This document shows, in pieces, positions 1-64,000 of a DNA stretch of 64,000 bases. The notes beneath the pieces are model-generated. The model had not been told where the DNA came from. It saw only the letters and a list, made by a program, of their open reading frames with translations, and made no database searches. Numbering within the stretch: the stretch's first letter is position 1; each line of letters starts with the position of its first letter. Position numbers and translations under genes: made by a program. Location: the NCBI GenBank assembly GCA_009693785.1, contig SHWP01000004.1, forward strand, positions 1 to 64,000, written 5' to 3'. The stretch comes from Rhodospirillaceae bacterium (lineage in GTDB: Bacteria; Pseudomonadota; Alphaproteobacteria; Rhodospirillales; Rhodospirillaceae).

Positions 1-312
1 ATCGAGCCTGGGAGCACCGGAATCCACTTCACCCGCTGGGTGCGCCATAACTGCCCTCGATCCAACGACATAAACTGCTGATGCCTATGTCTGAATCGAT
101 GCGCGCTCCCTGGCAACTCATATGTTCATCCGGGGAATGCGGGATAAAGATTGGCGGGGCGCTGGTTGGCCGGTTAAACGCAGGAAAATTACGCTGAATG
201 TAAGTGCTATTTAATCCATTGATTTATAATAATAAAATAACAGAAAATATGACCGAACAATGCCTTAATCCGGCATACCCCGACTTACCCACATAAACGG
301 TAGATAAATGTC
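1..312. other. window edge, no supported gene
   Basis: Short open frames enter from the left edge on the plus strand (one closes at a TGA near position 81, another at a TAA near 74), so this could be the tail of a truncated gene, but neither tail has a recognisable motif. From about 180 to 310 the DNA becomes AT-rich (many TAA/AAT runs), as expected for an intergenic region. I see no clear hairpin, RNA gene or promoter here. Confidence 0.4.
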
Positions 313-531
313 TTAACGCCGCAGTGAACTCACCGGCCCCACGGCTAGGCCGCCGAGGCCGGCCACGGCAAACAACATGGCAGCCCAGTCGAAGACGACA
401 CGAAGCGTCGCATCACCATCCGGATTCCCGGCGTAAAGGTCTAAAAGCACGGCAAAAATAATGGCGACGTAGCCGAAGTATTTGGCGTTGTGCATGGCGA
501 TCCCCACCGCTGTTTCCACGAGCCTAGACAT
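313..531 (-). CDS. small two-helix membrane protein, hypothetical
   Basis: A 72-residue protein with two predicted membrane segments, about residues 18-34 (FGYVAIIFAVLLDLYAG) and 49-65 (AAMLFAVAGLGGLAVG). The charged N-terminus (MSRLVET) and the Arg-Arg end would place both termini on the same side. It stands alone, codirectional with the esterase gene that ends upstream of it; no strong Shine-Dalgarno is visible. I do not recognise a family. It is supported mainly by the coherent hydrophobic pattern, so it may be spurious. Confidence 0.45.
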   Translation of the reverse strand: MSRLVETAVGIAMHNAKYFGYVAIIFAVLLDLYAGNPDGDATLRVVFDWAAMLFAVAGLGGLAVGPVSSLRR

Positions 532-590
532 AACGCGTGGTTGAACAGACTGGTTGCAGATTGAAACCGCTTTTTACCGATTCAGAATTG

Positions 591-2087
591 TTAACGCGGT
601 GGCGCGGGATATGGGTAAATCGTCCGCGTCAGTTCGATGTCTGCGGGCTTCAGTGGGAAATAAACATTCCCCAAAATTCCCGGGTCGTTCTTGATGCGCG
701 CAGCGGCCAGTTCATCGGGGGCGCTGCCTTTTTCAACCCAGTTTTCCAAAGCCGCGATCAAATCCATGCGGGCTGGGCCTGGCCCACCCGCGCAATGGTC
801 GACACCAGGCAGCATGAACAGCCTAAAAAATTCTTGTGTCGGTCCCCGCCCGCCCATGACGCGTTCGACCATCTCGTAATAATCGACCACGGCCAGCGGC
901 GGCACCGAGTAATCGCGCCAGCCTTGATAGGCAATGAGTTTGCCGCCGCGTGCCTTGAACGCCCGCAAGTCGGGGTCGGCGGCATCGTTGAGATGACGGT
1001 TATAACCCATGCGCGGCGGATCACGGTCGAAGTCGAAATCCTCTGGCCGCCAACTTGGGCCGGGGTCTTCCGCGAAGGCGAGGAAGCGGAAAAAGTCTCC
1101 ACCGAAATAATAAAATCCTGGCTTTTGCCCATTGGCACCGATGAACACAGGCACCCATGTGGGCTCAGAGCCAAGCATTGGGGCTGCGTTATAAAGCCGC
1201 ACGCCGTTCTTATTCGTTGCACCAGAATAAATTTTGCGAACCGCGCCAATCTCCGCATCATTCAGACATTGGCTTTTGTTATGTCCTGCTTTGCATTTCA
1301 ACTCGGCCGGATCGAACGCGCACCGGCGTGGATCATCAATCAGGCCGTCTTGGTGCCCATCGATTGCATCGCATTTCTTCATCACGGCATCCGCAATCAT
1401 CGGCACCTTATCGGCGCTCATGATCGGTTCGCCGTTTTTGTCGAGATTGGCTAACGCGCTCCAGATGAGGTGCAAACCCCCGCCCGCAGACACGCCCGCC
1501 GGGGCGCCGACGATGATGCCTTCAAAGTCATCGGGGAATAGTTGTGCTGAAATCAATCCTTGGCGGCCACCGGTCGAGCAACCTTGGTAGTAGTGCCGCG
1601 ATGCGGGCTGATCATAAGCAGCGGCAATGATGGCCTTGCCCGCTTGAGCGGTGGCATGAGTGGCGCGGTAATAGAAGTCGATTTCGCCTTGCGGGTTATT
1701 GTAGGCCCACTTGGCATCGGTCGCAGTGCTCTTGTGACCCAAATCGGTGTGGACGCAAGCATGGCCACGCGCCAGCGCATCCATGCATTGCTCCATCTGA
1801 ATCAATGAGCCGCAATACCCACCGCAGCCTTGGAACATCATTTTCCCGTTCCAGTTTTTCTGCGGAAGGCGCAGTTCAAAACCGATCGAGCCCGAGATGT
1901 ACCCTTCGATCTTGCAATATGCCGGGGCCTCTGGCGTAGCCGTGACCTCCTTGGCACTGGTCAATTGTGCTGGTGCGTCGGGAATGCGGGAAAAATCGCG
2001 GCTCAATAAGTTGCTGCACTGCGCCTGATCAGCCGCTTGGGCATTGGCGCAAAGTAATAGAATGCTCAAAATCAAAAGAGTGCGCAT
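591..2087 (-). CDS. tannase/feruloyl esterase family protein, exported
   Basis: A secreted serine hydrolase of the tannase/feruloyl esterase family, which cleaves ester bonds of aromatic (gallate or ferulate-like) esters in the periplasm or outside the cell. A signal peptide (RTLLILSILLLCANAQA) precedes the mature protein. The nucleophile motif GCSTGGRQG, the acid in GWRDYSVPP and the histidine in GVDHCAGGPG form the family's Ser-Asp-His triad, and the two cysteines flanking Ser and His (GCS...DHC) are the conserved CS-D-HC disulfide. About 498 residues is normal for the family. Two start codons lie close together; the inner ATG (2087) is preferred because AGGGGA sits six bases before it. Substrate cannot be told. 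Confidence 0.9.
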   Translation of the reverse strand: MRTLLILSILLLCANAQAADQAQCSNLLSRDFSRIPDAPAQLTSAKEVTATPEAPAYCKIEGYISGSIGFELRLPQKNWNGKMMFQGCGGYCGSLIQMEQCMDALARGHACVHTDLGHKSTATDAKWAYNNPQGEIDFYYRATHATAQAGKAIIAAAYDQPASRHYYQGCSTGGRQGLISAQLFPDDFEGIIVGAPAGVSAGGGLHLIWSALANLDKNGEPIMSADKVPMIADAVMKKCDAIDGHQDGLIDDPRRCAFDPAELKCKAGHNKSQCLNDAEIGAVRKIYSGATNKNGVRLYNAAPMLGSEPTWVPVFIGANGQKPGFYYFGGDFFRFLAFAEDPGPSWRPEDFDFDRDPPRMGYNRHLNDAADPDLRAFKARGGKLIAYQGWRDYSVPPLAVVDYYEMVERVMGGRGPTQEFFRLFMLPGVDHCAGGPGPARMDLIAALENWVEKGSAPDELAAARIKNDPGILGNVYFPLKPADIELTRTIYPYPAPPR

Positions 2088-2238
2088 GGACATTCCCCTG
2101 TTGCGGTGTCATTCCAAGGCTAACATCGCGCGCGGTCAAGGGATTTGGCCGTCATGCGGGCATTAGCACCCCGCCGCCCTGCCCGGCTGACGCCAAATCC
2201 GCTAAAACCCCCATTATACCTAACCAGAGGAGACGCCC

Positions 2239-3249
2239 ATGAAAGTGTATGAAGCTGGCGCGCAGAAAGGCATCGACAGCCTGCGCCTCGTTGATCGTGC
2301 CGAGCCCAAGGCCGGCCCCGGCCAAGCTCTCGTTCGCATCAAGGCCAACTCGATCAACTACCGCGACGTCATGGTACTTCATGGCTGGTACGGGCCGCCA
2401 AAAGCTGAAACGCTGATCCCCATGAGTGACGCCGCTGGCGAAGTGGTGGCGGTAGGCGATGGTGTGACGCGCGTGAAGGCGGGCGACCGGGTTGCCATCA
2501 GCTTTTTCTCGCGTTGGGTCGATGGACCTTGGGGCCCACAATATTTCGGCAGCGATTTAGGCGGCGGCGCCGACGGCACCCTGGCCGAGATGGGTGTGTT
2601 TCCCGCCGATGCATTGGTGAAACTTCCCAGCACCTGGTCGTTCGAAGAAGGTGCTTGTTTACCTTGTGCTGGCGTGACGGCGTGGAATGTCATTGTCGAG
2701 GCTGGCCAAGCTAAGGCAGGCGATACAGTGCTGTTGATTGGTACGGGCGGCGTATCCATCTTCGGCGTGCAAATCGCCAAGGCCATCGGCGCAAAAGCAG
2801 TAATCATCTCATCGAGCGATGACAAACTCTCTCTCGCCAAAAAAATCGGGGCCGATGTAGGCATTAATTACAAAACCAATGCCGATTGGCCCAAGGCAGT
2901 GCTGGAAGCCACCGGCGGCAAAGGCGCCAATGTTGTGGTCGAGACTGCGGGGCCTGGAAATTTAGAGAAGTCGTTTGCGGCTGCAGCCTTCAACGGACGC
3001 ATTGGTTTGATTGGCGGATTTGAGCAAGCCAAAGCCCCCATCAATACCATGGGCCTGGTTGGTAAAAACCTAACCCTGCGGGGCGTCACGGTAGGCAGCC
3101 GCACCATGCAAGAACATTTGCTCGATGCGATGGTCAACAGCAACCAAAAGCCGGTAATCGATAAAGTTATCGACTTCAAAGATGCGGCAGCGGCCTACAC
3201 TCATATGAAAGGCCAAACCCATTTGGGTAAGATTGTGATTAAGCACTAG
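2239..3249 (+). CDS. MDR-family NAD(P)-dependent alcohol dehydrogenase/quinone oxidoreductase (copy 1)
   Basis: A 336-residue medium-chain dehydrogenase/reductase. The N-terminal GroES-like half (KPGPGQ-type start, NYRDVMVL, AAGEVVAVGDGV) is followed by a Rossmann half with the cofactor loop GTGGVSIFG and the stretch INYKTNADW. The cysteine and histidine ligands of zinc alcohol dehydrogenases are absent (NYRD in their place), so it is the zinc-independent quinone-oxidoreductase/enoyl-reductase type acting on an unknown carbonyl or alkene. GAGGAGA lies eight bases before the ATG. It is the first of three paralogues in the same orientation (next at 3430 and 5017). Confidence 0.88.
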   Translation: MKVYEAGAQKGIDSLRLVDRAEPKAGPGQALVRIKANSINYRDVMVLHGWYGPPKAETLIPMSDAAGEVVAVGDGVTRVKAGDRVAISFFSRWVDGPWGPQYFGSDLGGGADGTLAEMGVFPADALVKLPSTWSFEEGACLPCAGVTAWNVIVEAGQAKAGDTVLLIGTGGVSIFGVQIAKAIGAKAVIISSSDDKLSLAKKIGADVGINYKTNADWPKAVLEATGGKGANVVVETAGPGNLEKSFAAAAFNGRIGLIGGFEQAKAPINTMGLVGKNLTLRGVTVGSRTMQEHLLDAMVNSNQKPVIDKVIDFKDAAAAYTHMKGQTHLGKIVIKH

Positions 3250-3265
3250 GTGGCTAAGTAGCCCA

Positions 3266-3352
3266 TTGTCACCCCCGCACAAGCGGGGGTCCATCTTTCC
3301 AAATACTCAAATCTTGAGAATCGGACATGGATTCCCGCTTTCGCGGGAATGA
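3266..3352. repeat. REP-like pair of palindromes
   Basis: Two hairpins lie between dehydrogenase copies 1 and 2: ACCCCCGC-ACAA-GCGGGGGT at 3271-3290 and ATTCCCGC-TTTC-GCGGGAAT at 3331-3350, with a small CTCAA/TTGAG hairpin between them. The second is the GTCATTCCCGC type found dispersed in many alphaproteobacterial genomes. It may also act as a weak terminator after copy 1, though no T-run follows. Confidence 0.8.
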
Positions 3353-3429
3353 CAAATACAGCATGCTTGCGTATGGCGACTTCGTATTCGAGCGCGATTG
3401 AACGCGCCGATAATCGATGGGGTAATGGC

Positions 3430-4446
3430 ATGAAAGTCTGGGAACTCGGTGAACAAAAAGGAATCGCCTCGCTGCGCATGGTGGAACGGCCCGAACCAAA
3501 ACCAGGGCCAGGCCAAGCACTGATTCAAGTCAAAGCCACTTCGCTCAACCGCCGCGACATCAGCCTGACTGAAGGAAAGTATATGGGCGCGAAACCGCCC
3601 AACCGCATCCCGTTGTCGGATGGTGCGGGCGATGTGCTAGCCGTTGGCGACGGCGTGACCAACGTTAAAACGGGCGAGCGTGTGGTTGCCACACACTTCA
3701 CACCCTGGCTGGAAGGTGACTTCGACCCAAGCTTTTTTGGCGCAGATCTGGGCAGCACCATTGATGGCATGCTGGGCGAGCGCGTGTTGGTTCCCGCCGC
3801 TTGCTTGCTGCCAATTCCAAAGTCGCTGAGTTACGCCGAGGCGGCTTCCCTGCCTGTTGCTGCCGTGACCGCGTGGTCGGTGGTGCAAAATTTCGCCAAA
3901 ATAAAATCTGGCGACACGGTATTGGCTCTGGGCACAGGGGGCGTGTCGATTTTTGCGCTGCAGATTGCCAAAATGAATGGTGCCCACATGGCCATCACTT
4001 CGTCGTCTGACGAAAAACTTGCCCGCTGCAAGGCCTTGGGTGCTGATATTACCGTGAACTACAAAACCACACCCGATTGGGACAAAGCGATTCTTGCTGC
4101 CACGGGCGGGCGCGGCGTGAATATCGTGGTTGAAACCGGCGGCTTGGCGACACTGACCCAATCAATGGCATCTTGCGCACCCAACGGCCGCATCGGCTTG
4201 GTCGGCGGACTTGGCGGGCGCAGCGAGAGCCCGCCCAATACCGGCCCGCTCCTACTGAAAAATCTGACGCTGAAGGGTATTACCTCAGGCAGCCGCCGCA
4301 TGTTTGCCGACTTACTTAAGGCGCTTGATGCCACCAACACCAAACCCGTAATCGACAAAACATTTGCTTTCGCCGATGCCAACATGGCTTACCAATACAT
4401 GCTCGACAGCGAGTTCATCGGCAAAATCGTCATCACGCACGGATAG
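3430..4446 (+). CDS. MDR-family NAD(P)-dependent dehydrogenase (copy 2)
   Basis: A 338-residue paralogue of the flanking dehydrogenases: the start MKVWELGEQKGIASLRM matches MKVYEAGAQKGIDSLRL of copy 1. It carries NRRDISL where zinc enzymes have a ligand cysteine, LSDGAGDVLAVGDGV, the cofactor loop GTGGVSIFA and VNYKTTPDWD. The open frame extends upstream into the REP-like repeat, but alignment with the two paralogues fixes the start at ATG 3430; the local Shine-Dalgarno (GGGG) is weak. A zinc-independent oxidoreductase, substrate unknown; four bases separate its stop from the next reading frame, so it is probably cotranscribed with the exported protein that follows. Confidence 0.87.
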   Translation: MKVWELGEQKGIASLRMVERPEPKPGPGQALIQVKATSLNRRDISLTEGKYMGAKPPNRIPLSDGAGDVLAVGDGVTNVKTGERVVATHFTPWLEGDFDPSFFGADLGSTIDGMLGERVLVPAACLLPIPKSLSYAEAASLPVAAVTAWSVVQNFAKIKSGDTVLALGTGGVSIFALQIAKMNGAHMAITSSSDEKLARCKALGADITVNYKTTPDWDKAILAATGGRGVNIVVETGGLATLTQSMASCAPNGRIGLVGGLGGRSESPPNTGPLLLKNLTLKGITSGSRRMFADLLKALDATNTKPVIDKTFAFADANMAYQYMLDSEFIGKIVITHG

Positions 4447-4455
4447 GGGATGCTC

Positions 4456-4995
4456 ATGAACAGGATCGCCAAATGCGCGATTGGTTTTGCATTCCTCGCC
4501 GCGCCAGCTATCGCTATGGCACAAACGCCGTCTGCCCCCTCTCCGATCACTGTTCCTGACGAACTCAAGCACATGGCATTTCTGGCGGGTTCTTGCTGGC
4601 AAGGCCCCTTCCCCGATGGCAAAAGCATCGACTCTCATTGCTACAAGTGGTTCCAGCGAGGCCGCTACCTGCGCGAACGTCACGAGGTCATTGGATCGAA
4701 CCCGCCCTATGGCGGGGAGACGACGTTTTATTGGGATCATGACGCCAAGGCCGTGAGGTACATCTATTGGGCCAACAATGGCGGTTATGCGACGGGCTCA
4801 TCGATTATAGAAAATGGCGCTGTCAAATACCCAGACGAACGCTACATCGGACCAGATGGTGAATTTTTGGTCCGCGCGGAAATGAAACAAATTGATGATA
4901 ACAGCTATACCATGCGCGCTGACATGAAGGGCAAAGATGGCAAGTGGGTCGAATTCGTCAACGCAACATACACACGCAAACCGCTCAATTGGTAG
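4456..4995 (+). CDS. exported protein, DUF6265/DUF1579-like
   Basis: A 179-residue protein with a clear signal peptide (NRIAKCAIGFAFLAAPAIAMAQ). The mature part begins with HMAFLAGSCWQG, the motif typical of small secreted beta-barrel domains of the DUF6265/DUF1579 type, and continues with repeated Tyr/Trp strands (TTFYWDHDAKAVRYIYW). Function is unknown. The second of two in-frame ATGs (4456) is preferred because the GGGG Shine-Dalgarno abuts the first. It sits between dehydrogenase copies 2 and 3 with gaps of about 9 and 21 bases, so it is likely in the same operon and might bind or sense a related lipophilic substrate; that is inference. Confidence 0.7.
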   Translation: MNRIAKCAIGFAFLAAPAIAMAQTPSAPSPITVPDELKHMAFLAGSCWQGPFPDGKSIDSHCYKWFQRGRYLRERHEVIGSNPPYGGETTFYWDHDAKAVRYIYWANNGGYATGSSIIENGAVKYPDERYIGPDGEFLVRAEMKQIDDNSYTMRADMKGKDGKWVEFVNATYTRKPLNW

Positions 4996-5016
4996 TCACG
5001 GCTACGGGGATCACAC

Positions 5017-6027
5017 ATGAAAGCCTGGGAAATTGGCAAGCAAGACGGCATCGCCGCGTTGCGAATGGCTGAGCAAAAAGACCCCGAAACCACGCCGGGC
5101 CATGCCGTGATTAAAGTGCACGCGAGCGCGCTCAATCACCGCGACCTGATGATCATGCAAAAGAAGTATGGTGCCAACGTGCGCCCAGAAACGCGTGTGC
5201 CCCTCAGTGATGGCGCAGGCGAAGTGATTGCCATAGGCACGGGCGTGACAAACGTGAAGGTGGGTGATCGGGCCGTGGCCAACATGTTTGCTAATTGGAT
5301 CGACGGGCCCTGGGTACCGGGCCTGTTCAGCGCCGATTACGGTAACACACGTGACGGCTGGGGGGCCGAGCGGTTGTCGGCACCTGCGGCATCGCTGGCC
5401 ATAATACCCGATCATCTCAGTTGGGAAGAGGCGGCCTCAGTATCGTCAGCAGGAGTCACGGCTTGGAATAATTTGTATGTGCTGGGCCACATGAAAGCCG
5501 GAGATACGGTATTAGTGCTCGGCACCGGGGGCGTGTCCATCTGGGGCCTGCAACTGGCTAAGGCCGGTGGTGCGCGCGTGGCCATTACATCCTCATCAGA
5601 CGACAAGCTCGCTCGTTGCAAGACACTGGGTGCCGACATCACGGTCAATTACAAAACCAATCCCGACTGGGACAAGGCGATCCTTGATGCCACCGGTGGG
5701 GCGGGCGCCGATGTGATTCTGGAAACTGTCGGTACGGGCACACTCACGCGCTCGCTGAATGCAGCGGCATTTGGTGCACGTGTTGGATTGATCGGCGGTT
5801 TGGAATCCGGCCAACCGCAAATTTTCGCGCTTATCAGCAAGAATGTCATTCTGGGCGGCATCACTGTGGGCAGCGTGAAAATGCTAAAGGATATGTTGGC
5901 GTGCGTGACGGCGACTAAAATCAAACCCGTGGTCGACAAAGTGTTTGCCTTCGCCGACATGCCCAAGGCGTATCAATATCTCGATAGCGGCGAGCACATC
6001 GGCAAGGTCGTCATCAAGCACAGCTAG
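5017..6027 (+). CDS. MDR-family NAD(P)-dependent dehydrogenase (copy 3)
   Basis: A 336-residue zinc-independent MDR protein, closest in sequence to copy 2 (for example ITSSSDDKLARCKTLGADITVNYKT in both, written here only in part). Features are NHRDLMIM at the former zinc site, LSDGAGEVIAIGTGV, the Rossmann loop GTGGVSIWG and the C-terminal HIGKVVIKHS. It is the last gene of the dehydrogenase cluster and its stop codon overlaps the stop of the convergent DUF2867-like gene by four bases. Substrate unknown; tandem duplication with divergence suggests related but separate substrates. Confidence 0.87.
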   Translation: MKAWEIGKQDGIAALRMAEQKDPETTPGHAVIKVHASALNHRDLMIMQKKYGANVRPETRVPLSDGAGEVIAIGTGVTNVKVGDRAVANMFANWIDGPWVPGLFSADYGNTRDGWGAERLSAPAASLAIIPDHLSWEEAASVSSAGVTAWNNLYVLGHMKAGDTVLVLGTGGVSIWGLQLAKAGGARVAITSSSDDKLARCKTLGADITVNYKTNPDWDKAILDATGGAGADVILETVGTGTLTRSLNAAAFGARVGLIGGLESGQPQIFALISKNVILGGITVGSVKMLKDMLACVTATKIKPVVDKVFAFADMPKAYQYLDSGEHIGKVVIKHS

Positions 6028-6609
6028 TTGGCTTCAGCGCGCCGCTTGATAATCCGTAGCATGTCGCGGCGGATTGCGCCCGACGGTAACCGGATGATCA
6101 GCCAGTACATCGTGAACCAGCGTTTTGTTTTGGCGTCACAACACTGCACGCGCGTTTCTGTGTCGACGCGGCAACGCCCGCCGCCAAGGTCCGTCACACT
6201 AAAACCCCACGCCAGTTTAAAGCCGGGGCCCTGATAGGCCGTGAAATCTTCAGCGCTCCATTCACGCCGCGCCACACCGCCGACTAGACCGCGCACTAAG
6301 TCTTGGGGCGATTCGCGAAAAAGCGGAATAAAATCGCGCACGCTCATGGGCCGGTTGGGAACATTCTTGACAAACAAACGCGCCGGAATGCGCCACACAG
6401 CCATCAACCCGCGCGATGTCAGAGTCTGTTAGGTCGACAGACTCAACGGCTGCAAAGGTGCGTTCTGGGTCCGCAGCCACCACGCTCCGGTGGCGTTCGA
6501 CGAACTGATAACTCGGCAGTAAGCGGTCAAGCACCGAGATCATGGGTGTTGCACCCGGCATAAGGGGTGCCGGAAAGCGCTGCAGTGCCTTAATTTCTTC
6601 ATGAATCAC
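6024..6609 (-). pseudogene. DUF2867-like protein, single-base frameshift
   Basis: Two overlapping minus-strand frames join into one protein of about 190 residues. The N-terminal part (starting GTG at 6609) has HRSVVAADPERTFAAVESVDLTDSDIAR, of which the motif pattern resembles DUF2867/SRPBCC-like domains; the second part (AVWRIPARLF, FRESPQDLVRGLVGG) continues it. Removing one C from the run at 6408-6410 gives a seamless DSDIAR-LMAVWRIP junction. So either the gene carries a one-base insertion or the sequence has a homopolymer error. Family name is tentative; the broken frame is read directly. Confidence 0.6.
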
Positions 6610-6673
6610 ATTAACTTAAGGGGTGGCCAAGGGGCTAGGATAGCACGCCAACCCTTGACGCCGGGCTGCTGAT

Positions 6674-6713
6674 CGGACACGAACGCTGTCCGGTCTGGCG
6701 GGGGGTCCCCGCC
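6674..6713 (+). promoter_or_regulatory. two hairpins in the 5' leader of the autotransporter gene
   Basis: CGGACA/TGTCCG (6674-6692, 7-base loop) is followed at once by GGCGGGG-GGT-CCCCGCC (6697-6713). The second ends 12 bases before the GGATGGGAG Shine-Dalgarno. No T-run follows, so they are not a classic terminator; they could shield the ribosome site or stabilise the transcript. Function is inference. Confidence 0.5.
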
Positions 6714-6737
6714 CGTCTTGAGGATGGGAGATTTTTC

Positions 6738-9700
6738 TTGGTTTTGCGCCCTTTTTACACCCCCTATCGCGGCCCCATCCGGCCCTCATTGCTGACCTGC
6801 TTGGCTGCCACCACCGCGCTGTGTTTGCCTGTCGTGCTGTCTCAGGGCGCGCTGGCTGGCCCTGTGACCATTAGCCGTTCAACCAATGCTGCCTTGCGCA
6901 CATCAACCGGCGACGGCCAAGGCCCCGGCAACATAACCATCGATGGCGACGGCAGCATTACCGTGTCCACCGGCGTGCCCCTGACTGTGGACAGCGACAA
7001 CGACGTCAGCGTTAACGGCACATTACACAATGATCAGAAAACCGCTGCGACGGGCTTATTGGTCAACACCAACGATAGCGCTGGGACGGGCCGCACCATC
7101 ACGACGAATATCACCCTTGGCGGCCTGATCAATGTTCCTGGCCCCGATAGCAGCGACACCAACTCCGCCAACAATGTCGGGCTACGCTTCAGCGGTACCG
7201 GCACCATGAAAGGCTCATTCACCGCCACGGCAGCAGGTAGCCAAATTTCGGTGGGCGGACGCGATGCCATCGGCATTGCCATCGACAGCATTATTGATGG
7301 CTCGGTGAATGCCGGTAGCGCTGTCACCCTGAACAACGGTGGCGGCTTTGGCATTCGGTCGACGCGTGCCGTCACTGGAAATTTCACGATTGGCGGAAAT
7401 ATTTCTGCCGCGGGGCAAGATTCGATTGGCGTGCTGCTGGGTGGCGGTATTGGAGGAGCCCTAACGTTTACCTCCGGCGTTTCCACAGGCTCTCAGGCCT
7501 TCTTCGATCAAAATAACCGCCGCGTCGAAGCGGTTACGGGCGGACCGGCCTTCTGGATATCAAGCGGTGTCGGGCAAGGCGTGCTGCTGGAAGGCAATCA
7601 ATTCACCTCGGCGCGCGAACAAACCGAAAACGTTCCCACGGACACCGCAACCGATTCCATTATAGCCGCTGAAGGCACCAACTTTGGTGCGTTACGGATT
7701 AGTCAAAACAGCGCTGCAGGAAACGGCGCCATCACCATCGGCCTGCGCCAAAATGGCGATGGCGACAGTTTGACCATGCGTGGCCGGGTGCAAACCTCGA
7801 CCTCGCGCAATGGCGTGGCAACCACTGCCATGGTCATTACTGGCACAAGCGCCACACAACGCACCGTACTGGTGGGTGGCATTCGTAACGCTGGTGGTAA
7901 CATCGATGCCGTCAGTTCCGATGCCACGGCCACGGGCTTGACCATCGGCGACTTTGCTAGCGTCCCCTACCTTATTAACACCGGCGATTTTCAGGTACGC
8001 GCCGCGGATTCCACCGAAAGCACGATTGGCGCGCCAGGGAGCGGCGGCGGCAACGCCATCGGCATCTCGGTCGCAGCGACGAGCGTGTTTAACTCACTGA
8101 TCAACACTGGCACCTTTTCGGTGGATGCACGTGGCAAAACATTCTCCGCTTCGGCTTTGATCGATAACTCGGGCACCCTCACCTATTTCGAGAACACCGG
8201 CACTTACCAGGCCGCTATCCGCGCGGGCTCTACGGGACGTGCGTTCGCCGCCGACCTCAGCCGGTCGCAACGCAACATCGACTTTCGCAACAGTGGAACG
8301 CTACGCGGTGACGTGACATTCGGGTCGGGTAACGACAGCTTCCTGTCGACCGGCGGCACTGTGACTGGCAATTATTCGTTTGGCGCGGGCAATGACACCG
8401 TGACCATCCGCAAGACAACATTCATCGGAGACATCGACTTAGGTACGGGTAATCATTCGGTTGTCATCGATACGCAAAGTAAATTCACCGGCGGCATTGC
8501 GCGGGGTGCTGGCACGAACAATGTGACGATCAGCAATTCTGATATCGTCATTACCGGGGGGCGGCGCATCGACGCCACCACGGCCAGCATTACCGGAACA
8601 TCCACATTAGACATCGCCATCGACGGCCAAAATGCGGCCCGCCCGCTGATCGAGGCCACAGGCCGGATCGTCATTGACCCCACCGTTAAGCTCACCACAC
8701 GCCTGGTGGGCTTAGTCACGCGAAGCTCGACGGTTACGATCATCAGCGCAGGCGATTTGCAGCTGGGCATTCCCATTGGGCAATTGGCCACTGCCTCGAC
8801 GTCCTACATTTACGGTTTTCAATACCGCATTGCTCCAACCAACCGGAACCAATTGTTGCTCGACGTCACCCGGCGCACAGCCACTCAGTTAGGTCTTGGC
8901 CCCAACATGGGTACGACATACGAAAGCTCGCTCGCTGCCCTGGCAACCGACAGCGAACTGTTCACCGAAATTGCCGACACCACCACAAAGGTGGCATTCG
9001 AAACTGCCGTGCAACAGCTGATGCCCGATGCCAGCGATGCAGCGCTGTACTCGGCGCTGCGCACCCAAAATTTGGCGTACGGCGTGATCCGCAACCGGTT
9101 AGGCAGTATTCCGCGCACCACTGGCCCATCGACAGGCACCGATTACTCGTCGTTCTGGGTGCAGCAGTTGGGATCTTACGGCAAGCGCGACGCCGAGGCC
9201 GAACAACCAGGCTACACGATGTATACGGTGGGTATTGCCACGGGCGCGGATGCGCAATTCACGCAATCCCTCAAGGGCGGCATGAGCATTTCGCAAGTGT
9301 GGAGCCTGCCCGACGAGAAGACCACCAACGACCGTCCGATGCGTATTTCATCTACGCAGGTCGATCTTTATGGCCGTCACCAAACCGGCCGGTCCTTCAC
9401 TCAAGCTATTTTCGGTGGATCATACGATACCTACCGCGCCGAACGTCGCGTGGTGATTGGCGGCCTGACGCGCGAGCCCAAAGGCAATTGGAAAGGCTAT
9501 CACATGGGCGGTGCCATCGACACCGGCACGCAAATCCGCCTTTCAGATTTGCGCCTTACGCCCTACTTGCGTGGATCGTACATGCGCACCCGCGAGAACG
9601 CCTATACCGAAACGGCTGGCGGTAATGGTGTCAATCTGGCTTACGACGCGCGCACGCAAGACTCGATGCGCGCGGGCGCCGGGTTGGTGGCGCAGCAGCG

Positions 9701-9977
9701 TTTCGTGATTTTCCAGGACGTCGGCATTGAAGCCGAGTTGCGCACCGACTTGGCCCGCGAACTCAGTTCCGACCCCGCCAAGATCACGGCTCGCTTTGCT
9801 TCAGGCGGCACCACCTTCACCCAACTTGGCCAATCGCCCGATAAGAACATTTTCGGCGTGGGCATCAGCTTGGGCGTGCGCGACATCTTCACGGCGTTTA
9901 GTATTGACTACGACGCCGAGAAAAGCGGCGACTTTTTAGGCCACACCCTGGCTGCGACGTTCAGGTTCCGGTTCTAG
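6738..9977 (+). CDS. autotransporter outer-membrane protein (type Va)
   Basis: A 1079-residue self-secreting surface protein. A signal peptide (LTCLAATTALCLPVVLSQGALA, about residues 19-40) leads into a long passenger rich in Gly, Thr, Asn and Ser, as expected of a beta-helix; strand-like repeats such as GSGNDSF, GAGNDTV and GTGNHSV recur near residues 530-580. The last roughly 280 residues form the autotransporter beta-barrel (FWVQQLGSYGKRD onwards) and end in the terminal aromatic signature FRFRF. The start is TTG at 6738 with GGATGGGAG seven bases upstream; no ATG fits. Its stop and the convergent methyltransferase stop lie in one palindrome (TAGCCGCGGCTA, 9975-9986). Likely adhesin; ligand unknown. 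Confidence 0.88.
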   Translation: MVLRPFYTPYRGPIRPSLLTCLAATTALCLPVVLSQGALAGPVTISRSTNAALRTSTGDGQGPGNITIDGDGSITVSTGVPLTVDSDNDVSVNGTLHNDQKTAATGLLVNTNDSAGTGRTITTNITLGGLINVPGPDSSDTNSANNVGLRFSGTGTMKGSFTATAAGSQISVGGRDAIGIAIDSIIDGSVNAGSAVTLNNGGGFGIRSTRAVTGNFTIGGNISAAGQDSIGVLLGGGIGGALTFTSGVSTGSQAFFDQNNRRVEAVTGGPAFWISSGVGQGVLLEGNQFTSAREQTENVPTDTATDSIIAAEGTNFGALRISQNSAAGNGAITIGLRQNGDGDSLTMRGRVQTSTSRNGVATTAMVITGTSATQRTVLVGGIRNAGGNIDAVSSDATATGLTIGDFASVPYLINTGDFQVRAADSTESTIGAPGSGGGNAIGISVAATSVFNSLINTGTFSVDARGKTFSASALIDNSGTLTYFENTGTYQAAIRAGSTGRAFAADLSRSQRNIDFRNSGTLRGDVTFGSGNDSFLSTGGTVTGNYSFGAGNDTVTIRKTTFIGDIDLGTGNHSVVIDTQSKFTGGIARGAGTNNVTISNSDIVITGGRRIDATTASITGTSTLDIAIDGQNAARPLIEATGRIVIDPTVKLTTRLVGLVTRSSTVTIISAGDLQLGIPIGQLATASTSYIYGFQYRIAPTNRNQLLLDVTRRTATQLGLGPNMGTTYESSLAALATDSELFTEIADTTTKVAFETAVQQLMPDASDAALYSALRTQNLAYGVIRNRLGSIPRTTGPSTGTDYSSFWVQQLGSYGKRDAEAEQPGYTMYTVGIATGADAQFTQSLKGGMSISQVWSLPDEKTTNDRPMRISSTQVDLYGRHQTGRSFTQAIFGGSYDTYRAERRVVIGGLTREPKGNWKGYHMGGAIDTGTQIRLSDLRLTPYLRGSYMRTRENAYTETAGGNGVNLAYDARTQDSMRAGAGLVAQQRFVIFQDVGIEAELRTDLARELSSDPAKITARFASGGTTFTQLGQSPDKNIFGVGISLGVRDIFTAFSIDYDAEKSGDFLGHTLAATFRFRF

Positions 9978-9983
9978 CCGCGG

Positions 9984-11207
9984 CTACTTCACCGCGCCGA
10001 ACACATACCAACCCTTGCCGTTATAGCTGCCAGGCCCGATAGCCTTGGCAACGGTGCGCACCTCGTGCTCATGGCGGCCGGTCAGCCCCGACCATGACGG
10101 ATAGCTGCCGGGCGGAATCAACGCTGGCGCGCTGCCATCAACGATGTTGGAGCGTTCAAAGCCCGCAGCGACAAGTTCTTCGGTCATGTCCATGCGGTGT
10201 AACTTCGACCAGAACGGTTCGTTGTTATACCAAGCATCCCAATCGCGCAGGAACTGATCGAACAGTTTTGTGTCTGGCGTGAAATTGGGCTGCTCGAAGT
10301 GCGTTGTCACACCGCCCGGATTGAGAACGGCATGGATACGCCTGAAGCCTTCACGCAGTGCCTGCGCCGAGGTCTCATGCCAGACCATGGTCGTATGGAC
10401 CCAATCGAAGGTGCCATGCACGGCGGGGTCGAGTGACTCGATGGTGGCTTGCACAAACCGCACACTGCCGTAGCCCATGGCCTGCGCACGCGCATGGCCA
10501 TAGCGCATGAGCGGCTCCGATGCATCCATCGCCACCACTTCGGCATCGGGAAAAGCCTCCGCTAGGGGCAGGGTGTTGGACCCATGACCCGCACCGAGGT
10601 CGAGAATCCGTTTGGGTTTGAAATTGGGGAAGCGTTCGCCAATCCATTTCACCGCCGCCCGCCCGCCGCCTTCGCCCGCTGGTCCCAACGAGCCCATACC
10701 CACGGGCCATAGCCCGACTTCGTAGGCCACGCCCACCGTGACATCGTCCGCCCCAAACTGTTGAAAGTATCCGCCCGGCGCGCAGTGGTTCTCGACTTGG
10801 GTCAAGTATTCAGGCGGGGTTAATTCAGGATCGAGTGACAAAGTATTCTTCCCGGCATTGAGCGCTGCGGCGCGCGCGTTGACTTGCGGCATACGGCGCA
10901 CAGCGATGTCGAGGGCAATTTGTTTGGCGACCTCTTGGTTGTTGCGCCGCAGCGCTGCCCAGGTTTGATAAAACGGATGGGCCAGCATGGCGTCGCGAAT
11001 ATCGGTGGCCGATTGAGGCGCTGGCGAGGCGGGCTGCACATCATTCTCATAGGCCAGGCGCACGCCAGGCGAGAGTTGCGTATTTACAAAGGCTGAAATG
11101 CTGGAGGTGAAGTTCATGCGGGCGGCTTCGTCGTGATCGACGGACGGCAGCACCGCATGGAGGTGCGCTTTGTTGAAAGTCGGCGGCAGCGGCGTGATGC
11201 GGGCCAT
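9984..11207 (-). CDS. class I SAM-dependent methyltransferase
   Basis: A 407-residue protein whose C-terminal half is a Rossmann-fold methyltransferase: motif I ILDLGAGHGSNTL, the acidic motif EVVAMDASEPLMRYG, and HAVLNPGGVTTHFEQ after motif III. The N-terminal 180 residues are a helical region without a motif I know, and the C-terminus (SGLTGRHEHEVRTVAKAIG) resembles no named substrate-binding domain. The substrate is unknown. It begins immediately after the stop of the disrupted copper-chaperone gene (TAA then ATG, no gap), so the two were an operon; whether the stop upstream affects its expression is open. Confidence 0.82.
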   Translation of the reverse strand: MARITPLPPTFNKAHLHAVLPSVDHDEAARMNFTSSISAFVNTQLSPGVRLAYENDVQPASPAPQSATDIRDAMLAHPFYQTWAALRRNNQEVAKQIALDIAVRRMPQVNARAAALNAGKNTLSLDPELTPPEYLTQVENHCAPGGYFQQFGADDVTVGVAYEVGLWPVGMGSLGPAGEGGGRAAVKWIGERFPNFKPKRILDLGAGHGSNTLPLAEAFPDAEVVAMDASEPLMRYGHARAQAMGYGSVRFVQATIESLDPAVHGTFDWVHTTMVWHETSAQALREGFRRIHAVLNPGGVTTHFEQPNFTPDTKLFDQFLRDWDAWYNNEPFWSKLHRMDMTEELVAAGFERSNIVDGSAPALIPPGSYPSWSGLTGRHEHEVRTVAKAIGPGSYNGKGWYVFGAVK

Positions 11208-11678
11208 TTATTTGTCCATGTTGCCAAGTATTTGATTCGTCACTTCTGCTTCTGCTTCTGCTTCTGCTTCAACTTTACCGGCTTTCTCGAACCGCAAGTC
11301 GATGGGAATCTTGATACCGGGCTTCAACGGCTGGGTGAGGCCCATGAGTTTCCAATGGTACTCGCTCGCGGTCAATTTGACGGCCCGGTGCGCCTTCACA
11401 TTCATCGAGGGCACCACCTGCGCCACCATGTTGTATCCCTTCGGGACGAAGTGCTCAATGACAATGCGCTCGGCCCAAGCTGAACTGGCCCCCAATAACC
11501 GGTCATCGGTATCTGTAAGATTTACGGCCTCAAAATACACTGTGGTCGTCTTGCCGCCCTCGGCTGGCAGCCGCGCCCAGGCATCACGAATCTCGATCTA
11601 GACGGTTTGGGCCTGCCCCGACGCCATGGCAAAGCCCACACAGAACAAGGCGATCAAGGCTGCGACGCGTCTCATCAT
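11208..11678 (-). pseudogene. PCu(A)C-family copper chaperone with internal stop
   Basis: From ATG 11678 (GGAGG Shine-Dalgarno) the frame encodes a signal peptide (RRVAALIALFCVGFAMASGQAQ), then a TAG at 11600-11598 as codon 27, then an uninterrupted PCuAC domain: IEIRDAWARLPAEGG, LLGASSAWAERIVIEH, KLMGLTQPLKPG, FEKAGKVE. In this family the periplasmic domain carries copper to cytochrome oxidase. Here the usual His/Met copper ligand set is only partly kept (HF at the HEM/HE site, YHWKLMG). After the domain comes an EAEAEAEAE tract made by a 6-bp microsatellite. The stop makes it a pseudogene unless the base is an error; a short product from TTG/GTG restarts lacks a signal peptide. Confidence 0.72.
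11243..11270. repeat. hexanucleotide microsatellite (CTTCTG)n
   Basis: Four full copies of CTTCTG plus CTTC. On the minus strand it encodes alternating Glu-Ala in the tail of the PCuAC pseudogene; slippage here would change length in steps of two residues without shifting frame. Confidence 0.9.
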
Positions 11679-11797
11679 GGAACCTCCGTGGGAGCGCAGT
11701 TTAAACCTGCGCCGTGTCCGCTCCAAGGCCTAACCAAGTCTATATTGGTACGGCCAACAAGAAACGCTAGTCTGTCACGCCATTTAGGAGACCGGTT

Positions 11798-12370
11798 ATG
11801 CAACCCGACACGCCCATCGCGCGAGTGCCTCGCGCTGCCCTGCCCGCCCATATGCAAGCCTCGTGGGATGGGGCGCTCAAGCTGCATGGCGATACCACTT
11901 TTGTGGAAGTATTCGGCCATGCGCCGCATATCTACGATTGGTATTTGAACGATTTTTATAAGAAGGTTTTTTATTCGGGACGCATCGGCACAAAGATTGT
12001 CGAACTGATCCGCCTGCGGCTGGCCAACATCCATGGCTGTGCCTTTTGCAATCGCTCCGACACCATTGCAGCCTTGAATGCAGGCGTACCCGAGGCACAA
12101 ATCGATGCCCTGGCCGACTATGAGCGCGGGCCCTTCAGCGAGAAGGAAAAGGCGGCCCTAGCGCTTGCCGACGTGATGGTGCTGACCAACCCCAAGGGCC
12201 ACATCACCAAGACGCTGTACGCCCGTGTCAAACAGCACTTTACAGATGGCGAGATGGTGGAACTGGGCGTGATCATGGCGGTGCTGTGCGGCATGGCCAA
12301 AATGATCTTTGCCTATGACCTGGTCGAGAAAATGGACAGCTGCCCCTTTTTGCCGCTGGCGGCGGAGTAA
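11798..12370 (+). CDS. carboxymuconolactone decarboxylase/AhpD-like family protein
   Basis: A 190-residue all-helical protein of the CMD/AhpD superfamily. The signature is the Cys-x-x-Cys motif with its following His-like position, here IHGCAFCNRSDTIAALNAG, in the usual place; this pair is the redox or proton-shuttle centre in alkylhydroperoxidase-like members. FSEKEKAALALADVMV and VIMAVLCGMAKMI are conserved helices of the fold. AGGAGA lies nine bases upstream of ATG. It is monocistronic and divergent from the copper-chaperone pseudogene. Whether it is a peroxidase, a lactone decarboxylase or neither cannot be read. Confidence 0.85.
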   Translation: MQPDTPIARVPRAALPAHMQASWDGALKLHGDTTFVEVFGHAPHIYDWYLNDFYKKVFYSGRIGTKIVELIRLRLANIHGCAFCNRSDTIAALNAGVPEAQIDALADYERGPFSEKEKAALALADVMVLTNPKGHITKTLYARVKQHFTDGEMVELGVIMAVLCGMAKMIFAYDLVEKMDSCPFLPLAAE

Positions 12371-12379
12371 CCTGAACTG

Positions 12380-12457
12380 CCTGTTCCACCTGTTATAACA
12401 GGGTTTTTAACAGGCCGATGGCGGCCATGCTGCGGTCAGCCTATACTGCTGCGGTAT
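12380..12457 (+). repeat. structured dispersed repeat, copy 1
   Basis: Between two convergent genes lies CCTGTT (12380-12385), CCTGTT (12389-12394), AACAGG (12397-12402) and AACAGG (12409-12414), then after 28 bases a palindrome ATACTGC-T-GCGGTAT (12443-12457). The same order of elements, with compensating changes, recurs at 51374-51431. No coding content. Confidence 0.75.
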
Positions 12458-12471
12458 AATCGCTTGAACCC

Positions 12472-13308
12472 TCAGGCTTGCTGCGCAATTCCGAGCGGCG
12501 TGTATTTGATGGTTGGGAAGACCTGACCAATGGACGTCTGGCCCATGCGCTTGACCAGCAACTCAGACAACACTTGGCGGTAGTCGGTGGTGACGTGCAA
12601 GTCGCCACCGCTGAGTTGTGTGTGCGCGAGGCCCGGCCATTGGCCGTAAATTTTTCCACCGTTGATACCAGCGCCCAGCGCCAGCACGCACGAGGCCTCG
12701 CCATGATCGGTGCCCGCGTTGGAGTTTTCCTCCACACGGCGGCCGAATTCGGTCATGACCACCACCGTCACGCGCTTCATGATATCGCCAAGATCATCGG
12801 TGAAGGCAAATAACGAATTGGAAAGTTCACTCACTGCGTTGGTGAAGAGTTGCGGGATGTTTTGGTGCGTGTCCCAAACGCCCCGATAGTCAACGACGGC
12901 AACCTCCACGCCGAGATCGAGTTGCACAACCCGCGCTAGTGATTTCAAAGCCTCGGACAAAGGACCAAAAGTATAATTTCCGTTGGCCGTGCTGCGGGGC
13001 GGCAGGGCTGCGGATCGTTGACGGATCGTGGTAATCAGATCGAGCGTGAGGCGCGCCGATTGGGCCGAGGCCGCATTGCCGCCGTTCAACGCCGCGATCA
13101 ACTGGGCACGCTGGGGGAACACAGTCAAAGGCAAGGATTCGAGGCTGCCCGTGGGGATTACCCCAGCCATGCCAGTCAGCGCTGAGTCCCCTGTGCTGAT
13201 ATCAGCCGTGGCGGCAAAGGTGCTCAGCGACGCGCCTTGCGTTTTCAAGTGGCGCGTGAGCCAGCCGTTGACGGGTACAGGCTCGTTGCTGGCGATGCCC
13301 TTGTCGAT
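12472..13308 (-). pseudogene. DUF1501 protein, N-terminally truncated remnant
   Basis: About 279 codons of the C-terminal part of a DUF1501 protein (alkaline-phosphatase-like fold): IDKGIASNEPVPVNGWLTRHLK, HQNIPQLFTNAVSEL, VTVVVMTEFGRRVEENSNAGTDHGEA (motif cited in part) and GLAHTQLSGGDLHVTTDYRQVL. DUF1501 proteins are normally over 400 residues with a Tat signal; here everything before the GWLxRH region is missing and a TAG (13311-13309) bounds the frame upstream. A DUF1800 fragment abuts it directly, so a deletion appears to have fused the two neighbours. An internal ATG (13248) could still give a 258-residue cytoplasmic product. Confidence 0.75.
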
Positions 13309-13313
13309 CTATG

Positions 13314-13472
13314 CACCACATGTTTGATTTGATTGGGCGCGTCGGCATATTTGTTCCAGGCCTCGACCGCGCGCGCCACGACGGTGGGCGGCGGTGTGGC
13401 GCCAAAAATGCGCTGAACAAGCTTTGTGCACACAAAAGGCGCCGTGGCCGAGTGCCGCGTAATCAGAAGACT
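13314..13472 (-). pseudogene. DUF1800 protein, C-terminal fragment
   Basis: About 53 codons in a different frame from the DUF1501 remnant: LLITRHSATAPFVCTKLVQR then FGATPPPTVVARAVEAW. This matches the conserved HPATARFVxxKLxRRF...PPPxLVxR region near the C-terminus of DUF1800 proteins, which are usually encoded just upstream of DUF1501. Nothing DUF1800-like lies before it; a REP-like repeat begins 20 bases upstream. It is a decayed remnant, not a gene. Confidence 0.7.
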
Positions 13473-13495
13473 GAGGGTTACTAACTCAATTGTCG

Positions 13496-13577
13496 TTCTG
13501 GGGCTTGTCCCCAGAACCCAGGGCGTCAATTCCTGCTGGTGACATCGGCTCTGGGCCCTGGGAACACGTCCCAGGGC
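13496..13577. repeat. REP-like pair of palindromes
   Basis: TTCTGGGG-CTTGT-CCCCAGAA (13496-13516) and GCCCTGGGA-ACACG-TCCCAGGGC (13555-13577) form two stable hairpins 38 bases apart. They belong to the CCTGGG type of dispersed palindrome (compare 27291). They separate the decayed DUF1800 fragment from the thioredoxin-fold gene and may mark the deletion edge. Confidence 0.8.
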
Positions 13578-13608
13578 GACAAGACCAGAGTGAAACTCTG
13601 CTCTCCGC

Positions 13609-14862
13609 CTAAACCCCTTCAGCCAGCAACCCATCGATCAGCTTGTTGAACTCTTTCTTGAATTCCTCGTGGTGCACGCCCGTGGCGGGACCGGGGAAGC
13701 TGGTGTGGATTTGCCGCACTTGGCCCTTGCGGTCGACCACGATCATGGTGGGGTACACCAGCACCGCGTTAATCATCGGCAGGGTTTTGCTGGCCGCGGC
13801 CTTATCCGACGTGCCCGCGATCAACATGGGGTAGTCGATGCCATAGCGCTTTTGAAAATTGCGGCAGGCGGCGGCGGCCTTAGCGAACTCGGGCGAGTAT
13901 TCGTACATCAACGCGATGCCTTCCAAGCCGCGTTCGCGATTCTCGCGAATGAAGGGCGCGATGTATGCGGCTTCGTCGTGGCAGGTGGGGCACCAACTGC
14001 CGCCGATGGTGATGATGGTCACCTTGCCCTTGAAGCGTTCATCGGCCAGCGTGACGGGCTTGCCGTTTAAATCGGGGAACGAAAATTCAAACTTGTCGTA
14101 GCCGGGGTTAAGATACGTAAGCTTGGTGGGGTCGGGCAACGCGGCTTGGGCATCACGCACCGCAGAGAAGTCCGCGGTGCTAAAACCAACCAGCGTGTAG
14201 GTCTGGCCCTTGAGGCTGCCGTCGGGCTGTAACGTGCCCTTCCACAGCGAGCCGGTGCCGCCATCGAAGACGGACATGGAAAACGCGTTGCCGCGCACTT
14301 CGCCCGCAAGCCAGCGTGAGTCGGCGTTGATGTACATCACCGCGCCATGAATGTCGCTGCCGGTTTGCGTGAACTCACCGATGCCCGGGCGCGTGGTGCC
14401 GTCGGGCATTGGCATGGTCAGGGCCCAGCGCCCGCCCAGCTTTGCAAACTCCTTGGCAGCATCGGCATTAAAGCGATGCGACTGCCCCAAGCGGCCGGTG
14501 ATTGGTATGTCCGAGACGCCAGAGACGCGGTTGAGTACGATTTTGCCCGTCACCGCGCCATCGGCGCCAACAGTGGCCTCTAATTTCGAGGCGTAAGATG
14601 GAAATTCGATACTCAACGTATCACCGTTCACGCGCACAATTTCGGCTTGCATGCGCTCGGGGCCATTGACGTAAGCCGCGACCCACTCTCCGCCCTGGGC
14701 ATTGCCCTTTTTCTCAAGCTTCAAATTGAACGGCAACTCGCCAATCGGCGTGGCGATGGCCAGCCGGTAATCACCGGCTTTCACGTTATCGGCGGCAAAA
14801 GTGGTAGATGTTGCGGCGGCGGTCATGATTGCGGTGCTGAGAATGAGAAAGGACATGCGCAT
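13609..14862 (-). CDS. exported TlpA-like thiol-disulfide oxidoreductase with N-terminal extension
   Basis: A 417-residue exported protein. A signal peptide (MSFLILSTAIMTAAATSTTFA) leads to about 230 residues of beta-rich sequence with WLAGEVRGN and a TxSG-like repeat, then a thioredoxin fold from about residue 270 with the active site GGSWCPTCHDEA and the cis-Pro region VYPTMIVVDRKGQ. TlpA/ResA relatives reduce periplasmic disulfides or deliver electrons to cytochrome maturation; the N-terminal part resembles the DUF-type extension seen in Bacteroidetes-like redoxins. The upstream frame to 14961 is excluded because GGGAG precedes ATG 14862 and the signal peptide begins there. Monocistronic. 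Confidence 0.82.
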   Translation of the reverse strand: MRMSFLILSTAIMTAAATSTTFAADNVKAGDYRLAIATPIGELPFNLKLEKKGNAQGGEWVAAYVNGPERMQAEIVRVNGDTLSIEFPSYASKLEATVGADGAVTGKIVLNRVSGVSDIPITGRLGQSHRFNADAAKEFAKLGGRWALTMPMPDGTTRPGIGEFTQTGSDIHGAVMYINADSRWLAGEVRGNAFSMSVFDGGTGSLWKGTLQPDGSLKGQTYTLVGFSTADFSAVRDAQAALPDPTKLTYLNPGYDKFEFSFPDLNGKPVTLADERFKGKVTIITIGGSWCPTCHDEAAYIAPFIRENRERGLEGIALMYEYSPEFAKAAAACRNFQKRYGIDYPMLIAGTSDKAAASKTLPMINAVLVYPTMIVVDRKGQVRQIHTSFPGPATGVHHEEFKKEFNKLIDGLLAEGV

Positions 14863-15019
14863 GGCGGAACTCCCAGGTTGGGCGGTCGCTGGACTAACAA
14901 GCCTATCATACGCGCGTATCTCAGGGCCAAGGAAGGGGCGGAAATTGCGAAATAGCGCCATGACGTTGGAAATATCTTTCCGGGCAACGCTTGCGGCGAG
15001 TGTTTTCTCCTACCCTATT

Positions 15020-15772
15020 CTAGTCCTCATCTGCGACTTTTGCCGGAGCCTGGCGCATCGACAGCGCCACGAAGATGATCAAGATCACCGCCAGCACCGC
15101 CGACGAGCCGATGGTGCCAAAATCAAGCCCGCCTTTATCTAGCGGTTTGGACAGAACATCGCCCATGGTGGCACCGAAGGGCCGGGTGAGAACGAAGGCA
15201 GCCCAAAACAACAACACCTTCGACAAGGATGTGAAATTGTGCGCGGCAAGGACCACGGCCAGCAACCCCGCGATCAGCAGCGCGCCACCGGCAAAGCCGA
15301 GCCCTGAATCATCGGCCAGAAAATCGCCCAAGGCGGTGCCCAAGGTGTTGGAGACCAAGATCGCCGTCCAATAGAAGCACTCGACTTTCAACGTGGTGAT
15401 GGTCTCGACGTTCATGGAGCCCGCGACCAAACGCCAGGTCAAAAGCACCGCCGCTAACAGACACACCAGGATGATGCTGCCGTTCATGTAGCCGAGCTCG
15501 AGCGTGCGATCCATGTAGTCGGACATGGTCGTGCCCGCCGTGCTGGTGGTCAGGATCACAGTCCAATACATGAAGGGATGAAAGCCCTTGGCCCGCAACT
15601 GCGCGACCAGGCTGACCAAAAAACACCCGATCAAGATCAGCGAGCTTGCGGCATAGCCCACGTCCATGGTCATGGAGAGCAAATCGCCCGCGGTTTCGCC
15701 AAGGGTTGTAGCGCAAATTTTCATGACCCAAAAATAAAACGTGATCTGCGGGAGCTTGCTGCCGGCGGCCAT
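15020..15772 (-). CDS. COG4705-type membrane-anchored protein
   Basis: A 250-residue membrane protein with about eight segments built from four internal repeats, each opening with a Thr/Gly/Asp motif: TTLGETAGDLLS, TSTAGTTMSDYMD, SNTLGTALGDFL and TRPFGATMGDVLS. That four-fold pattern is characteristic of the uncharacterised COG4705 family. Start chosen at ATG 15772 (AAGCTCCCGCAGATC-coded KLPQI follows), since the upstream frame overlaps the PAP2 gene. It follows the PAP2 phosphatase gene by 52 bases on the same strand. The repeated acidic motif could bind a metal or manganese, which is inference. Confidence 0.82.
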   Translation of the reverse strand: MAAGSKLPQITFYFWVMKICATTLGETAGDLLSMTMDVGYAASSLILIGCFLVSLVAQLRAKGFHPFMYWTVILTTSTAGTTMSDYMDRTLELGYMNGSIILVCLLAAVLLTWRLVAGSMNVETITTLKVECFYWTAILVSNTLGTALGDFLADDSGLGFAGGALLIAGLLAVVLAAHNFTSLSKVLLFWAAFVLTRPFGATMGDVLSKPLDKGGLDFGTIGSSAVLAVILIIFVALSMRQAPAKVADED

Positions 15773-15824
15773 GGGAACTTTCAAAGTTGCGGGTGAATGA
15801 ACGCACAGATTCGGAGAACAGTAC

Positions 15825-16373
15825 CTAGAAATTAATTCGCCCCGCCAGTCCGACCGAGCGCCTTGAGCCATCGCTCCAGGGTGCGATCCGAACGCCCCGG
15901 TCGTGGGCGCTGATAAGGGTATAGGCGGCAGTCTCGGCGATGAGCGTTGATGCAATGACATCACGCCAATGGTGCGCCTTGGCATCGACGCGACTCACGC
16001 CCACGGCAGCAGCCAACACCGAGGCCGGGAACCCCAGTTGCCAGCCATAGCGTTGATGAATGTATCCCGCACCCAGGAACGCCGCCGAGGTATGCCCTGA
16101 TGGGAACGAGTGTTTGCCACCATTGGGCCGACGTTTGTTGACGGCATATTTCAACGCCATGGTAAGGCCCATGGTGACAGCCCCATCGATCGCGAACTGC
16201 TTGAGGCCCTCGCGGTCGCCCTTCCCGAGCGATAAGCCAACCGCTGCGGCGGGCAAGGCGTAGCGAAAGACATCGCCATAGGACTTGAACGTATCGCTGC
16301 GCGCCATCGCTGGTGGTGTGATTCCGAAAATGGCGGCAGTTGCGGCGATCAAGCCGCCAAAGACAACGCGCAT
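15825..16373 (-). CDS. PAP2 superfamily phosphatase
   Basis: A 182-residue exported or membrane-anchored phosphatase with an N-terminal hydrophobic segment (FGGLIAATAAIFGITPPAMA). All three PAP2 motifs are present: KRRPNGGK (KxxxxxxRP), FPSGHTSAAF (PSGH) and SRVDAKAHHWRDV (SRxxxxxHxxxD), with the nucleophile-activating histidines intact. The family removes phosphate from lipid phosphates such as phosphatidic acid or undecaprenyl diphosphate; a role in envelope lipid-carrier recycling fits the glycan genes nearby but is inference. It is followed by the COG4705 gene. Confidence 0.87.
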   Translation of the reverse strand: MRVVFGGLIAATAAIFGITPPAMARSDTFKSYGDVFRYALPAAAVGLSLGKGDREGLKQFAIDGAVTMGLTMALKYAVNKRRPNGGKHSFPSGHTSAAFLGAGYIHQRYGWQLGFPASVLAAAVGVSRVDAKAHHWRDVIASTLIAETAAYTLISAHDRGVRIAPWSDGSRRSVGLAGRINF

Positions 16374-16536
16374 GGCTCGCTCCCCGAGTGCACTATTGGG
16401 CGTATCATATGTGTAATTGAGGGCCTATCGATAGGGGTTTGCGATGCCTGGGCCACGATGATCGGCCGAATGTTGCCTATTCGCATTGGGCCCAGTACAA
16501 ACCCCTACAGCAGTCAAACAAACAACGGGTCGTCTC

Positions 16537-17055
16537 ATGAAACTATGGTTGATCGGTGCGGGTGTCATTGCGGTGCTCGCGGTAATAGGGGTTTTCGTAA
16601 TGGGCAATACAAAAGCATCGGCGCAAGGGCAAACACCGCCCCAACTCACGCAGGCCGATTGGCTGGCAATGCAGAAGAAATATTTGGATGAAAACGCCAA
16701 GAAGCCCGAGTGGAAATCCACAAAGTCCGGTTTGCAGTACCGCACGCTCAAGGCCGTGAATGCCGCGCCCAAGCCCGCTCCCGGCAGCGAAGTCACCGTG
16801 CAGTACGAAGGCAAGCTGATCGACGGTCAGGTGTTCGATAGTTCGTACGCGCGCAACGAACCCATCAGCTTTCCGCTGGATGGCGTGATCATGGGTTGGC
16901 AAGAAGGCGTGCCAATGATGCGCATTAGCGAGACGTGGGAGTTTTTAATTCCCGCCAACCTGGCCTACGGCGATCGCGCCACGGGCCCGATCCCGCCCGG
17001 CTCGGCGCTGATTTTCAAGATTGAGTTGCTGAACGCGAAGCCGCTGGCCAAATAG
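16537..17055 (+). CDS. FKBP-type peptidyl-prolyl isomerase, membrane-anchored
   Basis: A 172-residue protein with an N-terminal hydrophobic anchor or signal (LWLIGAGVIAVLAVIGVFVMG) and a C-terminal FKBP domain: VTVQYEGKLIDGQVFDSS, GVIMGWQEGVPMM, LAYGDRATGPIPPGSALIF. These carry the conserved aromatic and Asp residues of the active pocket (Y, F, D, W). It should speed cis-trans proline isomerisation of proteins in the periplasm. The longer frame to 16486 is less likely because the hydrophobic signal starts at ATG 16537. Its last 41 bases overlap the 3' end of the convergent ligase gene. Confidence 0.9.
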   Translation: MKLWLIGAGVIAVLAVIGVFVMGNTKASAQGQTPPQLTQADWLAMQKKYLDENAKKPEWKSTKSGLQYRTLKAVNAAPKPAPGSEVTVQYEGKLIDGQVFDSSYARNEPISFPLDGVIMGWQEGVPMMRISETWEFLIPANLAYGDRATGPIPPGSALIFKIELLNAKPLAK

Positions 17056-18256
17056 TCAGCCGCCACAGCACGGCGGCGAGCCAGCCCAGCGCGATCCACC
17101 AGTATTGCCACACGCCAAAGGCGCTAAAGCCGATGGCCAAGTAAGACACGATCAACGCCGCCGAGCTGGCGCGCGCGGGCGTGTCTAAATTCGGCAAACG
17201 CACCCAGGCCGCCAGCGTGGCAGTAAGCGCGGCACATGCCAGCGTGAAGCCAACCGCGCCCAGTTCCAGCACAATTTGCATGGCGCTGTTGTGCGGATGC
17301 AGCGGCATGTATTTACGCTCGCCGGAATACACGACATCGCCGTCAGGTATCGCGCGCGAGGTTTCCATGCCCCAGCCGAGCCACGGCCTTTCACCGACCC
17401 GCTCTAACGCAAACCGCCAGATCTCGACGCGATGCTGGGCGGTGTCGGGCAATGCGTCATAAATTTCGGGGTTCGAGAATACAGGCCCGTCGAGGGCCTT
17501 GAACATCACCGGCCAACTTGCCACGACCGCCACCACCGCCACGGCAAGCACGCGGGGGAATATTTTGGGCAGCAATGGCAGCGCATGCACGGCGATCAAA
17601 CCCACGGCCATGCCAACCTTGGCTGACAGACTATCCATAGCAAACACGGGGGCCGCCATGAGCCAGGGCAAAAGTAATGCGAGGCGTGCGTGACCGGCTG
17701 CGCGAAGGCCCAACGATGCGGGCCACACCAACACCGTCAACGCGCACAGGCCGCGATTGACGTTCTTGTCGATGAAGCGGGGGAAATCGAGGCCTAGGGC
17801 ATCGTAGAGCGCGCCGATCACGCCGCCACTGGGCAGCAGTTCGGTCAGCAACACCACCGCACAAAACGCCAACGCAGCAGCGAACGGGATGAAGGCCTGC
17901 GCGGTAAGCCACACCCGTGCGCGCACCAAACCAAATGCCGCCGCGCCAAAAATCATGAGCACGATCACGCGTACAGCAGTGATGGCCGAGAAACCAGGCG
18001 TGATGGACCAGGTTGCACTCAGCAACGACCAGGCGATCATGGCCACCACCAGTGCCGTCATGACTTTGCCCTGGGGTGTGAGTGCGCACACGACACCGGC
18101 CCGGCCAACTCCCTGCGCCATCACCACGGCAAGCAACAGCAAGGCGGGCGTCATGGCCATGGCGCTGAACACTGCCAGCAGCGGCAAGAGTGCCGCCAAC
18201 ACCATGATGGCGCGCGAGGTGCCTAAGCGAGCCACGGCAGGGGAAGGATGCGTCAT
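17015..18256 (-). CDS. O-antigen ligase (WaaL/Wzy_C) family membrane protein
   Basis: A 414-residue polytopic protein with about ten hydrophobic segments. A large loop after residue 280 contains EIWRFALERVGERPWLGWGMET (cited in part as WRFALERVGERPWLGWG) and HPHNSAMQIVLELGAVG, the His-Asn motif of the Wzy_C/O-antigen ligase domain. Such proteins join or polymerise lipid-linked polysaccharides at the periplasmic face. Start is ATG 18256; the frame upstream is not hydrophobic. Together with the GINT1-like and GT4 genes it suggests surface glycan synthesis. Its 3' end overlaps the convergent FKBP gene. Confidence 0.83.
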   Translation of the reverse strand: MTHPSPAVARLGTSRAIMVLAALLPLLAVFSAMAMTPALLLLAVVMAQGVGRAGVVCALTPQGKVMTALVVAMIAWSLLSATWSITPGFSAITAVRVIVLMIFGAAAFGLVRARVWLTAQAFIPFAAALAFCAVVLLTELLPSGGVIGALYDALGLDFPRFIDKNVNRGLCALTVLVWPASLGLRAAGHARLALLLPWLMAAPVFAMDSLSAKVGMAVGLIAVHALPLLPKIFPRVLAVAVVAVVASWPVMFKALDGPVFSNPEIYDALPDTAQHRVEIWRFALERVGERPWLGWGMETSRAIPDGDVVYSGERKYMPLHPHNSAMQIVLELGAVGFTLACAALTATLAAWVRLPNLDTPARASSAALIVSYLAIGFSAFGVWQYWWIALGWLAAVLWRLTIWPAASRSATQS

Positions 18257-18380
18257 ATTCAATGTATAACCGCTTGCGTACGGGCAAGAATGAGTGGAAT
18301 TTTTAGTGGCTAGCGCGCAAGGCCATCTTATCGCCGGGGCGCACGCCAAGGCCAAGCAAAATGACACGGACTCCTTAACG

Positions 18381-19286
18381 ATGTGGCCCACTACTCAAAC
18401 CGACATTTGGCAGGCGGGCATTGTGCACGCCCCAATCGCGTGTGTGTTGGGCTCGGGTTCTTTGGCCGATTTCGCCATCACGTGGCTTCCAGCGCAGCCC
18501 GATTTCTGCTTTCTTGCAGATCCGTTTGGCCTTTGGCGGGATGGGCAGTTGCATGTCTTCGTCGAAGCCTACGACTACCGTGACAAGCATGGCGTGATCC
18601 GCCGCTATAGCTATGACCGCGACTTCAAACTCACCGGCGAAGGCGTGGCGCTGCGGGCGGCGCATCATTTGTCCTACCCTTATCTCATCGAAGATGCGGG
18701 CCAAGTTTTCATGCTGCCCGAGGCGCACCACTCGGGCAAACTCACCTTGTACAAAGCACGCACCTTCCCCGATGTGTGGGAAAAAGTGTGCGATGTGATG
18801 GATGTACCCGCCATCGACGCCACTGTGGTGCGCCATGGCGGCAAGTGGTGGATGTTCTACGCCCTGCCCGGCCCGAACCAGCGCGAGATGCGTGAACTGC
18901 ACGCGGCCAGCGCCCCGGCCCTGACAGGGCCATGGCAGCCGCACCCAAAAAATCCAATTCATGTATCGCTGGAGTCCGCCCGGCCTGGCGGTACGCCGTT
19001 CGCTGAGGGCGGAGCACTTTATATACCCACGCAGGATTGCAGCGCGACTTACGGCGGCGCGGTCAATGTTCTGCGCGTAGATGAACTATCGGACAGCGCA
19101 TTTCGCTGCACGCCCGTGCGCAAGTTTTCACCTGCCAGTATTATGACAAGCTTTACCGATGGATTGCATACACTGTCGGCCTGCGGCGAAGTAACGCTCA
19201 TCGACGTCAAGCACATTGAGCGTTCGCCGCGAAGAATTTTGATTAATTGGCAACGCCGTTGGCGGCGTTTGGCTGGTCGCGCTTAA
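18381..19286 (+). CDS. GINT1-like glucosamine transferase N-terminal (beta-propeller) domain protein
   Basis: A 301-residue protein resembling the N-terminal domain found in glucosamine inositolphosphorylceramide transferase 1 and in bacterial formyltransferase fusions, a five-bladed propeller related to glycoside hydrolase 43. Recognisable pieces are DIWQAGIVHAPI, FLADPFGLWRDGQLHVFVEA, SYPYLIEDAGQVFMLPE, WWMFYALPGPN and the SARPGGTPFAEGG turn. It stands alone as one domain. A longer frame opens at GTG 18294, but homology begins near WPTTQ so ATG 18381 is preferred. Divergent from the ligase and convergent with the GT4 gene (44-base overlap), it likely belongs to the glycan set; exact activity unknown. 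Confidence 0.68.
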   Translation: MWPTTQTDIWQAGIVHAPIACVLGSGSLADFAITWLPAQPDFCFLADPFGLWRDGQLHVFVEAYDYRDKHGVIRRYSYDRDFKLTGEGVALRAAHHLSYPYLIEDAGQVFMLPEAHHSGKLTLYKARTFPDVWEKVCDVMDVPAIDATVVRHGGKWWMFYALPGPNQREMRELHAASAPALTGPWQPHPKNPIHVSLESARPGGTPFAEGGALYIPTQDCSATYGGAVNVLRVDELSDSAFRCTPVRKFSPASIMTSFTDGLHTLSACGEVTLIDVKHIERSPRRILINWQRRWRRLAGRA

Positions 19287-20316
19287 AACCCGCCACCAGC
19301 CCCGATAACAAGGCATCCACCTTCGGCGCGATGACGGGCAAGGTATAGCCTGCGACGTCGGCGCGGGCTTGACGGGCAAGCTTGCCGCCGAGATCGGGAT
19401 TTTTCAGCGCCTGAGTCAACTTCGCGGCAAGACTGTGAGCGTTAACCTCGGCCAACAAGCCATTCATACCATCAGCGATGAGTTCACTGGGCCCAGTGGT
19501 GCGCGTGGCCACCACCGGCACACCCGCATCGAAAGCATTCAAGATGACAATGCCAAAGGATTCCCAGTGCGAGGGCACGCACAAAATATCGACGGATTTG
19601 TAGAACGCCGTGACATCGTTCACCCAGCCTAGCCAGGCGATGTGAGCGGTAACGCCGCAAGCAACGGCGAGCTTTTCCATGGCCGCACGCTGCGGCCCAT
19701 CACCGCCGATGCGCGCCTGAAATGCCACGCCGTTGGTTTTCATAATCGCTAGCGCTTCGATCAACAGATCCAAACCCTTTTCGGGCAAGAAGCGCCCGAG
19801 AAACCCGATCACGGGCGGACTTCTCCAAGGAGTGAGCGCGGCCATGGGCGCAACCTCAGCGATGAAGTTAGGCACGTGTTTTAACTTGTGGGCATCAATG
19901 CCATGGCCAGCCGCCTCGGCGCGCATGCGCTCGCTCACGCACAGCACCAGGTCGGCGGCATTCACCTGCTTGAAGCGGTGTCGATGTAAAACCGACACCA
20001 GCGGAATCGCACGGCCTGCAAAACGCCTGCCTTGCGCAAAGATCATCAACGCGCGCTTGCCATGCGCCACGATCACATCGGGTTTGGTGGAGCGCAGCAA
20101 CCGCGCCGCACGGAATATGGCCAGCGGATCGCGCTCGAACCAATTGGAAAGCGTGACCACGCGGGCACTAGGCGGTAATTGGGCATCAATGGCCGCTCCA
20201 GGCGACACACAGCACGTCACCTCATGACCCAGATACACCAGTAGTTTCGTGTAATTGACAAAGGCAGCTTGAATGCCGCCCTGCCCCTCACTCAGCATGA
20301 CATGAAAAATGCGCAT
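19243..20316 (-). CDS. glycosyltransferase family 4 protein
   Basis: A 357-residue GT-B transferase. The N-terminal Rossmann domain begins RIFHVMLSEGQGGIQAAF with the Gly-Gly acceptor-side loop; the donor domain has IGFLGRFLPEKGLDLLIEAL, GGDGPQRAAME and VPSHWESFGIVILNAFDAG. The last is the E-x7-E motif in which the second Glu is Asn, a conservative loss in some GT4 enzymes. It should move a sugar from a nucleotide donor onto a lipid or glycan acceptor. The flanking O-antigen ligase-like gene supports an envelope polysaccharide role. Confidence 0.88.
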   Translation of the reverse strand: MRIFHVMLSEGQGGIQAAFVNYTKLLVYLGHEVTCCVSPGAAIDAQLPPSARVVTLSNWFERDPLAIFRAARLLRSTKPDVIVAHGKRALMIFAQGRRFAGRAIPLVSVLHRHRFKQVNAADLVLCVSERMRAEAAGHGIDAHKLKHVPNFIAEVAPMAALTPWRSPPVIGFLGRFLPEKGLDLLIEALAIMKTNGVAFQARIGGDGPQRAAMEKLAVACGVTAHIAWLGWVNDVTAFYKSVDILCVPSHWESFGIVILNAFDAGVPVVATRTTGPSELIADGMNGLLAEVNAHSLAAKLTQALKNPDLGGKLARQARADVAGYTLPVIAPKVDALLSGLVAGFKRDQPNAANGVAN

Positions 20317-20373
20317 TCAGTCCCGGCCTTATCGTGCGCCTTCACTGTACCGGCGTTTGCGCCGCGATGGTAT

Positions 20374-21213
20374 CTACTTCCCGATACCCACCAGGCCTTG
20401 CTTGAAGCGCGCCAGGGTGGTTTTCACCATCATGTTGTGCAAAACGCTGGGGAAGAAGCGTTTGAGGAAAATATAGCGCCAAGTGCCGCCCGCAAGCACG
20501 TTGATCTCGCGTTTGTTTGCCGCCACACCGTTCAGAGTAATGCGCGCGCACTCATCGGTGTCCATGCCGGTCGATTGAGTCTCATCCATCTTGCCCCAGG
20601 TGCTGCCGTCGCCCTTCAGCGCGTGCAGCGACACGTTGGACTTCACGCCTGCGATCACCAGCAGCGAAGCGTGAATATTGTAAGGCGAGCACTCCACCGC
20701 CAGCGTGTCGAAAAACCCATGCAGCGCATGTTTGGCGGCCGCATAGGCGCTACGCATGGGCGTGCCGAACTTGCCCGCCACGCTGGAGGTCACCACGAAG
20801 TGCCCCGACTTGCGCGCGATCATCGAGGGTAAAATCATCTTGGTCAGCGCGATCACCGAGAAGTAGTCGAGTTTCATGATCTTGCGATCGACCGACAGTG
20901 CGGTATCTTTGGCCAACGCACGCTGCGAGATGCCCGCGTTCTGCACCATGATGTCGACATGGCCGAAATGGTTGAGCACGGTCTCGACCGCCTTGGCGCG
21001 GCCAATCTCGTCGATCATGTCGAAGGGAACGAGTAAAATCTCGGGCGAGCCCCCAAGGGAATTAATGCAGGCTGCTTTCACACGTTCCAGCTCCACCTCA
21101 CGCCGGGCCGAGAGCACGAGCTTGGCGCCCTCGCGGGCAAAGCCGTACGCCAGCCCCTCGCCAATGCCTGACGAGGCCCCCGTGATCCACACCACTTTGC
21201 CCGTAAAACGCAT
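20374..21213 (-). CDS. short-chain dehydrogenase/reductase (DHRS7-like)
   Basis: A 279-residue classical SDR: cofactor motif TGASSGIGEGL, the NAGIS motif, catalytic serine in VVTSSVAGKFG, and the YAAAK Tyr-Lys pair (SAYAAAKHALHGFF). Arg in SARREVELERV suggests NADP preference. The C-terminal 30 residues (IFLKRFFPSVLHNMMVKTTL) are hydrophobic and may associate with membrane. The overall order resembles human DHRS7-type reductases acting on lipids or steroids; substrate unknown. A perfect 23-bp palindrome lies about 45 bases upstream of its ATG, suggesting repressor control. Confidence 0.88.
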   Translation of the reverse strand: MRFTGKVVWITGASSGIGEGLAYGFAREGAKLVLSARREVELERVKAACINSLGGSPEILLVPFDMIDEIGRAKAVETVLNHFGHVDIMVQNAGISQRALAKDTALSVDRKIMKLDYFSVIALTKMILPSMIARKSGHFVVTSSVAGKFGTPMRSAYAAAKHALHGFFDTLAVECSPYNIHASLLVIAGVKSNVSLHALKGDGSTWGKMDETQSTGMDTDECARITLNGVAANKREINVLAGGTWRYIFLKRFFPSVLHNMMVKTTLARFKQGLVGIGK

Positions 21214-21257
21214 GATGTATCTCCTATCTTATGTCTAACTAACTGATAAATAATATT

Positions 21258-21280
21258 AGTTATGTACCCGGTACATAACT
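21258..21280. promoter_or_regulatory. operator-like palindrome upstream of the SDR gene
   Basis: AGTTATGTACC-C-GGTACATAACT is an 11-bp perfect inverted repeat with a one-base centre, the shape of a TetR-family operator. It starts 45 bases upstream of the SDR start codon and overlaps the stop codon of the MFS gene. The 40 bases between it and the SDR gene are AT-rich. No regulator gene is adjacent, so the partner is unknown. Confidence 0.55.
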
Positions 21281-22510
21281 ATCTGGTTTGAGGGTATGCA
21301 GTTGTCCGATTTTGGCCAGCTGTGGCCAGCGAAGCATCACCAGGGCAACGACAGCCAACACCGCGACCCCACCGCCCACCACCGCGGGCACGGTGCCCAA
21401 CAGCGCCGCCGATGCGCCTGAGCGAAACGCGCCAAACTCGTTGGACATACCGATGAAGATGTAATTGACCGACGAGACGCGGCCGCGCAGCGGATCGGGC
21501 GTGATCACTTGTTCGAGTGACACACGCACCACGACGCTGACGGAATCAAATGCACCCGTCAGGAACAAGCATACCATCGACAGCGCAAAGCTTTCTGACA
21601 GACCAAAACCTATGGTCGCCAAGCCAAAGCCAAAAAATGCGGCCAACATCACCGCGCCCGGTTTTTGCCAGGGCGAAATACGCGCCTGAACCAGCGCTAT
21701 GGTCAACGAGCCCAGCGCCGGTGCGGCGCGTAGCCAGCCCAAACCCGTCGGGCCAACATCGAGAATGTCTTTGGCAAATAGCGGCAGCAGCGCCACCACC
21801 CCGCCCAGCACAACGGCAAACAAGTCGAGCGTGATCGCGGCCAGAAACAACGGGTTATCGCGAATGAATGTAAAGCCCGCCAAAGCCTCGGCCATGGAGG
21901 GCTTCGTTGACGACCGCGGCGGGTCGATGCGCGGCAGAGTGAGCAAGAGGACGATGAACACTAGCTGGCAAACGGCGGCCACCGAGTATGCAGCAAATGT
22001 ACTGCCGGTCGCCGCAATCAAAAAGCCGCCCACGGCTGGGCCAACGGCAGCAGCAAACTGCGAGCCCGATGACACCCACGCATTGGCATGGACGAATTGC
22101 TCGGGCTGCAAGAGCTGCGGCAGAATCGTGCCCACAGATGGCGCTGCGAACGCGCGCGACACGCCCACCAACGCAATCATGGCATAGATCGCCCACAACG
22201 GGGCGTGGGTGTACGAGGCCACCATCAGGCCAACAGCGGCCACAAACATCACGCTTTGCGCCGCCACGGCCATATTGCGCCGCGCCATGTGGTCGGCCAA
22301 GTTGCCCGCAGGCACCATCAGCAATAACACCGGCACCAGTTCGATAATGCCGACAATGCCCAACGACCAGGCGCTGTTGGTAATTTCGTACAGCTGCCAG
22401 CCCACCGCAACGATGATGATCTGCAAGCCCAACACGCCTGCCATACGGCCCAGCGCGATGGCACGAACATAAGGATTGCGGATGTCGGTGGTAATGGAGG
22501 GCGAGGTCAT
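21260..22510 (-). CDS. MFS transporter (EntS/MFS_3-like)
   Basis: A 416-residue, 12-segment major facilitator. It begins NPYVRAIALGRMAGVLGLQI and has the loop motif GNLADHMARRNM (motif A of the family) after segment 2, plus the central NPLFLAAITLDLFAVVLGG and EQVITPDPLRGRVSSVNYI, a pattern of MFS_3/enterobactin-exporter-like permeases. It would export a small organic molecule by proton antiport. Start at ATG 22510 drops a charged leader. It ends 46 bases before the SDR gene on the same strand and may be cotranscribed with it or read as separate owing to the palindrome. Confidence 0.87.
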   Translation of the reverse strand: MTSPSITTDIRNPYVRAIALGRMAGVLGLQIIIVAVGWQLYEITNSAWSLGIVGIIELVPVLLLMVPAGNLADHMARRNMAVAAQSVMFVAAVGLMVASYTHAPLWAIYAMIALVGVSRAFAAPSVGTILPQLLQPEQFVHANAWVSSGSQFAAAVGPAVGGFLIAATGSTFAAYSVAAVCQLVFIVLLLTLPRIDPPRSSTKPSMAEALAGFTFIRDNPLFLAAITLDLFAVVLGGVVALLPLFAKDILDVGPTGLGWLRAAPALGSLTIALVQARISPWQKPGAVMLAAFFGFGLATIGFGLSESFALSMVCLFLTGAFDSVSVVVRVSLEQVITPDPLRGRVSSVNYIFIGMSNEFGAFRSGASAALLGTVPAVVGGGVAVLAVVALVMLRWPQLAKIGQLHTLKPDSYVPGT

Positions 22511-22544
22511 GAACAGGTGCGCACGGCAAAGACGGGGAACAAGC

Positions 22545-23999
22545 TTATGCCGCTTTCGCACCCGCCGCGTCGAGAGCCATATCTGGGGACTGTACAGGCG
22601 TGGACGCTTGTGGTTTTGCAGGCGCCTGCGCCGCCTCGGGGAAGGTCAAAGTCACGCGAAGGCCAGGATGATTGTCGTCGAGTTTGAGGTCGAGGTTGTG
22701 GGAACGCGCCACGGCCTGTGCCAAACTTAAGCCCAATCCGCTGCCAGGCGAAGTGCGGCTTTGCTCCATACGGAACAATCGCAGCAGCACTTTTTCTTTG
22801 AACTCGTCGGGAATGCCGGGGCCCGTGTCGGACACGACAAAAGCCGGTTTGCCCTTGATCAGCACCGACACGATGGTCACCGCCCCGCCTTCGGGGCTGT
22901 ACTTGATGGCGTTGTCGAGCAGGTTTGCCAGCGCCTGGGCCACCAAATTGCGCTCGCCCATGCCATAAATTCCGGGCTCGAAGCGTGCGGTGAACGACAA
23001 GCTCTTCTCTTCGGCCAAGGGGCCATACATCTCGGCCACATCTTCGCCAATGGCGGCTAAATCCAAGGCCTCAAAATTGCGCTGAAGGCCCGCTTCGGCG
23101 CGCGCGATGCGCAGTAACGCCGAGAAGGTAGCGAGCAATTGGTCGGCATCCTCAATCGCGCCCTCGATGGCGTCGCGTTGCTTGGGGTCGTGGATATTGC
23201 GGGTGGCGTCTTCCAGGCGGCTGCGCAACCGGTTGAGGGGCGTGCGCAAATCATGGGCGACGTTATCGGAAACTTGTTGCATGCCGCGCATTAGCCGCTC
23301 GATTTGGTCGAGCATGGCATTGATGCTTTGCGACAGGCGGCCCAACTCATCGGTGGTGCTGCCCACGGCCACGCGCTTGGAAAGATCGCCGCTCATGATC
23401 GAGCGGCAGGTGGTGGTAATCGCCTCGATCCGCCTCATCACGCCGCGACCGAACACGAACCCGCCGAGCAGACCGATAAAGACCGTCATGCCGATGCCGA
23501 TGTTGAGCGAGCGCAGCAGTTGCTGGCGGAATTGTTGAGCCTCGCGAATGTCACGGCCCACCAATAGGCGGAACCCTTCGGGGGTAAAAAATTGCAAGGC
23601 ACGGGCTTCGGCTAATTCTTGTGAGGCGCCTTCCAGGCTGCGGATGTTGAAATTCACCCAGAGGTCGTCAACGGCGACGTTGCGCGGCCAGTTGCGCAAA
23701 TTGCCAGCCACGGGCGTGCCCACGGGGTCGACCAGCAAGTAAATTGAGTCGGGCCGCCCAGATGGGTCGAGGCGGCGGTTGATGGCCATGACCAAACCGC
23801 CGGTGCCCGAGCGCTGATAGGATTCCTGAAAGCTCGTGACTTCGGCCTGAACGGCGGCTTCGAACTGGCGTTGGGCGAAGCCCGAGGTCGTCCAAAACAC
23901 GAAATAGAACAGCCCCGCCACCGACAGCGCGAAGACAAGCGTATAGAGCAGCGCGAGCCGGAACGTAATGGATAGGACGAGGCGCTTGAACCAGGACAC
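22545..23999 (-). CDS. membrane sensor histidine kinase
   Basis: A 484-residue two-component kinase. Segments at about residues 13-36 and 163-187 bracket a periplasmic sensor of about 125 residues. Next come a HAMP linker (GRGVMRRIEAITTTCRSI), the dimerisation box with phospho-acceptor His (NVAHDLRTPLNRLR), and a HATPase domain with N box (LLDNAIKYSPEGG), G1 (SDTGPGIP) and G2 (GSGLGLSLAQ). It lies 12 bases downstream of its response regulator. The signal sensed is unknown. The C-terminal 30 residues are Ala/Pro rich. Confidence 0.92.
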   Translation of the reverse strand: MSWFKRLVLSITFRLALLYTLVFALSVAGLFYFVFWTTSGFAQRQFEAAVQAEVTSFQESYQRSGTGGLVMAINRRLDPSGRPDSIYLLVDPVGTPVAGNLRNWPRNVAVDDLWVNFNIRSLEGASQELAEARALQFFTPEGFRLLVGRDIREAQQFRQQLLRSLNIGIGMTVFIGLLGGFVFGRGVMRRIEAITTTCRSIMSGDLSKRVAVGSTTDELGRLSQSINAMLDQIERLMRGMQQVSDNVAHDLRTPLNRLRSRLEDATRNIHDPKQRDAIEGAIEDADQLLATFSALLRIARAEAGLQRNFEALDLAAIGEDVAEMYGPLAEEKSLSFTARFEPGIYGMGERNLVAQALANLLDNAIKYSPEGGAVTIVSVLIKGKPAFVVSDTGPGIPDEFKEKVLLRLFRMEQSRTSPGSGLGLSLAQAVARSHNLDLKLDDNHPGLRVTLTFPEAAQAPAKPQASTPVQSPDMALDAAGAKAA

Positions 24000-24011
24000 G
24001 CGCGGGCAGGC

Positions 24012-24683
24012 CTACATTTCCAGCTTGTAGCCCGCGCCACGCACGGTTTGCAAAATCTGCTTGTCGTAGGGCTTATCGATTTTTTGGCGCAAGCGGCTGA
24101 TGTGCACGTCGATCACGTTGGTTTGGGGATCGAAGTGATATTCCCACACGTTTTCCAGCAGCATGGTGCGCGTGACCACTTGGCCGGCATGGCGCATGAG
24201 ATATTCCAACAAGCGGAATTCGCGCGGATGTAAATACACGCGTTTGCCCTGGCGCACGACTTTGCGCGCGAGCAGGTCCATTTCCAAATCGCCGACTTTG
24301 AGGAACGTGTTTTCGGGCGCCGATCCGGCACGGCGCAACAGCGCCTCGATGCGGGCCAGCAATTCCGAGAATGAATAAGGCTTGGCCAGATAATCATCGC
24401 CGCCTGCTTTCAGGCCCGCGACGCGGTCTTCGACTTCGCCCAGCGCGCTGAGGAACAACACCGGCGTGGTGATGTTGGACTTGCGCACGGACTCTACGAT
24501 CGACAAGCCATCGGGACCGGGCAGCATGCGGTCGACCACCATCACGTCGTAGGGTTCGGACAGAGCCAGGAACAAACCGTCCTTGCCGTTGGCGGCATGA
24601 TCGACGGTGTAGCCGCTTTCGCGCAGTCCTTTGACCAGGTATTCCGCAGCTTCGCGGTCGTCTTCAATCACCAAAATGCGCAT
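24012..24683 (-). CDS. OmpR/PhoB-family response regulator
   Basis: A 223-residue regulator: receiver domain with acidic pair (VIEDDREAAEYL), phospho-acceptor Asp in VMVVDRMLPGPDG, Thr/Ser in FLSALGEVEDR and Lys in YLAKPYSFSELLAR, then a winged-helix DNA-binding domain with LHPREFRLLEYLMRHAG and VIDVHISRLRQKID. The upstream frame to 24857 is rejected because receiver domains start at MRILVIEDD (ATG 24683). First gene of the two-component operon; targets unknown. Confidence 0.93.
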   Translation of the reverse strand: MRILVIEDDREAAEYLVKGLRESGYTVDHAANGKDGLFLALSEPYDVMVVDRMLPGPDGLSIVESVRKSNITTPVLFLSALGEVEDRVAGLKAGGDDYLAKPYSFSELLARIEALLRRAGSAPENTFLKVGDLEMDLLARKVVRQGKRVYLHPREFRLLEYLMRHAGQVVTRTMLLENVWEYHFDPQTNVIDVHISRLRQKIDKPYDKQILQTVRGAGYKLEM

Positions 24684-25010
24684 TGCTAATCCCGCCGATT
24701 TCGGCCGGGACCCAAAAGACAACACGGACGCCACATTATCTGACGGCGCGCCCTCTAGACCCGAAACCTGTTGTGTTTGCATTATAAATCCCCAGTGCCG
24801 AATTGCACCGGTCCTTTCGCCGGACCACAGGCCCGGAAAAGTTGCGGTCCGGATCACATTCCGTACCAGTCCTTGGCAGGAATGCCCTTTTGACCCGGGC
24901 CACGACCGATGAACGTTGGCATAGTGCGGGGAAAGGCGTTACTGGGGGCTTACGGCGGGATTAAAAACCTGTCAGGCCATGGGTAAATAGGCAGGTTTGA
25001 GGAGGCTGGC
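24684..25010. other. 327-base divergent intergenic region
   Basis: Separates the leftward response-regulator operon from the rightward NTF2-like gene, so it should hold both promoters. A small hairpin GGTCC/GGACC with the loop TTTCGCC (24810-24826) is visible. I cannot assign -35/-10 boxes with confidence and see no RNA gene. Confidence 0.4.
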
Positions 25011-25475
25011 ATGAGCGACTTGGCTGCAGAATTGCGTGTTTTACTACAGTCCTACGAGGCCTGCTGGACCAACCGCACACCCACGAAATTGCGCCAGCTA
25101 TGGCATAGCGACGAACAGGCCCCCTACTACATCGCCGAGGAAATGGCCGCGCCCATGCTGAACTGGAGCGCAATCGAGCCCTATTGGGGCGAAGCCGAGA
25201 AGGTTTTGAAACGGTTTTCCATCCGCACCTGGGACCTGAACTGTAAGCTGATCGGGCCTGACCTGGCGGCCATGCAATTCATGATGCACTGGAACGCGGT
25301 TTTGGCGGGACTAGACCCCAGCCCAATTGGTTTAGACGTCAAAGTATTCGCCATGGCCCAAAAGACGACCGCAGGCTGGAAATTCAGACACGCCTATATC
25401 GAATCACCCCTTGGCGCGCTGCCGTATATTAAGTCGATTTATCGCAGAAACGTTGACCCTGCCTTCCTCACCTAA
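25011..25475 (+). CDS. NTF2-like/SnoaL-type domain protein
   Basis: A 154-residue protein with the cone-shaped NTF2/SnoaL/DUF4440 pattern: helix AELRVLLQSYEACWTNRTP, then alternating strands (LIGPDLAAMQFMMHWNAVL, GWKFRHAYIES). No catalytic motif can be assigned; such domains serve as ketosteroid-isomerase-like enzymes or ligand-binding proteins. GAGGAGG lies seven bases before the ATG, a strong ribosome site. It is followed after 119 bases by the exported protein cluster. Confidence 0.65.
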   Translation: MSDLAAELRVLLQSYEACWTNRTPTKLRQLWHSDEQAPYYIAEEMAAPMLNWSAIEPYWGEAEKVLKRFSIRTWDLNCKLIGPDLAAMQFMMHWNAVLAGLDPSPIGLDVKVFAMAQKTTAGWKFRHAYIESPLGALPYIKSIYRRNVDPAFLT

Positions 25476-25594
25476 GTGTGATGGTTAGACCCCCCGGTGC
25501 GCCACAATAGCCATAATTGCGCCTAGCCGATTGGGTAGTCTTGGCCTTGGAAGCTAAGGACCATGTAACCCAGGTCCGGCATGGGAGGAAAAAA

Positions 25595-26341
25595 ATGCGT
25601 GCGGTCGTTTTAGCGTCTTGTGCAGCTGCGGCTATAAGCGCGGGTGCTTTGTTGCCAACCACGGCGTTGGCTCAAGACTTTGGCAATGACGACCCGAACC
25701 ATGCTTTGCGCATGGAGGCCGAAAGTGCGCAGATGAATCGCGGCGACGGTGGCGAGAGCGCAAATCAATTTCGCGGCGGCCGCGGCCGCGGTGACCGAGG
25801 CGATGAACGTGGTGATGACCGCCGGGATTGGCGCGACAATGACCGTCACGACCGCCGCGATCTTCGTGATCACAATGGCGGCTGGGACCGCCACCATCGC
25901 CATGGACCAACTGTTTACATCGCTCCGGGTTGGAATAGTTGGGACGCTGGCCGGCGCTGGAACCGGTTTAACGACCCCTGGGGCTATGACTATTCGTGGC
26001 GTTGGAATCGCCCGAGTTATAACAGCAATCATGTCAATGCATGGGATATCGTAGCCTTGGGTCTTTTTAGCGCCATCGTCATCGAAGCATTGAGCGATAA
26101 TTCCCGCCGTCACCACGAAAGCGCCTATAGCCAAGCCATGCGCGCGCCCGTGGGTGAAAGCATTGTGTGGAATGAAGCCAACGCGGCAGGGACGGTTCGC
26201 ACCACGCGCGACGGCTATGCGGGCGATAAGTATTGCCGCGAGTTTCAGCAAACCATCACCGTGAATGGCCAGCGCCAAGACGCCTGGGGTGTGACCTGCC
26301 AAGAGCCCGACGGCTCGTGGAAGATCGTGCCGCAGAACTAA
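25595..26341 (+). CDS. exported protein, 17 kDa surface-antigen-like C-terminal domain (paralogue 1)
   Basis: A 248-residue exported protein: signal peptide (VVLASCAAAAISAGALLPTTALA), then an Arg/Asp/His-rich low-complexity tract from about residue 58 to 105 (RGDERGDDRRDWRDN is part), a Trp/Tyr-rich middle (RWNRPSYN), a hydrophobic helix (WDIVALGLFSAIVIEAL) and a C-terminal domain with GDKYCREFQQTI and AWGVTCQEPDGSWKI. The C-terminus fits the surface-antigen-2 (17 kDa antigen) family with its paired cysteines. GGGAGG precedes ATG 25595. First of three tandem relatives. Confidence 0.75.
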   Translation: MRAVVLASCAAAAISAGALLPTTALAQDFGNDDPNHALRMEAESAQMNRGDGGESANQFRGGRGRGDRGDERGDDRRDWRDNDRHDRRDLRDHNGGWDRHHRHGPTVYIAPGWNSWDAGRRWNRFNDPWGYDYSWRWNRPSYNSNHVNAWDIVALGLFSAIVIEALSDNSRRHHESAYSQAMRAPVGESIVWNEANAAGTVRTTRDGYAGDKYCREFQQTITVNGQRQDAWGVTCQEPDGSWKIVPQN

Positions 26342-26356
26342 ATCGGGCAGACACAC

Positions 26357-27244
26357 ATGCGCGCCGACGGCTTTTCAGTTCGGATGAGGTCTAGCGCCAT
26401 AGCTGGAATGATGGCGTTGCTGCCGGTTGTTGCCTTTGCGCAAGACGACCCTACCGAGGCCGCTCGCATGCAACTCGAAAACCAGGCATTGCAGCAAAGC
26501 CCGCAGATCACCGTCGAGCCACAGAGCTTTGGCGGCAACCCCAGCGCGCAAATCGAGCCATCGGCCGGGCTCACGCCGAGTATGGGGATCGTGCCCGATA
26601 ACCCGACGACTACTGACAATACGATTGGCAATGGGCTCGGGCTGACGCCCAACATGGGCATCGTGCCCGGCCCCAGCAATGGCGGACAACCCCAGCAGGG
26701 CGGACGCGGGCGCGGCGAACCGCGCGTTGTGGATCCGCGCCAGGATTTTTTGCGCCACCCCGACCCCAACTACCGCAACCGCGGCCCCCGGGTGGACGAC
26801 AATGATCACGACAATGACCGGGATCGGGACCACGATCGGCGCAGGCGGAGGCCCGAACCACCGAGGTACAATTGGTATATTCCCCCACCTGTCGTGGTTG
26901 TGCCGCAGTATTACTATAACAACCTGCCGCCTTGGTCGGGGCCGATTACAGCCACTGTGGTGTGGGATTTATTTTCGCGCGACGTGTATTACTCGTTGCC
27001 GCCCAACGCCCGCTGGCGCCATGAGCAAACGTTCAACGATGCCTTGTCCGCACCCATGGGGCGTACGCAATCCTGGCGCATCGGCGATGTGCGCGGCGAT
27101 GTGACCGTGATTGATCAAGGTTATTATGGCAGGCGCTTCTGCCGCGATTTCGTGCAGACTATCCGCACACCAACGTGGCGGCGCACGGTCGATGGCCGTG
27201 CGTGCATTGTACGCGGCGATTCCTGGCGGCTAGCGGATTATTAG
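26357..27244 (+). CDS. exported protein, surface-antigen-like C-terminal domain (paralogue 2)
   Basis: A 295-residue exported protein 15 bases after paralogue 1. After a signal peptide (SAIAGMMALLPVVAFAQ) it has a Pro/Asn/Gly-rich region with two copies of a GLTPxMGIVP unit (GLTPSMGIVPDN and GLTPNMGIVPGP), an Asp/Arg-rich stretch (NDHDNDRDRDHDRRRRR), a PPPVVVVPQYYYNNLPPW segment, and the shared C-terminal domain (GYYGRRFCRDFVQTI, VDGRACIVRGDSWRL). The paired cysteines align with paralogue 1. Function unknown; probably envelope associated. Confidence 0.72.
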   Translation: MRADGFSVRMRSSAIAGMMALLPVVAFAQDDPTEAARMQLENQALQQSPQITVEPQSFGGNPSAQIEPSAGLTPSMGIVPDNPTTTDNTIGNGLGLTPNMGIVPGPSNGGQPQQGGRGRGEPRVVDPRQDFLRHPDPNYRNRGPRVDDNDHDNDRDRDHDRRRRRPEPPRYNWYIPPPVVVVPQYYYNNLPPWSGPITATVVWDLFSRDVYYSLPPNARWRHEQTFNDALSAPMGRTQSWRIGDVRGDVTVIDQGYYGRRFCRDFVQTIRTPTWRRTVDGRACIVRGDSWRLADY

Positions 27245-27290
27245 TTAGGGTGCCGTACGGTATACTTGCCCAAGTAGCTAAGACACAGTT

Positions 27291-27319
27291 GTCATCCTGG
27301 GATTTATTCCCAGGATGAC
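27291..27319. terminator. GTCATCCTGGGA palindrome, terminator or REP
   Basis: GTCATCCTGGGA-TTTAT-TCCCAGGATGAC, a 12-bp perfect stem, lies 47 bases after paralogue 2 and 31 bases before paralogue 3. It has no T-run, so it is better read as a REP-like element that may attenuate or stabilise the transcript. Confidence 0.6.
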
Positions 27320-27349
27320 GATTTGGGGAAATTTGTAGAAGGTCTCATC

Positions 27350-27949
27350 ATGCTTAATCTAAAACTCGCTGCCGCTGTGTTTGGCCTAAGCGTGGCCATG
27401 GCCATACCCGCCGCCGCGCAGTTTGCCAACGCCCATGAACGCACACCGGACGCGGGTAACCCCGCAGGGCCCTTAAACCCGCCAGGAGTAATTCCACCGT
27501 TCTCGGGGAATGGCGTGCAGCCGCTGAGCGGAAATTATTTGGGCGGCACACCGCAAGTCTCGCCGCCGACGGGCCGTAACTTTCTCTCCCCGCCCGGCTT
27601 TCTACCCACCCCTCGCGACGGCATTAACCGCGCGTTTTCAGGCAATGAACAGGCCGCGCCTGCATCGGTTGTCCTGACATTGCCGCCCGCCGCCACAGGC
27701 CGCCAGGGCTTGCCGCCGCAAACCTGGGCGCTACTGACCGCCCACCAACAAGACCTGCACCGCCAAGCTGAAACCGCCGCGCTGGGCTCACAGTTGGGTG
27801 AGGGCTTCACCTGGGATGACGCGGGACGCAGCGGCGAAGTGCGCGTGATCGCCGAGCGGTTTCAGAACAACCGCCCCTGCCGCGAATTTTCTCACTTTGT
27901 TTATATCGACGGTCAGCGCGTCGAGGGCACCACGACCATGTGCCGGTAA
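27350..27949 (+). CDS. exported protein, surface-antigen-like C-terminal domain (paralogue 3)
   Basis: A 199-residue exported protein: signal peptide (LAAAVFGLSVAMAIPAAAQ), a Pro/Gly/Asn-rich middle (GNPAGPLNPPGVIPPFSG), and the shared C-terminal domain with GEGFTWDDAGRSGEVRVI, NRPCREFSHFVYIDGQRV and a final Cys (TTMCR). The order CREF...IDGQR...C matches CREFQQTITVNGQRQ...C of paralogue 1. GAAGG lies before ATG 27350. It ends the rightward cluster and is convergent with the thiolase gene. Confidence 0.72.
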   Translation: MLNLKLAAAVFGLSVAMAIPAAAQFANAHERTPDAGNPAGPLNPPGVIPPFSGNGVQPLSGNYLGGTPQVSPPTGRNFLSPPGFLPTPRDGINRAFSGNEQAAPASVVLTLPPAATGRQGLPPQTWALLTAHQQDLHRQAETAALGSQLGEGFTWDDAGRSGEVRVIAERFQNNRPCREFSHFVYIDGQRVEGTTTMCR

Positions 27950-27961
27950 GGTGGATGGGCT

Positions 27962-29134
27962 TTAACCCACCCGCTCGAACACACTTGCCAAGCCCATGCC
28001 GCCGCCGATGCCCAGTGTGGCCAGGCCGCGTGTGCCGCCATCCCGGCGCACCAGTTCGGTAAACAGCCGTACAACCAAAATCGCCCCCGATGCGCCGTAT
28101 GGGTGGCCCAGCGCAATGGCGCCGCCGCCAATGTTGAGCTGATCTTCCAACACGCCCAGCTTGTCGCAGCAGGCCAGCACCTGGGCGGCGAAAGCTTCGT
28201 TGAACTCCACCAGGTCGATGTCGGCCAGAGACAATTTTGTGCGCGTCAGCAATTTTTGCACAGCGGGCACGGGGCCGATGCCGAGAACATTCGGGTCCAC
28301 GCCCGCCACCGCAGAGTCCGTCACCGCCAAGCCATCGTGCAGGCCAAGCTGTTTGGCCTTGGCCGCCGACATCATCAGCACCGCCGCCGCGCCATCGTTG
28401 ACGGGGCAGGCATTACCTGGCGTCACGGTTCCATCGGCGGCAAATACAGGCGCCAAGGCCGCAAGTTTTTCCGCCGTCGTATCGGCGCGCGGGCATTCAT
28501 CGCGGTCAACGGCATACTCGCTGCCTTGGGGCAGTGGCACAATTTCCGCCTTGAAACGCCCCTCGCCCATGGCCGCGATGGCTTTTTGGTGGCTTCGTAA
28601 TGCAAATGCATCTTGCCGCACGCGGGTAATGCCATAGGCACGCGCCACATTTTCCGCCGCCGGGCCCATGTCGGGGTCGCCAACAAAATCTGGGGCAAAG
28701 CGCGCGCGCGTGAAGGGCACGGGCGATGCCCCTTGATCGTGCGGCACATCGTAACGCAAGGGCGCGGTGGAAGCGCTTTCCACACCACCGGCGATGTAAA
28801 TCTCGCCTGCCCCCGCCTCAATCAACCGGGCGGCCATGTTAATGGCCTCAAGCCCCGAGCCACATTGGCGGTCCACGCTCACGCCCGGCACGGAAACGGG
28901 GAATCCCGCTTGCAATGCCGACAGCCGCGCGATGTTGCCACCGGGCCCTGCCGCGTTGCCAAGGATCACATCGTCAATCTGCTCGGCGGTGAGGCCGGCA
29001 TCGGCCAGCAAGGCTTGCAATACCGGCGCGGCTAATTCTTCGACACGCATGCGGCGCAGCAGGCCACGCACCTTGCCAATGGGCGTGCGCCGTGCGGCGA
29101 CGATGATCGCGCGGCGCGGGTTGTTCGCCTTCAT
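27962..29134 (-). CDS. thiolase (acetyl-CoA acetyltransferase-like), second Cys replaced
   Basis: A 390-residue thiolase. The nucleophilic Cys is intact (SVDRQCGSGLEAINM), as are NEAFAAQVL and the His region IALGHPYGASGAIL. The C-terminal motif that normally reads CxGGGxG is GLATLGIGGGMGLA here: the acid/base Cys is Gly (codon GGC, read on the minus strand). Thiolases condense or cleave acyl-CoA thioesters; loss of this Cys should weaken Claisen chemistry. It is the last gene of the bioMNY-ligase run and its ATG overlaps the ligase stop (ATGA). Possibly an acyl-CoA partner of the ligase; substrate unknown. Confidence 0.85.
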   Translation of the reverse strand: MKANNPRRAIIVAARRTPIGKVRGLLRRMRVEELAAPVLQALLADAGLTAEQIDDVILGNAAGPGGNIARLSALQAGFPVSVPGVSVDRQCGSGLEAINMAARLIEAGAGEIYIAGGVESASTAPLRYDVPHDQGASPVPFTRARFAPDFVGDPDMGPAAENVARAYGITRVRQDAFALRSHQKAIAAMGEGRFKAEIVPLPQGSEYAVDRDECPRADTTAEKLAALAPVFAADGTVTPGNACPVNDGAAAVLMMSAAKAKQLGLHDGLAVTDSAVAGVDPNVLGIGPVPAVQKLLTRTKLSLADIDLVEFNEAFAAQVLACCDKLGVLEDQLNIGGGAIALGHPYGASGAILVVRLFTELVRRDGGTRGLATLGIGGGMGLASVFERVG

Positions 29135-30582
29135 GCGAGAGCTTTCAAACGCGGCGAGCGTTCGCGCAACAGCGCCGCAACCTTGGTGCGGTCGATTTTA
29201 CCGCTGGCGGTATGCGTGAAGTCATCAATGGCAAACCAGCGGCGCGGCAGCTTGTGCGGCGTGAGATGCGCTGTGCAATGATCTTTGAGTTGCACCATTT
29301 GAAGATGGGCATTGGGTTGCAGCGCGAGCACTGCCGTGACGACCTGGCCCCAGCGCGTATCATCCTCGCCCAACACCGCGACCTCGCTCACGCCAGGCAT
29401 AGCCGCTACCACCGCCTCAACTTCCGCAGGATAGACATTCAAGCCACCGGTGATGATCATATCATCCTCGCGGCCGAGCAGCGTGAGAAATCCGCGCTCA
29501 TCAAGGCGGCCCCGGTCGCCCACTGTTGCCCAGCCATCTTGCACGCGAAAGCCACTGCCATCCTTTTCACCCACATAGCCCGCCGCGATCATATCGCTTT
29601 TCACCCACACCATGCCTGCTTCGGCATCATCGGGCGTGACTTTGAGTTGAACGCCATTGAATGCACGGCCCACGGATTCTGGGGGGCATCCCTCGCCGGG
29701 CTTGGCGACTGTCACAAAACTCAATTCAGACGCACCGTAGTATTCGATGATTTCGCCATTGGGAAAAACGTGTGTGAGGTTGTCGCGCAGTGCTGGTGAA
29801 AGTTTGGCGCCTGCCGTGATGATGCGGGTAATGGCTGGCGCAGGTTCGCCACCTACTGCCTCATGAATCAGGTCAAGCAACGTTGGCGCAGCAACGAGGA
29901 CGTTGACTTGCCCGGCCCGCGCAATCGTCATCATGCGCTGTGCATCGAACGCGGGCTGAATGTAAACCGCCCCACCCGCATTGAGCGTTTCAACCGCCGC
30001 ATACAGTGACAACCCATGACTTAAAGGCCCGGGCAACAACACCTTGGTTTTATTGCTGGTGCCAAATTCAATTTTCGACGCTGCGAACGAGCGCGTCCAG
30101 GATTCATGAGAGCGGATAAACGCCTTGGGCGTGCCCGTGGTGCCCGATGTAAAGCCCACGAGAAATGGCATTCGCGGAGTAGGCTGAGCAAGCAATGTCC
30201 GGTTGGGGTCTTGCTGATCCCGCCATTGTGCGTACGCGGCGAGCTTTACGTTCGCGGCTTGGTCTTCACCGATAATTAGTTGCGGTTGATGCGCTGCGAT
30301 GACCTGATCCAAAGTCGCACGCGGCCATTTGGGTTCAAACAGCACCAACACCGCGCCCGCCAGCGTCGCACCCAAAAAGATTTCCAGGAGTGCGGGATGA
30401 TTGGGCAACGACACCGCCACCCGCTGCGCCCGTCGGACGTCAACACCGCTGGCCACCCGGCACATGCGCCACGCCAACTCGCCATAGGTGATGGTCTCAT
30501 CGCCAAAAACGATTGCAGGGTTTTCTGGCGTGCGCATGGAGGCGTGCAACACGCCATCGAAGACGAACTTGGGCGTGCTCAT
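29131..30582 (-). CDS. acyl-CoA synthetase (AMP-binding family)
   Basis: A 483-residue adenylate-forming ligase that activates a carboxylic acid to an acyl-CoA through an acyl-AMP. The P-loop is GFTSGTTGTPKAF, the A5 motif EYYGASELSFV, the A7 motif TVGDRGRLDERGF, and the hinge GREDDMIITGGLNVYPAEVE (written in part); the catalytic Lys lies in SGKIDRTKV at the C-terminus. It overlaps bioY by four bases (ATGA) and the thiolase by four. The link with a biotin transporter suggests a pimelate-like or other dicarboxylate substrate, which is inference from context only. Confidence 0.88.
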   Translation of the reverse strand: MSTPKFVFDGVLHASMRTPENPAIVFGDETITYGELAWRMCRVASGVDVRRAQRVAVSLPNHPALLEIFLGATLAGAVLVLFEPKWPRATLDQVIAAHQPQLIIGEDQAANVKLAAYAQWRDQQDPNRTLLAQPTPRMPFLVGFTSGTTGTPKAFIRSHESWTRSFAASKIEFGTSNKTKVLLPGPLSHGLSLYAAVETLNAGGAVYIQPAFDAQRMMTIARAGQVNVLVAAPTLLDLIHEAVGGEPAPAITRIITAGAKLSPALRDNLTHVFPNGEIIEYYGASELSFVTVAKPGEGCPPESVGRAFNGVQLKVTPDDAEAGMVWVKSDMIAAGYVGEKDGSGFRVQDGWATVGDRGRLDERGFLTLLGREDDMIITGGLNVYPAEVEAVVAAMPGVSEVAVLGEDDTRWGQVVTAVLALQPNAHLQMVQLKDHCTAHLTPHKLPRRWFAIDDFTHTASGKIDRTKVAALLRERSPRLKALA

Positions 30583-31136
30583 GGATGGGCTGCCGGATAG
30601 CCGCGCCGGATTGCGCGCGTCGCCACTGCGGCGGCAACGGCTTTGAGAATGTCGCCGGGCAAAAACACCATTGACGCCACAGCAGCCTGCACCATGGTCA
30701 GATCCGCCGCCACAGCCATCCACGGAATACCCACCGCATAAACGGCTCCTATGCCGCCCACGAGGCAGGCGATAATCAGGCGCGGGAATTTGCACTCCGA
30801 TGCCGCAGCCAGCACGCCGGTCACGAAAGCACCCGCGACCCAGCCCAGCAAGAAGCCAGCACTGGGGCCGAAAAACACGCCAAGGCCGCCACGTCCGCCC
30901 GACAGCAACGGAAAGCCCAAGGCCACGACACCAAGAAATAAAATCACGGCCAGCGCGCCGTTGCGTGCGCCCAACACCGCGCCTGCTAGCATGACGCCTA
31001 AGGTTTGCGCGGTCACCGGCACTGGAATGATGGGCACGGGAATAGGCGGCAATAGCCCCAAGGCTGCGATGAGCGCAGCGAACATCGCGCAGCGCACGAC
31101 GGTACGGACGTCAACCGGTTTTGAGAGCACGGACAT
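30579..31136 (-). CDS. bioY: BioY biotin-binding (ECF S-component) protein
   Basis: A 185-residue, six-segment membrane protein that binds biotin and delivers it with the ECF module. Signature pieces are IPVPVTAQTLGVMLAG, the SGGRGGLGVFFGPSAGFLLGW stretch (written in part as GGRGGLGVFFGPSAG), and the C-terminal FLPGDILKAVAA. The following gene runs on by ATGA overlap and bioN precedes it by 11 bases. Length is normal for the family. Confidence 0.93.
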   Translation of the reverse strand: MSVLSKPVDVRTVVRCAMFAALIAALGLLPPIPVPIIPVPVTAQTLGVMLAGAVLGARNGALAVILFLGVVALGFPLLSGGRGGLGVFFGPSAGFLLGWVAGAFVTGVLAAASECKFPRLIIACLVGGIGAVYAVGIPWMAVAADLTMVQAAVASMVFLPGDILKAVAAAVATRAIRRGYPAAHP

Positions 31137-31147
31137 GGCCCAAGGTT

Positions 31148-31750
31148 TTACGGGCGCGCGAAGCCGCGTGCAACCAAAGCCTCGGACAGCGTATCGGTCT
31201 CGCGCATTAATCGAATGACCATGGGGACTAGGGCCGGAATGGGGTTGCGCCCGCCCCCGCGCGCAAGCCTGGCCTCAATTGCCTCGCGGCCCACCGTGGC
31301 GACAAAGGGCACAAGGCGAATCACAAACACCAATGCGAAAGCCACCGTGTTTGGATTGAGACCAAAGCGGGCAAAGGCCGAAAAGGCGTATTGCAACGTC
31401 TCAAGCATGTCATCAGTGCGCGTGGTGAAACTGACTAACGCGGCAGCGCTGACTAGCGCGCAAATCGTGAGCATCAACTCCGTGGCAGCCAGCAGTCCGC
31501 CTGATAAGAATTGAAACACAAACATCACCACCAAAATCCATTTGAGCAGTGTCAAACTCGAAATCAGCCGTTGCCAACCCAGATCAGCGGAACCCCATAC
31601 CAGCAACAGGCCAACCGCGAGTGCCGCAAGAAGCGCAAGGTTAGTAGTGAGCGACAAACACACGGCAAATGCCGCAAGGCCGATCAGTTTCACACCCGGC
31701 GATGCGCGGTGTAACGCGGAGGCGCCCGGCACATAAACACCAATCGTCAT
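31148..31750 (-). CDS. bioN: BioN, energy-coupling T-component (EcfT)
   Basis: A 200-residue membrane protein of the energy-coupling-factor transporter. It opens with the usual SALHRASPGVKLIGLAAF and has five hydrophobic segments. The two cytoplasmic coupling motifs that bind the ATPase are visible as EARLARGGGR and ALVARGFARP (the ARG/ARS motifs of EcfT). It overlaps bioM by four bases (ATGA) and lies directly before bioY, which identifies it as the biotin-dedicated T-component. Confidence 0.9.
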   Translation of the reverse strand: MTIGVYVPGASALHRASPGVKLIGLAAFAVCLSLTTNLALLAALAVGLLLVWGSADLGWQRLISSLTLLKWILVVMFVFQFLSGGLLAATELMLTICALVSAAALVSFTTRTDDMLETLQYAFSAFARFGLNPNTVAFALVFVIRLVPFVATVGREAIEARLARGGGRNPIPALVPMVIRLMRETDTLSEALVARGFARP

Positions 31751-32424
31751 GTGAAATTCTCTACGTAATAGGTAATGGCTTTGGCGGGTGTGTCATCGCA
31801 CACGACTTTGCCGCCATCGAGCACGATGACGCGCTCGAAGTTGCCCAGCAATTCCACATGATGCGTCACCACGATCACGTTTTGCGATAACCCATTGATT
31901 GCCGCCATCGCCTGCTTGGCGCGCTTGCGGTCGAGCATGGTGGTGGGCTCATCAAACACAATCCATGCCGGATCAAGCGCCATGACCCCTGCTAAAGCGA
32001 GCGCTTGTTTTTCGCCACCACTGAGCGTGAAGCAGGCGCGCTCGCGGAATGTATCGAGGCCGAATCGCTGCAACGCAGCGGCGCCGCGCGCCGTGGCCAC
32101 ATCGGGGGGCAGTCCATGAGCTTTCGGACCAAAGGCCACATCTTCAGCCACCGTTGGCATGACGATTTGGGCATCGGCATTTTGAAAGACAAACCCGACG
32201 CGGCGGCGGATCTCCTGGGCGTGGGTTTGCGTGTCGAGATCGTCCACGCTCACGCGCCCTGCCGTGGGCAGGATCAGCCCATTGATCAGCCGCGCCAGTG
32301 TGCTTTTGCCCGACCCGTTGTTGCCGATCAACCCAATGCGCCGTTCGCGCAATTCGAGTGAGATGTCGTGCAGAACAACCGCCTCGCCAAAACGGACGGA
32401 AACATTCTCAAACTGAATGGGCAC
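31747..32424 (-). CDS. bioM: BioM, energy-coupling ATPase (EcfA)
   Basis: A 225-residue ABC ATPase: Walker A GNNGSGKST, Q-loop FVFQNADAQ, signature LSGGEKQALAL, Walker B AWIVFDEPTTMLD and the switch His in VTHHVELL. It powers biotin uptake with BioN and BioY. It is the first of the bioMNY genes and starts 12 bases after the stop of the upstream DUF1330 gene, so the operon promoter may lie above the DUF1330 pair. Confidence 0.92.
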   Translation of the reverse strand: MPIQFENVSVRFGEAVVLHDISLELRERRIGLIGNNGSGKSTLARLINGLILPTAGRVSVDDLDTQTHAQEIRRRVGFVFQNADAQIVMPTVAEDVAFGPKAHGLPPDVATARGAAALQRFGLDTFRERACFTLSGGEKQALALAGVMALDPAWIVFDEPTTMLDRKRAKQAMAAINGLSQNVIVVTHHVELLGNFERVIVLDGGKVVCDDTPAKAITYYVENFT

Positions 32425-32436
32425 GAGTGTGTGAAA

Positions 32437-33150
32437 TCAATTGCGTGGCTGGAAGCCTTCGACCTCAAGCAAAACGTAATCACCCGCACTCTGACGGATG
32501 GGGATTACTTTTTGGTAGGCCGGGTCTTCGTAAAACTTGCGCAGGGCCTCGAGCGAGGGAAACTGCAAGATATTCACATTCTTGTTTCCGAATTCGCCTT
32601 CCAGCAATTCAATGTCTTTTCGCCCCCCTGCCGATACGAACTTGGCGCCCGCGGCCTTCACCAAGGGGCCAGCGACATCACTATAGGGTTTGAGCTTTTC
32701 GCGATCTCTGATTTCAGCGATCGAGATGAGATAAGCTGGCCTGCCTTCAGGCTTGCCCAAATCACCTGGCATGCCCTTCAACTTCAGCACATTGAATGTG
32801 CCAGCCCCTTTGCGAATTTCAGCGCTCTGGCGGTATTCGGGGCTCCACCAAAATGTGTTGGGGCCGCCCACATCGGGAAATTTCGCGAGGATAACCGACT
32901 GTTGTTTGAACTCGCCTTCCAGCACGCGCACACCACGGCCCACGCCGCCACTGGCAAGATAATAACCTTGGTACTTCTCATAAATGGCTGGAAGTGTACG
33001 GGCGTACTTGCCCAGCACCTCAGTGTTGGTGGTCGTGCCCATGACGAACAAATACCCTGGGCGTGCAGCCTCGGGAGCGGCCTGCTGTGCGGACGCATGC
33101 GAGAAGACAGCACTGAGCGCAAGCGCGGCTGCGAAAAATCGAGCAATCAT
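32437..33150 (-). CDS. exported double DUF1330 protein
   Basis: A 237-residue exported protein (signal peptide FFAAALALSAVFSHASA) made of two DUF1330 ferredoxin-like units: YLFVMGTTTNTEVLGKY with FPDVGGPNTFWWSPEYRQ, then YLISIAEIRDREKLKPY with FPSLEALRKFYEDPAYQ. DUF1330 units resemble dimeric alpha-beta barrels and usually occur singly, so this is an internal duplication. Its own function is unknown. Twelve bases separate it from bioM. Confidence 0.78.
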   Translation of the reverse strand: MIARFFAAALALSAVFSHASAQQAAPEAARPGYLFVMGTTTNTEVLGKYARTLPAIYEKYQGYYLASGGVGRGVRVLEGEFKQQSVILAKFPDVGGPNTFWWSPEYRQSAEIRKGAGTFNVLKLKGMPGDLGKPEGRPAYLISIAEIRDREKLKPYSDVAGPLVKAAGAKFVSAGGRKDIELLEGEFGNKNVNILQFPSLEALRKFYEDPAYQKVIPIRQSAGDYVLLEVEGFQPRN

Positions 33151-33186
33151 GGGGCACCCATACGTTGGAATTGTTGCAGCGGCAGA

Positions 33187-33813
33187 TCACGCCTTGCGCG
33201 GCAGTCCAGCAATCAAAAAAGTGTTGATGCCTGCCGCTTTCAATCTTGTCTCACGCATCTCGCGCGTCGCTGGCTCGTTCCAATAATTGGTGGCGGAGGC
33301 CTGCGTGGGAAACGCGATAATACGGAAATCAAAGTCCATTAAGTCGCCCTCAAGCCGTTCGGCCTCGGCGAATTTCGCTTGCGCGATAACGTTCACGCCG
33401 CGTGCCGCCAGCTTTGCGTCTTCCTTGGCGAACAGCTCGGCAGTCTTGGCCGCGTCGAAGGGACGGTAAATATTGACCATAAACGAGGGCTGACCCAACG
33501 GGGCCTCGTTAGCATTGCCCGGCAGCGCAAACACTTGGAACGTGCCCGCCCCTTTGCGCAGATCTTTGGCTTGGGTGTACTCGGGCGACCACCAAAATTT
33601 CGCTACGTCGGCCATAGACTCAAACTTTGCGAAGACCATTGAATGGTCGAACCATCCACCCTCAAGCAACTCGACACCGCGGCCTGGGCCGCCGATGCCA
33701 AGATAATAGCCGCCATACTTTTTATAGATCGGCGGTAACGCCGCCGAGTACTTGCCCATTTTGGGCATGTCGAGCGAATGACCGAGAACCAGCAAATATC
33801 CAGGAGCCGCCAT
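33187..33813 (-). CDS. cytoplasmic double DUF1330 protein
   Basis: A 208-residue protein with two DUF1330 units: YLLVLGHSLDMPKMGKYSAAL with FWWSPEYTQAKDLRKGAGT, then FMVNIYRPFDAAKTAELF with FPTQASATNYWNEPATREM. It resembles its exported neighbour (FWWSPEYxxxxxxRKGAGTF in both), so the two arose by gene duplication, one of them gaining or losing a signal peptide. AGGAGGCAACGCC precedes ATG 33813. It probably heads the leftward operon toward bioMNY. Confidence 0.78.
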   Translation of the reverse strand: MAAPGYLLVLGHSLDMPKMGKYSAALPPIYKKYGGYYLGIGGPGRGVELLEGGWFDHSMVFAKFESMADVAKFWWSPEYTQAKDLRKGAGTFQVFALPGNANEAPLGQPSFMVNIYRPFDAAKTAELFAKEDAKLAARGVNVIAQAKFAEAERLEGDLMDFDFRIIAFPTQASATNYWNEPATREMRETRLKAAGINTFLIAGLPRKA

Positions 33814-33912
33814 GGCGTTGCCTCCTTACGCTCATGGTCCGCGCCCAGACCATGGTTTCATATTATGGCCGAATTGGTGAGCCATCGCGTGAAAATTGTC
33901 AACGGACGTGCC

Positions 33913-34827
33913 TTATCCCGGCAACGGGCGCGCAGCCACCACGGCAAAATCCGTGCCGATCACGCCGGCCTGTTCCATTTCTTCTTCGAAGGCGGCCAGA
34001 AGGCGAATCAGCGCTGCGTCCGCTTCGGCATGGGGGTCGAAATTCCCCGCCGTGCCCGACAGCAGCATATGCAGCAATGCACCGCCGTAGGGGCGATAGT
34101 CGACAACCTCAAAATGCTGGCGCAACACGGGGAGAATTTCGTCAGAGCGAATGGCCTCTGACGGATCGTGAGCAGCCAACACATCGGGCGGAATATTGGC
34201 ATAGGTCTCGCGCGGCTGGCCGTTGTGATACACGCTGGTGCGGTAACGTGGCGGCAACACTTGAATCAATTTGTTGATCAAGGCCACGGCCTTGGGGCTC
34301 GACTGAAAACGCGCAGGGCCCACATATTCGTCAATCAAGAACAAACCATTCTCTTTAAGCGCACGCCTGCAACCGGCGAAGAGATGCTCTAGCCCCCTCA
34401 CGTGATGCAATGACGATACGCCAAAGATCACGTCGTAATGGCTGTGCGGCAAGGCAATCGAGTTGATGTCAGCGACATGATAAGTCACACGCTCGGCGTA
34501 ACCTGCCTCGGCGGCATAGGCCCGCGCTTGCGTAATGGCCGCCTCAGACACGTCATAAGCATCGATATGCAAGGCCAAGTTGGCCGCAAGTGCCATGCGT
34601 TCCCACAAACCGAAGCCGCACCCTAGCGACAACGCACGGCGCGCAGGCACGGTCAGAAACTTGGCCCGCCAATACTCAGCCAAACCTACCGTCGCATCAC
34701 CCGACAAGCGCACATTGATACACGCCCGCGCCACGGGGTGTTCCAGCCAATTGTGCTTGCGCAGCTCGCGGCGCTCATCGCCCCAGTACTGCGCAACTTT
34801 GGCGGCTTGATCGGCTTGGTCAGCCAA
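33913..34827 (-). CDS. class I SAM-dependent methyltransferase
   Basis: A 304-residue methyltransferase: motif I LSLGCGFGLWERM, motif II DAYDVSEAAI, motif III region DVIFGVSSLHHVRGLEHL and ENGLFLIDEYVGPARF, as in methyltransf_11/25 enzymes. A helical N-terminus (about 60 residues) and a C-terminal helical stretch (DAALIRLLAAFEEEMEQAG) flank the fold. Substrate not identifiable. Divergent from yaaA. Confidence 0.86.
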   Translation of the reverse strand: MADQADQAAKVAQYWGDERRELRKHNWLEHPVARACINVRLSGDATVGLAEYWRAKFLTVPARRALSLGCGFGLWERMALAANLALHIDAYDVSEAAITQARAYAAEAGYAERVTYHVADINSIALPHSHYDVIFGVSSLHHVRGLEHLFAGCRRALKENGLFLIDEYVGPARFQSSPKAVALINKLIQVLPPRYRTSVYHNGQPRETYANIPPDVLAAHDPSEAIRSDEILPVLRQHFEVVDYRPYGGALLHMLLSGTAGNFDPHAEADAALIRLLAAFEEEMEQAGVIGTDFAVVAARPLPG

Positions 34828-34945
34828 GTCCTTAAACTCCCATTGCCCGGCGACTATTCCATAGACCCAATCGCCGGAGCATATCTAGCCGACCGATGAG
34901 GCTTGGGATAGGTTGCCCCACCGGTTCACAAGGTTCGATCAACCC

Positions 34946-35722
34946 ATGCTCTATGCCCTGCTCTCGCCTGCCAAGAAACTCGACTTTGGCCCCGCACCGC
35001 ACAAGCTGAAGGCCACCAGCCCCGCGTTGCTGAGTGAAACCGCAGCCCTGGTCAAACGGGCCAAGAGCTATACCGCTGCTGATTTAAAGCGCCTCATGGA
35101 CCTTAGCCCCAAATTGGCCGAGGTGAATTACCAGCGCTTTCAAGCCTTCGATCCAAAAAACAACCAGGGTACCAAGTCCGCGATCTATGCCTTCAACGGC
35201 GATGTCTACATGGGCTTTGAGTCTAAGTCGCTGACCCCGGACGATATTGCATATGCGCAGTCCCACATTGGAATTCTCTCGGGGCTTTATGGCTTGTTGC
35301 GGCCGCTGGATGCCATTCAACCCTACCGCCTGGAAATGGGCACCAGTGTGAATACGCCACGCGGTGAAGACCTCTACGATTTCTGGCGCGAGACATTGAC
35401 AACGCACCTCGATGGTGTGATCGCGAAAATGAAAGACCCTGTCGTGGTCAATTTGGCTTCCGATGAATATTGGAGCGCGGTGGATACGAAGAAGCTCAAA
35501 GCTCCTGTGCTGCAATGCGTATTCAAAGAGGTCAAAGGCGGCCAGGCAAAGGTAATTAGTTTTCTGGCTAAGAAAGCGCGCGGCATGATGGCCCGCTACA
35601 TCGCGCAAGAACGCGTTGAAACACCCGAAGGTTTGAAAAAATTCACCGCTGGCGGTTACGCCTTCGATGCCAAGACCTCGACCGATAAAGTGTTCGTGTT
35701 TACAAGAAAAGCGAAATCATAA
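34946..35722 (+). CDS. yaaA: YaaA family protein (DUF328, peroxide stress)
   Basis: A 258-residue YaaA protein, of the family that lowers intracellular free iron damage during peroxide stress and binds DNA in E. coli. Characteristic motifs are LYALLSPAKKLDFG, the FNGDVYMGFESKSLT stretch, GILSGLYGLLRPLDAIQPYR and VVNLASDEYW, ending FAYDAKxS-like FDAKTSTDK. Start ATG 34946 matches the family start (MLxxLSPAK). Its stop directly abuts the convergent stop of the oligopeptide-binding protein gene. A distant relative sits in this window at 52224. Confidence 0.93.
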   Translation: MLYALLSPAKKLDFGPAPHKLKATSPALLSETAALVKRAKSYTAADLKRLMDLSPKLAEVNYQRFQAFDPKNNQGTKSAIYAFNGDVYMGFESKSLTPDDIAYAQSHIGILSGLYGLLRPLDAIQPYRLEMGTSVNTPRGEDLYDFWRETLTTHLDGVIAKMKDPVVVNLASDEYWSAVDTKKLKAPVLQCVFKEVKGGQAKVISFLAKKARGMMARYIAQERVETPEGLKKFTAGGYAFDAKTSTDKVFVFTRKAKS

Positions 35723-37315
35723 TTACTTCTCAATCGATACCCAGCGGCTGATGTTGATGCCCCTCGGGTTGGCATCGAGCCCTTTGACATAGGGTTTGGC
35801 CAATCGCTTACCCACATAAAAATTAATCGGTGTAATGGGTGAATCGCGCAGGGCAATGGCCTCGGCGTCGCGCATCAGCGCCAGGCGTTTGGCGGCATCA
35901 ACTTCTTGATACACGCGCTGCATCACCGCGTCGTATTCGGGATTATTGTACTTCGAGTAATTGTCGCCAACCGATGTCGAATCCAACAAATACAAAAACG
36001 ACGTGGGATCGGCGTATTCGGCGAACCACTGATAGCGCGCGACTTCGTAATCGCCATTGCGCAAATCGGCATTGAGCACATTCAAATCGCTGTTTTGCAA
36101 TTGCGCCTCGACACCCATGGCTTTCCAGACCTGCGAGGCCGCCAAAGCTACGCGGCGTTGCACATCGTCGGTGTTATAGCGGAAGGTGAATTTCAGCGGC
36201 TTATCGGGGCCAAACCCCGCCTCGGCCAACAGCGCTTTGGCCTTAGCGGTGCGCTCGGCCATCGGTACGCCCTGCCAAGGTGAGGCTGCGGGCACATAAC
36301 CTTTGCGTACCACGGTGGGAATCAAACTGTAGGCAGGCGGCTCGCCACTGCGCATGATTTTCTCGGCGAACATCTCGCGGTCGAGCGTCATGGCCAAGGC
36401 ATTGCGCACACGCGGATCATCGAAGGGGGCTTTGCGCGTATTGAACGTATAATAGAGCAGGCCGTAATTGGGCGTAATGGTGAGGTCGTTTGGTAAATTT
36501 TCCTTCAACCACTCGAACTGGCTTGGCGGAAAACTAACGATCACATCAAGTTCGTCGGCACGATAACGTTTCAGCGCAGAGTTTTGATCTTCGGTCGGAT
36601 AATAAATCACCTCGTCCAATTTTACTGTATCGGCGGCGAAGAATTTAGGGTTACGCACCAGCCGGATGCGGCTTTGTGGTGTCCACTCAACGATCTTAAA
36701 GGCGCCATTCACCACAATGTTCTCGGGCTTAGTCCACTCCTTGCCGAATTTTTCCACGGTCCACCGGGGCACGGGAAAACAGCGGTGAACGATCAGCTCT
36801 AGGAAATACGGCGTCGGGTTGAGTAGCTTCACCTCGAACGTCGCTGCGTCGATGGCGCGCACGCCCAAACTTTCCACAGGCGCCTTGCCCGAGTTCACCT
36901 CGCGCGCACCAGCAATCATGTACAGCAAGGGAGCCGCACGCGATGCGGTTTTGGGGTCCATGGTGCGCTGGAAGGCGTAAGTAAAGTCATCGGCCGTGAC
37001 CGGGTGGCCATCGGACCACTGCATGCCCTTGCGGATATGAAAGGTATAGGTCTTGCCATCGGGCGAGATCGTCCAGCTTTCGGCCGCGCCAGGAATAACG
37101 TTGACTTTGGAATCAACCGTCGTCAGCCCCACAAACATTTCGAAAATAATGTTGCCGGCATATCCCGATGTGGTCATGTGCGGGTCGAGGCTGTCGGGCT
37201 CGGCGGAATTGCCGCGATGAAAAATCATGGCAGCGTGCGCTGAGCTGACGGAAGCTATTACCAGGCAAATGATTGCTAAAACGGCAAAGGCGCGGGAGGC
37301 ACGAACGAATCTCAT
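35723..37315 (-). CDS. oligopeptide ABC transporter substrate-binding protein (SBP_bac_5)
   Basis: A 530-residue periplasmic binding protein: signal peptide (FAVLAIICLVIASVSSAHA), then FHRGNSAEPDSLDPHMTTSG, the family's opening, followed by TYTFHIRKGMQWSDGHPVTADDF and YYTFNTRKAPFDDPRVRNAL. The class-specific AMTLDREM and NNPEYDAVMQ are also present. It captures peptides for an Opp/Dpp-type importer (MppA/OppA-like), but no permease or ATPase genes are adjacent, so it is an orphan binder. AAGGAGA lies eight bases upstream of ATG 37315. Confidence 0.9.
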   Translation of the reverse strand: MRFVRASRAFAVLAIICLVIASVSSAHAAMIFHRGNSAEPDSLDPHMTTSGYAGNIIFEMFVGLTTVDSKVNVIPGAAESWTISPDGKTYTFHIRKGMQWSDGHPVTADDFTYAFQRTMDPKTASRAAPLLYMIAGAREVNSGKAPVESLGVRAIDAATFEVKLLNPTPYFLELIVHRCFPVPRWTVEKFGKEWTKPENIVVNGAFKIVEWTPQSRIRLVRNPKFFAADTVKLDEVIYYPTEDQNSALKRYRADELDVIVSFPPSQFEWLKENLPNDLTITPNYGLLYYTFNTRKAPFDDPRVRNALAMTLDREMFAEKIMRSGEPPAYSLIPTVVRKGYVPAASPWQGVPMAERTAKAKALLAEAGFGPDKPLKFTFRYNTDDVQRRVALAASQVWKAMGVEAQLQNSDLNVLNADLRNGDYEVARYQWFAEYADPTSFLYLLDSTSVGDNYSKYNNPEYDAVMQRVYQEVDAAKRLALMRDAEAIALRDSPITPINFYVGKRLAKPYVKGLDANPRGINISRWVSIEK

Positions 37316-37398
37316 GGGCCTGGTCTCCTTGATGAGGGAACATAGCAAACCATGACATGCTCTGGCCATTGCCTTAGGTAAAAAGGCCGTGTAGGCCC

Positions 37399-38043
37399 GT
37401 GCCCATGTCCTCCACCGACGATATCAGCCGTCATCTCGGCATTCTGAGGCGGCGCGACAAACACATCGCCAGCGCCATCAAGCAGGCGGGCCTGCCCAAT
37501 TCGCGGCGCATGGAACCGGGCTTTGCCACGCTGATCCGGATTATCGTCGATCAACAAGTCTCGGTCGCGGCAGGCGCTTCGATTTGGGCCAAGTTGAAAA
37601 CAGCGTCGAACGGCGAGGTTACTCCCAAAGGCCTGCTCAATTTAAATGAAGCAGGTTTGCGCAGCTGCGGCTTTAGCGGCCAGAAGGCGCGCTATGCCCT
37701 GGGCGTGGCCCAATCCACTCAGGCAGGTGAGCTTGATTTCGATGCGATGCTGCACATGGACGACGAAGCCGTGCGCGCAAAGCTGATCGCGCTCAAAGGC
37801 ATCGGGCCATGGACGGTGGACATCTATTTGATGTTTGGCATGGGCCGGCCCGACATATGGCCTGTGGGCGACCTCGGGATTCAAAACGCAGCGCGTGCCT
37901 TGATGGGCCTGCGCAAACGCCCAACGCCCGAGCGGTTGGAGAAAATCGGCGCCGACTGGTCGCCGTACCGTTCAGCGGCCGCATTATTGCTCTGGCATTA
38001 TTGGCATTACCGGGTTGAAACAGCTAAGGCCGCCAAGGCCTAG
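37399..38043 (+). CDS. DNA-3-methyladenine glycosylase, AlkA-like
   Basis: A 214-residue HhH-GPD glycosylase that excises alkylated bases. The helix-hairpin-helix is LKGIGPWTVDIYLM and the catalytic aspartate lies in WPVGDLGIQNA, as in AlkA-type enzymes. The N-terminal GFATLIRIIVDQQVSVAAGASI is the usual helical lead. It lacks the N-terminal beta domain of E. coli AlkA, which is common in smaller alphaproteobacterial forms. Two in-frame starts exist six bases apart (37399 and 37405). Divergent from the binding protein gene by 83 bases. Confidence 0.9.
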   Translation: MPMSSTDDISRHLGILRRRDKHIASAIKQAGLPNSRRMEPGFATLIRIIVDQQVSVAAGASIWAKLKTASNGEVTPKGLLNLNEAGLRSCGFSGQKARYALGVAQSTQAGELDFDAMLHMDDEAVRAKLIALKGIGPWTVDIYLMFGMGRPDIWPVGDLGIQNAARALMGLRKRPTPERLEKIGADWSPYRSAAALLLWHYWHYRVETAKAAKA

Positions 38044-38483
38044 TTTAGGCTCGGAACATTAGGTGGTGTTGACGGTCACAGACCCCGACTCGGCCACCCA
38101 GGGCCAAGCTGGCATTTCCACTAATAGCTGGTGGTGCATCTTAGCAACGGAGTGATCGGCCATATGGCAGTTGCCAGGTATAGTTATCCACAGAAGGCTT
38201 GACGGAAATTGGCGGGCCGACGGGCTTTGCACCCCCTAGAGGGCCGGATTTCAAACAAAACTGACACCCTTAGTCGGGTGGGGTCAGGTTGGGGCGGACC
38301 GCTCGCGCCATGATTGGCCAAACCTTGCCGAATCGGTTGACGCCATGCCTTCGGCATTGCAAAGAAACAGTCATGATTCTTTCATGCAGGTGTTATGGGG
38401 CCAGCTTAAATCTGCGGAATGAACCAGCCAGGTTCGCACCCTTGCGAGCCTCGCTTTATATAAGAAAACCTTGGGGTAGACCG
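38044..38483. other. 440-base intergenic region before the Oar-like receptor
   Basis: No gene is supported here. Visible items are a single TTATCCACA (38184-38192, DnaA-box consensus), a hairpin ACACCC/GGGTGG near 38266-38283, and a tight hairpin ATGCC-TTC-GGCAT (38343-38355) ahead of the receptor. The promoter of the TonB receptor should lie here, probably between 38300 and 38440; I cannot place it exactly. The open frame upstream of 38484 is not homologous to receptors. Confidence 0.45.
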
Positions 38484-41400
38484 ATGAAACCGAATTCAAT
38501 GAACAGCCTTCGCGCAGCGCTGTTGCTTTCCGTTGCCCTGATGGGCGCACCCGCAATGGCCCAAGAAACCGCAGGGCAAATTAACGGCCTCATCAGTGGC
38601 ACAACCGGCCAGCCCCTCGCGAATGCGCAGGTGCGCATTGTGCACACCCCCACAGGCGCAGTGCAGAACGTCACTACCAATGCCGAAGGCCGCTTCATCG
38701 GCCGCGGCTTACGCCTCGGTGGCCCCTACGAGGTCACCGTGACGAGCGGTGGTGGAACAGAAAAAGTCCAAGAGTCAGTCTTTCTCACACTCGGCGAACC
38801 CTATGACCTCAACTATCGGATTGGCGCGCCCGTTGAAGAGATTGTGGTGACCGGCGTTCGCGTACGCGACGCCGTATCAGGCCCGACGACGCAATTCGAC
38901 CGCGACCGCATCCTCGCAGCACCATCCACATCCCGTGACCTCAAGGAAGTTTTGCGCGCCGACCCGAAAGTTTACATCGATCGCGCCAACGTCGACGCCG
39001 TGCAAATCGCCGGTACGAACAACCGCTTCAACCTGTTGACCATCGACGGCGTGCGCAACAACGATGACTTCGGCTTGAACAACGGTGGCTACCCCGGCCT
39101 GCGAGCGCCCCTCAGCATTGATGTGATCGATCAATTGTCGGTCAACGTTGCCCCATTCGGCGTCACATACTCGGGCTTCCAGGGCGGCAATATCAACATC
39201 GTCACCAAGTCTGGTACCAACGAATTTACCGGATCCGCTTACTACTATTATTCAGACGATAGCCTGATGGGCAACAACAGCGGTGGACGCCCTGTCATTG
39301 GCTTTGATTTTAAAGACAAGACTTATGGCGCCACGTTAGGCGGCCCGATCCTCCAGGATAAATTGTTCTTCTTTGCTGGATACGAAAAATTCAAGACAGC
39401 CAACCCCGTCACGCGCGGCCCGGCTGGTGGCACCTTCGCCAATCCGGTCTCGCAAGTCACGCAAGCCGAATTCGACCTCATCAAATCCATTGCGCAGACG
39501 GTCTATGGGTACGACACCTTGGGCCTGCCGCCGTCGCTGCCGGAAACCGACGAAAAGATTTTCGGTAAGATCAATTGGAACGTCAACGACGATCACCGTT
39601 TCGTAGTGTCTTACAATCGCGACAAGGGCAACGCCGTCGTTAACCCCAGCCCAGTGACTTTGTTGACCAGCCCATCGAGCAGCCAAGTGGGCGCGGGCTC
39701 TAATTGGTACGACAACACCCAGATCGTGGATTCAGTTTCGGCCCAACTGTTCTCAGATTGGTCCGACGAGTTCAAAACTGAAGTCAAAATCGGTTATAAG
39801 AACCAAGAAGCCAATCCGACCCCCTTGGGCAAGGCGCCTTTCGCCGAAATGCAAGTACGAACGGCGGCCGGCGGCTTTGTTGTTTTCGGGCCTGACCGGT
39901 TTCGCCATTTCAACGCGCTTGCTAACGAGCTTTGGAATTACAAACTCAAGGGCGACTACCTGCTCGGCGATCATACCGTCACAGCGGGTTATGAACGCGA
40001 AGAGCTCGACGTGTTCAACGCATTCCTGCAGGACGCATATGGCGTCTACGCATTCGACTCGATTGCTAACTTCCAAGCTAAAAATGCGGCAACTATGACT
40101 TTCCAGAATGCATTGAGTGGCAATACCACTGGTGCCGGTGCCACGTTTAAAGCCAACACTGACTCGTTTTACTTGCAAGACAGCTGGGAAGCCAACCCGG
40201 ACCTGACGTTAACAGGTGGTTTGCGGTATGAGCGTTATTCAAGCCCCAGCGTGCCTGTAGTAAATGCACGCTTTGTGCAACGCTACGGCTTTAACAACTC
40301 AGCGACTTACGATGGCCGTGATCTTTGGTTGCCGCGCGTGTCGTTCAACTACACCTGGACAGACGACACGACGATTCGTGGCGGCGTGGGCTTATTCGGC
40401 GGCGGCAGCCCGAACGTTTGGCTGTCCAATAGCTTCTCCAATACTGGCGTTGCGGCGTCGGCTATTACGATTACGCGCCCCGCCGCAGGCGCGCTCACCC
40501 CACTTCAAACGGCGGCCCTCAACAACGTCTCGGGAACAGTCCCAGCAATCGTCCAACAGTCGCTTGTCGCGGGCGATGGCAACGTCAACGCGCTGGACCC
40601 CAACTTCAAAATGCCTTCGACCTGGAAGGTGTCATTGGGCTTCGATCATAACTTTGACGCCGGGGCCTTCTTAGGTGATGACTGGTCGCTGAAAGGCGAC
40701 TTGATCTATAGCCGCGTCAAGAATGCCGTGTTGTGGAGAGAAAATCGCCTGATCTTGAGCGGCGCGACAGCGCCCGATGGACGCCCGATCTATCAAGTTC
40801 GCGCTGGCGTCCCCAGCGCAGCGGTCGTGGCTACTCCCGTTGTAAGACTGACTGGGACAACCACGCCGGTCACCTTGCGGCCATATCCGCAGCTATCCAA
40901 TGGAAACGACCTGATCCTCACCAATACCGATCAGGGCCGTGGCTGGGTTGCATCGTTGCAATTGGCCAAGGAATGGGAAACCAACGTCGGCAGGTTTAAT
41001 CTTGAATTGGGTTATACCTGGCAGGACATCACCGAAGTCAGCGGTGCCACCAGTTCCACAGCGCAGTCGAATTGGGACAACTTGGCGACAGAAGACATCA
41101 ACAACCCGAAAGAGTCGACCTCGAACTACGAGATCAAGCGAAACGTTGTGTTCGCCGGTCAGTGGACGGAAGAGTTCTGGGGCGACAACGAGACCTCAAT
41201 CTCATTCTTTGGCCAAAGCCGCTCGGGCCGTCCCTATAGCTACACCTTTGCAGGCAACAGCCGTGTCTTCGGAGACTCCCGCCAAGCATCACGCCAACGC
41301 CAACTGTTCTACGTGCCGAGAGATTCCTCTGACGTCGAGCTGACGGGCGGCCTCACGTATAACCTGCTTGAGGAGTACATTGTTGCCAATGGGTTAGATA

Positions 41401-41744
41401 AGTACCGTGGTAAAATCGCACCGCGTAACGCCTTCAAGAGCCCGAGCGTAACCACACTTGATGCGCGGTTCTCTCAAGAAATCCCTGGGCTGTTTGACGG
41501 CAGCAAGGGGAAATTCAGCATGGATATCCGCAACCTTACCAACTTGATCAATTCAAGCTGGGGCCGGGATATTCAAATCGGATTCCCCTTCGTGGCGCCC
41601 GTTGTGGAAGCCATCGGCATCAACGCCGTCACGGGCAAGTATATTTACCAACCCGTGGGCGGAGTTCTGCAAAACCCCAACCGCTCCCTGCAAGCCCGCA
41701 CGTCGGTATGGGCGATCCAGTTTGGTGTCAGTTACGAGTTCTAA
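38484..41744 (+). CDS. TonB-dependent receptor, Oar-like
   Basis: A 1086-residue outer-membrane receptor. Signal peptide (LRAALLLSVALMGAPAMAQ), then a carboxypeptidase-regulatory-like unit (QINGLISGTTGQPLANAQVRI, in part) and EEIVVTGVRVRDAV leading into the plug (LKEVLRADPKVYIDR, VDAVQIAGTNNRFNLLTIDGV). The barrel follows and ends with VWAIQFGVSYEF. The N-terminal Ig-like lead and large size are the Oar type, first known in Myxococcus and common in alphaproteobacteria and Bacteroidetes. Ligand unknown; such proteins move large or peptide-like molecules. A strong bidirectional terminator follows. Confidence 0.92.
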   Translation: MKPNSMNSLRAALLLSVALMGAPAMAQETAGQINGLISGTTGQPLANAQVRIVHTPTGAVQNVTTNAEGRFIGRGLRLGGPYEVTVTSGGGTEKVQESVFLTLGEPYDLNYRIGAPVEEIVVTGVRVRDAVSGPTTQFDRDRILAAPSTSRDLKEVLRADPKVYIDRANVDAVQIAGTNNRFNLLTIDGVRNNDDFGLNNGGYPGLRAPLSIDVIDQLSVNVAPFGVTYSGFQGGNINIVTKSGTNEFTGSAYYYYSDDSLMGNNSGGRPVIGFDFKDKTYGATLGGPILQDKLFFFAGYEKFKTANPVTRGPAGGTFANPVSQVTQAEFDLIKSIAQTVYGYDTLGLPPSLPETDEKIFGKINWNVNDDHRFVVSYNRDKGNAVVNPSPVTLLTSPSSSQVGAGSNWYDNTQIVDSVSAQLFSDWSDEFKTEVKIGYKNQEANPTPLGKAPFAEMQVRTAAGGFVVFGPDRFRHFNALANELWNYKLKGDYLLGDHTVTAGYEREELDVFNAFLQDAYGVYAFDSIANFQAKNAATMTFQNALSGNTTGAGATFKANTDSFYLQDSWEANPDLTLTGGLRYERYSSPSVPVVNARFVQRYGFNNSATYDGRDLWLPRVSFNYTWTDDTTIRGGVGLFGGGSPNVWLSNSFSNTGVAASAITITRPAAGALTPLQTAALNNVSGTVPAIVQQSLVAGDGNVNALDPNFKMPSTWKVSLGFDHNFDAGAFLGDDWSLKGDLIYSRVKNAVLWRENRLILSGATAPDGRPIYQVRAGVPSAAVVATPVVRLTGTTTPVTLRPYPQLSNGNDLILTNTDQGRGWVASLQLAKEWETNVGRFNLELGYTWQDITEVSGATSSTAQSNWDNLATEDINNPKESTSNYEIKRNVVFAGQWTEEFWGDNETSISFFGQSRSGRPYSYTFAGNSRVFGDSRQASRQRQLFYVPRDSSDVELTGGLTYNLLEEYIVANGLDKYRGKIAPRNAFKSPSVTTLDARFSQEIPGLFDGSKGKFSMDIRNLTNLINSSWGRDIQIGFPFVAPVVEAIGINAVTGKYIYQPVGGVLQNPNRSLQARTSVWAIQFGVSYEF

Positions 41745-41764
41745 GCCTGACAAAAAATGGCAAC

Positions 41765-41796
41765 AAAAAAGGGCCGCCTGTAAGCTGCCCTTTTTT
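41765..41796. terminator. bidirectional intrinsic terminator
   Basis: AAAAAAGGGC (41765-41774) pairs with GCCCTTTTTT (41787-41796) with a 12-base loop. It has A- and T-runs on both sides, so it can stop the receptor transcript and the convergent phoD transcript. Confidence 0.85.
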
Positions 41797-41813
41797 ATTT
41801 CCGAACGCCGGAA

Positions 41814-43385
41814 CTAAGCCTTTTGCACGCCGGGCTTACCGTTCTCGATGGCGAACGAAGCTAAGGTGCTGAACGTGGGGTTTTTGATCTGCACGTCACT
41901 GACGATGCGCAAGGCTGTGCGCCATGTGTCGCGGCTCACATCGCACATGACATAACCGCGGTAGCGGTCATCGACCAGTTTCATGTGGGGATTTTCCACC
42001 GCCATGGCATCGAACAGCTTGGTGTTGTAGCTCTCGGAGGTGATCGACGTGCCAACAAATTCGCTCATCAGCGTGCCCGAGTTGGGGTTGAGGTAGTCAT
42101 CCTTCACGTCGCCCACGAAATAGCCGTGAATATCGCCACCCAACGACACCACGTTTTGAATATTGCGCTGTTTAATTAAGTCCAGCACCTTGCGCCGCGC
42201 CACGGGGTAGCCACCCCAATTGTCGGTATAGGTGCCGCGCGCCGGGCCGAGGATTTGGTCAAAGCCCATGAGCATCAGGCTTTGCCCGATCACGGTCCAT
42301 TTGGCGTTAGTGCGGCCTATGTTCAACCGCATCCACTTTTCCTGATAGGCCCCCAACATCGACCGGTTTGGATCGTTCAGATCAGGGCACTGAGTCACAT
42401 CCACCACACGCCCGGCATGGAAATCGGGCAGCTCGCAGGGCTGGTTCGAACGGTACTGGCGCAAATCTAGCAAATTAAATTCCATCAGGTCGCCGTAGTT
42501 AAAGCGCTGGAACATGATCATGTTCTTGTTGGCATCGGGTGCTGCCAACGCCCGTAGCGGGATATGCTCGTAAAACGCCTGATAGGCCGCGGCCCGGCGC
42601 TTGGCGAACACGGCAGGGTCGTCGTTATCCTCGGACAGCACATCGGCGTAGTCGTTGTCGACCTCGTGGTCGTCCCACACGAACATCCAAGGGCAATGGG
42701 CATGGGCGGCTTGAAGATCGGTGTCGAGTTTGTAGATGGCGTGAACTTGCCGGTAATCGCTTAATGTATGGGCATCGCCAATGGGCGAATGACGCACGGT
42801 CTTGCCCCACGACACATCGTAGATGTAGTCGCCTAAGTGAATGATGAAGGCCGGGTCTTGGGCAATCATGTCACGGTAAGCCGTGAAATAGCCCTGCTCG
42901 TAATTCTGACAAGACGCAAAAGCGAATTTCATGCGCTCGACAGCCAAATTGGGTGGCGGCAGCGTGAGACCGCGCCCCACGGGGCTACGCGCCTCGCCGC
43001 AGATAAAGCGGTAGAAATATTCGCGCGCGGGATCAAGGCCACGCAGTTCCACATGCACGCTATGAGCAAACTCGGGCCGGGCATAGACGTTGCCGCTCGA
43101 TACGATTCTTTTGAATTTGGCGTCTTGGGCCACTTCCCAAGTCACGGGGATGGCTTCGTTCGGCAGTGCTTGGGGGTCGTAAGGGTCGGGGGCTAGGCGC
43201 GTCCAAATCACAAACCCATCGGGAACCAGATCGCCCGAGGCCACGCCCAACTGAAACGGATCGTTGAGGAACTTCGGTGCTTGGGCCAGGGCGCGCGTGA
43301 CGGGCCCAAGACTGGCCACAGCCGCAGCCGCCCAGGCGGCAGCTTGGCGCATGAAACGGCGGCGGCGAAGGTGTTCAAGTGTCAT
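41814..43385 (-). CDS. phoD: alkaline phosphatase PhoD-family, Tat-exported
   Basis: A 523-residue PhoD-type phosphodiesterase/phosphatase. The Tat signal (RRRRFMRQAAAWAAAAVASLG) marks export as a folded protein with metals. The catalytic domain shows FQLGVASGDLVPDGFVIWTRL, the metal-binding FAFASCQNYEQGYF, FIIHLGDYIYD, WDDHEVDNDYAD and the C-terminal VSLGGDIHGYFVGD. Known members bind Fe3+ and Ca2+. Single gene, no Pho box located. Confidence 0.9.
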   Translation of the reverse strand: MTLEHLRRRRFMRQAAAWAAAAVASLGPVTRALAQAPKFLNDPFQLGVASGDLVPDGFVIWTRLAPDPYDPQALPNEAIPVTWEVAQDAKFKRIVSSGNVYARPEFAHSVHVELRGLDPAREYFYRFICGEARSPVGRGLTLPPPNLAVERMKFAFASCQNYEQGYFTAYRDMIAQDPAFIIHLGDYIYDVSWGKTVRHSPIGDAHTLSDYRQVHAIYKLDTDLQAAHAHCPWMFVWDDHEVDNDYADVLSEDNDDPAVFAKRRAAAYQAFYEHIPLRALAAPDANKNMIMFQRFNYGDLMEFNLLDLRQYRSNQPCELPDFHAGRVVDVTQCPDLNDPNRSMLGAYQEKWMRLNIGRTNAKWTVIGQSLMLMGFDQILGPARGTYTDNWGGYPVARRKVLDLIKQRNIQNVVSLGGDIHGYFVGDVKDDYLNPNSGTLMSEFVGTSITSESYNTKLFDAMAVENPHMKLVDDRYRGYVMCDVSRDTWRTALRIVSDVQIKNPTFSTLASFAIENGKPGVQKA

Positions 43386-43670
43386 GGGGCTTTCACGGTC
43401 ATGGGGAAGGAATAAAGATGATTCGTTATAAGACGAGGCACCATAGCCAATCGAAGAAACTTAGATAACAAGCGATCTTTGCGCAGCGGCGGCCCTGTCT
43501 CAGATTTCGCCGAATAGTAGATCGGGCAGTCCTAGAAGCCTAACCTTAGGTTTATTGTTCGTCACGCAAAAAAGCCCATGTCATTCAAAGGGTTGACGCG
43601 CATTCAGGAGATTGCAAACTGTGCTTGGAAGACCAGCAGAACGGCCGGTCTGGGAAGGATACGAAGATTC

Positions 43671-45245
43671 ATGGCCAAGCCGGTTGAGGCAAACGCCAGC
43701 GACAAGGCCGACCAAGACGGTGCCGAAGATGAGGCAGGTCTGGAAGAACTGCGCGAGCGCAAACGCCGCACGCTGCGTGCGGAACTGGCGCAGCGCCGTG
43801 AAGCCCTTAAACGCCAAGAGGCTGAGCGTAAACTTCCCCTGCAGTTTCTGTATATCGTGCTCAATAGCATCGGAGCTGCCGTTGTACTGGCAATGCTTGC
43901 TGCCTTAGTGCTCAGCAACTTGCCGGGTAACAGCGACTATGTGACCCCTGATTTCAGCAAATTCTTGCTGTTCATGACGTTCGTACTTGGCTTCTTCGCC
44001 ACCTTGTTGTTGCTGATGCGCCGCCTACCGCCCAATTGGTGGCAACTGGCCAACGAATTCGCGACGACGTCAAAATACACTCCGCCAAATGAAAAATGGG
44101 GCGGCGTTTTGAAAGAGCCGGCATCGACCTACGCACCGCTCTTCGACACGAGTAGACCTATCAAAAAAAATGAGGCACCACCCACATTGGCACAAGACGG
44201 CGATGACTCACCCTTCACGACAGCTCCACCGCCAAGCGAGCCGCCACCCGATGCAGACCCCAATGCCGCGGCAGCCGATGCCGGCACAAGCGTCGCGCTT
44301 TTCAATGGCGCCGATGCCAAGGCCGTTGATGCGAACGCCGAAGCGGCCATAGCCGAGGCCAAGGCCCAGGCGATAGCCGAGATCGAGCGTTTCGTGAAAG
44401 CAACGACCGAGGCCATTCAAGCCGCCGGACGCACTCTCGATGCCCTCACCCGGTTTGCAATGCAGTTGTATTTAGCAGGCGCATGTAGCGCGGTCGCCCG
44501 CAAGTTTGTGCTGTCGGCAAAAGAATCGATTGCGATGATGGTTCGCGCGCTGATTCAGGCGGGCACCGGCAAGTTGTTTGCCGAATCTTTTGCCAGCAAT
44601 ATCGAAGACTACGCCCAGCGTGATGTCTACCGCCAGGCGATTACCGCTGGCCATGACGCCATGAATGTCCAATTGAGCGGCGAAGGCACGCCCACCAAAG
44701 CCATGACCGGATTGCTAGAGGTTTGGACCGGCGATGAGCGTAAAGCGCTCGCCCCGCGTGTGGTGACGTTCCTGTTTACCGATATCGTCGATGCCAAGGC
44801 GCTCACCCAGCGGCTGGGCAATTTGCATGCGCAACGCGTCATCAAGGCCCACGACGAGGCCGTACGCGAGTCTTTGGATAAGCATAAGGGCAAGCAGATC
44901 CAACATACGGGCGACGGGGTGATCGCCACCTTCCCCGATCCGGCCCGGGCGCTAGCGGCAGCGCAAGAGATTCAACAACGCGTGGCCGAACATAACCGGC
45001 GCGCGCCCCACCTCAGCGCCAACGTGCGCATCGCGCTAAACGCGGGCGAGGCGGTTCATGATGGCGCAGCATTTTTTGGCGCCACGGTTCGGATGACGGC
45101 CAAGATTTGCGACAAGGCCAAGGCCGGACAAATTCTAGCGGCGGATGTTATCAAGGCGTTCTGCAAATCCACCCCCACGCCTTTCTCCCCTTTGGGGAAA
45201 TCGCCGTCACGGAATTGGATAAATCGAAGCCTGTATTCGAGGTGA
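43671..45245 (+). CDS. class III adenylate/guanylate cyclase-like protein with helical module (copy A), 3' frameshift
   Basis: From ATG 43671: charged N-terminus with a coiled-coil stretch (about 25-53), two membrane segments (57-83, 97-118), an Ala/Pro-rich linker to about 245, a helical module (about 255-340; RFAMQLYLAGACSAVARKF) and a class III cyclase domain from 363. Metal Asp residues are present (TDIV D371, GDG D415), but the transition-state pair is R474 and K478 where active cyclases have Asn and Arg (VRMTAKI for VNxxARx), and Gln replaces the Lys before HTGDG. A one-base loss in the C-run at 45172-45176 shifts the end; with it restored the frame runs to 45304 as FLPFGEIAVTEL...VNWIKPGG. 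Confidence 0.75.
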   Translation: MAKPVEANASDKADQDGAEDEAGLEELRERKRRTLRAELAQRREALKRQEAERKLPLQFLYIVLNSIGAAVVLAMLAALVLSNLPGNSDYVTPDFSKFLLFMTFVLGFFATLLLLMRRLPPNWWQLANEFATTSKYTPPNEKWGGVLKEPASTYAPLFDTSRPIKKNEAPPTLAQDGDDSPFTTAPPPSEPPPDADPNAAAADAGTSVALFNGADAKAVDANAEAAIAEAKAQAIAEIERFVKATTEAIQAAGRTLDALTRFAMQLYLAGACSAVARKFVLSAKESIAMMVRALIQAGTGKLFAESFASNIEDYAQRDVYRQAITAGHDAMNVQLSGEGTPTKAMTGLLEVWTGDERKALAPRVVTFLFTDIVDAKALTQRLGNLHAQRVIKAHDEAVRESLDKHKGKQIQHTGDGVIATFPDPARALAAAQEIQQRVAEHNRRAPHLSANVRIALNAGEAVHDGAAFFGATVRMTAKICDKAKAGQILAADVIKAFCKSTPTPFSPLGKSPSRNWINRSLYSR

Positions 45246-45400
45246 ATTGGATTAAGCCCGGCGGTGGCATCGAATACAGCGATATTGGCCGCCCGGCGGC
45301 CTAAAACGGCCAGGGTTTTAGGGCCAGCGCTTCTGCTCTTGCCTTTAAGCATCTGCCCCCTATTCTCCCCCGCGATTCCGGCACAGCAAAGGATATTCCC

Positions 45401-46180
45401 GTGAGTGACACCCCCAAGGGCAATGGCGCGACGCCGCCAAGCAACAACGACGACCAGCGCCCGCCGATGTTTTATCAGCGCCCGGCCCCCCTTTCGGCGT
45501 CGGCTCACAGCGCCGTCAAGATTCGCCCGGAATTCGATTACAGCTTTACGCTCAAATCCAATACCGTGCCCGTCACCGCGCCTGAATTCGTCCTAGCCGC
45601 GCGGTCGTATCCGATCATTTTTATTGGCGGCGACCTGATTCCCACCGCCGCCCTGGGGTTGCGCCCCGATGAGAACTTTTTTGTGACGGATACTGGCGTA
45701 TGGGACCGCTTCGCTTATGTTCCCGCTTATGTCCGCCGTTACCCATTCATTTTGTTGGGTCAGCAAAGCGACGAACGCCTGCAACTCGGCATCGACGAAA
45801 CGGCGGTTTCAGATAAGGCCGATGCGCGGGCGCTGTTCGAAGGCGAGAAGGAAACCGAGGTGGTACGCGCCGCACTGGGCATGTGCGAACAATTTCACCA
45901 GGCCTATCTTTACACGCGGGAATTCTCGCAAGCGCTGAAGGATACCAAGCTTGTCGATGAACGTGCGCTTGAGGTTCAGCAAACCAATGGCGAGAAAATC
46001 AACATGGGCTCGTTCCTGGCGGTCAGCGAGGAAAAATTCAAGAACCTGCACGACAAGAAGGTTCTTGAATGGCGCAAGAAAGGTTTCCTGCACGCGATTT
46101 ACTTCCACCTGCAGTCGCTGAATAACTGGGATACGTTGCTGACCAAAGCCAACGACCGGGCGACCGGTGCCAGCGCTTAG
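45401..46180 (+). CDS. SapC family protein
   Basis: A 259-residue SapC-like protein, cytoplasmic (no signal), starting at GTG 45401. The core FVLAARSYPIIFIGG, VPAYVRRYPFILLG and the C-terminal HAIYFHLQSLNNWDTLL are the family pattern, whose founding member is linked to S-layer/peptide-resistance loci in Campylobacter. The role in alphaproteobacteria, where it often lies near TonB receptors or cyclases, is unknown. It sits between the two cyclase-like genes in the same direction. Confidence 0.87.
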   Translation: MSDTPKGNGATPPSNNDDQRPPMFYQRPAPLSASAHSAVKIRPEFDYSFTLKSNTVPVTAPEFVLAARSYPIIFIGGDLIPTAALGLRPDENFFVTDTGVWDRFAYVPAYVRRYPFILLGQQSDERLQLGIDETAVSDKADARALFEGEKETEVVRAALGMCEQFHQAYLYTREFSQALKDTKLVDERALEVQQTNGEKINMGSFLAVSEEKFKNLHDKKVLEWRKKGFLHAIYFHLQSLNNWDTLLTKANDRATGASA

Positions 46181-46196
46181 GCTTGGGCGATGATGG

Positions 46197-46922
46197 TTAG
46201 GCGCTCACCGCGCCGTCACCGTGCCAAACCGAGATATGCCCCCGCCCTAACCAAAACAGACGGGCAGTTTCAGGTGCACGCCCCAGTTCGGGAAGCCATG
46301 GACTGCGCAGGGCCCAAAACACCTGGCGCGAGCGGGGCTCCCGTTCCGCCGTGCGGAACATTCGAAAATCGGCCATCTCTGGCATTTGGCTTGCCGACTG
46401 AGGGTTATCGAGGATTTGCCACACCTGGCCGGGGGTCAGCGATGCCTCGGACAAAATAAGGTTCTGAGACCCAGCGCGATAGATTACGGCATTGCATTGG
46501 GAATCGAATGAAAGCTGCTCGATGATGGGGCCGGTCGCGATTTCAATGACCTTGCCACCATTTACCGGCGCAATTTGAATACGCCCCTCGCGGCGTTCAA
46601 CGACGCCACCTGTTGCCGAGGCCGTCCAACTGACCTGAGTGTTTTCAACAAACCGCCAAGACGGCGTTCCATCGTTGGTCCCGGCAAAAACCTGACCCGA
46701 TGTTCTCAGAATTGCGTGCTCGCCAACCACAGCGCCACGTAAACGAAGATAATCTGGATGGTGCATGCTTTGCGTGGCCGTGGCTGCAACAGCAGGGCCT
46801 GCGAACACCAGATGACTGGACGCAAACGATGTGAGAGCGGCCAAACCGCCGCCAAGGCACGTTGCACGCCGTGAGAGTGGGAGTGTCATTTGTGGCAGTG
46901 TCACTTTTTGCTTTGGGGCCAT
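46197..46922 (-). CDS. exported hypothetical protein (twin-arginine-like signal)
   Basis: A 241-residue protein. The N-terminus has PLSRRATCLGGGLAALTSFASS, a twin-arginine-like signal followed by Ala-rich cleavage region (FAGPAVAATA). The mature part is mostly predicted strands (GEHAILRTSGQVFAG, VIEIATGPIIEQLSF) ending in WLPELGRAPETARLFWLG. I do not recognise a family. Either the ATG at 46922 or that at 46889 could be used. Its start overlaps the GST stop by 22 bases, so they are translationally linked. Confidence 0.62.
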   Translation of the reverse strand: MAPKQKVTLPQMTLPLSRRATCLGGGLAALTSFASSHLVFAGPAVAATATQSMHHPDYLRLRGAVVGEHAILRTSGQVFAGTNDGTPSWRFVENTQVSWTASATGGVVERREGRIQIAPVNGGKVIEIATGPIIEQLSFDSQCNAVIYRAGSQNLILSEASLTPGQVWQILDNPQSASQMPEMADFRMFRTAEREPRSRQVFWALRSPWLPELGRAPETARLFWLGRGHISVWHGDGAVSA

Positions 46923-47629
46923 TCGTAACGATATTGCAAAGAGCGGCGTTTGCGAATCTCATCGTACCATGCGCTCAAGCGGGGTCGATTCTGACGCCAC
47001 TCAAACGTCTTATCGCCTGCCACCATATCATGTTCCTGGATCGGATTGCGTAATTCCAGATAGCTAATACCCCCGGCCATGCAAATATGGCCGATATGGA
47101 AGGGTGCCGTGGCAAATTGTGGCGCTTCCAGCTCCATCCGGTCCAAGGCGTTGATCACCTTGCGGCGTTCGCGCAGCATGTAATCGGCATGACGTTCCTC
47201 GACCTTGCGCCAGCCTTCGACGCGCATATTGGTAGTGGCATCGAACATCCCCTCACCCAGATTAGCTTGGCGCAGCGCTGGCCAACGTGCGGCTCCCGTG
47301 GGGAAAACCGAGCGCCCATTGGTCGATAGTGAATCGAGATACTCACAGATCACGAGGCCGCCAAACAACGGCGAGCCGTCATCAAGCATCATGCACGGCA
47401 CTTTGCCGAAAGGATTAAACGCCCAAATGCTGGTGTCTTCGTCGAAGGGGACGGAGCGTTCAAATGTTAACCGCTCCAGCACGCCCGCCTCATGGGCAAC
47501 GACGAGGACCTTGTGAATGTATTTTGGATTTGGCGTGAAGACGAGCTTCAAAGCCTTGCCCCCCAAGGAAAATTTTGCGCTATGCTGACGCCTGAACCGG
47601 ATTTGGGCAAGACCCGACGATGCCGACAT
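46901..47629 (-). CDS. glutathione S-transferase family protein
   Basis: A GST of about 225-242 residues. The N-terminal thioredoxin-like half shows KLVFTPNPKYIHKVLVVA, FNPFGKVPCMMLDDGSPLFGG and VICEYLDSL, with the cis-Pro VPCM motif and ES-like acidic site (here GGLVICEYLD). The C-terminal helical half contains YEWPQ at the end and RRKVINALDRMELEAPQF. The start is unsure: the frame opens at 47629 and overlaps the divergent gene at 47620, but similarity begins near KALKLVF, suggesting a TTG/GTG start around 47560. Detoxification role, substrate unknown. Confidence 0.8.
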   Translation of the reverse strand: MSASSGLAQIRFRRQHSAKFSLGGKALKLVFTPNPKYIHKVLVVAHEAGVLERLTFERSVPFDEDTSIWAFNPFGKVPCMMLDDGSPLFGGLVICEYLDSLSTNGRSVFPTGAARWPALRQANLGEGMFDATTNMRVEGWRKVEERHADYMLRERRKVINALDRMELEAPQFATAPFHIGHICMAGGISYLELRNPIQEHDMVAGDKTFEWRQNRPRLSAWYDEIRKRRSLQYRYEWPQSKK

Positions 47630-48144
47630 CGCACTACGAAGTTTACGAGGCCGACGGCGGGCAATGGGCGCTTTGCGCCCGTTTCGCAGCCCAGGACGAG
47701 GCCGTTGCCAGGGCTAGGGCTGAAACAACTTGGGCTGAATCCCGTATCCCCACGGTCCTAATTGAAGAATCGCTACCCGACAGTTCCGGCCAAATCGAAA
47801 TCAAGGATATTTACCGCAGCCCTGGCATAGCGCCGAACGTGACCGCCCCCGATGTCGATGGCAACATGTCAGGGCGCATGGCCATGGTCGCCATTAACGG
47901 CCTCATCGTCGGCGGGCTGGTTGCGGGCATCGGTGCGGTTGCCTTAGCCACATCCCCGGCGCGTGGCGTGCTGACTTTGCTGATTTTCCTGCTGGTCTCG
48001 GCTGGGGCCATGATGGTGCTGTTTCGCATGATGGTGCCCATAGACGTCATGCTGTGGCGCAATAAAAGTTCTGAATCCAAGCAAGACCACCGAAATTCTG
48101 ATGGCCATTACCAGCGAAAGCACCATGGCCGAGGCTGGCGGTAA
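47620..48144 (+). CDS. two-helix membrane protein, hypothetical
   Basis: A 174-residue protein: a soluble N-terminal domain (HYEVYEADGGQWALCARFA, DEAVARARAETTWAE) of about 85 residues, then two membrane segments (about 92-113 and 118-139). The tail is polar. It lies directly before and overlaps by 44 bases the second cyclase-like gene, so it is probably cotranslated and may be its membrane partner. In copy A the membrane helices are fused to the cyclase, so splitting and fusion of the same parts is a reasonable but unproven reading. Confidence 0.6.
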   Translation: MPTSHYEVYEADGGQWALCARFAAQDEAVARARAETTWAESRIPTVLIEESLPDSSGQIEIKDIYRSPGIAPNVTAPDVDGNMSGRMAMVAINGLIVGGLVAGIGAVALATSPARGVLTLLIFLLVSAGAMMVLFRMMVPIDVMLWRNKSSESKQDHRNSDGHYQRKHHGRGWR

Positions 48145-49273
48145 GCGTAGGCGCAAGGGGGCTTTTTCCCACCCCGCTGGCGGACCAATCGCGCCTCAGG
48201 TGCTGGAGGATGGGTTGATCGCCGATGGCGCGGACGGAGCAGAGGCCGAGCCAGCAACGGCCTCGCCATCTGACTTGTTGCAAGAACTGATCCGCGCACA
48301 GGAAGCCGCGCTGACTGCTTTTGCAAATACGACAATGCAAGCCCTTGGGGCCCCGGCGGCCAACATGCAGGCTTTCGACCGCTACGGGCTTAACCTTTAT
48401 GTCGCAGGTGCGGCGCAGGAACTAGCGTGGCGTGAAGCGCTGACCGCACAAACGATGCACGCCATCCTCACGACCGTTCTAACCGAGCAAGGAACGAGCG
48501 CGGAAGTAGCGAAGTCTTTTAATGAGCGCCTCGATACCGCTGCCAATCGCCCGCGCTTTAAAGCAGTAATGGAGGCCGGGCGAGCCGCCATGGTGGCCTC
48601 CATTGCAAATCAACCGGTTCCGCCAACGGCGAATATCACGCAAATCATGGCTGGGTGGAGCAACCCCCATGGCAAGGCCGCTGCCGCTCAACGCTACGCC
48701 GTCTTGCTCACCGATATTATTGGTTCAGCCGATGCAACACGAAAGCTAGGCAATAGCGGTGCACAACGCATGCTACGGGCGCATAATTCTATCGTCCGTG
48801 CCGCGTTGAAGGATTGCAAGGGCGAGGAAGTCAAACACACAGGCGACGGAATTTTAGCCGTATTCGCTAAACCCAGCGACGCAGCCGACGCTGCGATCGC
48901 CATTCAGCAAGATATATTTGCCTTTTGCCGCGACAACCCCGACATCCCCTTCGCCATCCGTATTGGCCTTGAATACGCCGAGGGCTTGAAAGACGAAGGC
49001 GAATATTTCGGACCCGCGTTCACGACCATTGCCAGCATTTGTGATGCCGCTGGCGGTGGCGATATCGCGGCCACAGAGGCGGTAAAAGCTCAAAGTACCG
49101 GAGCGAACACCAAGTATGCAGACCTGACCCCTAGCCCCACGGCTAAAAAGTTCTTGCCTGGATTGTTCAAGCTTTTGTGGGCTCCGAAGCGCGTTCTCAA
49201 CGCCCCGCCATTAGAGTATCGCCATATTGGAACGATCAGTACCCCAGAGCAGAAACAAACCGACGATTTTTAG
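48101..49273 (+). CDS. class III cyclase-like protein with helical module (copy B)
   Basis: A 390-residue soluble protein with the helical module (about 93-165; DRYGLNLYVAGAAQELAW aligns with RFAMQLYLAGACSAVARK of copy A) and a class III cyclase domain from about 198. The metal Asp residues (LTDII D205, GDG D249) and Lys before HTGDG are present, but at the transition-state Asn and Arg it has T308 and S312 (AFTTIASI for VNxAARx). So catalysis is doubtful. Two in-frame ATGs (48101, 48125) fit. The gene follows the membrane protein closely. Could be a nucleotide sensor rather than an enzyme. Confidence 0.78.
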   Translation: MAITSESTMAEAGGKRRRKGAFSHPAGGPIAPQVLEDGLIADGADGAEAEPATASPSDLLQELIRAQEAALTAFANTTMQALGAPAANMQAFDRYGLNLYVAGAAQELAWREALTAQTMHAILTTVLTEQGTSAEVAKSFNERLDTAANRPRFKAVMEAGRAAMVASIANQPVPPTANITQIMAGWSNPHGKAAAAQRYAVLLTDIIGSADATRKLGNSGAQRMLRAHNSIVRAALKDCKGEEVKHTGDGILAVFAKPSDAADAAIAIQQDIFAFCRDNPDIPFAIRIGLEYAEGLKDEGEYFGPAFTTIASICDAAGGGDIAATEAVKAQSTGANTKYADLTPSPTAKKFLPGLFKLLWAPKRVLNAPPLEYRHIGTISTPEQKQTDDF

Positions 49274-49299
49274 CAGCATCACTTTTTCGTAGCCCCATC

Positions 49300-50313
49300 A
49301 TGTTCCCAAAAACCTACCGTAAATTCATACTCACCAAATTCGGCGAAGACTTCCGCGCCTGCACCACAATTGTCGATACACCCTGGCAAGATCCAGGCGA
49401 CGAAGAGATCGTGGTACGCAACATCTATGCGGGAGTGAACGGCGTTTACGACTTCAACATGATGCGCAATGCCGTGGCGTACATCTCGTTCGAGGTGCCC
49501 ACCGACATGGGCATCGAGGTGGTTGGGCGTATCGTGGCCGTGGGCCGCAATGTCAAAAAATTCAAGGAAGGTGATGCGGTCGCGACCTGGAAGGTCGGTT
49601 CCGGGTATCGTGACTATCAAGTTGCCAACGTAAGCCGCGTATATGCCGTGCGTGAGGCGAGCCCGGAAATTCTCACCCTCATTCCCACCGGTGTTTCTGG
49701 CATGGTCGGGCTTGAACGGGTGGGTGAGATGGCCAGCGGGCAAACTATCGCCGTGTCAGCGGCGGCCGGTGGCTTGGGCCATATCGTCGTCCAAATCGCC
49801 AAGCGCGCGGGCAACCATGTGATTGGGCTCGCAGGCAGCAACGACAAATGCGAACTCGTCAAGAAACTCGGCTGTGACCGGGTGATCAATTATAAAACCG
49901 AAGACGTAGATCAGGTTCTGAAAACCGAGTACCCGCGCGGGCTCGACATCGCCTACGATTCGGTCGGCGGCACGACATTCGATGTGTTGCTGGATCATTT
50001 GGCCATTCGTGGCCGCATCATTATCAGTGGTTATACCTCGGAAGTTGGCAAACCATTGCAGATGATCAACGCCGGGCGGCCTTGGACAAAACTGTATTTC
50101 AAATCAGCCTCAATCCGGGGATTCATTAACCCGCATTTCCAGGAATTCTGGCCCGATGCGGCGGAACGCCTGCTTTCGGCCTATGACAACGGCGGGTTAA
50201 CGGTAATTGTGGACCCCACCCCCTTCATCGGGCTAGAAGCCGTTCCGGAGGCGGTGGCCTACCTGATGGCAGGACGCAACTGCGGCAAGATCGTGATTAA
50301 ACTCGATCACTGA
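49300..50313 (+). CDS. MDR-family zinc-binding dehydrogenase/quinone oxidoreductase
   Basis: A 337-residue MDR protein of the prostaglandin-reductase/ZADH2 type. The N-terminal half has YAGVNGVYDFNM and MGIEVVGRIVAVGRNV; the cofactor loop is SAAAGGLGHIVVQIAKRAG and the C-terminus NCGKIVIKLDH. No zinc-ligand cysteine cluster. The frame opens at 49177 but homology starts at MFPKTYRKFIL, so ATG 49300 is used. It follows copy B by 26 bases and precedes DUF1838 by 70 bases. Distinct from the three copies at 2-6 kb. Confidence 0.86.
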   Translation: MFPKTYRKFILTKFGEDFRACTTIVDTPWQDPGDEEIVVRNIYAGVNGVYDFNMMRNAVAYISFEVPTDMGIEVVGRIVAVGRNVKKFKEGDAVATWKVGSGYRDYQVANVSRVYAVREASPEILTLIPTGVSGMVGLERVGEMASGQTIAVSAAAGGLGHIVVQIAKRAGNHVIGLAGSNDKCELVKKLGCDRVINYKTEDVDQVLKTEYPRGLDIAYDSVGGTTFDVLLDHLAIRGRIIISGYTSEVGKPLQMINAGRPWTKLYFKSASIRGFINPHFQEFWPDAAERLLSAYDNGGLTVIVDPTPFIGLEAVPEAVAYLMAGRNCGKIVIKLDH

Positions 50314-50383
50314 ACCTTGCGTGAAAAACGGCCCGCGCGCGATTTCAACTCCTCAGCGGGTCATCGACAACGGAGGGACGCGA

Positions 50384-51277
50384 ATGATGAAATCGATATT
50401 GAAATTGGGCATGGCGGTGGCCGCAGTGTGCGGCCTGTCAGCCAGCACCTTCGCCGCGACACTTGACCTCAATACGGCCGAGGGTATCGCCAAGGTGAAC
50501 CGTAAGTTTCAATGCTCATTGAAGGACGGCAAACAAGTCACCTACTACTGGCACGGCAGCGCCTTTGGCCGCGTCATGGGCATGGCCGACAAGTTATTGT
50601 TCAATGTCGAAGGCATGAACGCCCGTGCTTGCGTTACGGTCATGGACAAAGACCGGGGCTATGGTTACCGGCTCGTCTCGCGCGAGCTGTTGCTCTACAA
50701 GGACGCCAAGACGGGCGAATACCTCAAGACCTGGGATAACCCCTATACCGGCCAGAATATAAAAGTGCTGCACGTGGCCAATGACCCCGTCAACAGCCGC
50801 CCGACATTCGGCATTGGCCGCGATGGCAAGCCAATGAAGTTCACTGGAACCATTCTTGACGGCCACATGTGGCTGACCTCGACCGTGCCGCTGTTCTACC
50901 AAAACCCATTGGCGGGCGATTATCAAAAGAACATCGGCGGCATGTATCATGCCACCGAAATGTTCAACTTCTTCGCCAACGAAAAAGACATGCTGGACGG
51001 TAACAAGGACCAGGCCGACGTGAAGGTGGCTTGGCAGCGCATGTCCGACTGGTTGCCATGGATGGAAATGAGCGGCCGCGAAGGCTTGTTCTATGTCAGC
51101 ACCGCCGGGCGTATGCTGCGCAAGTTCGACGACATTCCCCAAGGCATGCGTGATGAGATTGCCAAGAACTACCCAATCTATGTCACACCGCCGCCCACGG
51201 ACGACGCCCGCCCCAACGAAACCAGCTGGACCTATTTCAAGAAAATGGTTCCGGTGGAAAAGAAAGCCGGCGAGTAA
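50384..51277 (+). CDS. exported DUF1838 protein
   Basis: A 297-residue exported protein: signal peptide (KSILKLGMAVAAVCGLSASTFAA) and the DUF1838 body with TAEGIAKVNRKFQCSLKDGK, TYYWHGSAFGRVMG, WDNPYTGQNIKVLHVANDP and a C-terminal WTYFKKMVPV. The family is uncharacterised and often lies beside MDR dehydrogenases and steroid-related genes. GGAGGG precedes ATG 50384 by about seven bases. It is the last gene of this run and is followed by a strong terminator. Confidence 0.83.
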   Translation: MMKSILKLGMAVAAVCGLSASTFAATLDLNTAEGIAKVNRKFQCSLKDGKQVTYYWHGSAFGRVMGMADKLLFNVEGMNARACVTVMDKDRGYGYRLVSRELLLYKDAKTGEYLKTWDNPYTGQNIKVLHVANDPVNSRPTFGIGRDGKPMKFTGTILDGHMWLTSTVPLFYQNPLAGDYQKNIGGMYHATEMFNFFANEKDMLDGNKDQADVKVAWQRMSDWLPWMEMSGREGLFYVSTAGRMLRKFDDIPQGMRDEIAKNYPIYVTPPPTDDARPNETSWTYFKKMVPVEKKAGE

Positions 51278-51301
51278 GTTTTACTCTCGCGGAAAAATAT
51301 C

Positions 51302-51334
51302 AAAGCCCCGTTCAATTCGAGCGGGGCTTTTTCT
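51302..51334 (+). terminator. intrinsic terminator after DUF1838
   Basis: AAAGCCCCG (51302-51310) pairs with CGGGGCTTT (51322-51330), 11-base loop, followed by TTTTTCTT. It lies 24 bases after the DUF1838 stop. Confidence 0.88.
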
Positions 51335-51373
51335 TGTCAGTCATCGGCAGGCCCGCCTGGTGAACGCGCGCCG

Positions 51374-51431
51374 CCTGTTCCGCCTGATATAACAGGACTT
51401 TTATCAGGCGATAATCATACCGCCGCGGTAT
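51374..51431 (+). repeat. structured dispersed repeat, copy 2
   Basis: CCTGTT (51374-51379), CCTGAT (51383-51388), AACAGG (51391-51396), ATCAGG (51403-51408), then after 8 bases ATACCGC-C-GCGGTAT (51417-51431) and TTTTT. Elements 1 with 3 and 2 with 4 are complementary, a crossing arrangement. Compared with copy 1 (12380), the second pair changed on both sides (CCTGTT/AACAGG to CCTGAT/ATCAGG), and the last palindrome changed too. Confidence 0.75.
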
Positions 51432-51519
51432 TTTTTATTCACGCCCGGTATGACGCGGCGCAGCTATTATTACACTAAGCTAGAGGAAAGCGCGCATAAA
51501 CTGAGGCGGGATACACAAG

Positions 51520-52227
51520 ATGGCAATTTCCGCGACAGGCAGGCTTGATAATCTCAGAGAATTCTACGGTCTGCTCGACCGTCTGGCAGAGAGGGTTGGC
51601 GGTGCGCGCACGCTTGCGCGATGTTCGGGCAAGGAGCAGTGGCCGACGCGGGGCGTCTACTTCTTCCTTGAGAATGGGGAAAAACGCACTGAATCCGGTT
51701 CGGGGATGCGGGTCGTTCGGGTGGGCACACATGCGCTCAAAGATGGCTCAAAGACCACACTTTGGAATAGGCTCTCCCAGCATAGGGGCGTTGTTCGAAG
51801 CGGAGGCGGCAACCATCGCGGCTCTGTCTTTCGCCTGCATGTCGGAGGGGCGCTATTAAGTAGGACGGCAGAACTTCAATGCCCCACATGGGCGACCGGT
51901 GGCACTGCGTCTGCGGAAGTGCGCGCGCAAGAGATTGAGATCGAGCGCATGGTGAGCAGCGTTATCGGCACTATGCCGTTTCTATGCCTCTCTATTGGGG
52001 ATGAGCCTGGCGCTCAAAGTGAGCGTGGATACATCGAGCGCAATTCCATCGCGCTGCTCAGCAACTTTCAAAAGGAGCCTCTTGACCCGCCCTCGACCCA
52101 CTGGCTTGGGCGGCACTGCCGCTCCGGTAAGGTACGCCTCTCTGGCCTTTGGAACTCAAATCACGTCGAAGAGGGCTATGACCCCGTGTTCCTTGAGCAC
52201 CTTCGCGCGCAGATCGAGGCGGCATGA
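51520..52227 (+). CDS. GIY-YIG nuclease-like protein
   Basis: A 235-residue protein whose N-terminal third fits the GIY-YIG fold: RGVYFFLENGEKR (GVY strand), VVRVGTHALKDGSKTTLW (the YIG-type strand here VRVGT), RLSQHRGV (Arg and His of the helix), then a region GNHRGSVFRLHVGGALL and a later Glu-bearing stretch. The C-terminal half (IERMVSSVIGTMPFLCLSIGDEP) is a domain I do not know. It starts at ATG 51520, after a strong terminator and the copy 2 repeat, and overlaps the next gene by four bases. Four AGG arginine codons are unlike neighbouring genes. Reaction and target unknown; a nuclease role is inference. Confidence 0.55.
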   Translation: MAISATGRLDNLREFYGLLDRLAERVGGARTLARCSGKEQWPTRGVYFFLENGEKRTESGSGMRVVRVGTHALKDGSKTTLWNRLSQHRGVVRSGGGNHRGSVFRLHVGGALLSRTAELQCPTWATGGTASAEVRAQEIEIERMVSSVIGTMPFLCLSIGDEPGAQSERGYIERNSIALLSNFQKEPLDPPSTHWLGRHCRSGKVRLSGLWNSNHVEEGYDPVFLEHLRAQIEAA

Positions 52228-52877
52228 AGATCGTTATTCAGTGCGCAGGCTCGAAAGATCCCCGAGCGGGACACCTGTGCGCAAGAGATGGTCGTTCGGT
52301 CGCATTCGTCGCAAACCCGAGCGCCTGCACGCCAAATGCTGCGGCGCTCTACGCGCGGTCGGATGATCCCTCCGATGTGCCCAGCCTCACTTGGCGGGAG
52401 CGGCTCATAAGGGAGGCGCATCCTAATCTCGTGCCCGCATGGCGCCTCTATAGCCGCCCGGCGTATTCGGGACTCGTCAGGAAATTTGGTGACAAGGATG
52501 TGTTCATACTCTCCGCCGGCTGGGGTCTCATCCGCGCGGATTTTCCGACGCCTCAATATGACATCACCTTTACTTCATCAGCAGAGCCGGGGATAAAACG
52601 AGGCAAGCGTGACACCTACGCGGACTTTTGCCAGCTCACGGCGGATGCCCATGAGCCGATTGTGTTCTTTGGCGGCAAGGACTACCTGCCTCTCTTCTGT
52701 GCACTCACGGCAAAAACACCCGGAGAGCGCATTGCCTTCTACAATTCCCAAACTCCACCGGTAGCGCCTGGATGCCGTCTGATACGATACCCCACGGCGG
52801 CCCGAACGAACTGGCACTATTCCTGCGTCGAGGATTTCCTTGCGGGCCGCCTTTCCCTCGAAGAGAGCAAATTATAA
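52224..52877 (+). CDS. YaaA/DUF6884-like protein
   Basis: A 217-residue protein of the YaaA-like superfamily (DUF6884-type). It opens IVIQCAGSKDPRAGHLC (CxGSK motif), has AALYARSDDP and the family's central turn FILSAGWGLIRADFPTPQYD, comparable with ILSGLYGLLRPLDAIQPYR of the window's own YaaA, followed by PIVFFGGKDYLPLF. Its ATG overlaps the GIY-YIG-like stop (ATGA), so the two are a translationally coupled pair. AGG arginine codons occur again. Such proteins occur in phage and mobile loci; DNA binding is the family's suspected property. Function unknown. Confidence 0.6.
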   Translation: MKIVIQCAGSKDPRAGHLCARDGRSVAFVANPSACTPNAAALYARSDDPSDVPSLTWRERLIREAHPNLVPAWRLYSRPAYSGLVRKFGDKDVFILSAGWGLIRADFPTPQYDITFTSSAEPGIKRGKRDTYADFCQLTADAHEPIVFFGGKDYLPLFCALTAKTPGERIAFYNSQTPPVAPGCRLIRYPTAARTNWHYSCVEDFLAGRLSLEESKL

Positions 52878-52928
52878 AATCGGCAAGCCCAAAGGAGTGG
52901 ACTAGGGGCACCATGAGCGAACACTTCG

Positions 52929-53010
52929 GTAATTACGGGGACACTATATTTAATTCAAACGCGCGCAGCGCGAGGTTGCACTGAATTAAATATAGTGTCC
53001 CCGTAATTAC
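52929..53010. mobile_element. 82-bp palindromic MITE-like element
   Basis: A perfect 29-bp inverted repeat (left arm 52929-52957, right arm 52982-53010; arms begin GTAATTACGGGGACACTAT) around a 24-base spacer that itself holds CGCGC-A-GCGCG. It lies after the YaaA-like gene and before the leftward fusion gene. The GGGGACACTATATTTAATTC core resembles the ends of dispersed palindromes handled by REP-associated tyrosine transposases. No transposase gene is in the window. Confidence 0.7.
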
Positions 53011-53035
53011 AATATTGGGTATTAAGCCCGCCCCA

Positions 53036-55453
53036 CTACTCCACAGATTTCGCGATGCGGAACCCATACAGCTCATGCTGCGTGGCGGCAGGCGCAAAGG
53101 CGCGGTAACTTAAGCGCGCAAGCCAGGCTGCGTTATCCCACGAACCGCCGCGCAATACCCGCTTCTCGCACGTCCCCGTGCCTTCACGCAGGGCCGCCAC
53201 TGCGGGCGCGGAGGTATAATCGCGGTACCAGCAATCGGCGGTCCACTCCCAGACATTGCCAATCATGTCGTGCAAACCAAAGGCATTGGCAGCAAACGAA
53301 CCCACCGGCGCAGGCCCTGCCCCATCCCACGTACTTCCGCAATCCAGGCAATTGGCCTTGCCACGGCCCACATGCTCGCCCCAGGGATAGGGCGTGAACG
53401 CACCGGCGCGGGCGGCATATTCCCATTCGGCTTCCGAGGGCAGCCGGTAATCGTCGCCGGTTTTCATACGCAGCCAATCGACATAACGCTGCGCGTCAAG
53501 CCAGCTGAGGTTGGCGATGGGCAGGCTCATATCGGCGGCATCGGTTGTGCCGCGCGGCAGGCATGCTCCGGCCTCGACACAGGCGCGATACTCGCCGCGC
53601 GTGACCTCATAACGCCCTATTCTGAATGCTGACACGGCAACCGAACGCACGGGAGATTCCGATCGCGCGCCACTGCCCGCCAAGTCGCCCATGGAAAACG
53701 TGCCCGCCGGGATCAAGACCAGCCCTGCATCGACGGCCTCAATGAAGCGGCGGCGTTGGTCGGTGAGGTCGAGCCAGGTTTGTTGAAGCAGGGCAATCGT
53801 TCCATCGGCCGGGATCGTAGCCTCGGCGGTATCCACCAATGGTAATGCGCTGCCATATTGTTGCTCGATCAAGAGTTCGGCCTGGCGCAAATCATGTAGC
53901 TTGGCCGAGAGCACGCTTTCCGCACCCGTGAGAATGGCCACCGTCTCGTCATGGCGGCCGTTGGCCATATGCTCGGTGCCAAGCCCGATGAGGTTATAGG
54001 CGTTCAGCACGTCGGGGCTGTTGAAGATACGCGGTGTCACCAATACGGATAAGGCGTCCATCATCTCGACGCTGCGGCGGGCATCGGCAACGCTGGGCTG
54101 ATCGCCTCGGCCATCGGCAGGCAGGCCCGAGACTTGCTCGGCGGTTCCCAAGGTCAGCCGGGCATCGGTGATGCGGCGTTGCAAGCGGTGTTGGGCCTCG
54201 GTCAGGGTCGCGCGTAATGTTGTGGCACGGGCCTGTAAAGCTTCAGCCTGCAAGCGCGTCGAAGCCGCTTCGCGCGCTCCCGGAAGCCACTGTGACCATG
54301 CGCCCAGGGCCGTATCGCTTGCTTGGCGCAACCCCAAACCAGCAATCGCGATCAGGCCAACCATGGCCGTGGCTGCAGCCAGGCGGCCGAACAAGCGCGA
54401 TATACGCTGGGTCGGGTGGCTCGCGGCCGCCAGAAAATCGGCATGAGTGGCAAAGCGCGCCTCGGGGGCCAGGGCCAACGCACGTTCAACGGCAGATACA
54501 AAGTGCACGGGCAAGTCGGGCCGCAACGTGCCTAAAGGTTTGCGGCCATAAGACGGTGAAACGCCGGTGGCCAGAAAATACGCGATTGCCGCCACCGAGA
54601 ACTGATCGGCGCGGGCATCGAGTGTTGAAAGATCGGGCGTATCGCTACGGCGCAACACCAATACTTCTGGGGCGATAAAGCAGGCGTTATCGGTTTCAAC
54701 CAATGACCGGCCTGCCAAAATGGGCACGGCCAGGTTCAGCATGATGTCGGTGAGCTTAGCCGTTCCGTCTTTCGCCATTACCACGTTGCGCGGTGTGATG
54801 TTGAGATGCAGCGATGTCCGCTCGGCATACGTGAGTGCGGCGATCAATTGACGGATGACGCGCAAAATGTCCGCCGCCGATTTCGGTTGCGACCAGCCTT
54901 CAGGAACCATGGGCTCGGCGAGGGTGCGGCCGTCCAACAATTCGTTGGCGATGACAGTGTGCGTGGCGGTCTCGAACGTGCCGTAGGTATTGGCGAGGCC
55001 TGAGTGAGCCAAGCCCAACGTGACCTTCACCGCATCCGCCAGGCGTTTCGACGCGCCAGGAACCAGCATCAATTGCGGCGCGATGAATTTGAGCGCCACA
55101 TCCTTGCCCCAGGTGAGATCTAGCGCGCGGTACACCGCACCGCGCGGACCAAAACCAAGCCTTGAGCGTACCACATAGCGCTCGGCTATGACGCTGCCTG
55201 CCTTGACCTCGATGCCCACCCCCGCCGGACGCATGCCGGGGCCGTTGTGTTGACCGAGTGCCGCATCGCGCGCGGCATCAAGCTCGCGCATCTGCGCTTC
55301 GAGAACATGCTTTTCATCGGTCGAATGTGAGGTGACCCAACGGCGCTCAAGAACGCGGCGGCGTTGCGCGTATTGCGCTTCGATATCGTCGGGGTTGGCC
55401 GAGCCTGACAGGCCGAGAACGGCCAAGGCTTGCTCGTGGTCCATGCTTTCCAT
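53036..55453 (-). CDS. pseudokinase / FGE-sulfatase-fold fusion with J-like N-terminus
   Basis: About 805 residues. N-terminal ALAVLGLSGSANPDDIEAQY resembles a J-domain start without HPD. A serine/threonine kinase fold follows: glycine loop RLGFGPRGAVYRA, VAIK Lys in DVALKFI, but the catalytic loop reads LHLNITPRNVVM, so HRD is HLN and the base Asp is Asn; the DFG site is TDI. Then a membrane segment (TAMVGLIAIAGLGL), a coiled region, and a FGE-sulfatase (SUMF1) domain: VLIPAGTFSMGD, GNVWEWTADCW, VLRGGSWDNAAWLARLSYRA, without the FGE cysteines. Both enzymes look inactive. Start uncertain: ATG 55453 or 55444; the frame runs back to 55579. Confidence 0.8.
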   Translation of the reverse strand: MESMDHEQALAVLGLSGSANPDDIEAQYAQRRRVLERRWVTSHSTDEKHVLEAQMRELDAARDAALGQHNGPGMRPAGVGIEVKAGSVIAERYVVRSRLGFGPRGAVYRALDLTWGKDVALKFIAPQLMLVPGASKRLADAVKVTLGLAHSGLANTYGTFETATHTVIANELLDGRTLAEPMVPEGWSQPKSAADILRVIRQLIAALTYAERTSLHLNITPRNVVMAKDGTAKLTDIMLNLAVPILAGRSLVETDNACFIAPEVLVLRRSDTPDLSTLDARADQFSVAAIAYFLATGVSPSYGRKPLGTLRPDLPVHFVSAVERALALAPEARFATHADFLAAASHPTQRISRLFGRLAAATAMVGLIAIAGLGLRQASDTALGAWSQWLPGAREAASTRLQAEALQARATTLRATLTEAQHRLQRRITDARLTLGTAEQVSGLPADGRGDQPSVADARRSVEMMDALSVLVTPRIFNSPDVLNAYNLIGLGTEHMANGRHDETVAILTGAESVLSAKLHDLRQAELLIEQQYGSALPLVDTAEATIPADGTIALLQQTWLDLTDQRRRFIEAVDAGLVLIPAGTFSMGDLAGSGARSESPVRSVAVSAFRIGRYEVTRGEYRACVEAGACLPRGTTDAADMSLPIANLSWLDAQRYVDWLRMKTGDDYRLPSEAEWEYAARAGAFTPYPWGEHVGRGKANCLDCGSTWDGAGPAPVGSFAANAFGLHDMIGNVWEWTADCWYRDYTSAPAVAALREGTGTCEKRVLRGGSWDNAAWLARLSYRAFAPAATQHELYGFRIAKSVE

Positions 55454-55607
55454 GGTCGGGCGCTCACCGGTTAACGCGGCCATTTCTTGGCCGTGGGGCA
55501 CGATACCACGCGATTGGCCAGGGTGCGCAAGGTGGCTCAAAGCCACGGAATGCCTGGGTTTCAGGGCTGCCAAACCCAAGGATAGCCGGGCGGAGCGCGA
55601 ATCGAGG

Positions 55608-56585
55608 CTAAAGTTGCTCGAAAAACTCGAGCCAGGCGCCGCTGGGTGACCTTACAACCATCATCTTGACCATGCCGTAGGGCGCAAGATTGACCGGCAC
55701 AATGGGACGCAGCAGCGGCACGCCGCGCGCGGCAATGGTGGTGGCGTAAGCTTCAAGCCCGCGCATGTGAATGCGATAAGTGAGTATGCCAAGGTTGGGC
55801 GGCTGGGCACGGCCGGAAAAATCACGCCCCGTCACGCCCTCGAAATTAAAAATCTCAATAGTTCCACCGTCGGCCTCTTTCGACAGCGCGAAACTTGCGG
55901 CTTTTTCTTTCACCGCTCCACTCAGTAACAGACTATTTGGTAGGCCCATGTTGTTGGAGCCATCGGGCGGCCATGTGGGCGACGCTTCCCAGCGCACCAC
56001 CCAACCAAGCTTTTGCGTGAAAAAGTCGAAACTCTCGCGGTAGTTGGCCACCATCTGCGTGGCATTGATGATGTGGCTCATGGTCGCGAAAGCTGGCATA
56101 TCGTCGTAAGGCTGGTTGACGCGCTGCAGCAGGTTGAGCACCACACCATCGTGACCGCGCAGCATCGCACCCGCGTAGCTTTTACCAAACAAAGTATAGC
56201 GGTTGGGATCGGCGAATCCCTGAAAACCATGATCGCGCAGGGCTTCGAACACACCATCCATGTCCTTGACCATGCTGTTGAAGTTGAAAATACCTCCGGT
56301 ATCGAAGGGCCTTGCGCTGGAGCGGGCTTGGACTTGCGGCACGCCATGGATTTTCACCAGGCGCAATAGACCTTTGGTGTGGCCTGGCACGCCCAGCAAG
56401 ATTTCATCGAGCCGCACAGTCTTTGGCAAATCCCACATCGCCGCCATGCTGACATCGGCCGAACCACGGTGCTTAATCTCGAACTTCGCCACATCTTGGT
56501 ATATGTCGGCTGTGCGTTCGAGCTCCTTCACACTGACGACAATCTCTTGCACGCCCTGGCGTTGAGCTAAGTCAATCATAGTCAT
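55608..56585 (-). CDS. two-domain VOC (glyoxalase/dioxygenase-fold) protein
   Basis: A 325-residue protein with two VOC modules, the first starting QEIVVSVKELERTADIYQDV and the second SHIINATQMVANYRESFDFF. Each has the paired beta-alpha-beta-beta-beta pattern (LLRLVKIHGVP, FNFNSMVKDMDGVFEAL; GILTYRIHMRGLEAYA, MMVVRSPSGAWLEFFE). The C-terminal Glu near WLEFF is a typical metal site in such proteins, and the His ligands are less clear. Activity unknown; it lies three bases from the nitrilase-like gene. Confidence 0.78.
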   Translation of the reverse strand: MTMIDLAQRQGVQEIVVSVKELERTADIYQDVAKFEIKHRGSADVSMAAMWDLPKTVRLDEILLGVPGHTKGLLRLVKIHGVPQVQARSSARPFDTGGIFNFNSMVKDMDGVFEALRDHGFQGFADPNRYTLFGKSYAGAMLRGHDGVVLNLLQRVNQPYDDMPAFATMSHIINATQMVANYRESFDFFTQKLGWVVRWEASPTWPPDGSNNMGLPNSLLLSGAVKEKAASFALSKEADGGTIEIFNFEGVTGRDFSGRAQPPNLGILTYRIHMRGLEAYATTIAARGVPLLRPIVPVNLAPYGMVKMMVVRSPSGAWLEFFEQL

Positions 56586-56588
56586 GGC

Positions 56589-57653
56589 TCAGATCAGCCC
56601 CAGGTCTGCAAGCCGCTTAATCGTTCGTCGCTGTGCCTCGGCGAAATGGGCGCGGTCTGGTGATTTTACCGATCCATCGGCATTGAGCAGTGAGTTCGCT
56701 GGTTGAATTTGATGGGTCGCGTACGAACCTGCAAACGCCTCGAAACGCTGGCGCGACAGAAAATTATTCATGCCCGGTTTGCGTCGTTCGCGCCGCAGCG
56801 CATGGAGATCGATCTCGGCCAAGGCATTGCTGGTTTCGCCCCAGCCCGCCACCTTTAGCACCGTGCCACGATAATCGATGATGCGTGAACAACCATTTCC
56901 GGCGTCAGCGGGCAAGTCGATATCATTCAACCCGCCGGTATTGCACGACACGACATAGGCCAAGTTCTCGATGGCGCGCGCGAGCTTGGCCACATCTTTG
57001 AATGTCTGCTGAATGCTACCGTTCTCGCTGGTGGGATGAAAAAATACTTCAGCCCCACGCATGGCAAAGCAGCGCGCGATTTCGGGATACATGATTTCTT
57101 CCGAGGCGATTCCGGCCAGATTGCCAATCGCCGTTTTAGCCACGGGGAACACGCCCTCAAGGCCATAGATATCGAGATATTTGTCCCACACATCATGGGG
57201 CGTGGGCGCGAACATGGAATTGATGCGGCGATAGCGCAGAATTGTTTTCCCGGCGGGATCGATCACAAAACAGGTTTGGAAATAAAGGCCGGGAAAGTGC
57301 CGGTCGGTTTCGTAGGCATTGCCCGCTAAAAAAACGCCGTTGTCTTGCGCAATGCGGCCCATCGCCGTGTATTCGGGCCCGTCAGGCTCCAGCGCGGCTT
57401 TGTCGGCCCAGCCCGCAATCGTTTCCTCTTGCGGGTAGGATGTGAGAAAATATTCCGGCAATACCACCAGCTTCAACGCTGGCCCTGCCCAATTTCTGGT
57501 GCCGCGAACCTTGACCGCCAAGTGTGCCAATGCGGCGTTCATGCGTTCGCGCGCATTGGCCCGGTCGGGACAGCGGTTGACGGAGTTCACGGTCAATTGC
57601 AGCGCCACGGCCTGATATACCGGCCCTATCACCTGCGATGGCTGATCGTTCAA
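56589..57653 (-). CDS. nitrilase-superfamily protein, catalytic Cys and Lys replaced
   Basis: A 355-residue carbon-nitrogen hydrolase fold. The catalytic Glu is present (VVLPEYFLTSY), but the Lys position is Arg (LRYRRINSMF) and the nucleophile Cys position is Ser (GIASEEIMYPEIAR; family pattern xCxDxxxPE). These substitutions argue for an inactive or altered enzyme. Other family marks remain: AEVFFHPTSENGS and VVSCNTGGLND. The start is TTG 57653, with GGAGGAG seven bases before; the frame upstream to 57782 is unlike the family. It precedes the VOC gene in the same leftward run. Confidence 0.78.
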   Translation of the reverse strand: MNDQPSQVIGPVYQAVALQLTVNSVNRCPDRANARERMNAALAHLAVKVRGTRNWAGPALKLVVLPEYFLTSYPQEETIAGWADKAALEPDGPEYTAMGRIAQDNGVFLAGNAYETDRHFPGLYFQTCFVIDPAGKTILRYRRINSMFAPTPHDVWDKYLDIYGLEGVFPVAKTAIGNLAGIASEEIMYPEIARCFAMRGAEVFFHPTSENGSIQQTFKDVAKLARAIENLAYVVSCNTGGLNDIDLPADAGNGCSRIIDYRGTVLKVAGWGETSNALAEIDLHALRRERRKPGMNNFLSRQRFEAFAGSYATHQIQPANSLLNADGSVKSPDRAHFAEAQRRTIKRLADLGLI

Positions 57654-57731
57654 CGCCCCCTCCTCCACGTTACTGAGCTGCGAAGATAGGGCCAGACTGC
57701 TGCCAGGTAAACGGCGGTATGACCGCCTAGA

Positions 57732-57776
57732 GCGTCGTGCGGAAAAGTGGAGCCCGGTTTTCCGCATATACGACGC
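57732..57776. repeat. long bulged hairpin
   Basis: GCGTCGT-GCGGAAAA (57732-57746) pairs with TTTTCCGC (57758-57765) and ACGACGC (57770-57776), leaving a 4-base bulge (ATAT) and an 11-base loop. The GGAAAA/TTTTCC core is a dispersed type seen in alphaproteobacteria. It lies between the nitrilase-like and TonB receptor genes. Confidence 0.7.
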
Positions 57777-57791
57777 GACCAAACAATAACT

Positions 57792-57833
57792 TAGAGCAAG
57801 CAGCCCGATACCAACTTAACGCTGCTTGCTCTA
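57792..57833. terminator. 13-bp stem at the 3' end of the TonB receptor gene
   Basis: TAGAGCAAGCAGC (57792-57804) pairs perfectly with GCTGCTTGCTCTA (57821-57833), loop 16 bases, and overlaps the receptor stop codon. On the minus strand it would follow the receptor transcript. No T-run, so termination would be Rho-dependent or it may stabilise the mRNA. Confidence 0.6.
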
Positions 57834-59912
57834 GAAGTTTGCGCGTAGGCCCAGCCGCGCCGTGCGGGGCGTTCCCACCGAAACTAAGCCATCGGCAGAA
57901 CGCCCAGCTTCGATGGTGCGATTGAAGGCGTTCTCGACTGCGAAAACCAAGCGCATTTGTTCGGTCAGCCCGGCTTCCGCCGTGAAATCCGCCACGGCAT
58001 AACCGCGTAAGATGCGCGAGTTGAGATCGTCATCAAACTGGTTGGTGGTGCCGCGCGCGGAAGCCGACAGCGATACGGATTCCGATGGTGACCAGGTGAC
58101 TTGCGCCGAGCCTTGGTGTTTGGCCACCTGTGCCAGCCGCAGGCCTTTCAGGGCCGGTTGCTGCGGACTGCGCGTGACATTGGGCGAGGTGTACAAATAG
58201 CGTAGCGAGAACTGAACCTCGGGGGTCACATTCGCAGTGAATTCGCCCTCAAGCCCGTCGGCAACAATCCGGTCGAGGTTGCGCCGTTGACGTAGCACGC
58301 CGCCTGCAGGAACAACGATGCCAAGTCCAGGGTCTAGTCCTGGCGTTGCGCGCACGGTCACATTGGCCACGGCATTTTTTAGGACCGAGTGAAAATAGGT
58401 CGCGCTGAGTTTGATGTCGTCAGCAGGCGCCCACTCAACGCCAAGGTCGAGACCTTGCAACCGTTCGATGCCGAGCGCCGGGTTCGCCTCGGTGATATCA
58501 TTGCCAACGCGAAACGGCCGGTAAAGCTCATTCAGCGTCGGCAAACGAAAACCCGTGTACGCTGCCGCACGGATGGCAACACGATCATTGGCGCTGTAAT
58601 TCAAGCCCGCCCGCACAGTGCTAACATTCCCATCGCGGTCGGCAAATTTATCGTCGCGCACGATGGCGCCACCTTGCAGCACGCTCTCGCGGCGAATGCC
58701 GTCGTTTTGTTGCCACCAGTCGATGCGCCCGCCGATGGTTGCTAATAAGGTGTCATTGGGCTGCCAATTTAATTCGGCGAACGTCCCGGCCAAGACTTGC
58801 TCACCACCGGCTTTGCGAACCCTCGTGAAACCCGCGCCCTGATTCTGGAAGTTCTCGTTGGTTGCGCCATCAACCGCGCGAACGTCTGCCCCCGCATCAA
58901 CCGTGAGCTGATCGTCGAATCGATAACGCAGGATGGCATTGCCTCCTTGCGCATTGGTGGGCACGGAAAACTGATCGAGTGACAATGTCGCAGCGCTTCG
59001 CGCCGCATTCACCGCCACAAAGATTGCTTTAAAATCTTGGTCGCGAACATAAGCGTTGACTTCCCATGAGGCGGCGGCCCCTGCATCGTGCAGCACCGAC
59101 AACGCGGCATCCGTCACGCGAGTGGTGGACAACGCCGCCGTGATGCCGTTGATGAAGCTGCTTTCCGAATAGCGGGCAGTGCCGCGGATCACGGTGTCAT
59201 CATTGATCGCAAAGCGCGCGCCAAGCTCACCTACCGCACCCCGATCACGCGCACGCCGGTCGATGCTCCCGCGTTGATTTTTGCGAATCAAAAACGATCC
59301 GTCGGCGTGATGCCCATGGGCATAGCCATGCCAAGCGCTGTTGCCTGCGATGCCCTGTACGCCTGCGGTGGCGTCATAGGTTTCGTTGGGGCCAAAATTT
59401 GCTTCGGCAAACCCACCGTTGCGGTCAACCTCACGGCTTTGAAGCCGGATGACCCCTGCCAGCGCGCTATTGCCCCAAGGGCCAGCGCCGCTGCCACGCG
59501 TGAGGGCCGCCGATTCCAGCGAAGCGGTGGGAATGCGGCTCCAATCGATCCAGCCACCGAAGGGATCGTTTTGCGGAATACCATCGAGCAACACCAGGGT
59601 GCGCCCCGCCCCGCTGGGCCCAAGCCCGCGCAATGTCACGCCTTGCGTCGTAGGGTGAGAAGCACGGCTCGACTGACGGCGAAAAAGCCCAAATCCAGGA
59701 ACAGCACGTAAAGCATCGTCGAGCCGGGCGCCCGCCGACAGATCGAGCTGCCCCCGGCTGATCATGCTGGTGAGATAAGCTGGCTCGTTGACCGATGGTG
59801 ACAAACGTCGGCCGGTGACGAGAATCTCAGGGATAACTTCTTGGCCAAAGCTAGATGTTGTGGCTAAACCAACAAAAGCCACAAGGTAGCCTGCCTGCCG
59901 TATTAACAGCAT
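57831..59912 (-). CDS. TonB-dependent outer-membrane receptor (small-ligand type)
   Basis: A 693-residue receptor: signal peptide (LLIRQAGYLVAFVGLATTSSFG), TonB-box-like EILVTGRRL, a plug with LDDALRAVPGFGLFRRQSS, QGVTLRGLGPSGAGRTLVLLDG and RGSGAGPWGNSALAGVI, then the barrel with FRLPTLNELYRPFR and the terminal RTARLGLRANF. This is the size and layout of siderophore/cobalamin-type receptors. It is divergent (157 bases) from the cupredoxin operon, suggesting joint regulation, perhaps of copper or redox-active ligand uptake; that is inference. Confidence 0.9.
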   Translation of the reverse strand: MLLIRQAGYLVAFVGLATTSSFGQEVIPEILVTGRRLSPSVNEPAYLTSMISRGQLDLSAGARLDDALRAVPGFGLFRRQSSRASHPTTQGVTLRGLGPSGAGRTLVLLDGIPQNDPFGGWIDWSRIPTASLESAALTRGSGAGPWGNSALAGVIRLQSREVDRNGGFAEANFGPNETYDATAGVQGIAGNSAWHGYAHGHHADGSFLIRKNQRGSIDRRARDRGAVGELGARFAINDDTVIRGTARYSESSFINGITAALSTTRVTDAALSVLHDAGAAASWEVNAYVRDQDFKAIFVAVNAARSAATLSLDQFSVPTNAQGGNAILRYRFDDQLTVDAGADVRAVDGATNENFQNQGAGFTRVRKAGGEQVLAGTFAELNWQPNDTLLATIGGRIDWWQQNDGIRRESVLQGGAIVRDDKFADRDGNVSTVRAGLNYSANDRVAIRAAAYTGFRLPTLNELYRPFRVGNDITEANPALGIERLQGLDLGVEWAPADDIKLSATYFHSVLKNAVANVTVRATPGLDPGLGIVVPAGGVLRQRRNLDRIVADGLEGEFTANVTPEVQFSLRYLYTSPNVTRSPQQPALKGLRLAQVAKHQGSAQVTWSPSESVSLSASARGTTNQFDDDLNSRILRGYAVADFTAEAGLTEQMRLVFAVENAFNRTIEAGRSADGLVSVGTPRTARLGLRANF

Positions 59913-60069
59913 GATATCGTTCGACTTTTGACAGTTCCGCCTGCCCCCATGGCATGGTGCCAGAAACATATATAATGTGCAGTCTCAACGCGAGCAGGTT
60001 CAAGCTGCCCAAGGCGTAAGAAGACCGTGCGGCGTATTCTGCGCGGCAGTGACTACTGACGGGGAACGC

Positions 60070-60618
60070 ATGGTTCGGTTCGGGTATGGTTTTGTAATCC
60101 CCGGCGCTTGGGCGTGCCTTGCAATGGGGGCGGCCAATGCCGGAACCATTCTCGCTCAGATCAGTGCTGATGGCGGCGGCGCCATAGCCGATGCAGTGGT
60201 TTATGCCATCCCCGCCTCTGGCCCCGCCTCGGCAAGCCAAGCAACCGCCCTGATGGCCCAGGAGAACCAGGAATTCACGCCCTTTGTGTTGCCGGTTCAA
60301 GTCGGCACCAATGTGGAGTTCCCCAATCGCGATTCCTTTCGCCACCATGTCTATTCGTTTTCTGCCGCCAAGCCCTTCGAACTGAAACTGTTTAGCGGAA
60401 AGGAACGTCAGGTGGTGACCTTCGACAAGGAAGGTATCATCGCGCTGGGCTGCAACATCCACGACAACATGCTGGCGTATATCTACGCCGTACCCACACC
60501 CTACTTTGCCAAGACCGGCGATGACGGCAAGGCAACCATCGCCAACCTCGGCGCTGGTGCTTATACGCTCAAGGTATGGCACCCAACGAAAAAACCAGCA
60601 GCAAAGAAACTGTCGTGA
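60070..60618 (+). CDS. MauL-like cupredoxin (methylamine-utilisation-type protein), 3' frameshift
   Basis: A 182-residue exported cupredoxin with signal peptide (GFVIPGAWACLAMGAANA). Copper ligands are visible: His in DSFRHHVYSF and the trio C-x2-H-x2-M in LGCNIHDNMLAYI. The family is annotated as methylamine-utilisation protein (MauL-like) but often occurs with TonB receptors. The C-terminus is altered by a missing C in the run at 60582-60584: with it restored the frame continues NEKTSSKETVVNVSADGPSALQLQ to TAA 60663-60665, a natural ending. GGGGAA precedes ATG 60070. First gene of an operon with the signalling protein. Confidence 0.75.
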   Translation: MVRFGYGFVIPGAWACLAMGAANAGTILAQISADGGGAIADAVVYAIPASGPASASQATALMAQENQEFTPFVLPVQVGTNVEFPNRDSFRHHVYSFSAAKPFELKLFSGKERQVVTFDKEGIIALGCNIHDNMLAYIYAVPTPYFAKTGDDGKATIANLGAGAYTLKVWHPTKKPAAKKLS

Positions 60619-60736
60619 ACGTATCCGCCGATGGGCCGAGCGCGTTGCAGTTACAGTCGCGCTAAAGGCCGAACGTAAGGCTAAAAAGGCTCGCCCAAAA
60701 GACCAAACAGACTATTGATCATATAGGCAACACACA

Positions 60737-63157
60737 GTGTTTCAAAAATTTCAAACCAAGCTTGTTCTACTTTTTGCGCTGTTGTTTGCCGCAGTGCAAG
60801 GTGTGTCATATCTGTCGGTTCAAAACACGGTACGTAACAATATCTTTGACCAAGCCCGTGATCAGCTCACCCGCGCCTATGCGGTTTTCGAGAAGAACGT
60901 CGAAGATACCACGACCGTGCTGGCCGAAGGCTCGACGATTTTGGCGAAAGATTTCGGTTTCCGGCAAGCCGTGGCGACCAACGATCGGCCTACGATCATG
61001 TCGGCCATTGATAACCTGAGTACACGCATCAAGGCCGACCGGGTCATCCTGGTGGCGCCAGACAACAAGATCATTGGCGACACGGGGACAGCCAGCGACG
61101 CCGCAGCCGATGGCAACATCGTCACCGTGGGCGAAGCCAACGCCGTGTTTCAATTCCCCGAGATGATCGCCCAAGCCGACGAGGAAGGCCGCGCCAATTC
61201 GATCACGGTGATGGACGGTCAAATTTATCAAACCGTTGTCGTGCCGATTGGCGCCCCCGTGACCATTGCATCACTGGTGATCGGCGTCGAGATCAACACC
61301 ATCTACGTGGCAACCCTGGCCAAAAAATTCACCGTGCCACTTGATATCACCTTCGCAAAGTCACCCGCTGAAGGGGAGTGGATTGTCGGCACGAGCACTT
61401 TGAAACCCGAGCTGGCGGCAGGCCTTGGCGGCGCGCTGCGCACGGCTGACACCAGCGCCACTCAAGTTGCCAAAACGTTGACCCTGGGGGGCCGTGATTT
61501 CGTCACGTTGATCGCCTCCCTGCCCTCGCCCTCGTCAAGCGCCAAGATCGACGCCGCAATCCAATATTCACTCGATGCGTCGTTGATTCCGTTTGAGCCC
61601 TTGTTTTTAACGCTCTTGGGATTAGCGGGAGGCACGTTGCTCCTCACCCTAATCGCATCGTTTTTCATCGCAGGCGGGGTATCCAAGCCGATCCGAGTTC
61701 TTGATGCTGCCGCGCGGCGCATTCAGTCGGGTGATTACCGCGAGAAGGTCAATATTGATCAGAAAGACGAAATTGGCCGGCTGTCCCAAACGTTTAATCA
61801 GATGATGGATGGCATCGCGCAACGTGAAGCTAAGATTGAGTATCAATCGCTTCATGACCCGAGCACCGAATTGCCTAACCGCCTGGCCTTTGAGCGCCGC
61901 CTCAATGGCGCCATTGCTGAAGCCCAGAAAAGCAACGCCGCACTGAGCGTTTATCTCGTCCAAATTGGGCGGTTTTCAGAGATCAATAACACGCTTGGGC
62001 ACGATACCGGCGAACAACTGGTCGCCAAGATCGGCGACAATTTACAGCGCATCATTAAGCAATCCGATGTGGTGTCACGTCACTCCAGCAGCATATTCGC
62101 ATTGTTGCTTCCCGGCGCTGGCAGTAATCAGGTCAACCCCATCGTTGAGCGGATCTTGGATTCGTTTGACGAGCCCCTCAGCGTTGGCGGCAACGCCATC
62201 GATGTGACGGCTTGGATTGGCGAGGCCTGTTACCCCGAGCACGGGATTACCGCGAAAATGCTATTGCAGCGCGCCGACACCGCCATTTTCGAGGCCAAGA
62301 AAAGCTCGCAGCATTACGCGCTCTATAACGCGCAACTAGACCCCTACAAGCCTGAGCGCTTGTCGATGATGGGCGAGTTGCGCAGCGGGCTCGATCGCGG
62401 CGAGTTTAGGCTTTACTACCAGCCCAAGATCGACATCGCGACCGAGAAAATCACGGCGGCTGAAGCCTTGATCCGCTGGATTCACCCGGTGCGTGGGTTC
62501 ATGCCTCCAGACGCGTTCATTCCGCTGGCCGAGCAAACCGGCAACATTCAAAAATTGACGTCGTGGGCACTCGATACGGCCATTGCCCAGGTCGCGGCGT
62601 GGAAAGCGAAGGGCATCGACATCAAAGTCGCTATTAACCTATCCGCACGCGATCTCAGTAACCGTAATCTTCCCCATGAGATTGAGCGCGTGATGGCCAA
62701 ACACGGCGCGACCATTGACCAACTTATTCTTGAAATCACCGAAAGCGCGGTGATGGAAGACCCCAAACAGTCGATGGAAGTACTATCGGCTTTGAACAAA
62801 ATGGGAGCAATTTTGTCGATTGACGATTACGGCACGGGCTATTCATCGATGTCTTACCTGAAAAGCTTGCCGGTTCAGGAAATCAAAATCGACAAATCGT
62901 TTGTCATGAAGCTTTCGAGCAACAAGGGCGACGAAATCTTGGTTCGCTCCACCATCGACCTTGGTCACAATCTGGGCCTCAAGGTCACGGCCGAGGGCGT
63001 CGAGGACCGCGCTGGGTTGGATATCTTAAAGACATATGGTTGCGAGACCGGCCAGGGTTACCACATCAGCAAACCCGTACCGGCGGCAGACTTTGAGAAA
63101 TTCTTCCTCACGTCGCGCTGGTCGCCATTGCCGCAGTCGGCAGCGGCCAATGCATGA
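60737..63157 (+). CDS. c-di-GMP phosphodiesterase with degenerate GGDEF and EAL domains
   Basis: An 806-residue membrane signalling protein starting at GTG 60737. A hydrophobic segment (LVLLFALLFAAVQGVSYL), a periplasmic sensor of about 250 residues, a second segment (LTLLGLAGGTLLLTLIASFFIAGG), a HAMP linker, a GGDEF fold in which the site reads HSSSIFALLLPG (no GGDEF) and an EAL domain that keeps EALIRW, NLSARDL, EITESAV, DDYGTGYSS, KIDKSFV and AEGVE. So it should be a sensor-controlled c-di-GMP phosphodiesterase. The next gene overlaps its stop by four bases (ATGA). Confidence 0.88.
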   Translation: MFQKFQTKLVLLFALLFAAVQGVSYLSVQNTVRNNIFDQARDQLTRAYAVFEKNVEDTTTVLAEGSTILAKDFGFRQAVATNDRPTIMSAIDNLSTRIKADRVILVAPDNKIIGDTGTASDAAADGNIVTVGEANAVFQFPEMIAQADEEGRANSITVMDGQIYQTVVVPIGAPVTIASLVIGVEINTIYVATLAKKFTVPLDITFAKSPAEGEWIVGTSTLKPELAAGLGGALRTADTSATQVAKTLTLGGRDFVTLIASLPSPSSSAKIDAAIQYSLDASLIPFEPLFLTLLGLAGGTLLLTLIASFFIAGGVSKPIRVLDAAARRIQSGDYREKVNIDQKDEIGRLSQTFNQMMDGIAQREAKIEYQSLHDPSTELPNRLAFERRLNGAIAEAQKSNAALSVYLVQIGRFSEINNTLGHDTGEQLVAKIGDNLQRIIKQSDVVSRHSSSIFALLLPGAGSNQVNPIVERILDSFDEPLSVGGNAIDVTAWIGEACYPEHGITAKMLLQRADTAIFEAKKSSQHYALYNAQLDPYKPERLSMMGELRSGLDRGEFRLYYQPKIDIATEKITAAEALIRWIHPVRGFMPPDAFIPLAEQTGNIQKLTSWALDTAIAQVAAWKAKGIDIKVAINLSARDLSNRNLPHEIERVMAKHGATIDQLILEITESAVMEDPKQSMEVLSALNKMGAILSIDDYGTGYSSMSYLKSLPVQEIKIDKSFVMKLSSNKGDEILVRSTIDLGHNLGLKVTAEGVEDRAGLDILKTYGCETGQGYHISKPVPAADFEKFFLTSRWSPLPQSAAANA

Positions 63158-64000
63158 TCCCGCAGCGTTTGGTCAAATTATTGGGGTTAGCGGGGCTCGG
63201 ACTGATCGGAGCCGCGACGGCGGCATTGGGCGATGACGACTTTCCCTCATTCAATGTCAAAGGCCTGATCGACGGGCGCCTGGCAATAGCTAGCAACACC
63301 TTGAGTTGGGAGAACCGTGGCTTGGGCAAAACCCGCTATGGCGGCGGGTCAGATGTCGTTGCGCGCATGGCCGAAGCTTCGCTAATCGTGCAACCTAAGT
63401 TGAGCTGGGACTTGTCGGGTTTCATTCACCTCACGACCAACACCCAGCAAAAATACGCGGTGGATGTCGTCGAGGCCTTCCTGGCCTACCGTCCTGCCCC
63501 CACCGGCCAATTTGGCTTTCGCGCCAGGGCTGGTGCGTTCTTTCCACCGATCTCGCTGGAAAACACCAACCTGGCGTGGACCAGCCCCTATACCATCAGT
63601 TCTTCGGCCATCAACAGTTGGGTGGGTGAAGAACTGCGTAGCGCGGGCGCCGAAGTGACCGCCTTCCAGCAAGGTGACGGCTATAACATCTCCCTCACAG
63701 GCTCAGGCTTTCAATATAACGATCCGGCGGGAACGCTTCTGGCTTGGCGCGGGTGGGCAATCCATGACCGCGAGGCCGGGCTGATGGAACGGCTCTCGAT
63801 ACCCAATGTCCGGGTTATCCGCCCTTCGGGGCGGCTGTTTCGCCAAGCCCCGTATAACGAGCCCTTTGTCGAACTCGATAACCGCGCCGCCTATTACGTC
63901 GCTGCCCGTGCCGAACACGACGATTGGGGTGAGTTCCGCGCTATGTACTACAACAACCCCGGCGACGACCTGGAAATTGAAAATGGGCAGTGGCCCTGGC
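63154..64000 (+). CDS. outer-membrane protein-like gene, cut by window end
   Basis: The frame opens at ATG 63154 (overlapping the stop before it, ATGA) and stays open through the last base, 282 codons. A signal peptide (RLVKLLGLAGLGLIGAATAALG) leads to a region of alternating aromatic strands: FNVKGLIDGRLAIA, GFIHLTTNTQQKYAV, VVEAFLAYRP, AWTSPYTISSSAINSWVGEEL. The pattern suggests a porin-like or phosphate-selective-type barrel. It is the third gene of the cupredoxin-phosphodiesterase operon; the C-terminus lies outside the window. Confidence 0.7.
   Translation, partial: MIPQRLVKLLGLAGLGLIGAATAALGDDDFPSFNVKGLIDGRLAIASNTLSWENRGLGKTRYGGGSDVVARMAEASLIVQPKLSWDLSGFIHLTTNTQQKYAVDVVEAFLAYRPAPTGQFGFRARAGAFFPPISLENTNLAWTSPYTISSSAINSWVGEELRSAGAEVTAFQQGDGYNISLTGSGFQYNDPAGTLLAWRGWAIHDREAGLMERLSIPNVRVIRPSGRLFRQAPYNEPFVELDNRAAYYVAARAEHDDWGEFRAMYYNNPGDDLEIENGQWPW

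Follow-up and report, generated by a model that had tools for sequence, protein, structure and literature searches.

Two short genes of a Rhodospirillaceae bacterium, located next to each other in the 64,000 nucleotides analysed here (the window), raise the question of whether they act as one unit and what this unit might do. Gene A (51520-52227, + strand) encodes a protein of 235 aa and gene B (52224-52877, + strand) one of 217 aa, with the start of B overlapping the stop of A in an ATGA (52224-52227, + strand) whose four bases are common to both genes. Both reading frames and their overlap had been described in an earlier, sequence-only reading of this DNA and were recovered, together with all protein motifs quoted there (GVYFF, VRVGT and RLSQHRG in A; CAGSKD and LSAGWGLI in B). 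The overlap suggests translational coupling of A and B, and an ATGA was also found in 14 of 21 unfused pairs of A with a long B-type partner (the window counted, start codons as picked). The unusual use of AGG was likewise observed: this codon accounts for 5 of 24 arginine codons in A and 2 of 18 in B, compared to 41 of 1167 in 44 other open reading frames of the window, which were chosen by length (at least 200 aa) and not as annotated genes. By synonymous-codon score, both genes rank below all 44 and are thus the most atypical among the window genes compared. The GC content is ordinary, with 0.591 for A and 0.585 for B compared to a mean of 0.585.

The pairing of the two genes is real and functionally linked. 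In 40 of 54 distinct loci carrying A, a YaaA-superfamily domain adjoins A on the same strand, with at most 462 nt between the matched stretches, which answers the earlier question of whether the pair is conserved. This partner is located downstream of A in 27 and upstream in 13 of the 40 loci. Four of the 54 loci carry it 1.1 to 6.3 kb from A, and ten showed no partner in the examined stretch; in the haloarchaeal plasmid loci L034-L037 it lies 2-6 kb off or elsewhere. The partnerless loci include technical cases, namely the fragments L032 and L073 and the contig edges L114 and L115, all of which were counted as misses. As to the others, an apparent decayed start of B follows A in L047, a DUF6884 gene is located elsewhere on the plasmid of L035, L117 represents a divergent A homologue without a local partner, and A stands alone locally in L057, L058 and L068, the genome of L057 carrying a further A gene whose partner is short (L090). 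The 54 loci omit L002, L006 and L010 (the window again), the duplicates L005 (of L050), L007 (of L047), L020 (of L114), L072 (of L046) and L079 (of L031), L078 (inside L090), L113 and L155-L160 (repeats of counted loci) and four of the nine plasmid matches (H6-H9).

In four loci (L060, L069, L056 and L065), A and its partner share one reading frame, and L065 may represent a recent stop loss, given the separate genes of its relative L061. In L050, B-type genes flank A on both sides. The partners comprise several branches, i.e. long B proteins, short DUF6884 proteins, proteins combining DUF6884 with DUF7662 (L059, L070) and a YaaA-like one (L069); those of L041 and L053 combine a winged helix with a weak YaaA match. 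For L056 and L054, a helix-hairpin-helix glycosylase was considered as the N-terminal domain preceding DUF6884 and was rejected, as Pfam gives no match. These same loci served for the iterative construction of the partner profile, and a second one was built from three partners picked by eye, which the first profile had already recovered. An independent check is provided by Pfam DUF6884, which matches long B proteins (20 of 21 at E<=1) and short partners. Matches of the DUF6884 type are scarce, with 1-3 per genome in 15 genomes that were chosen for carrying the pair. A and long B show correlated distances (r 0.64, n=20, 0 of 2000 permutations as high), for which shared descent could suffice. 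When the neighbours in 41 loci were clustered, no other family among the 40 largest clusters was as frequent beside A. The representatives of clusters found in 24, 23 and 8 loci are shadow frames opposite A or B; other clusters comprise a family not identified (7 loci), an ABC transporter (5 loci) and a short-chain dehydrogenase (4 loci), and many stem from four syntenic Chloroflexota loci.

The sequence-only reading had taken the pairing of these two families for undescribed. This has to be corrected, since PADLOC-DB 2.0.0 already lists the pair as candidate PDC-M57 with the proteins M57A and M57B, PDC denoting a phage defence candidate (PMC11514479, in the part of the text available). Literature searches found no paper on PDC-M57, and for YaaA together with GIY-YIG they returned, judged by title, just plant iron-sulfur assembly. 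GIY-YIG was not found alongside DUF6884 in the available portions of PMC11701544 and PMC11888242, nor did the DefensePredictor paper contain, in its main text, any of the terms searched for the pair. The term 'PDC' is absent from the 2021 PADLOC paper, in which the choice of PDC families was not found. Like PDC-M57, the locus pairs an M57B protein, A, with a member of the M57A superfamily, B (5.7e-4). It differs in that M57A models a short DUF6884 protein (138 positions) that mostly lies upstream of A in the loci examined, whereas in the window A comes first, B comprises 217 aa and its best PADLOC match is DpdC and not M57A. Four short partners from elsewhere match M57A at 1e-34 to 3e-42. Judged by these profile matches, the A-first, long-B form of the window is a variant that the PADLOC M57A model matches weakly.

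Protein A matches PDC-M57B over residues 8-234 (4.1e-83). For the A of the window no Pfam family was found, the 37 members of its family gave just two chance-level single-member Pfam matches and no GIY-YIG, and NCBIfam gave no match above the cut-off. The AlphaFold2 model (pLDDT 93.8) shows the order strand-strand-helix-helix-(extra helix)-strand-helix. Neither a Foldseek search of the PDB with this model nor a BFVD search with A gave a match at E<=0.001. In the VIA comparison, where a family missing from the list is not thereby excluded, 2 of 152 aligned chains reached Z 2, and the sole listed structural match is R.Eco29kI (3mx4) with Z 4.0, an rmsd of 3.9 and 108 aligned residues, a Z below 8 being one that may reflect a common arrangement. 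R.Eco29kI is a GIY-YIG type II restriction endonuclease (PF09517), for which the available part of PMC1952068 gives the catalytic residues Y49, Y76, R104, H108, E142 and N154, with 0 to about 2% cleavage retained in Y49, R104, H108 and E142 mutants. The putative active site of A consists of Y47, R84, H88 and E173, which are the same in all 37 homologues and correspond to Y49, R104, H108 and E142, the pairing being assigned from motif order and not from coordinates. Four of the six catalytic residues are therefore identical. In A and R.Eco29kI, the GxY, xVG, RxxxH and Glu-helix motifs also follow each other in the same order, with G45xY47 as the GIY half, the Arg-His helix and the catalytic Glu succeeding one another in all 37 homologues, and the two proteins share the spacing of four residues from Arg to His.

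Unlike R.Eco29kI, A has no Pfam-level similarity to that family, and its partner is a YaaA-fold protein. Moreover, two catalytic residues are replaced: the second Tyr of GIY-YIG is missing from R67-V/I68-G69 (position 67 being R in 36 of 37 and L in one), and D189 (36 of 37) stands in place of Asn154. Due to the missing Tyr of the YIG half, A is termed GIY-YIG-like and not filed as a member. When A was compared to the Eco29kI family by hhalign, P was 0.02, with 3 of 150 column shuffles scoring as high; this test is of low power, as Eco29kI and UvrC, both GIY-YIG, reached just P 0.0065. With equally little power, HMM-HMM comparisons of A with UvrC and small GIY-YIG proteins gave no signal, and profiles of A and B against PDB sequences gave no credible match. 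A 647-aa frame in L117 (G183), considered as UvrC, was rejected as a shadow frame opposite an apparent efflux-pump gene and hence provides no evidence. Sequence-profile kinship of A with Eco29kI is thus suggestive, and it is the agreement of the residues that lifts the fold match above chance. Altogether, the earlier description of the first protein as GIY-YIG-like is retained on the basis of the motif order and a weak fold match, and A is probably a GIY-YIG-like nuclease resembling R.Eco29kI.

Protein B was likewise found to be YaaA/DUF6884-like, as had been read from its sequence. It reaches Pfam DUF6884 at 6.1e-5 with 23.6 bits compared to a gathering score of 30, and for this reason it is filed as a relative within the superfamily and not as a DUF6884 member. 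The PADLOC matches are DpdC (1.9e-7, covering the core of the models) and PDC-M57A (5.7e-4, residues 87-156 of B). The CxxxK motif corresponds to C7-K11 and LSAGWG to residues 96-101; in the long B proteins C7, L96, S97 and G101 are conserved in 21 of 21 and K11 and A98 in 20 of 21. The AlphaFold2 model of B has a pLDDT of 94.4, and in the VIA comparison E. coli YaaA (5caj) ranked first of 998 chains (Z 7.4, the next 5.2; 171 aligned residues, rmsd 5.5). As this Z lies below 8 and Foldseek gave no match of the B model in the PDB at E<=0.001, the fold match is to be read together with the sequence matches. Taken together, they assign the predicted structure of B to the YaaA-type fold. According to the available part of PMC11701544, YaaA and DUF6884 proteins such as B. 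subtilis YfjM have a common fold with CxxxK and LSAxxG motifs, which B shares. Compared to E. coli YaaA, B is shorter (217 versus about 260 aa) and tied to a nuclease. The similarity to DpdC of the Dpd 7-deazaguanine DNA modification system concerns the core sequence, and B is shorter than the 299-319 positions of the best-matching DpdC models. No Dpd companion gene was recognised beside the pair, either among 25 of the 26 models matched by 132 frames of 120-900 aa from the window and relatives (E<=1e-8) or in the 40 largest neighbour clusters. DpdC carries DUF6884 as a domain (GATOR-GC preprint, PMC11888242) and hydrolyses dPreQ0 to dADG (BREX paper, PMC12839542), as stated in the portions of these texts at hand. 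A separate chromosomal YaaA gene is located elsewhere in the window (34913-35722).

The pair was also expected to be an accessory module, which could be followed at its insertion site in seven stretches of relatives carrying the upstream gene. In G387 (L087), the upstream gene, the terminator and the 3' end of the downstream gene follow in succession with about 85 nt between the matched stretches, and in G386 (L084) the terminator is immediately followed by an apparent remnant of the downstream gene. The gap holds other genes in G388 (L083, about 2.0 kb) and G389 (L089, about 1.6 kb); G390, G392 and G403 are uninformative on the site, since the downstream gene is not adjacent or the contig ends. 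An empty site is therefore present in two same-genus relatives, and the locus is not syntenic in all relatives. In agreement with this, the A profile did not find A in any of the four same-genus genomes G385-G388. The comparison defines about 51337-53028 as a variable site, the cassette having been gained here or lost by the others. Its left edge is marked by the intrinsic terminator of the upstream gene (50321-51277), located at 51302-51336 on the + strand with a 12-pair stem (51302-51330) and a T-rich tail, since a similar stem and T-run were seen by eye at the empty site of the two relatives (L087, L084), directly ahead of the next conserved sequence.

The distribution of the pair is patchy. 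The A profile was found in 6 of the 317 genomes from the order and PDC-M57B in 7 of the 385 from the class, the own genome counted in both. One scan of a genome collection yielded 36 A loci across bacterial phyla and archaea, comprising, by record titles, Pseudomonadota, Chloroflexota, Armatimonadota, Planctomycetota, Actinomycetota, Synergistota, other phyla and archaea. Searches for A gave 9 plasmid records and 3 matches in viral contigs; neither A nor B matched phage records at E<=1e-5. The protein tree mixes phyla and is poorly resolved, and its starred branches force just two changes for Pseudomonadota. Transfer between phyla is therefore likely, not proven.

Some copies lie beside restriction genes, in line with the defence role that had been proposed. 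Genes for a type I methyltransferase and PDC-S11 are located directly upstream of A in L042, a type I methyltransferase gene follows one gene downstream of the fused protein in L060, and in L053 the gene adjoining A downstream encodes an HNH nuclease with a match to a type IV model. On two haloarchaeal plasmids, the gene next to A on the opposite strand is annotated as an HNH endonuclease. For the copy of the window, no restriction gene was recognised nearby among 25 of the 26 matched models listed. Individual inspection covered 10 neighbouring proteins from five loci, and defence genes were pinned to single loci for few copies. In total, 140 neighbour frames, drawn nearest A first from 355 frames of 120-900 aa in 37 loci, match 120 PADLOC models at E<=1e-8 (25 of the 120 listed), compared to 26 models matched by 132 control frames from the window and relatives (50 from the window). 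The control matches are mostly to the PD-T4-6 and mad6 models that a kinase gene in L047 matched as well, and also to mad2, mad3, mad8, C3a189, MkoA and RmrA (25 of 26 models listed). Since many models match one protein and the control stems from other taxa, this contrast is only suggestive of defence islands.

The reading that we tentatively favour, at somewhat less than even chances, is that A and B constitute a two-protein, base-sensing, type IV-like (modification-dependent) restriction module. They would form one DNA-acting system that is gained and lost between genomes, in which B, with its YaaA-type fold, would scan DNA and flip out an unusual base, i.e. a modified or damaged base of an invader, and A as GIY-YIG-type nuclease, docked to B, would nick or cut at the flipped base. 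The physical complex, the base flipping, the cutting, the substrate and the antiviral role are what we infer. A more specific form, in which the YaaA-fold sensor flips a hypermodified phage base, e.g. a 7-deazaguanine of the kind DpdC acts on, and directs the nuclease to cut, is considered quite unlikely; if true, it would be an immune system with a YaaA-fold sensor that counters phages protected from ordinary restriction enzymes by their modified bases. The same activities could also serve an accessory DNA-repair pair, in which B would find oxidised or abasic sites and A would incise them, the benefit being stress tolerance and not immunity. Repair enzymes such as UvrC belong to the GIY-YIG nucleases, and the YaaA-like fold of B fits such site-finding, which has been suggested for YaaA and YfjM. 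Furthermore, the available part of PMC11701544 reports YfjM among the proteins interacting with abasic and ribonucleotide lesions and presents a model with a flipped base, which speaks for the favoured reading as well. Nevertheless, a repair function would not be expected from so patchy a distribution with copies on plasmids, from near relatives lacking the pair at the same site, from restriction genes adjoining some copies and from the place of the pair among the phage-defence candidates of PADLOC-DB, and it is therefore regarded as unlikely.

Two further explanations retain the nuclease and assign B another role. In a restriction-modification pair, B would edit host bases in the manner of DpdC (preQ0 to ADG) and A would cut unmarked DNA. 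At E<=1, all 21 long B proteins are matched by DpdC models, the partner in L059 covers positions 4-238 of a 319-position DpdC model (1.1e-25), and DpdC proteins carry DUF6884 (PMC11888242, same portion). Against this, B of the window matches just the core of these models, and the 40 largest clusters of neighbours in 41 loci showed no writer-like family such as a transglycosylase recurring next to A. In addition, A persists in L047 with an apparently decayed B, which a self-cutting enzyme should not allow, and this explanation is considered very unlikely. A toxin-antitoxin pair of a nuclease toxin A and an antitoxin B could be suspected from two short overlapping genes on plasmids and chromosomes. 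Yet the variable gene order, the fused frames, the occurrence of A without an adjacent intact partner (L047, L057, L058, L068) and the fact that the best structural match of B is a DNA-binding protein make this highly improbable.

The pair is of interest beyond this locus. To our knowledge, no member of the widespread YaaA/DUF6884/DpdC superfamily besides DpdC has a settled biochemical role. The recurrent nuclease partner, the four fusions and the occurrence of both gene orders indicate what kind of work at least one branch of this superfamily does, and two small proteins suffice to test it. Should B read modified bases, the pair would represent a defence against phages that evade restriction by base modification.

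The sequence-only reading had furthermore described the genes as bracketed by a terminator with a structured repeat and an 82-bp palindrome with perfect arms. All of these elements are real, but the brackets do not delimit a module. A blastn search of 53 other A loci, several of which have short flanks, detected neither the left repeat nor the palindrome, and a perfect inverted repeat of at least 18 nt with a short spacer occurs in one of the 53, far from its A gene. Hence, the brackets are local and not the ends of a shared module. The left element is a dispersed intergenic repeat (about 51348-51464, + strand) with stem-loops at 51381-51410 and 51417-51431. It is not cassette-specific, as 29 further matches at E<=0.001 were obtained in the own genome, representing 28 separate places, some of them partial. 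On the right, a REP-like palindrome (52929-53010, no strand) lies between convergent genes and consists of two 29-nt arms, 100% complementary, with a 24-nt spacer. No match was found in plasmids, and its 28-nt arm, allowing up to 3 mismatches, has no further copy in the own genome, where the Y1 transposase (L109) has no significant palindrome or repeat match nearby. The 20-nt core of the arm with up to 3 mismatches occurs twice in the window, compared to 0.01 expected. Similar arms were found in the order relative G417 (L110, positions 1094-1122 and 1909-1935), where they flank a Y1-transposase match at 1501-1821, an arrangement which we take to be that of a REP-type element, and further similar arms occur elsewhere in G417.

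Besides the partner gene B (52224-52877, plus strand), which belongs to the YaaA superfamily and overlaps the putative GIY-YIG-like nuclease gene A (51520-52227, plus strand), the window contains a chromosomal YaaA gene of 269 aa at 34913-35722 on the plus strand, which matches E. coli YaaA (5caj) with an E-value of 1.8e-65. The two genes lie about 17 kb apart, and a BLASTP comparison of the chromosomal YaaA protein with that of B gave no significant similarity.

At loci around homologues of A in other genomes, several frames with YaaA or DUF6884 matches comprise additional domains. In L065, a frame of 392 aa (8745-9920, minus strand) showed a YaaA match at residues 91-215 and a ParE-toxin match at residues 319-391, and adjoins a frame in which DUF6884 and A are fused. 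The partner in L059 (6569-7738) and L070 (4134-4916) is a DUF6884-like protein fused to DUF7662. Judged by eye, L056 (1382-2050) and L054 (6659-7200) have a common N-terminal domain preceding DUF6884, for which a Pfam search returned no match.

In L057 (8699-9097), A occurs without B and is adjoined by a PaREP1-family protein, which was found again in two related Chloroflexota loci (L044 and L071). The divergent homologue in L117 (1435-2836, minus strand; 4.8e-62 to the other PDC-M57B model) overlaps a DUF429 gene in place of a YaaA-type gene. Two further loci, L033 on a Deinococcus plasmid (8114-8683) and L072 (40-812), carry A broken up over two frames or, in one frame, without its N-terminus.

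The structured repeat to the left of the gene pair (51348-51464) belongs to a family dispersed in its own genome, with 28 further separate places, and a partial copy lies at 12379-12415 of the window. With regard to the REP-like palindrome on the right (52929-53010), a Y1-transposase match in the order relative G417 (contig 25, L110) is flanked on both sides by arms resembling those of the palindrome, and further palindrome-like matches were observed in G417 outside this stretch.
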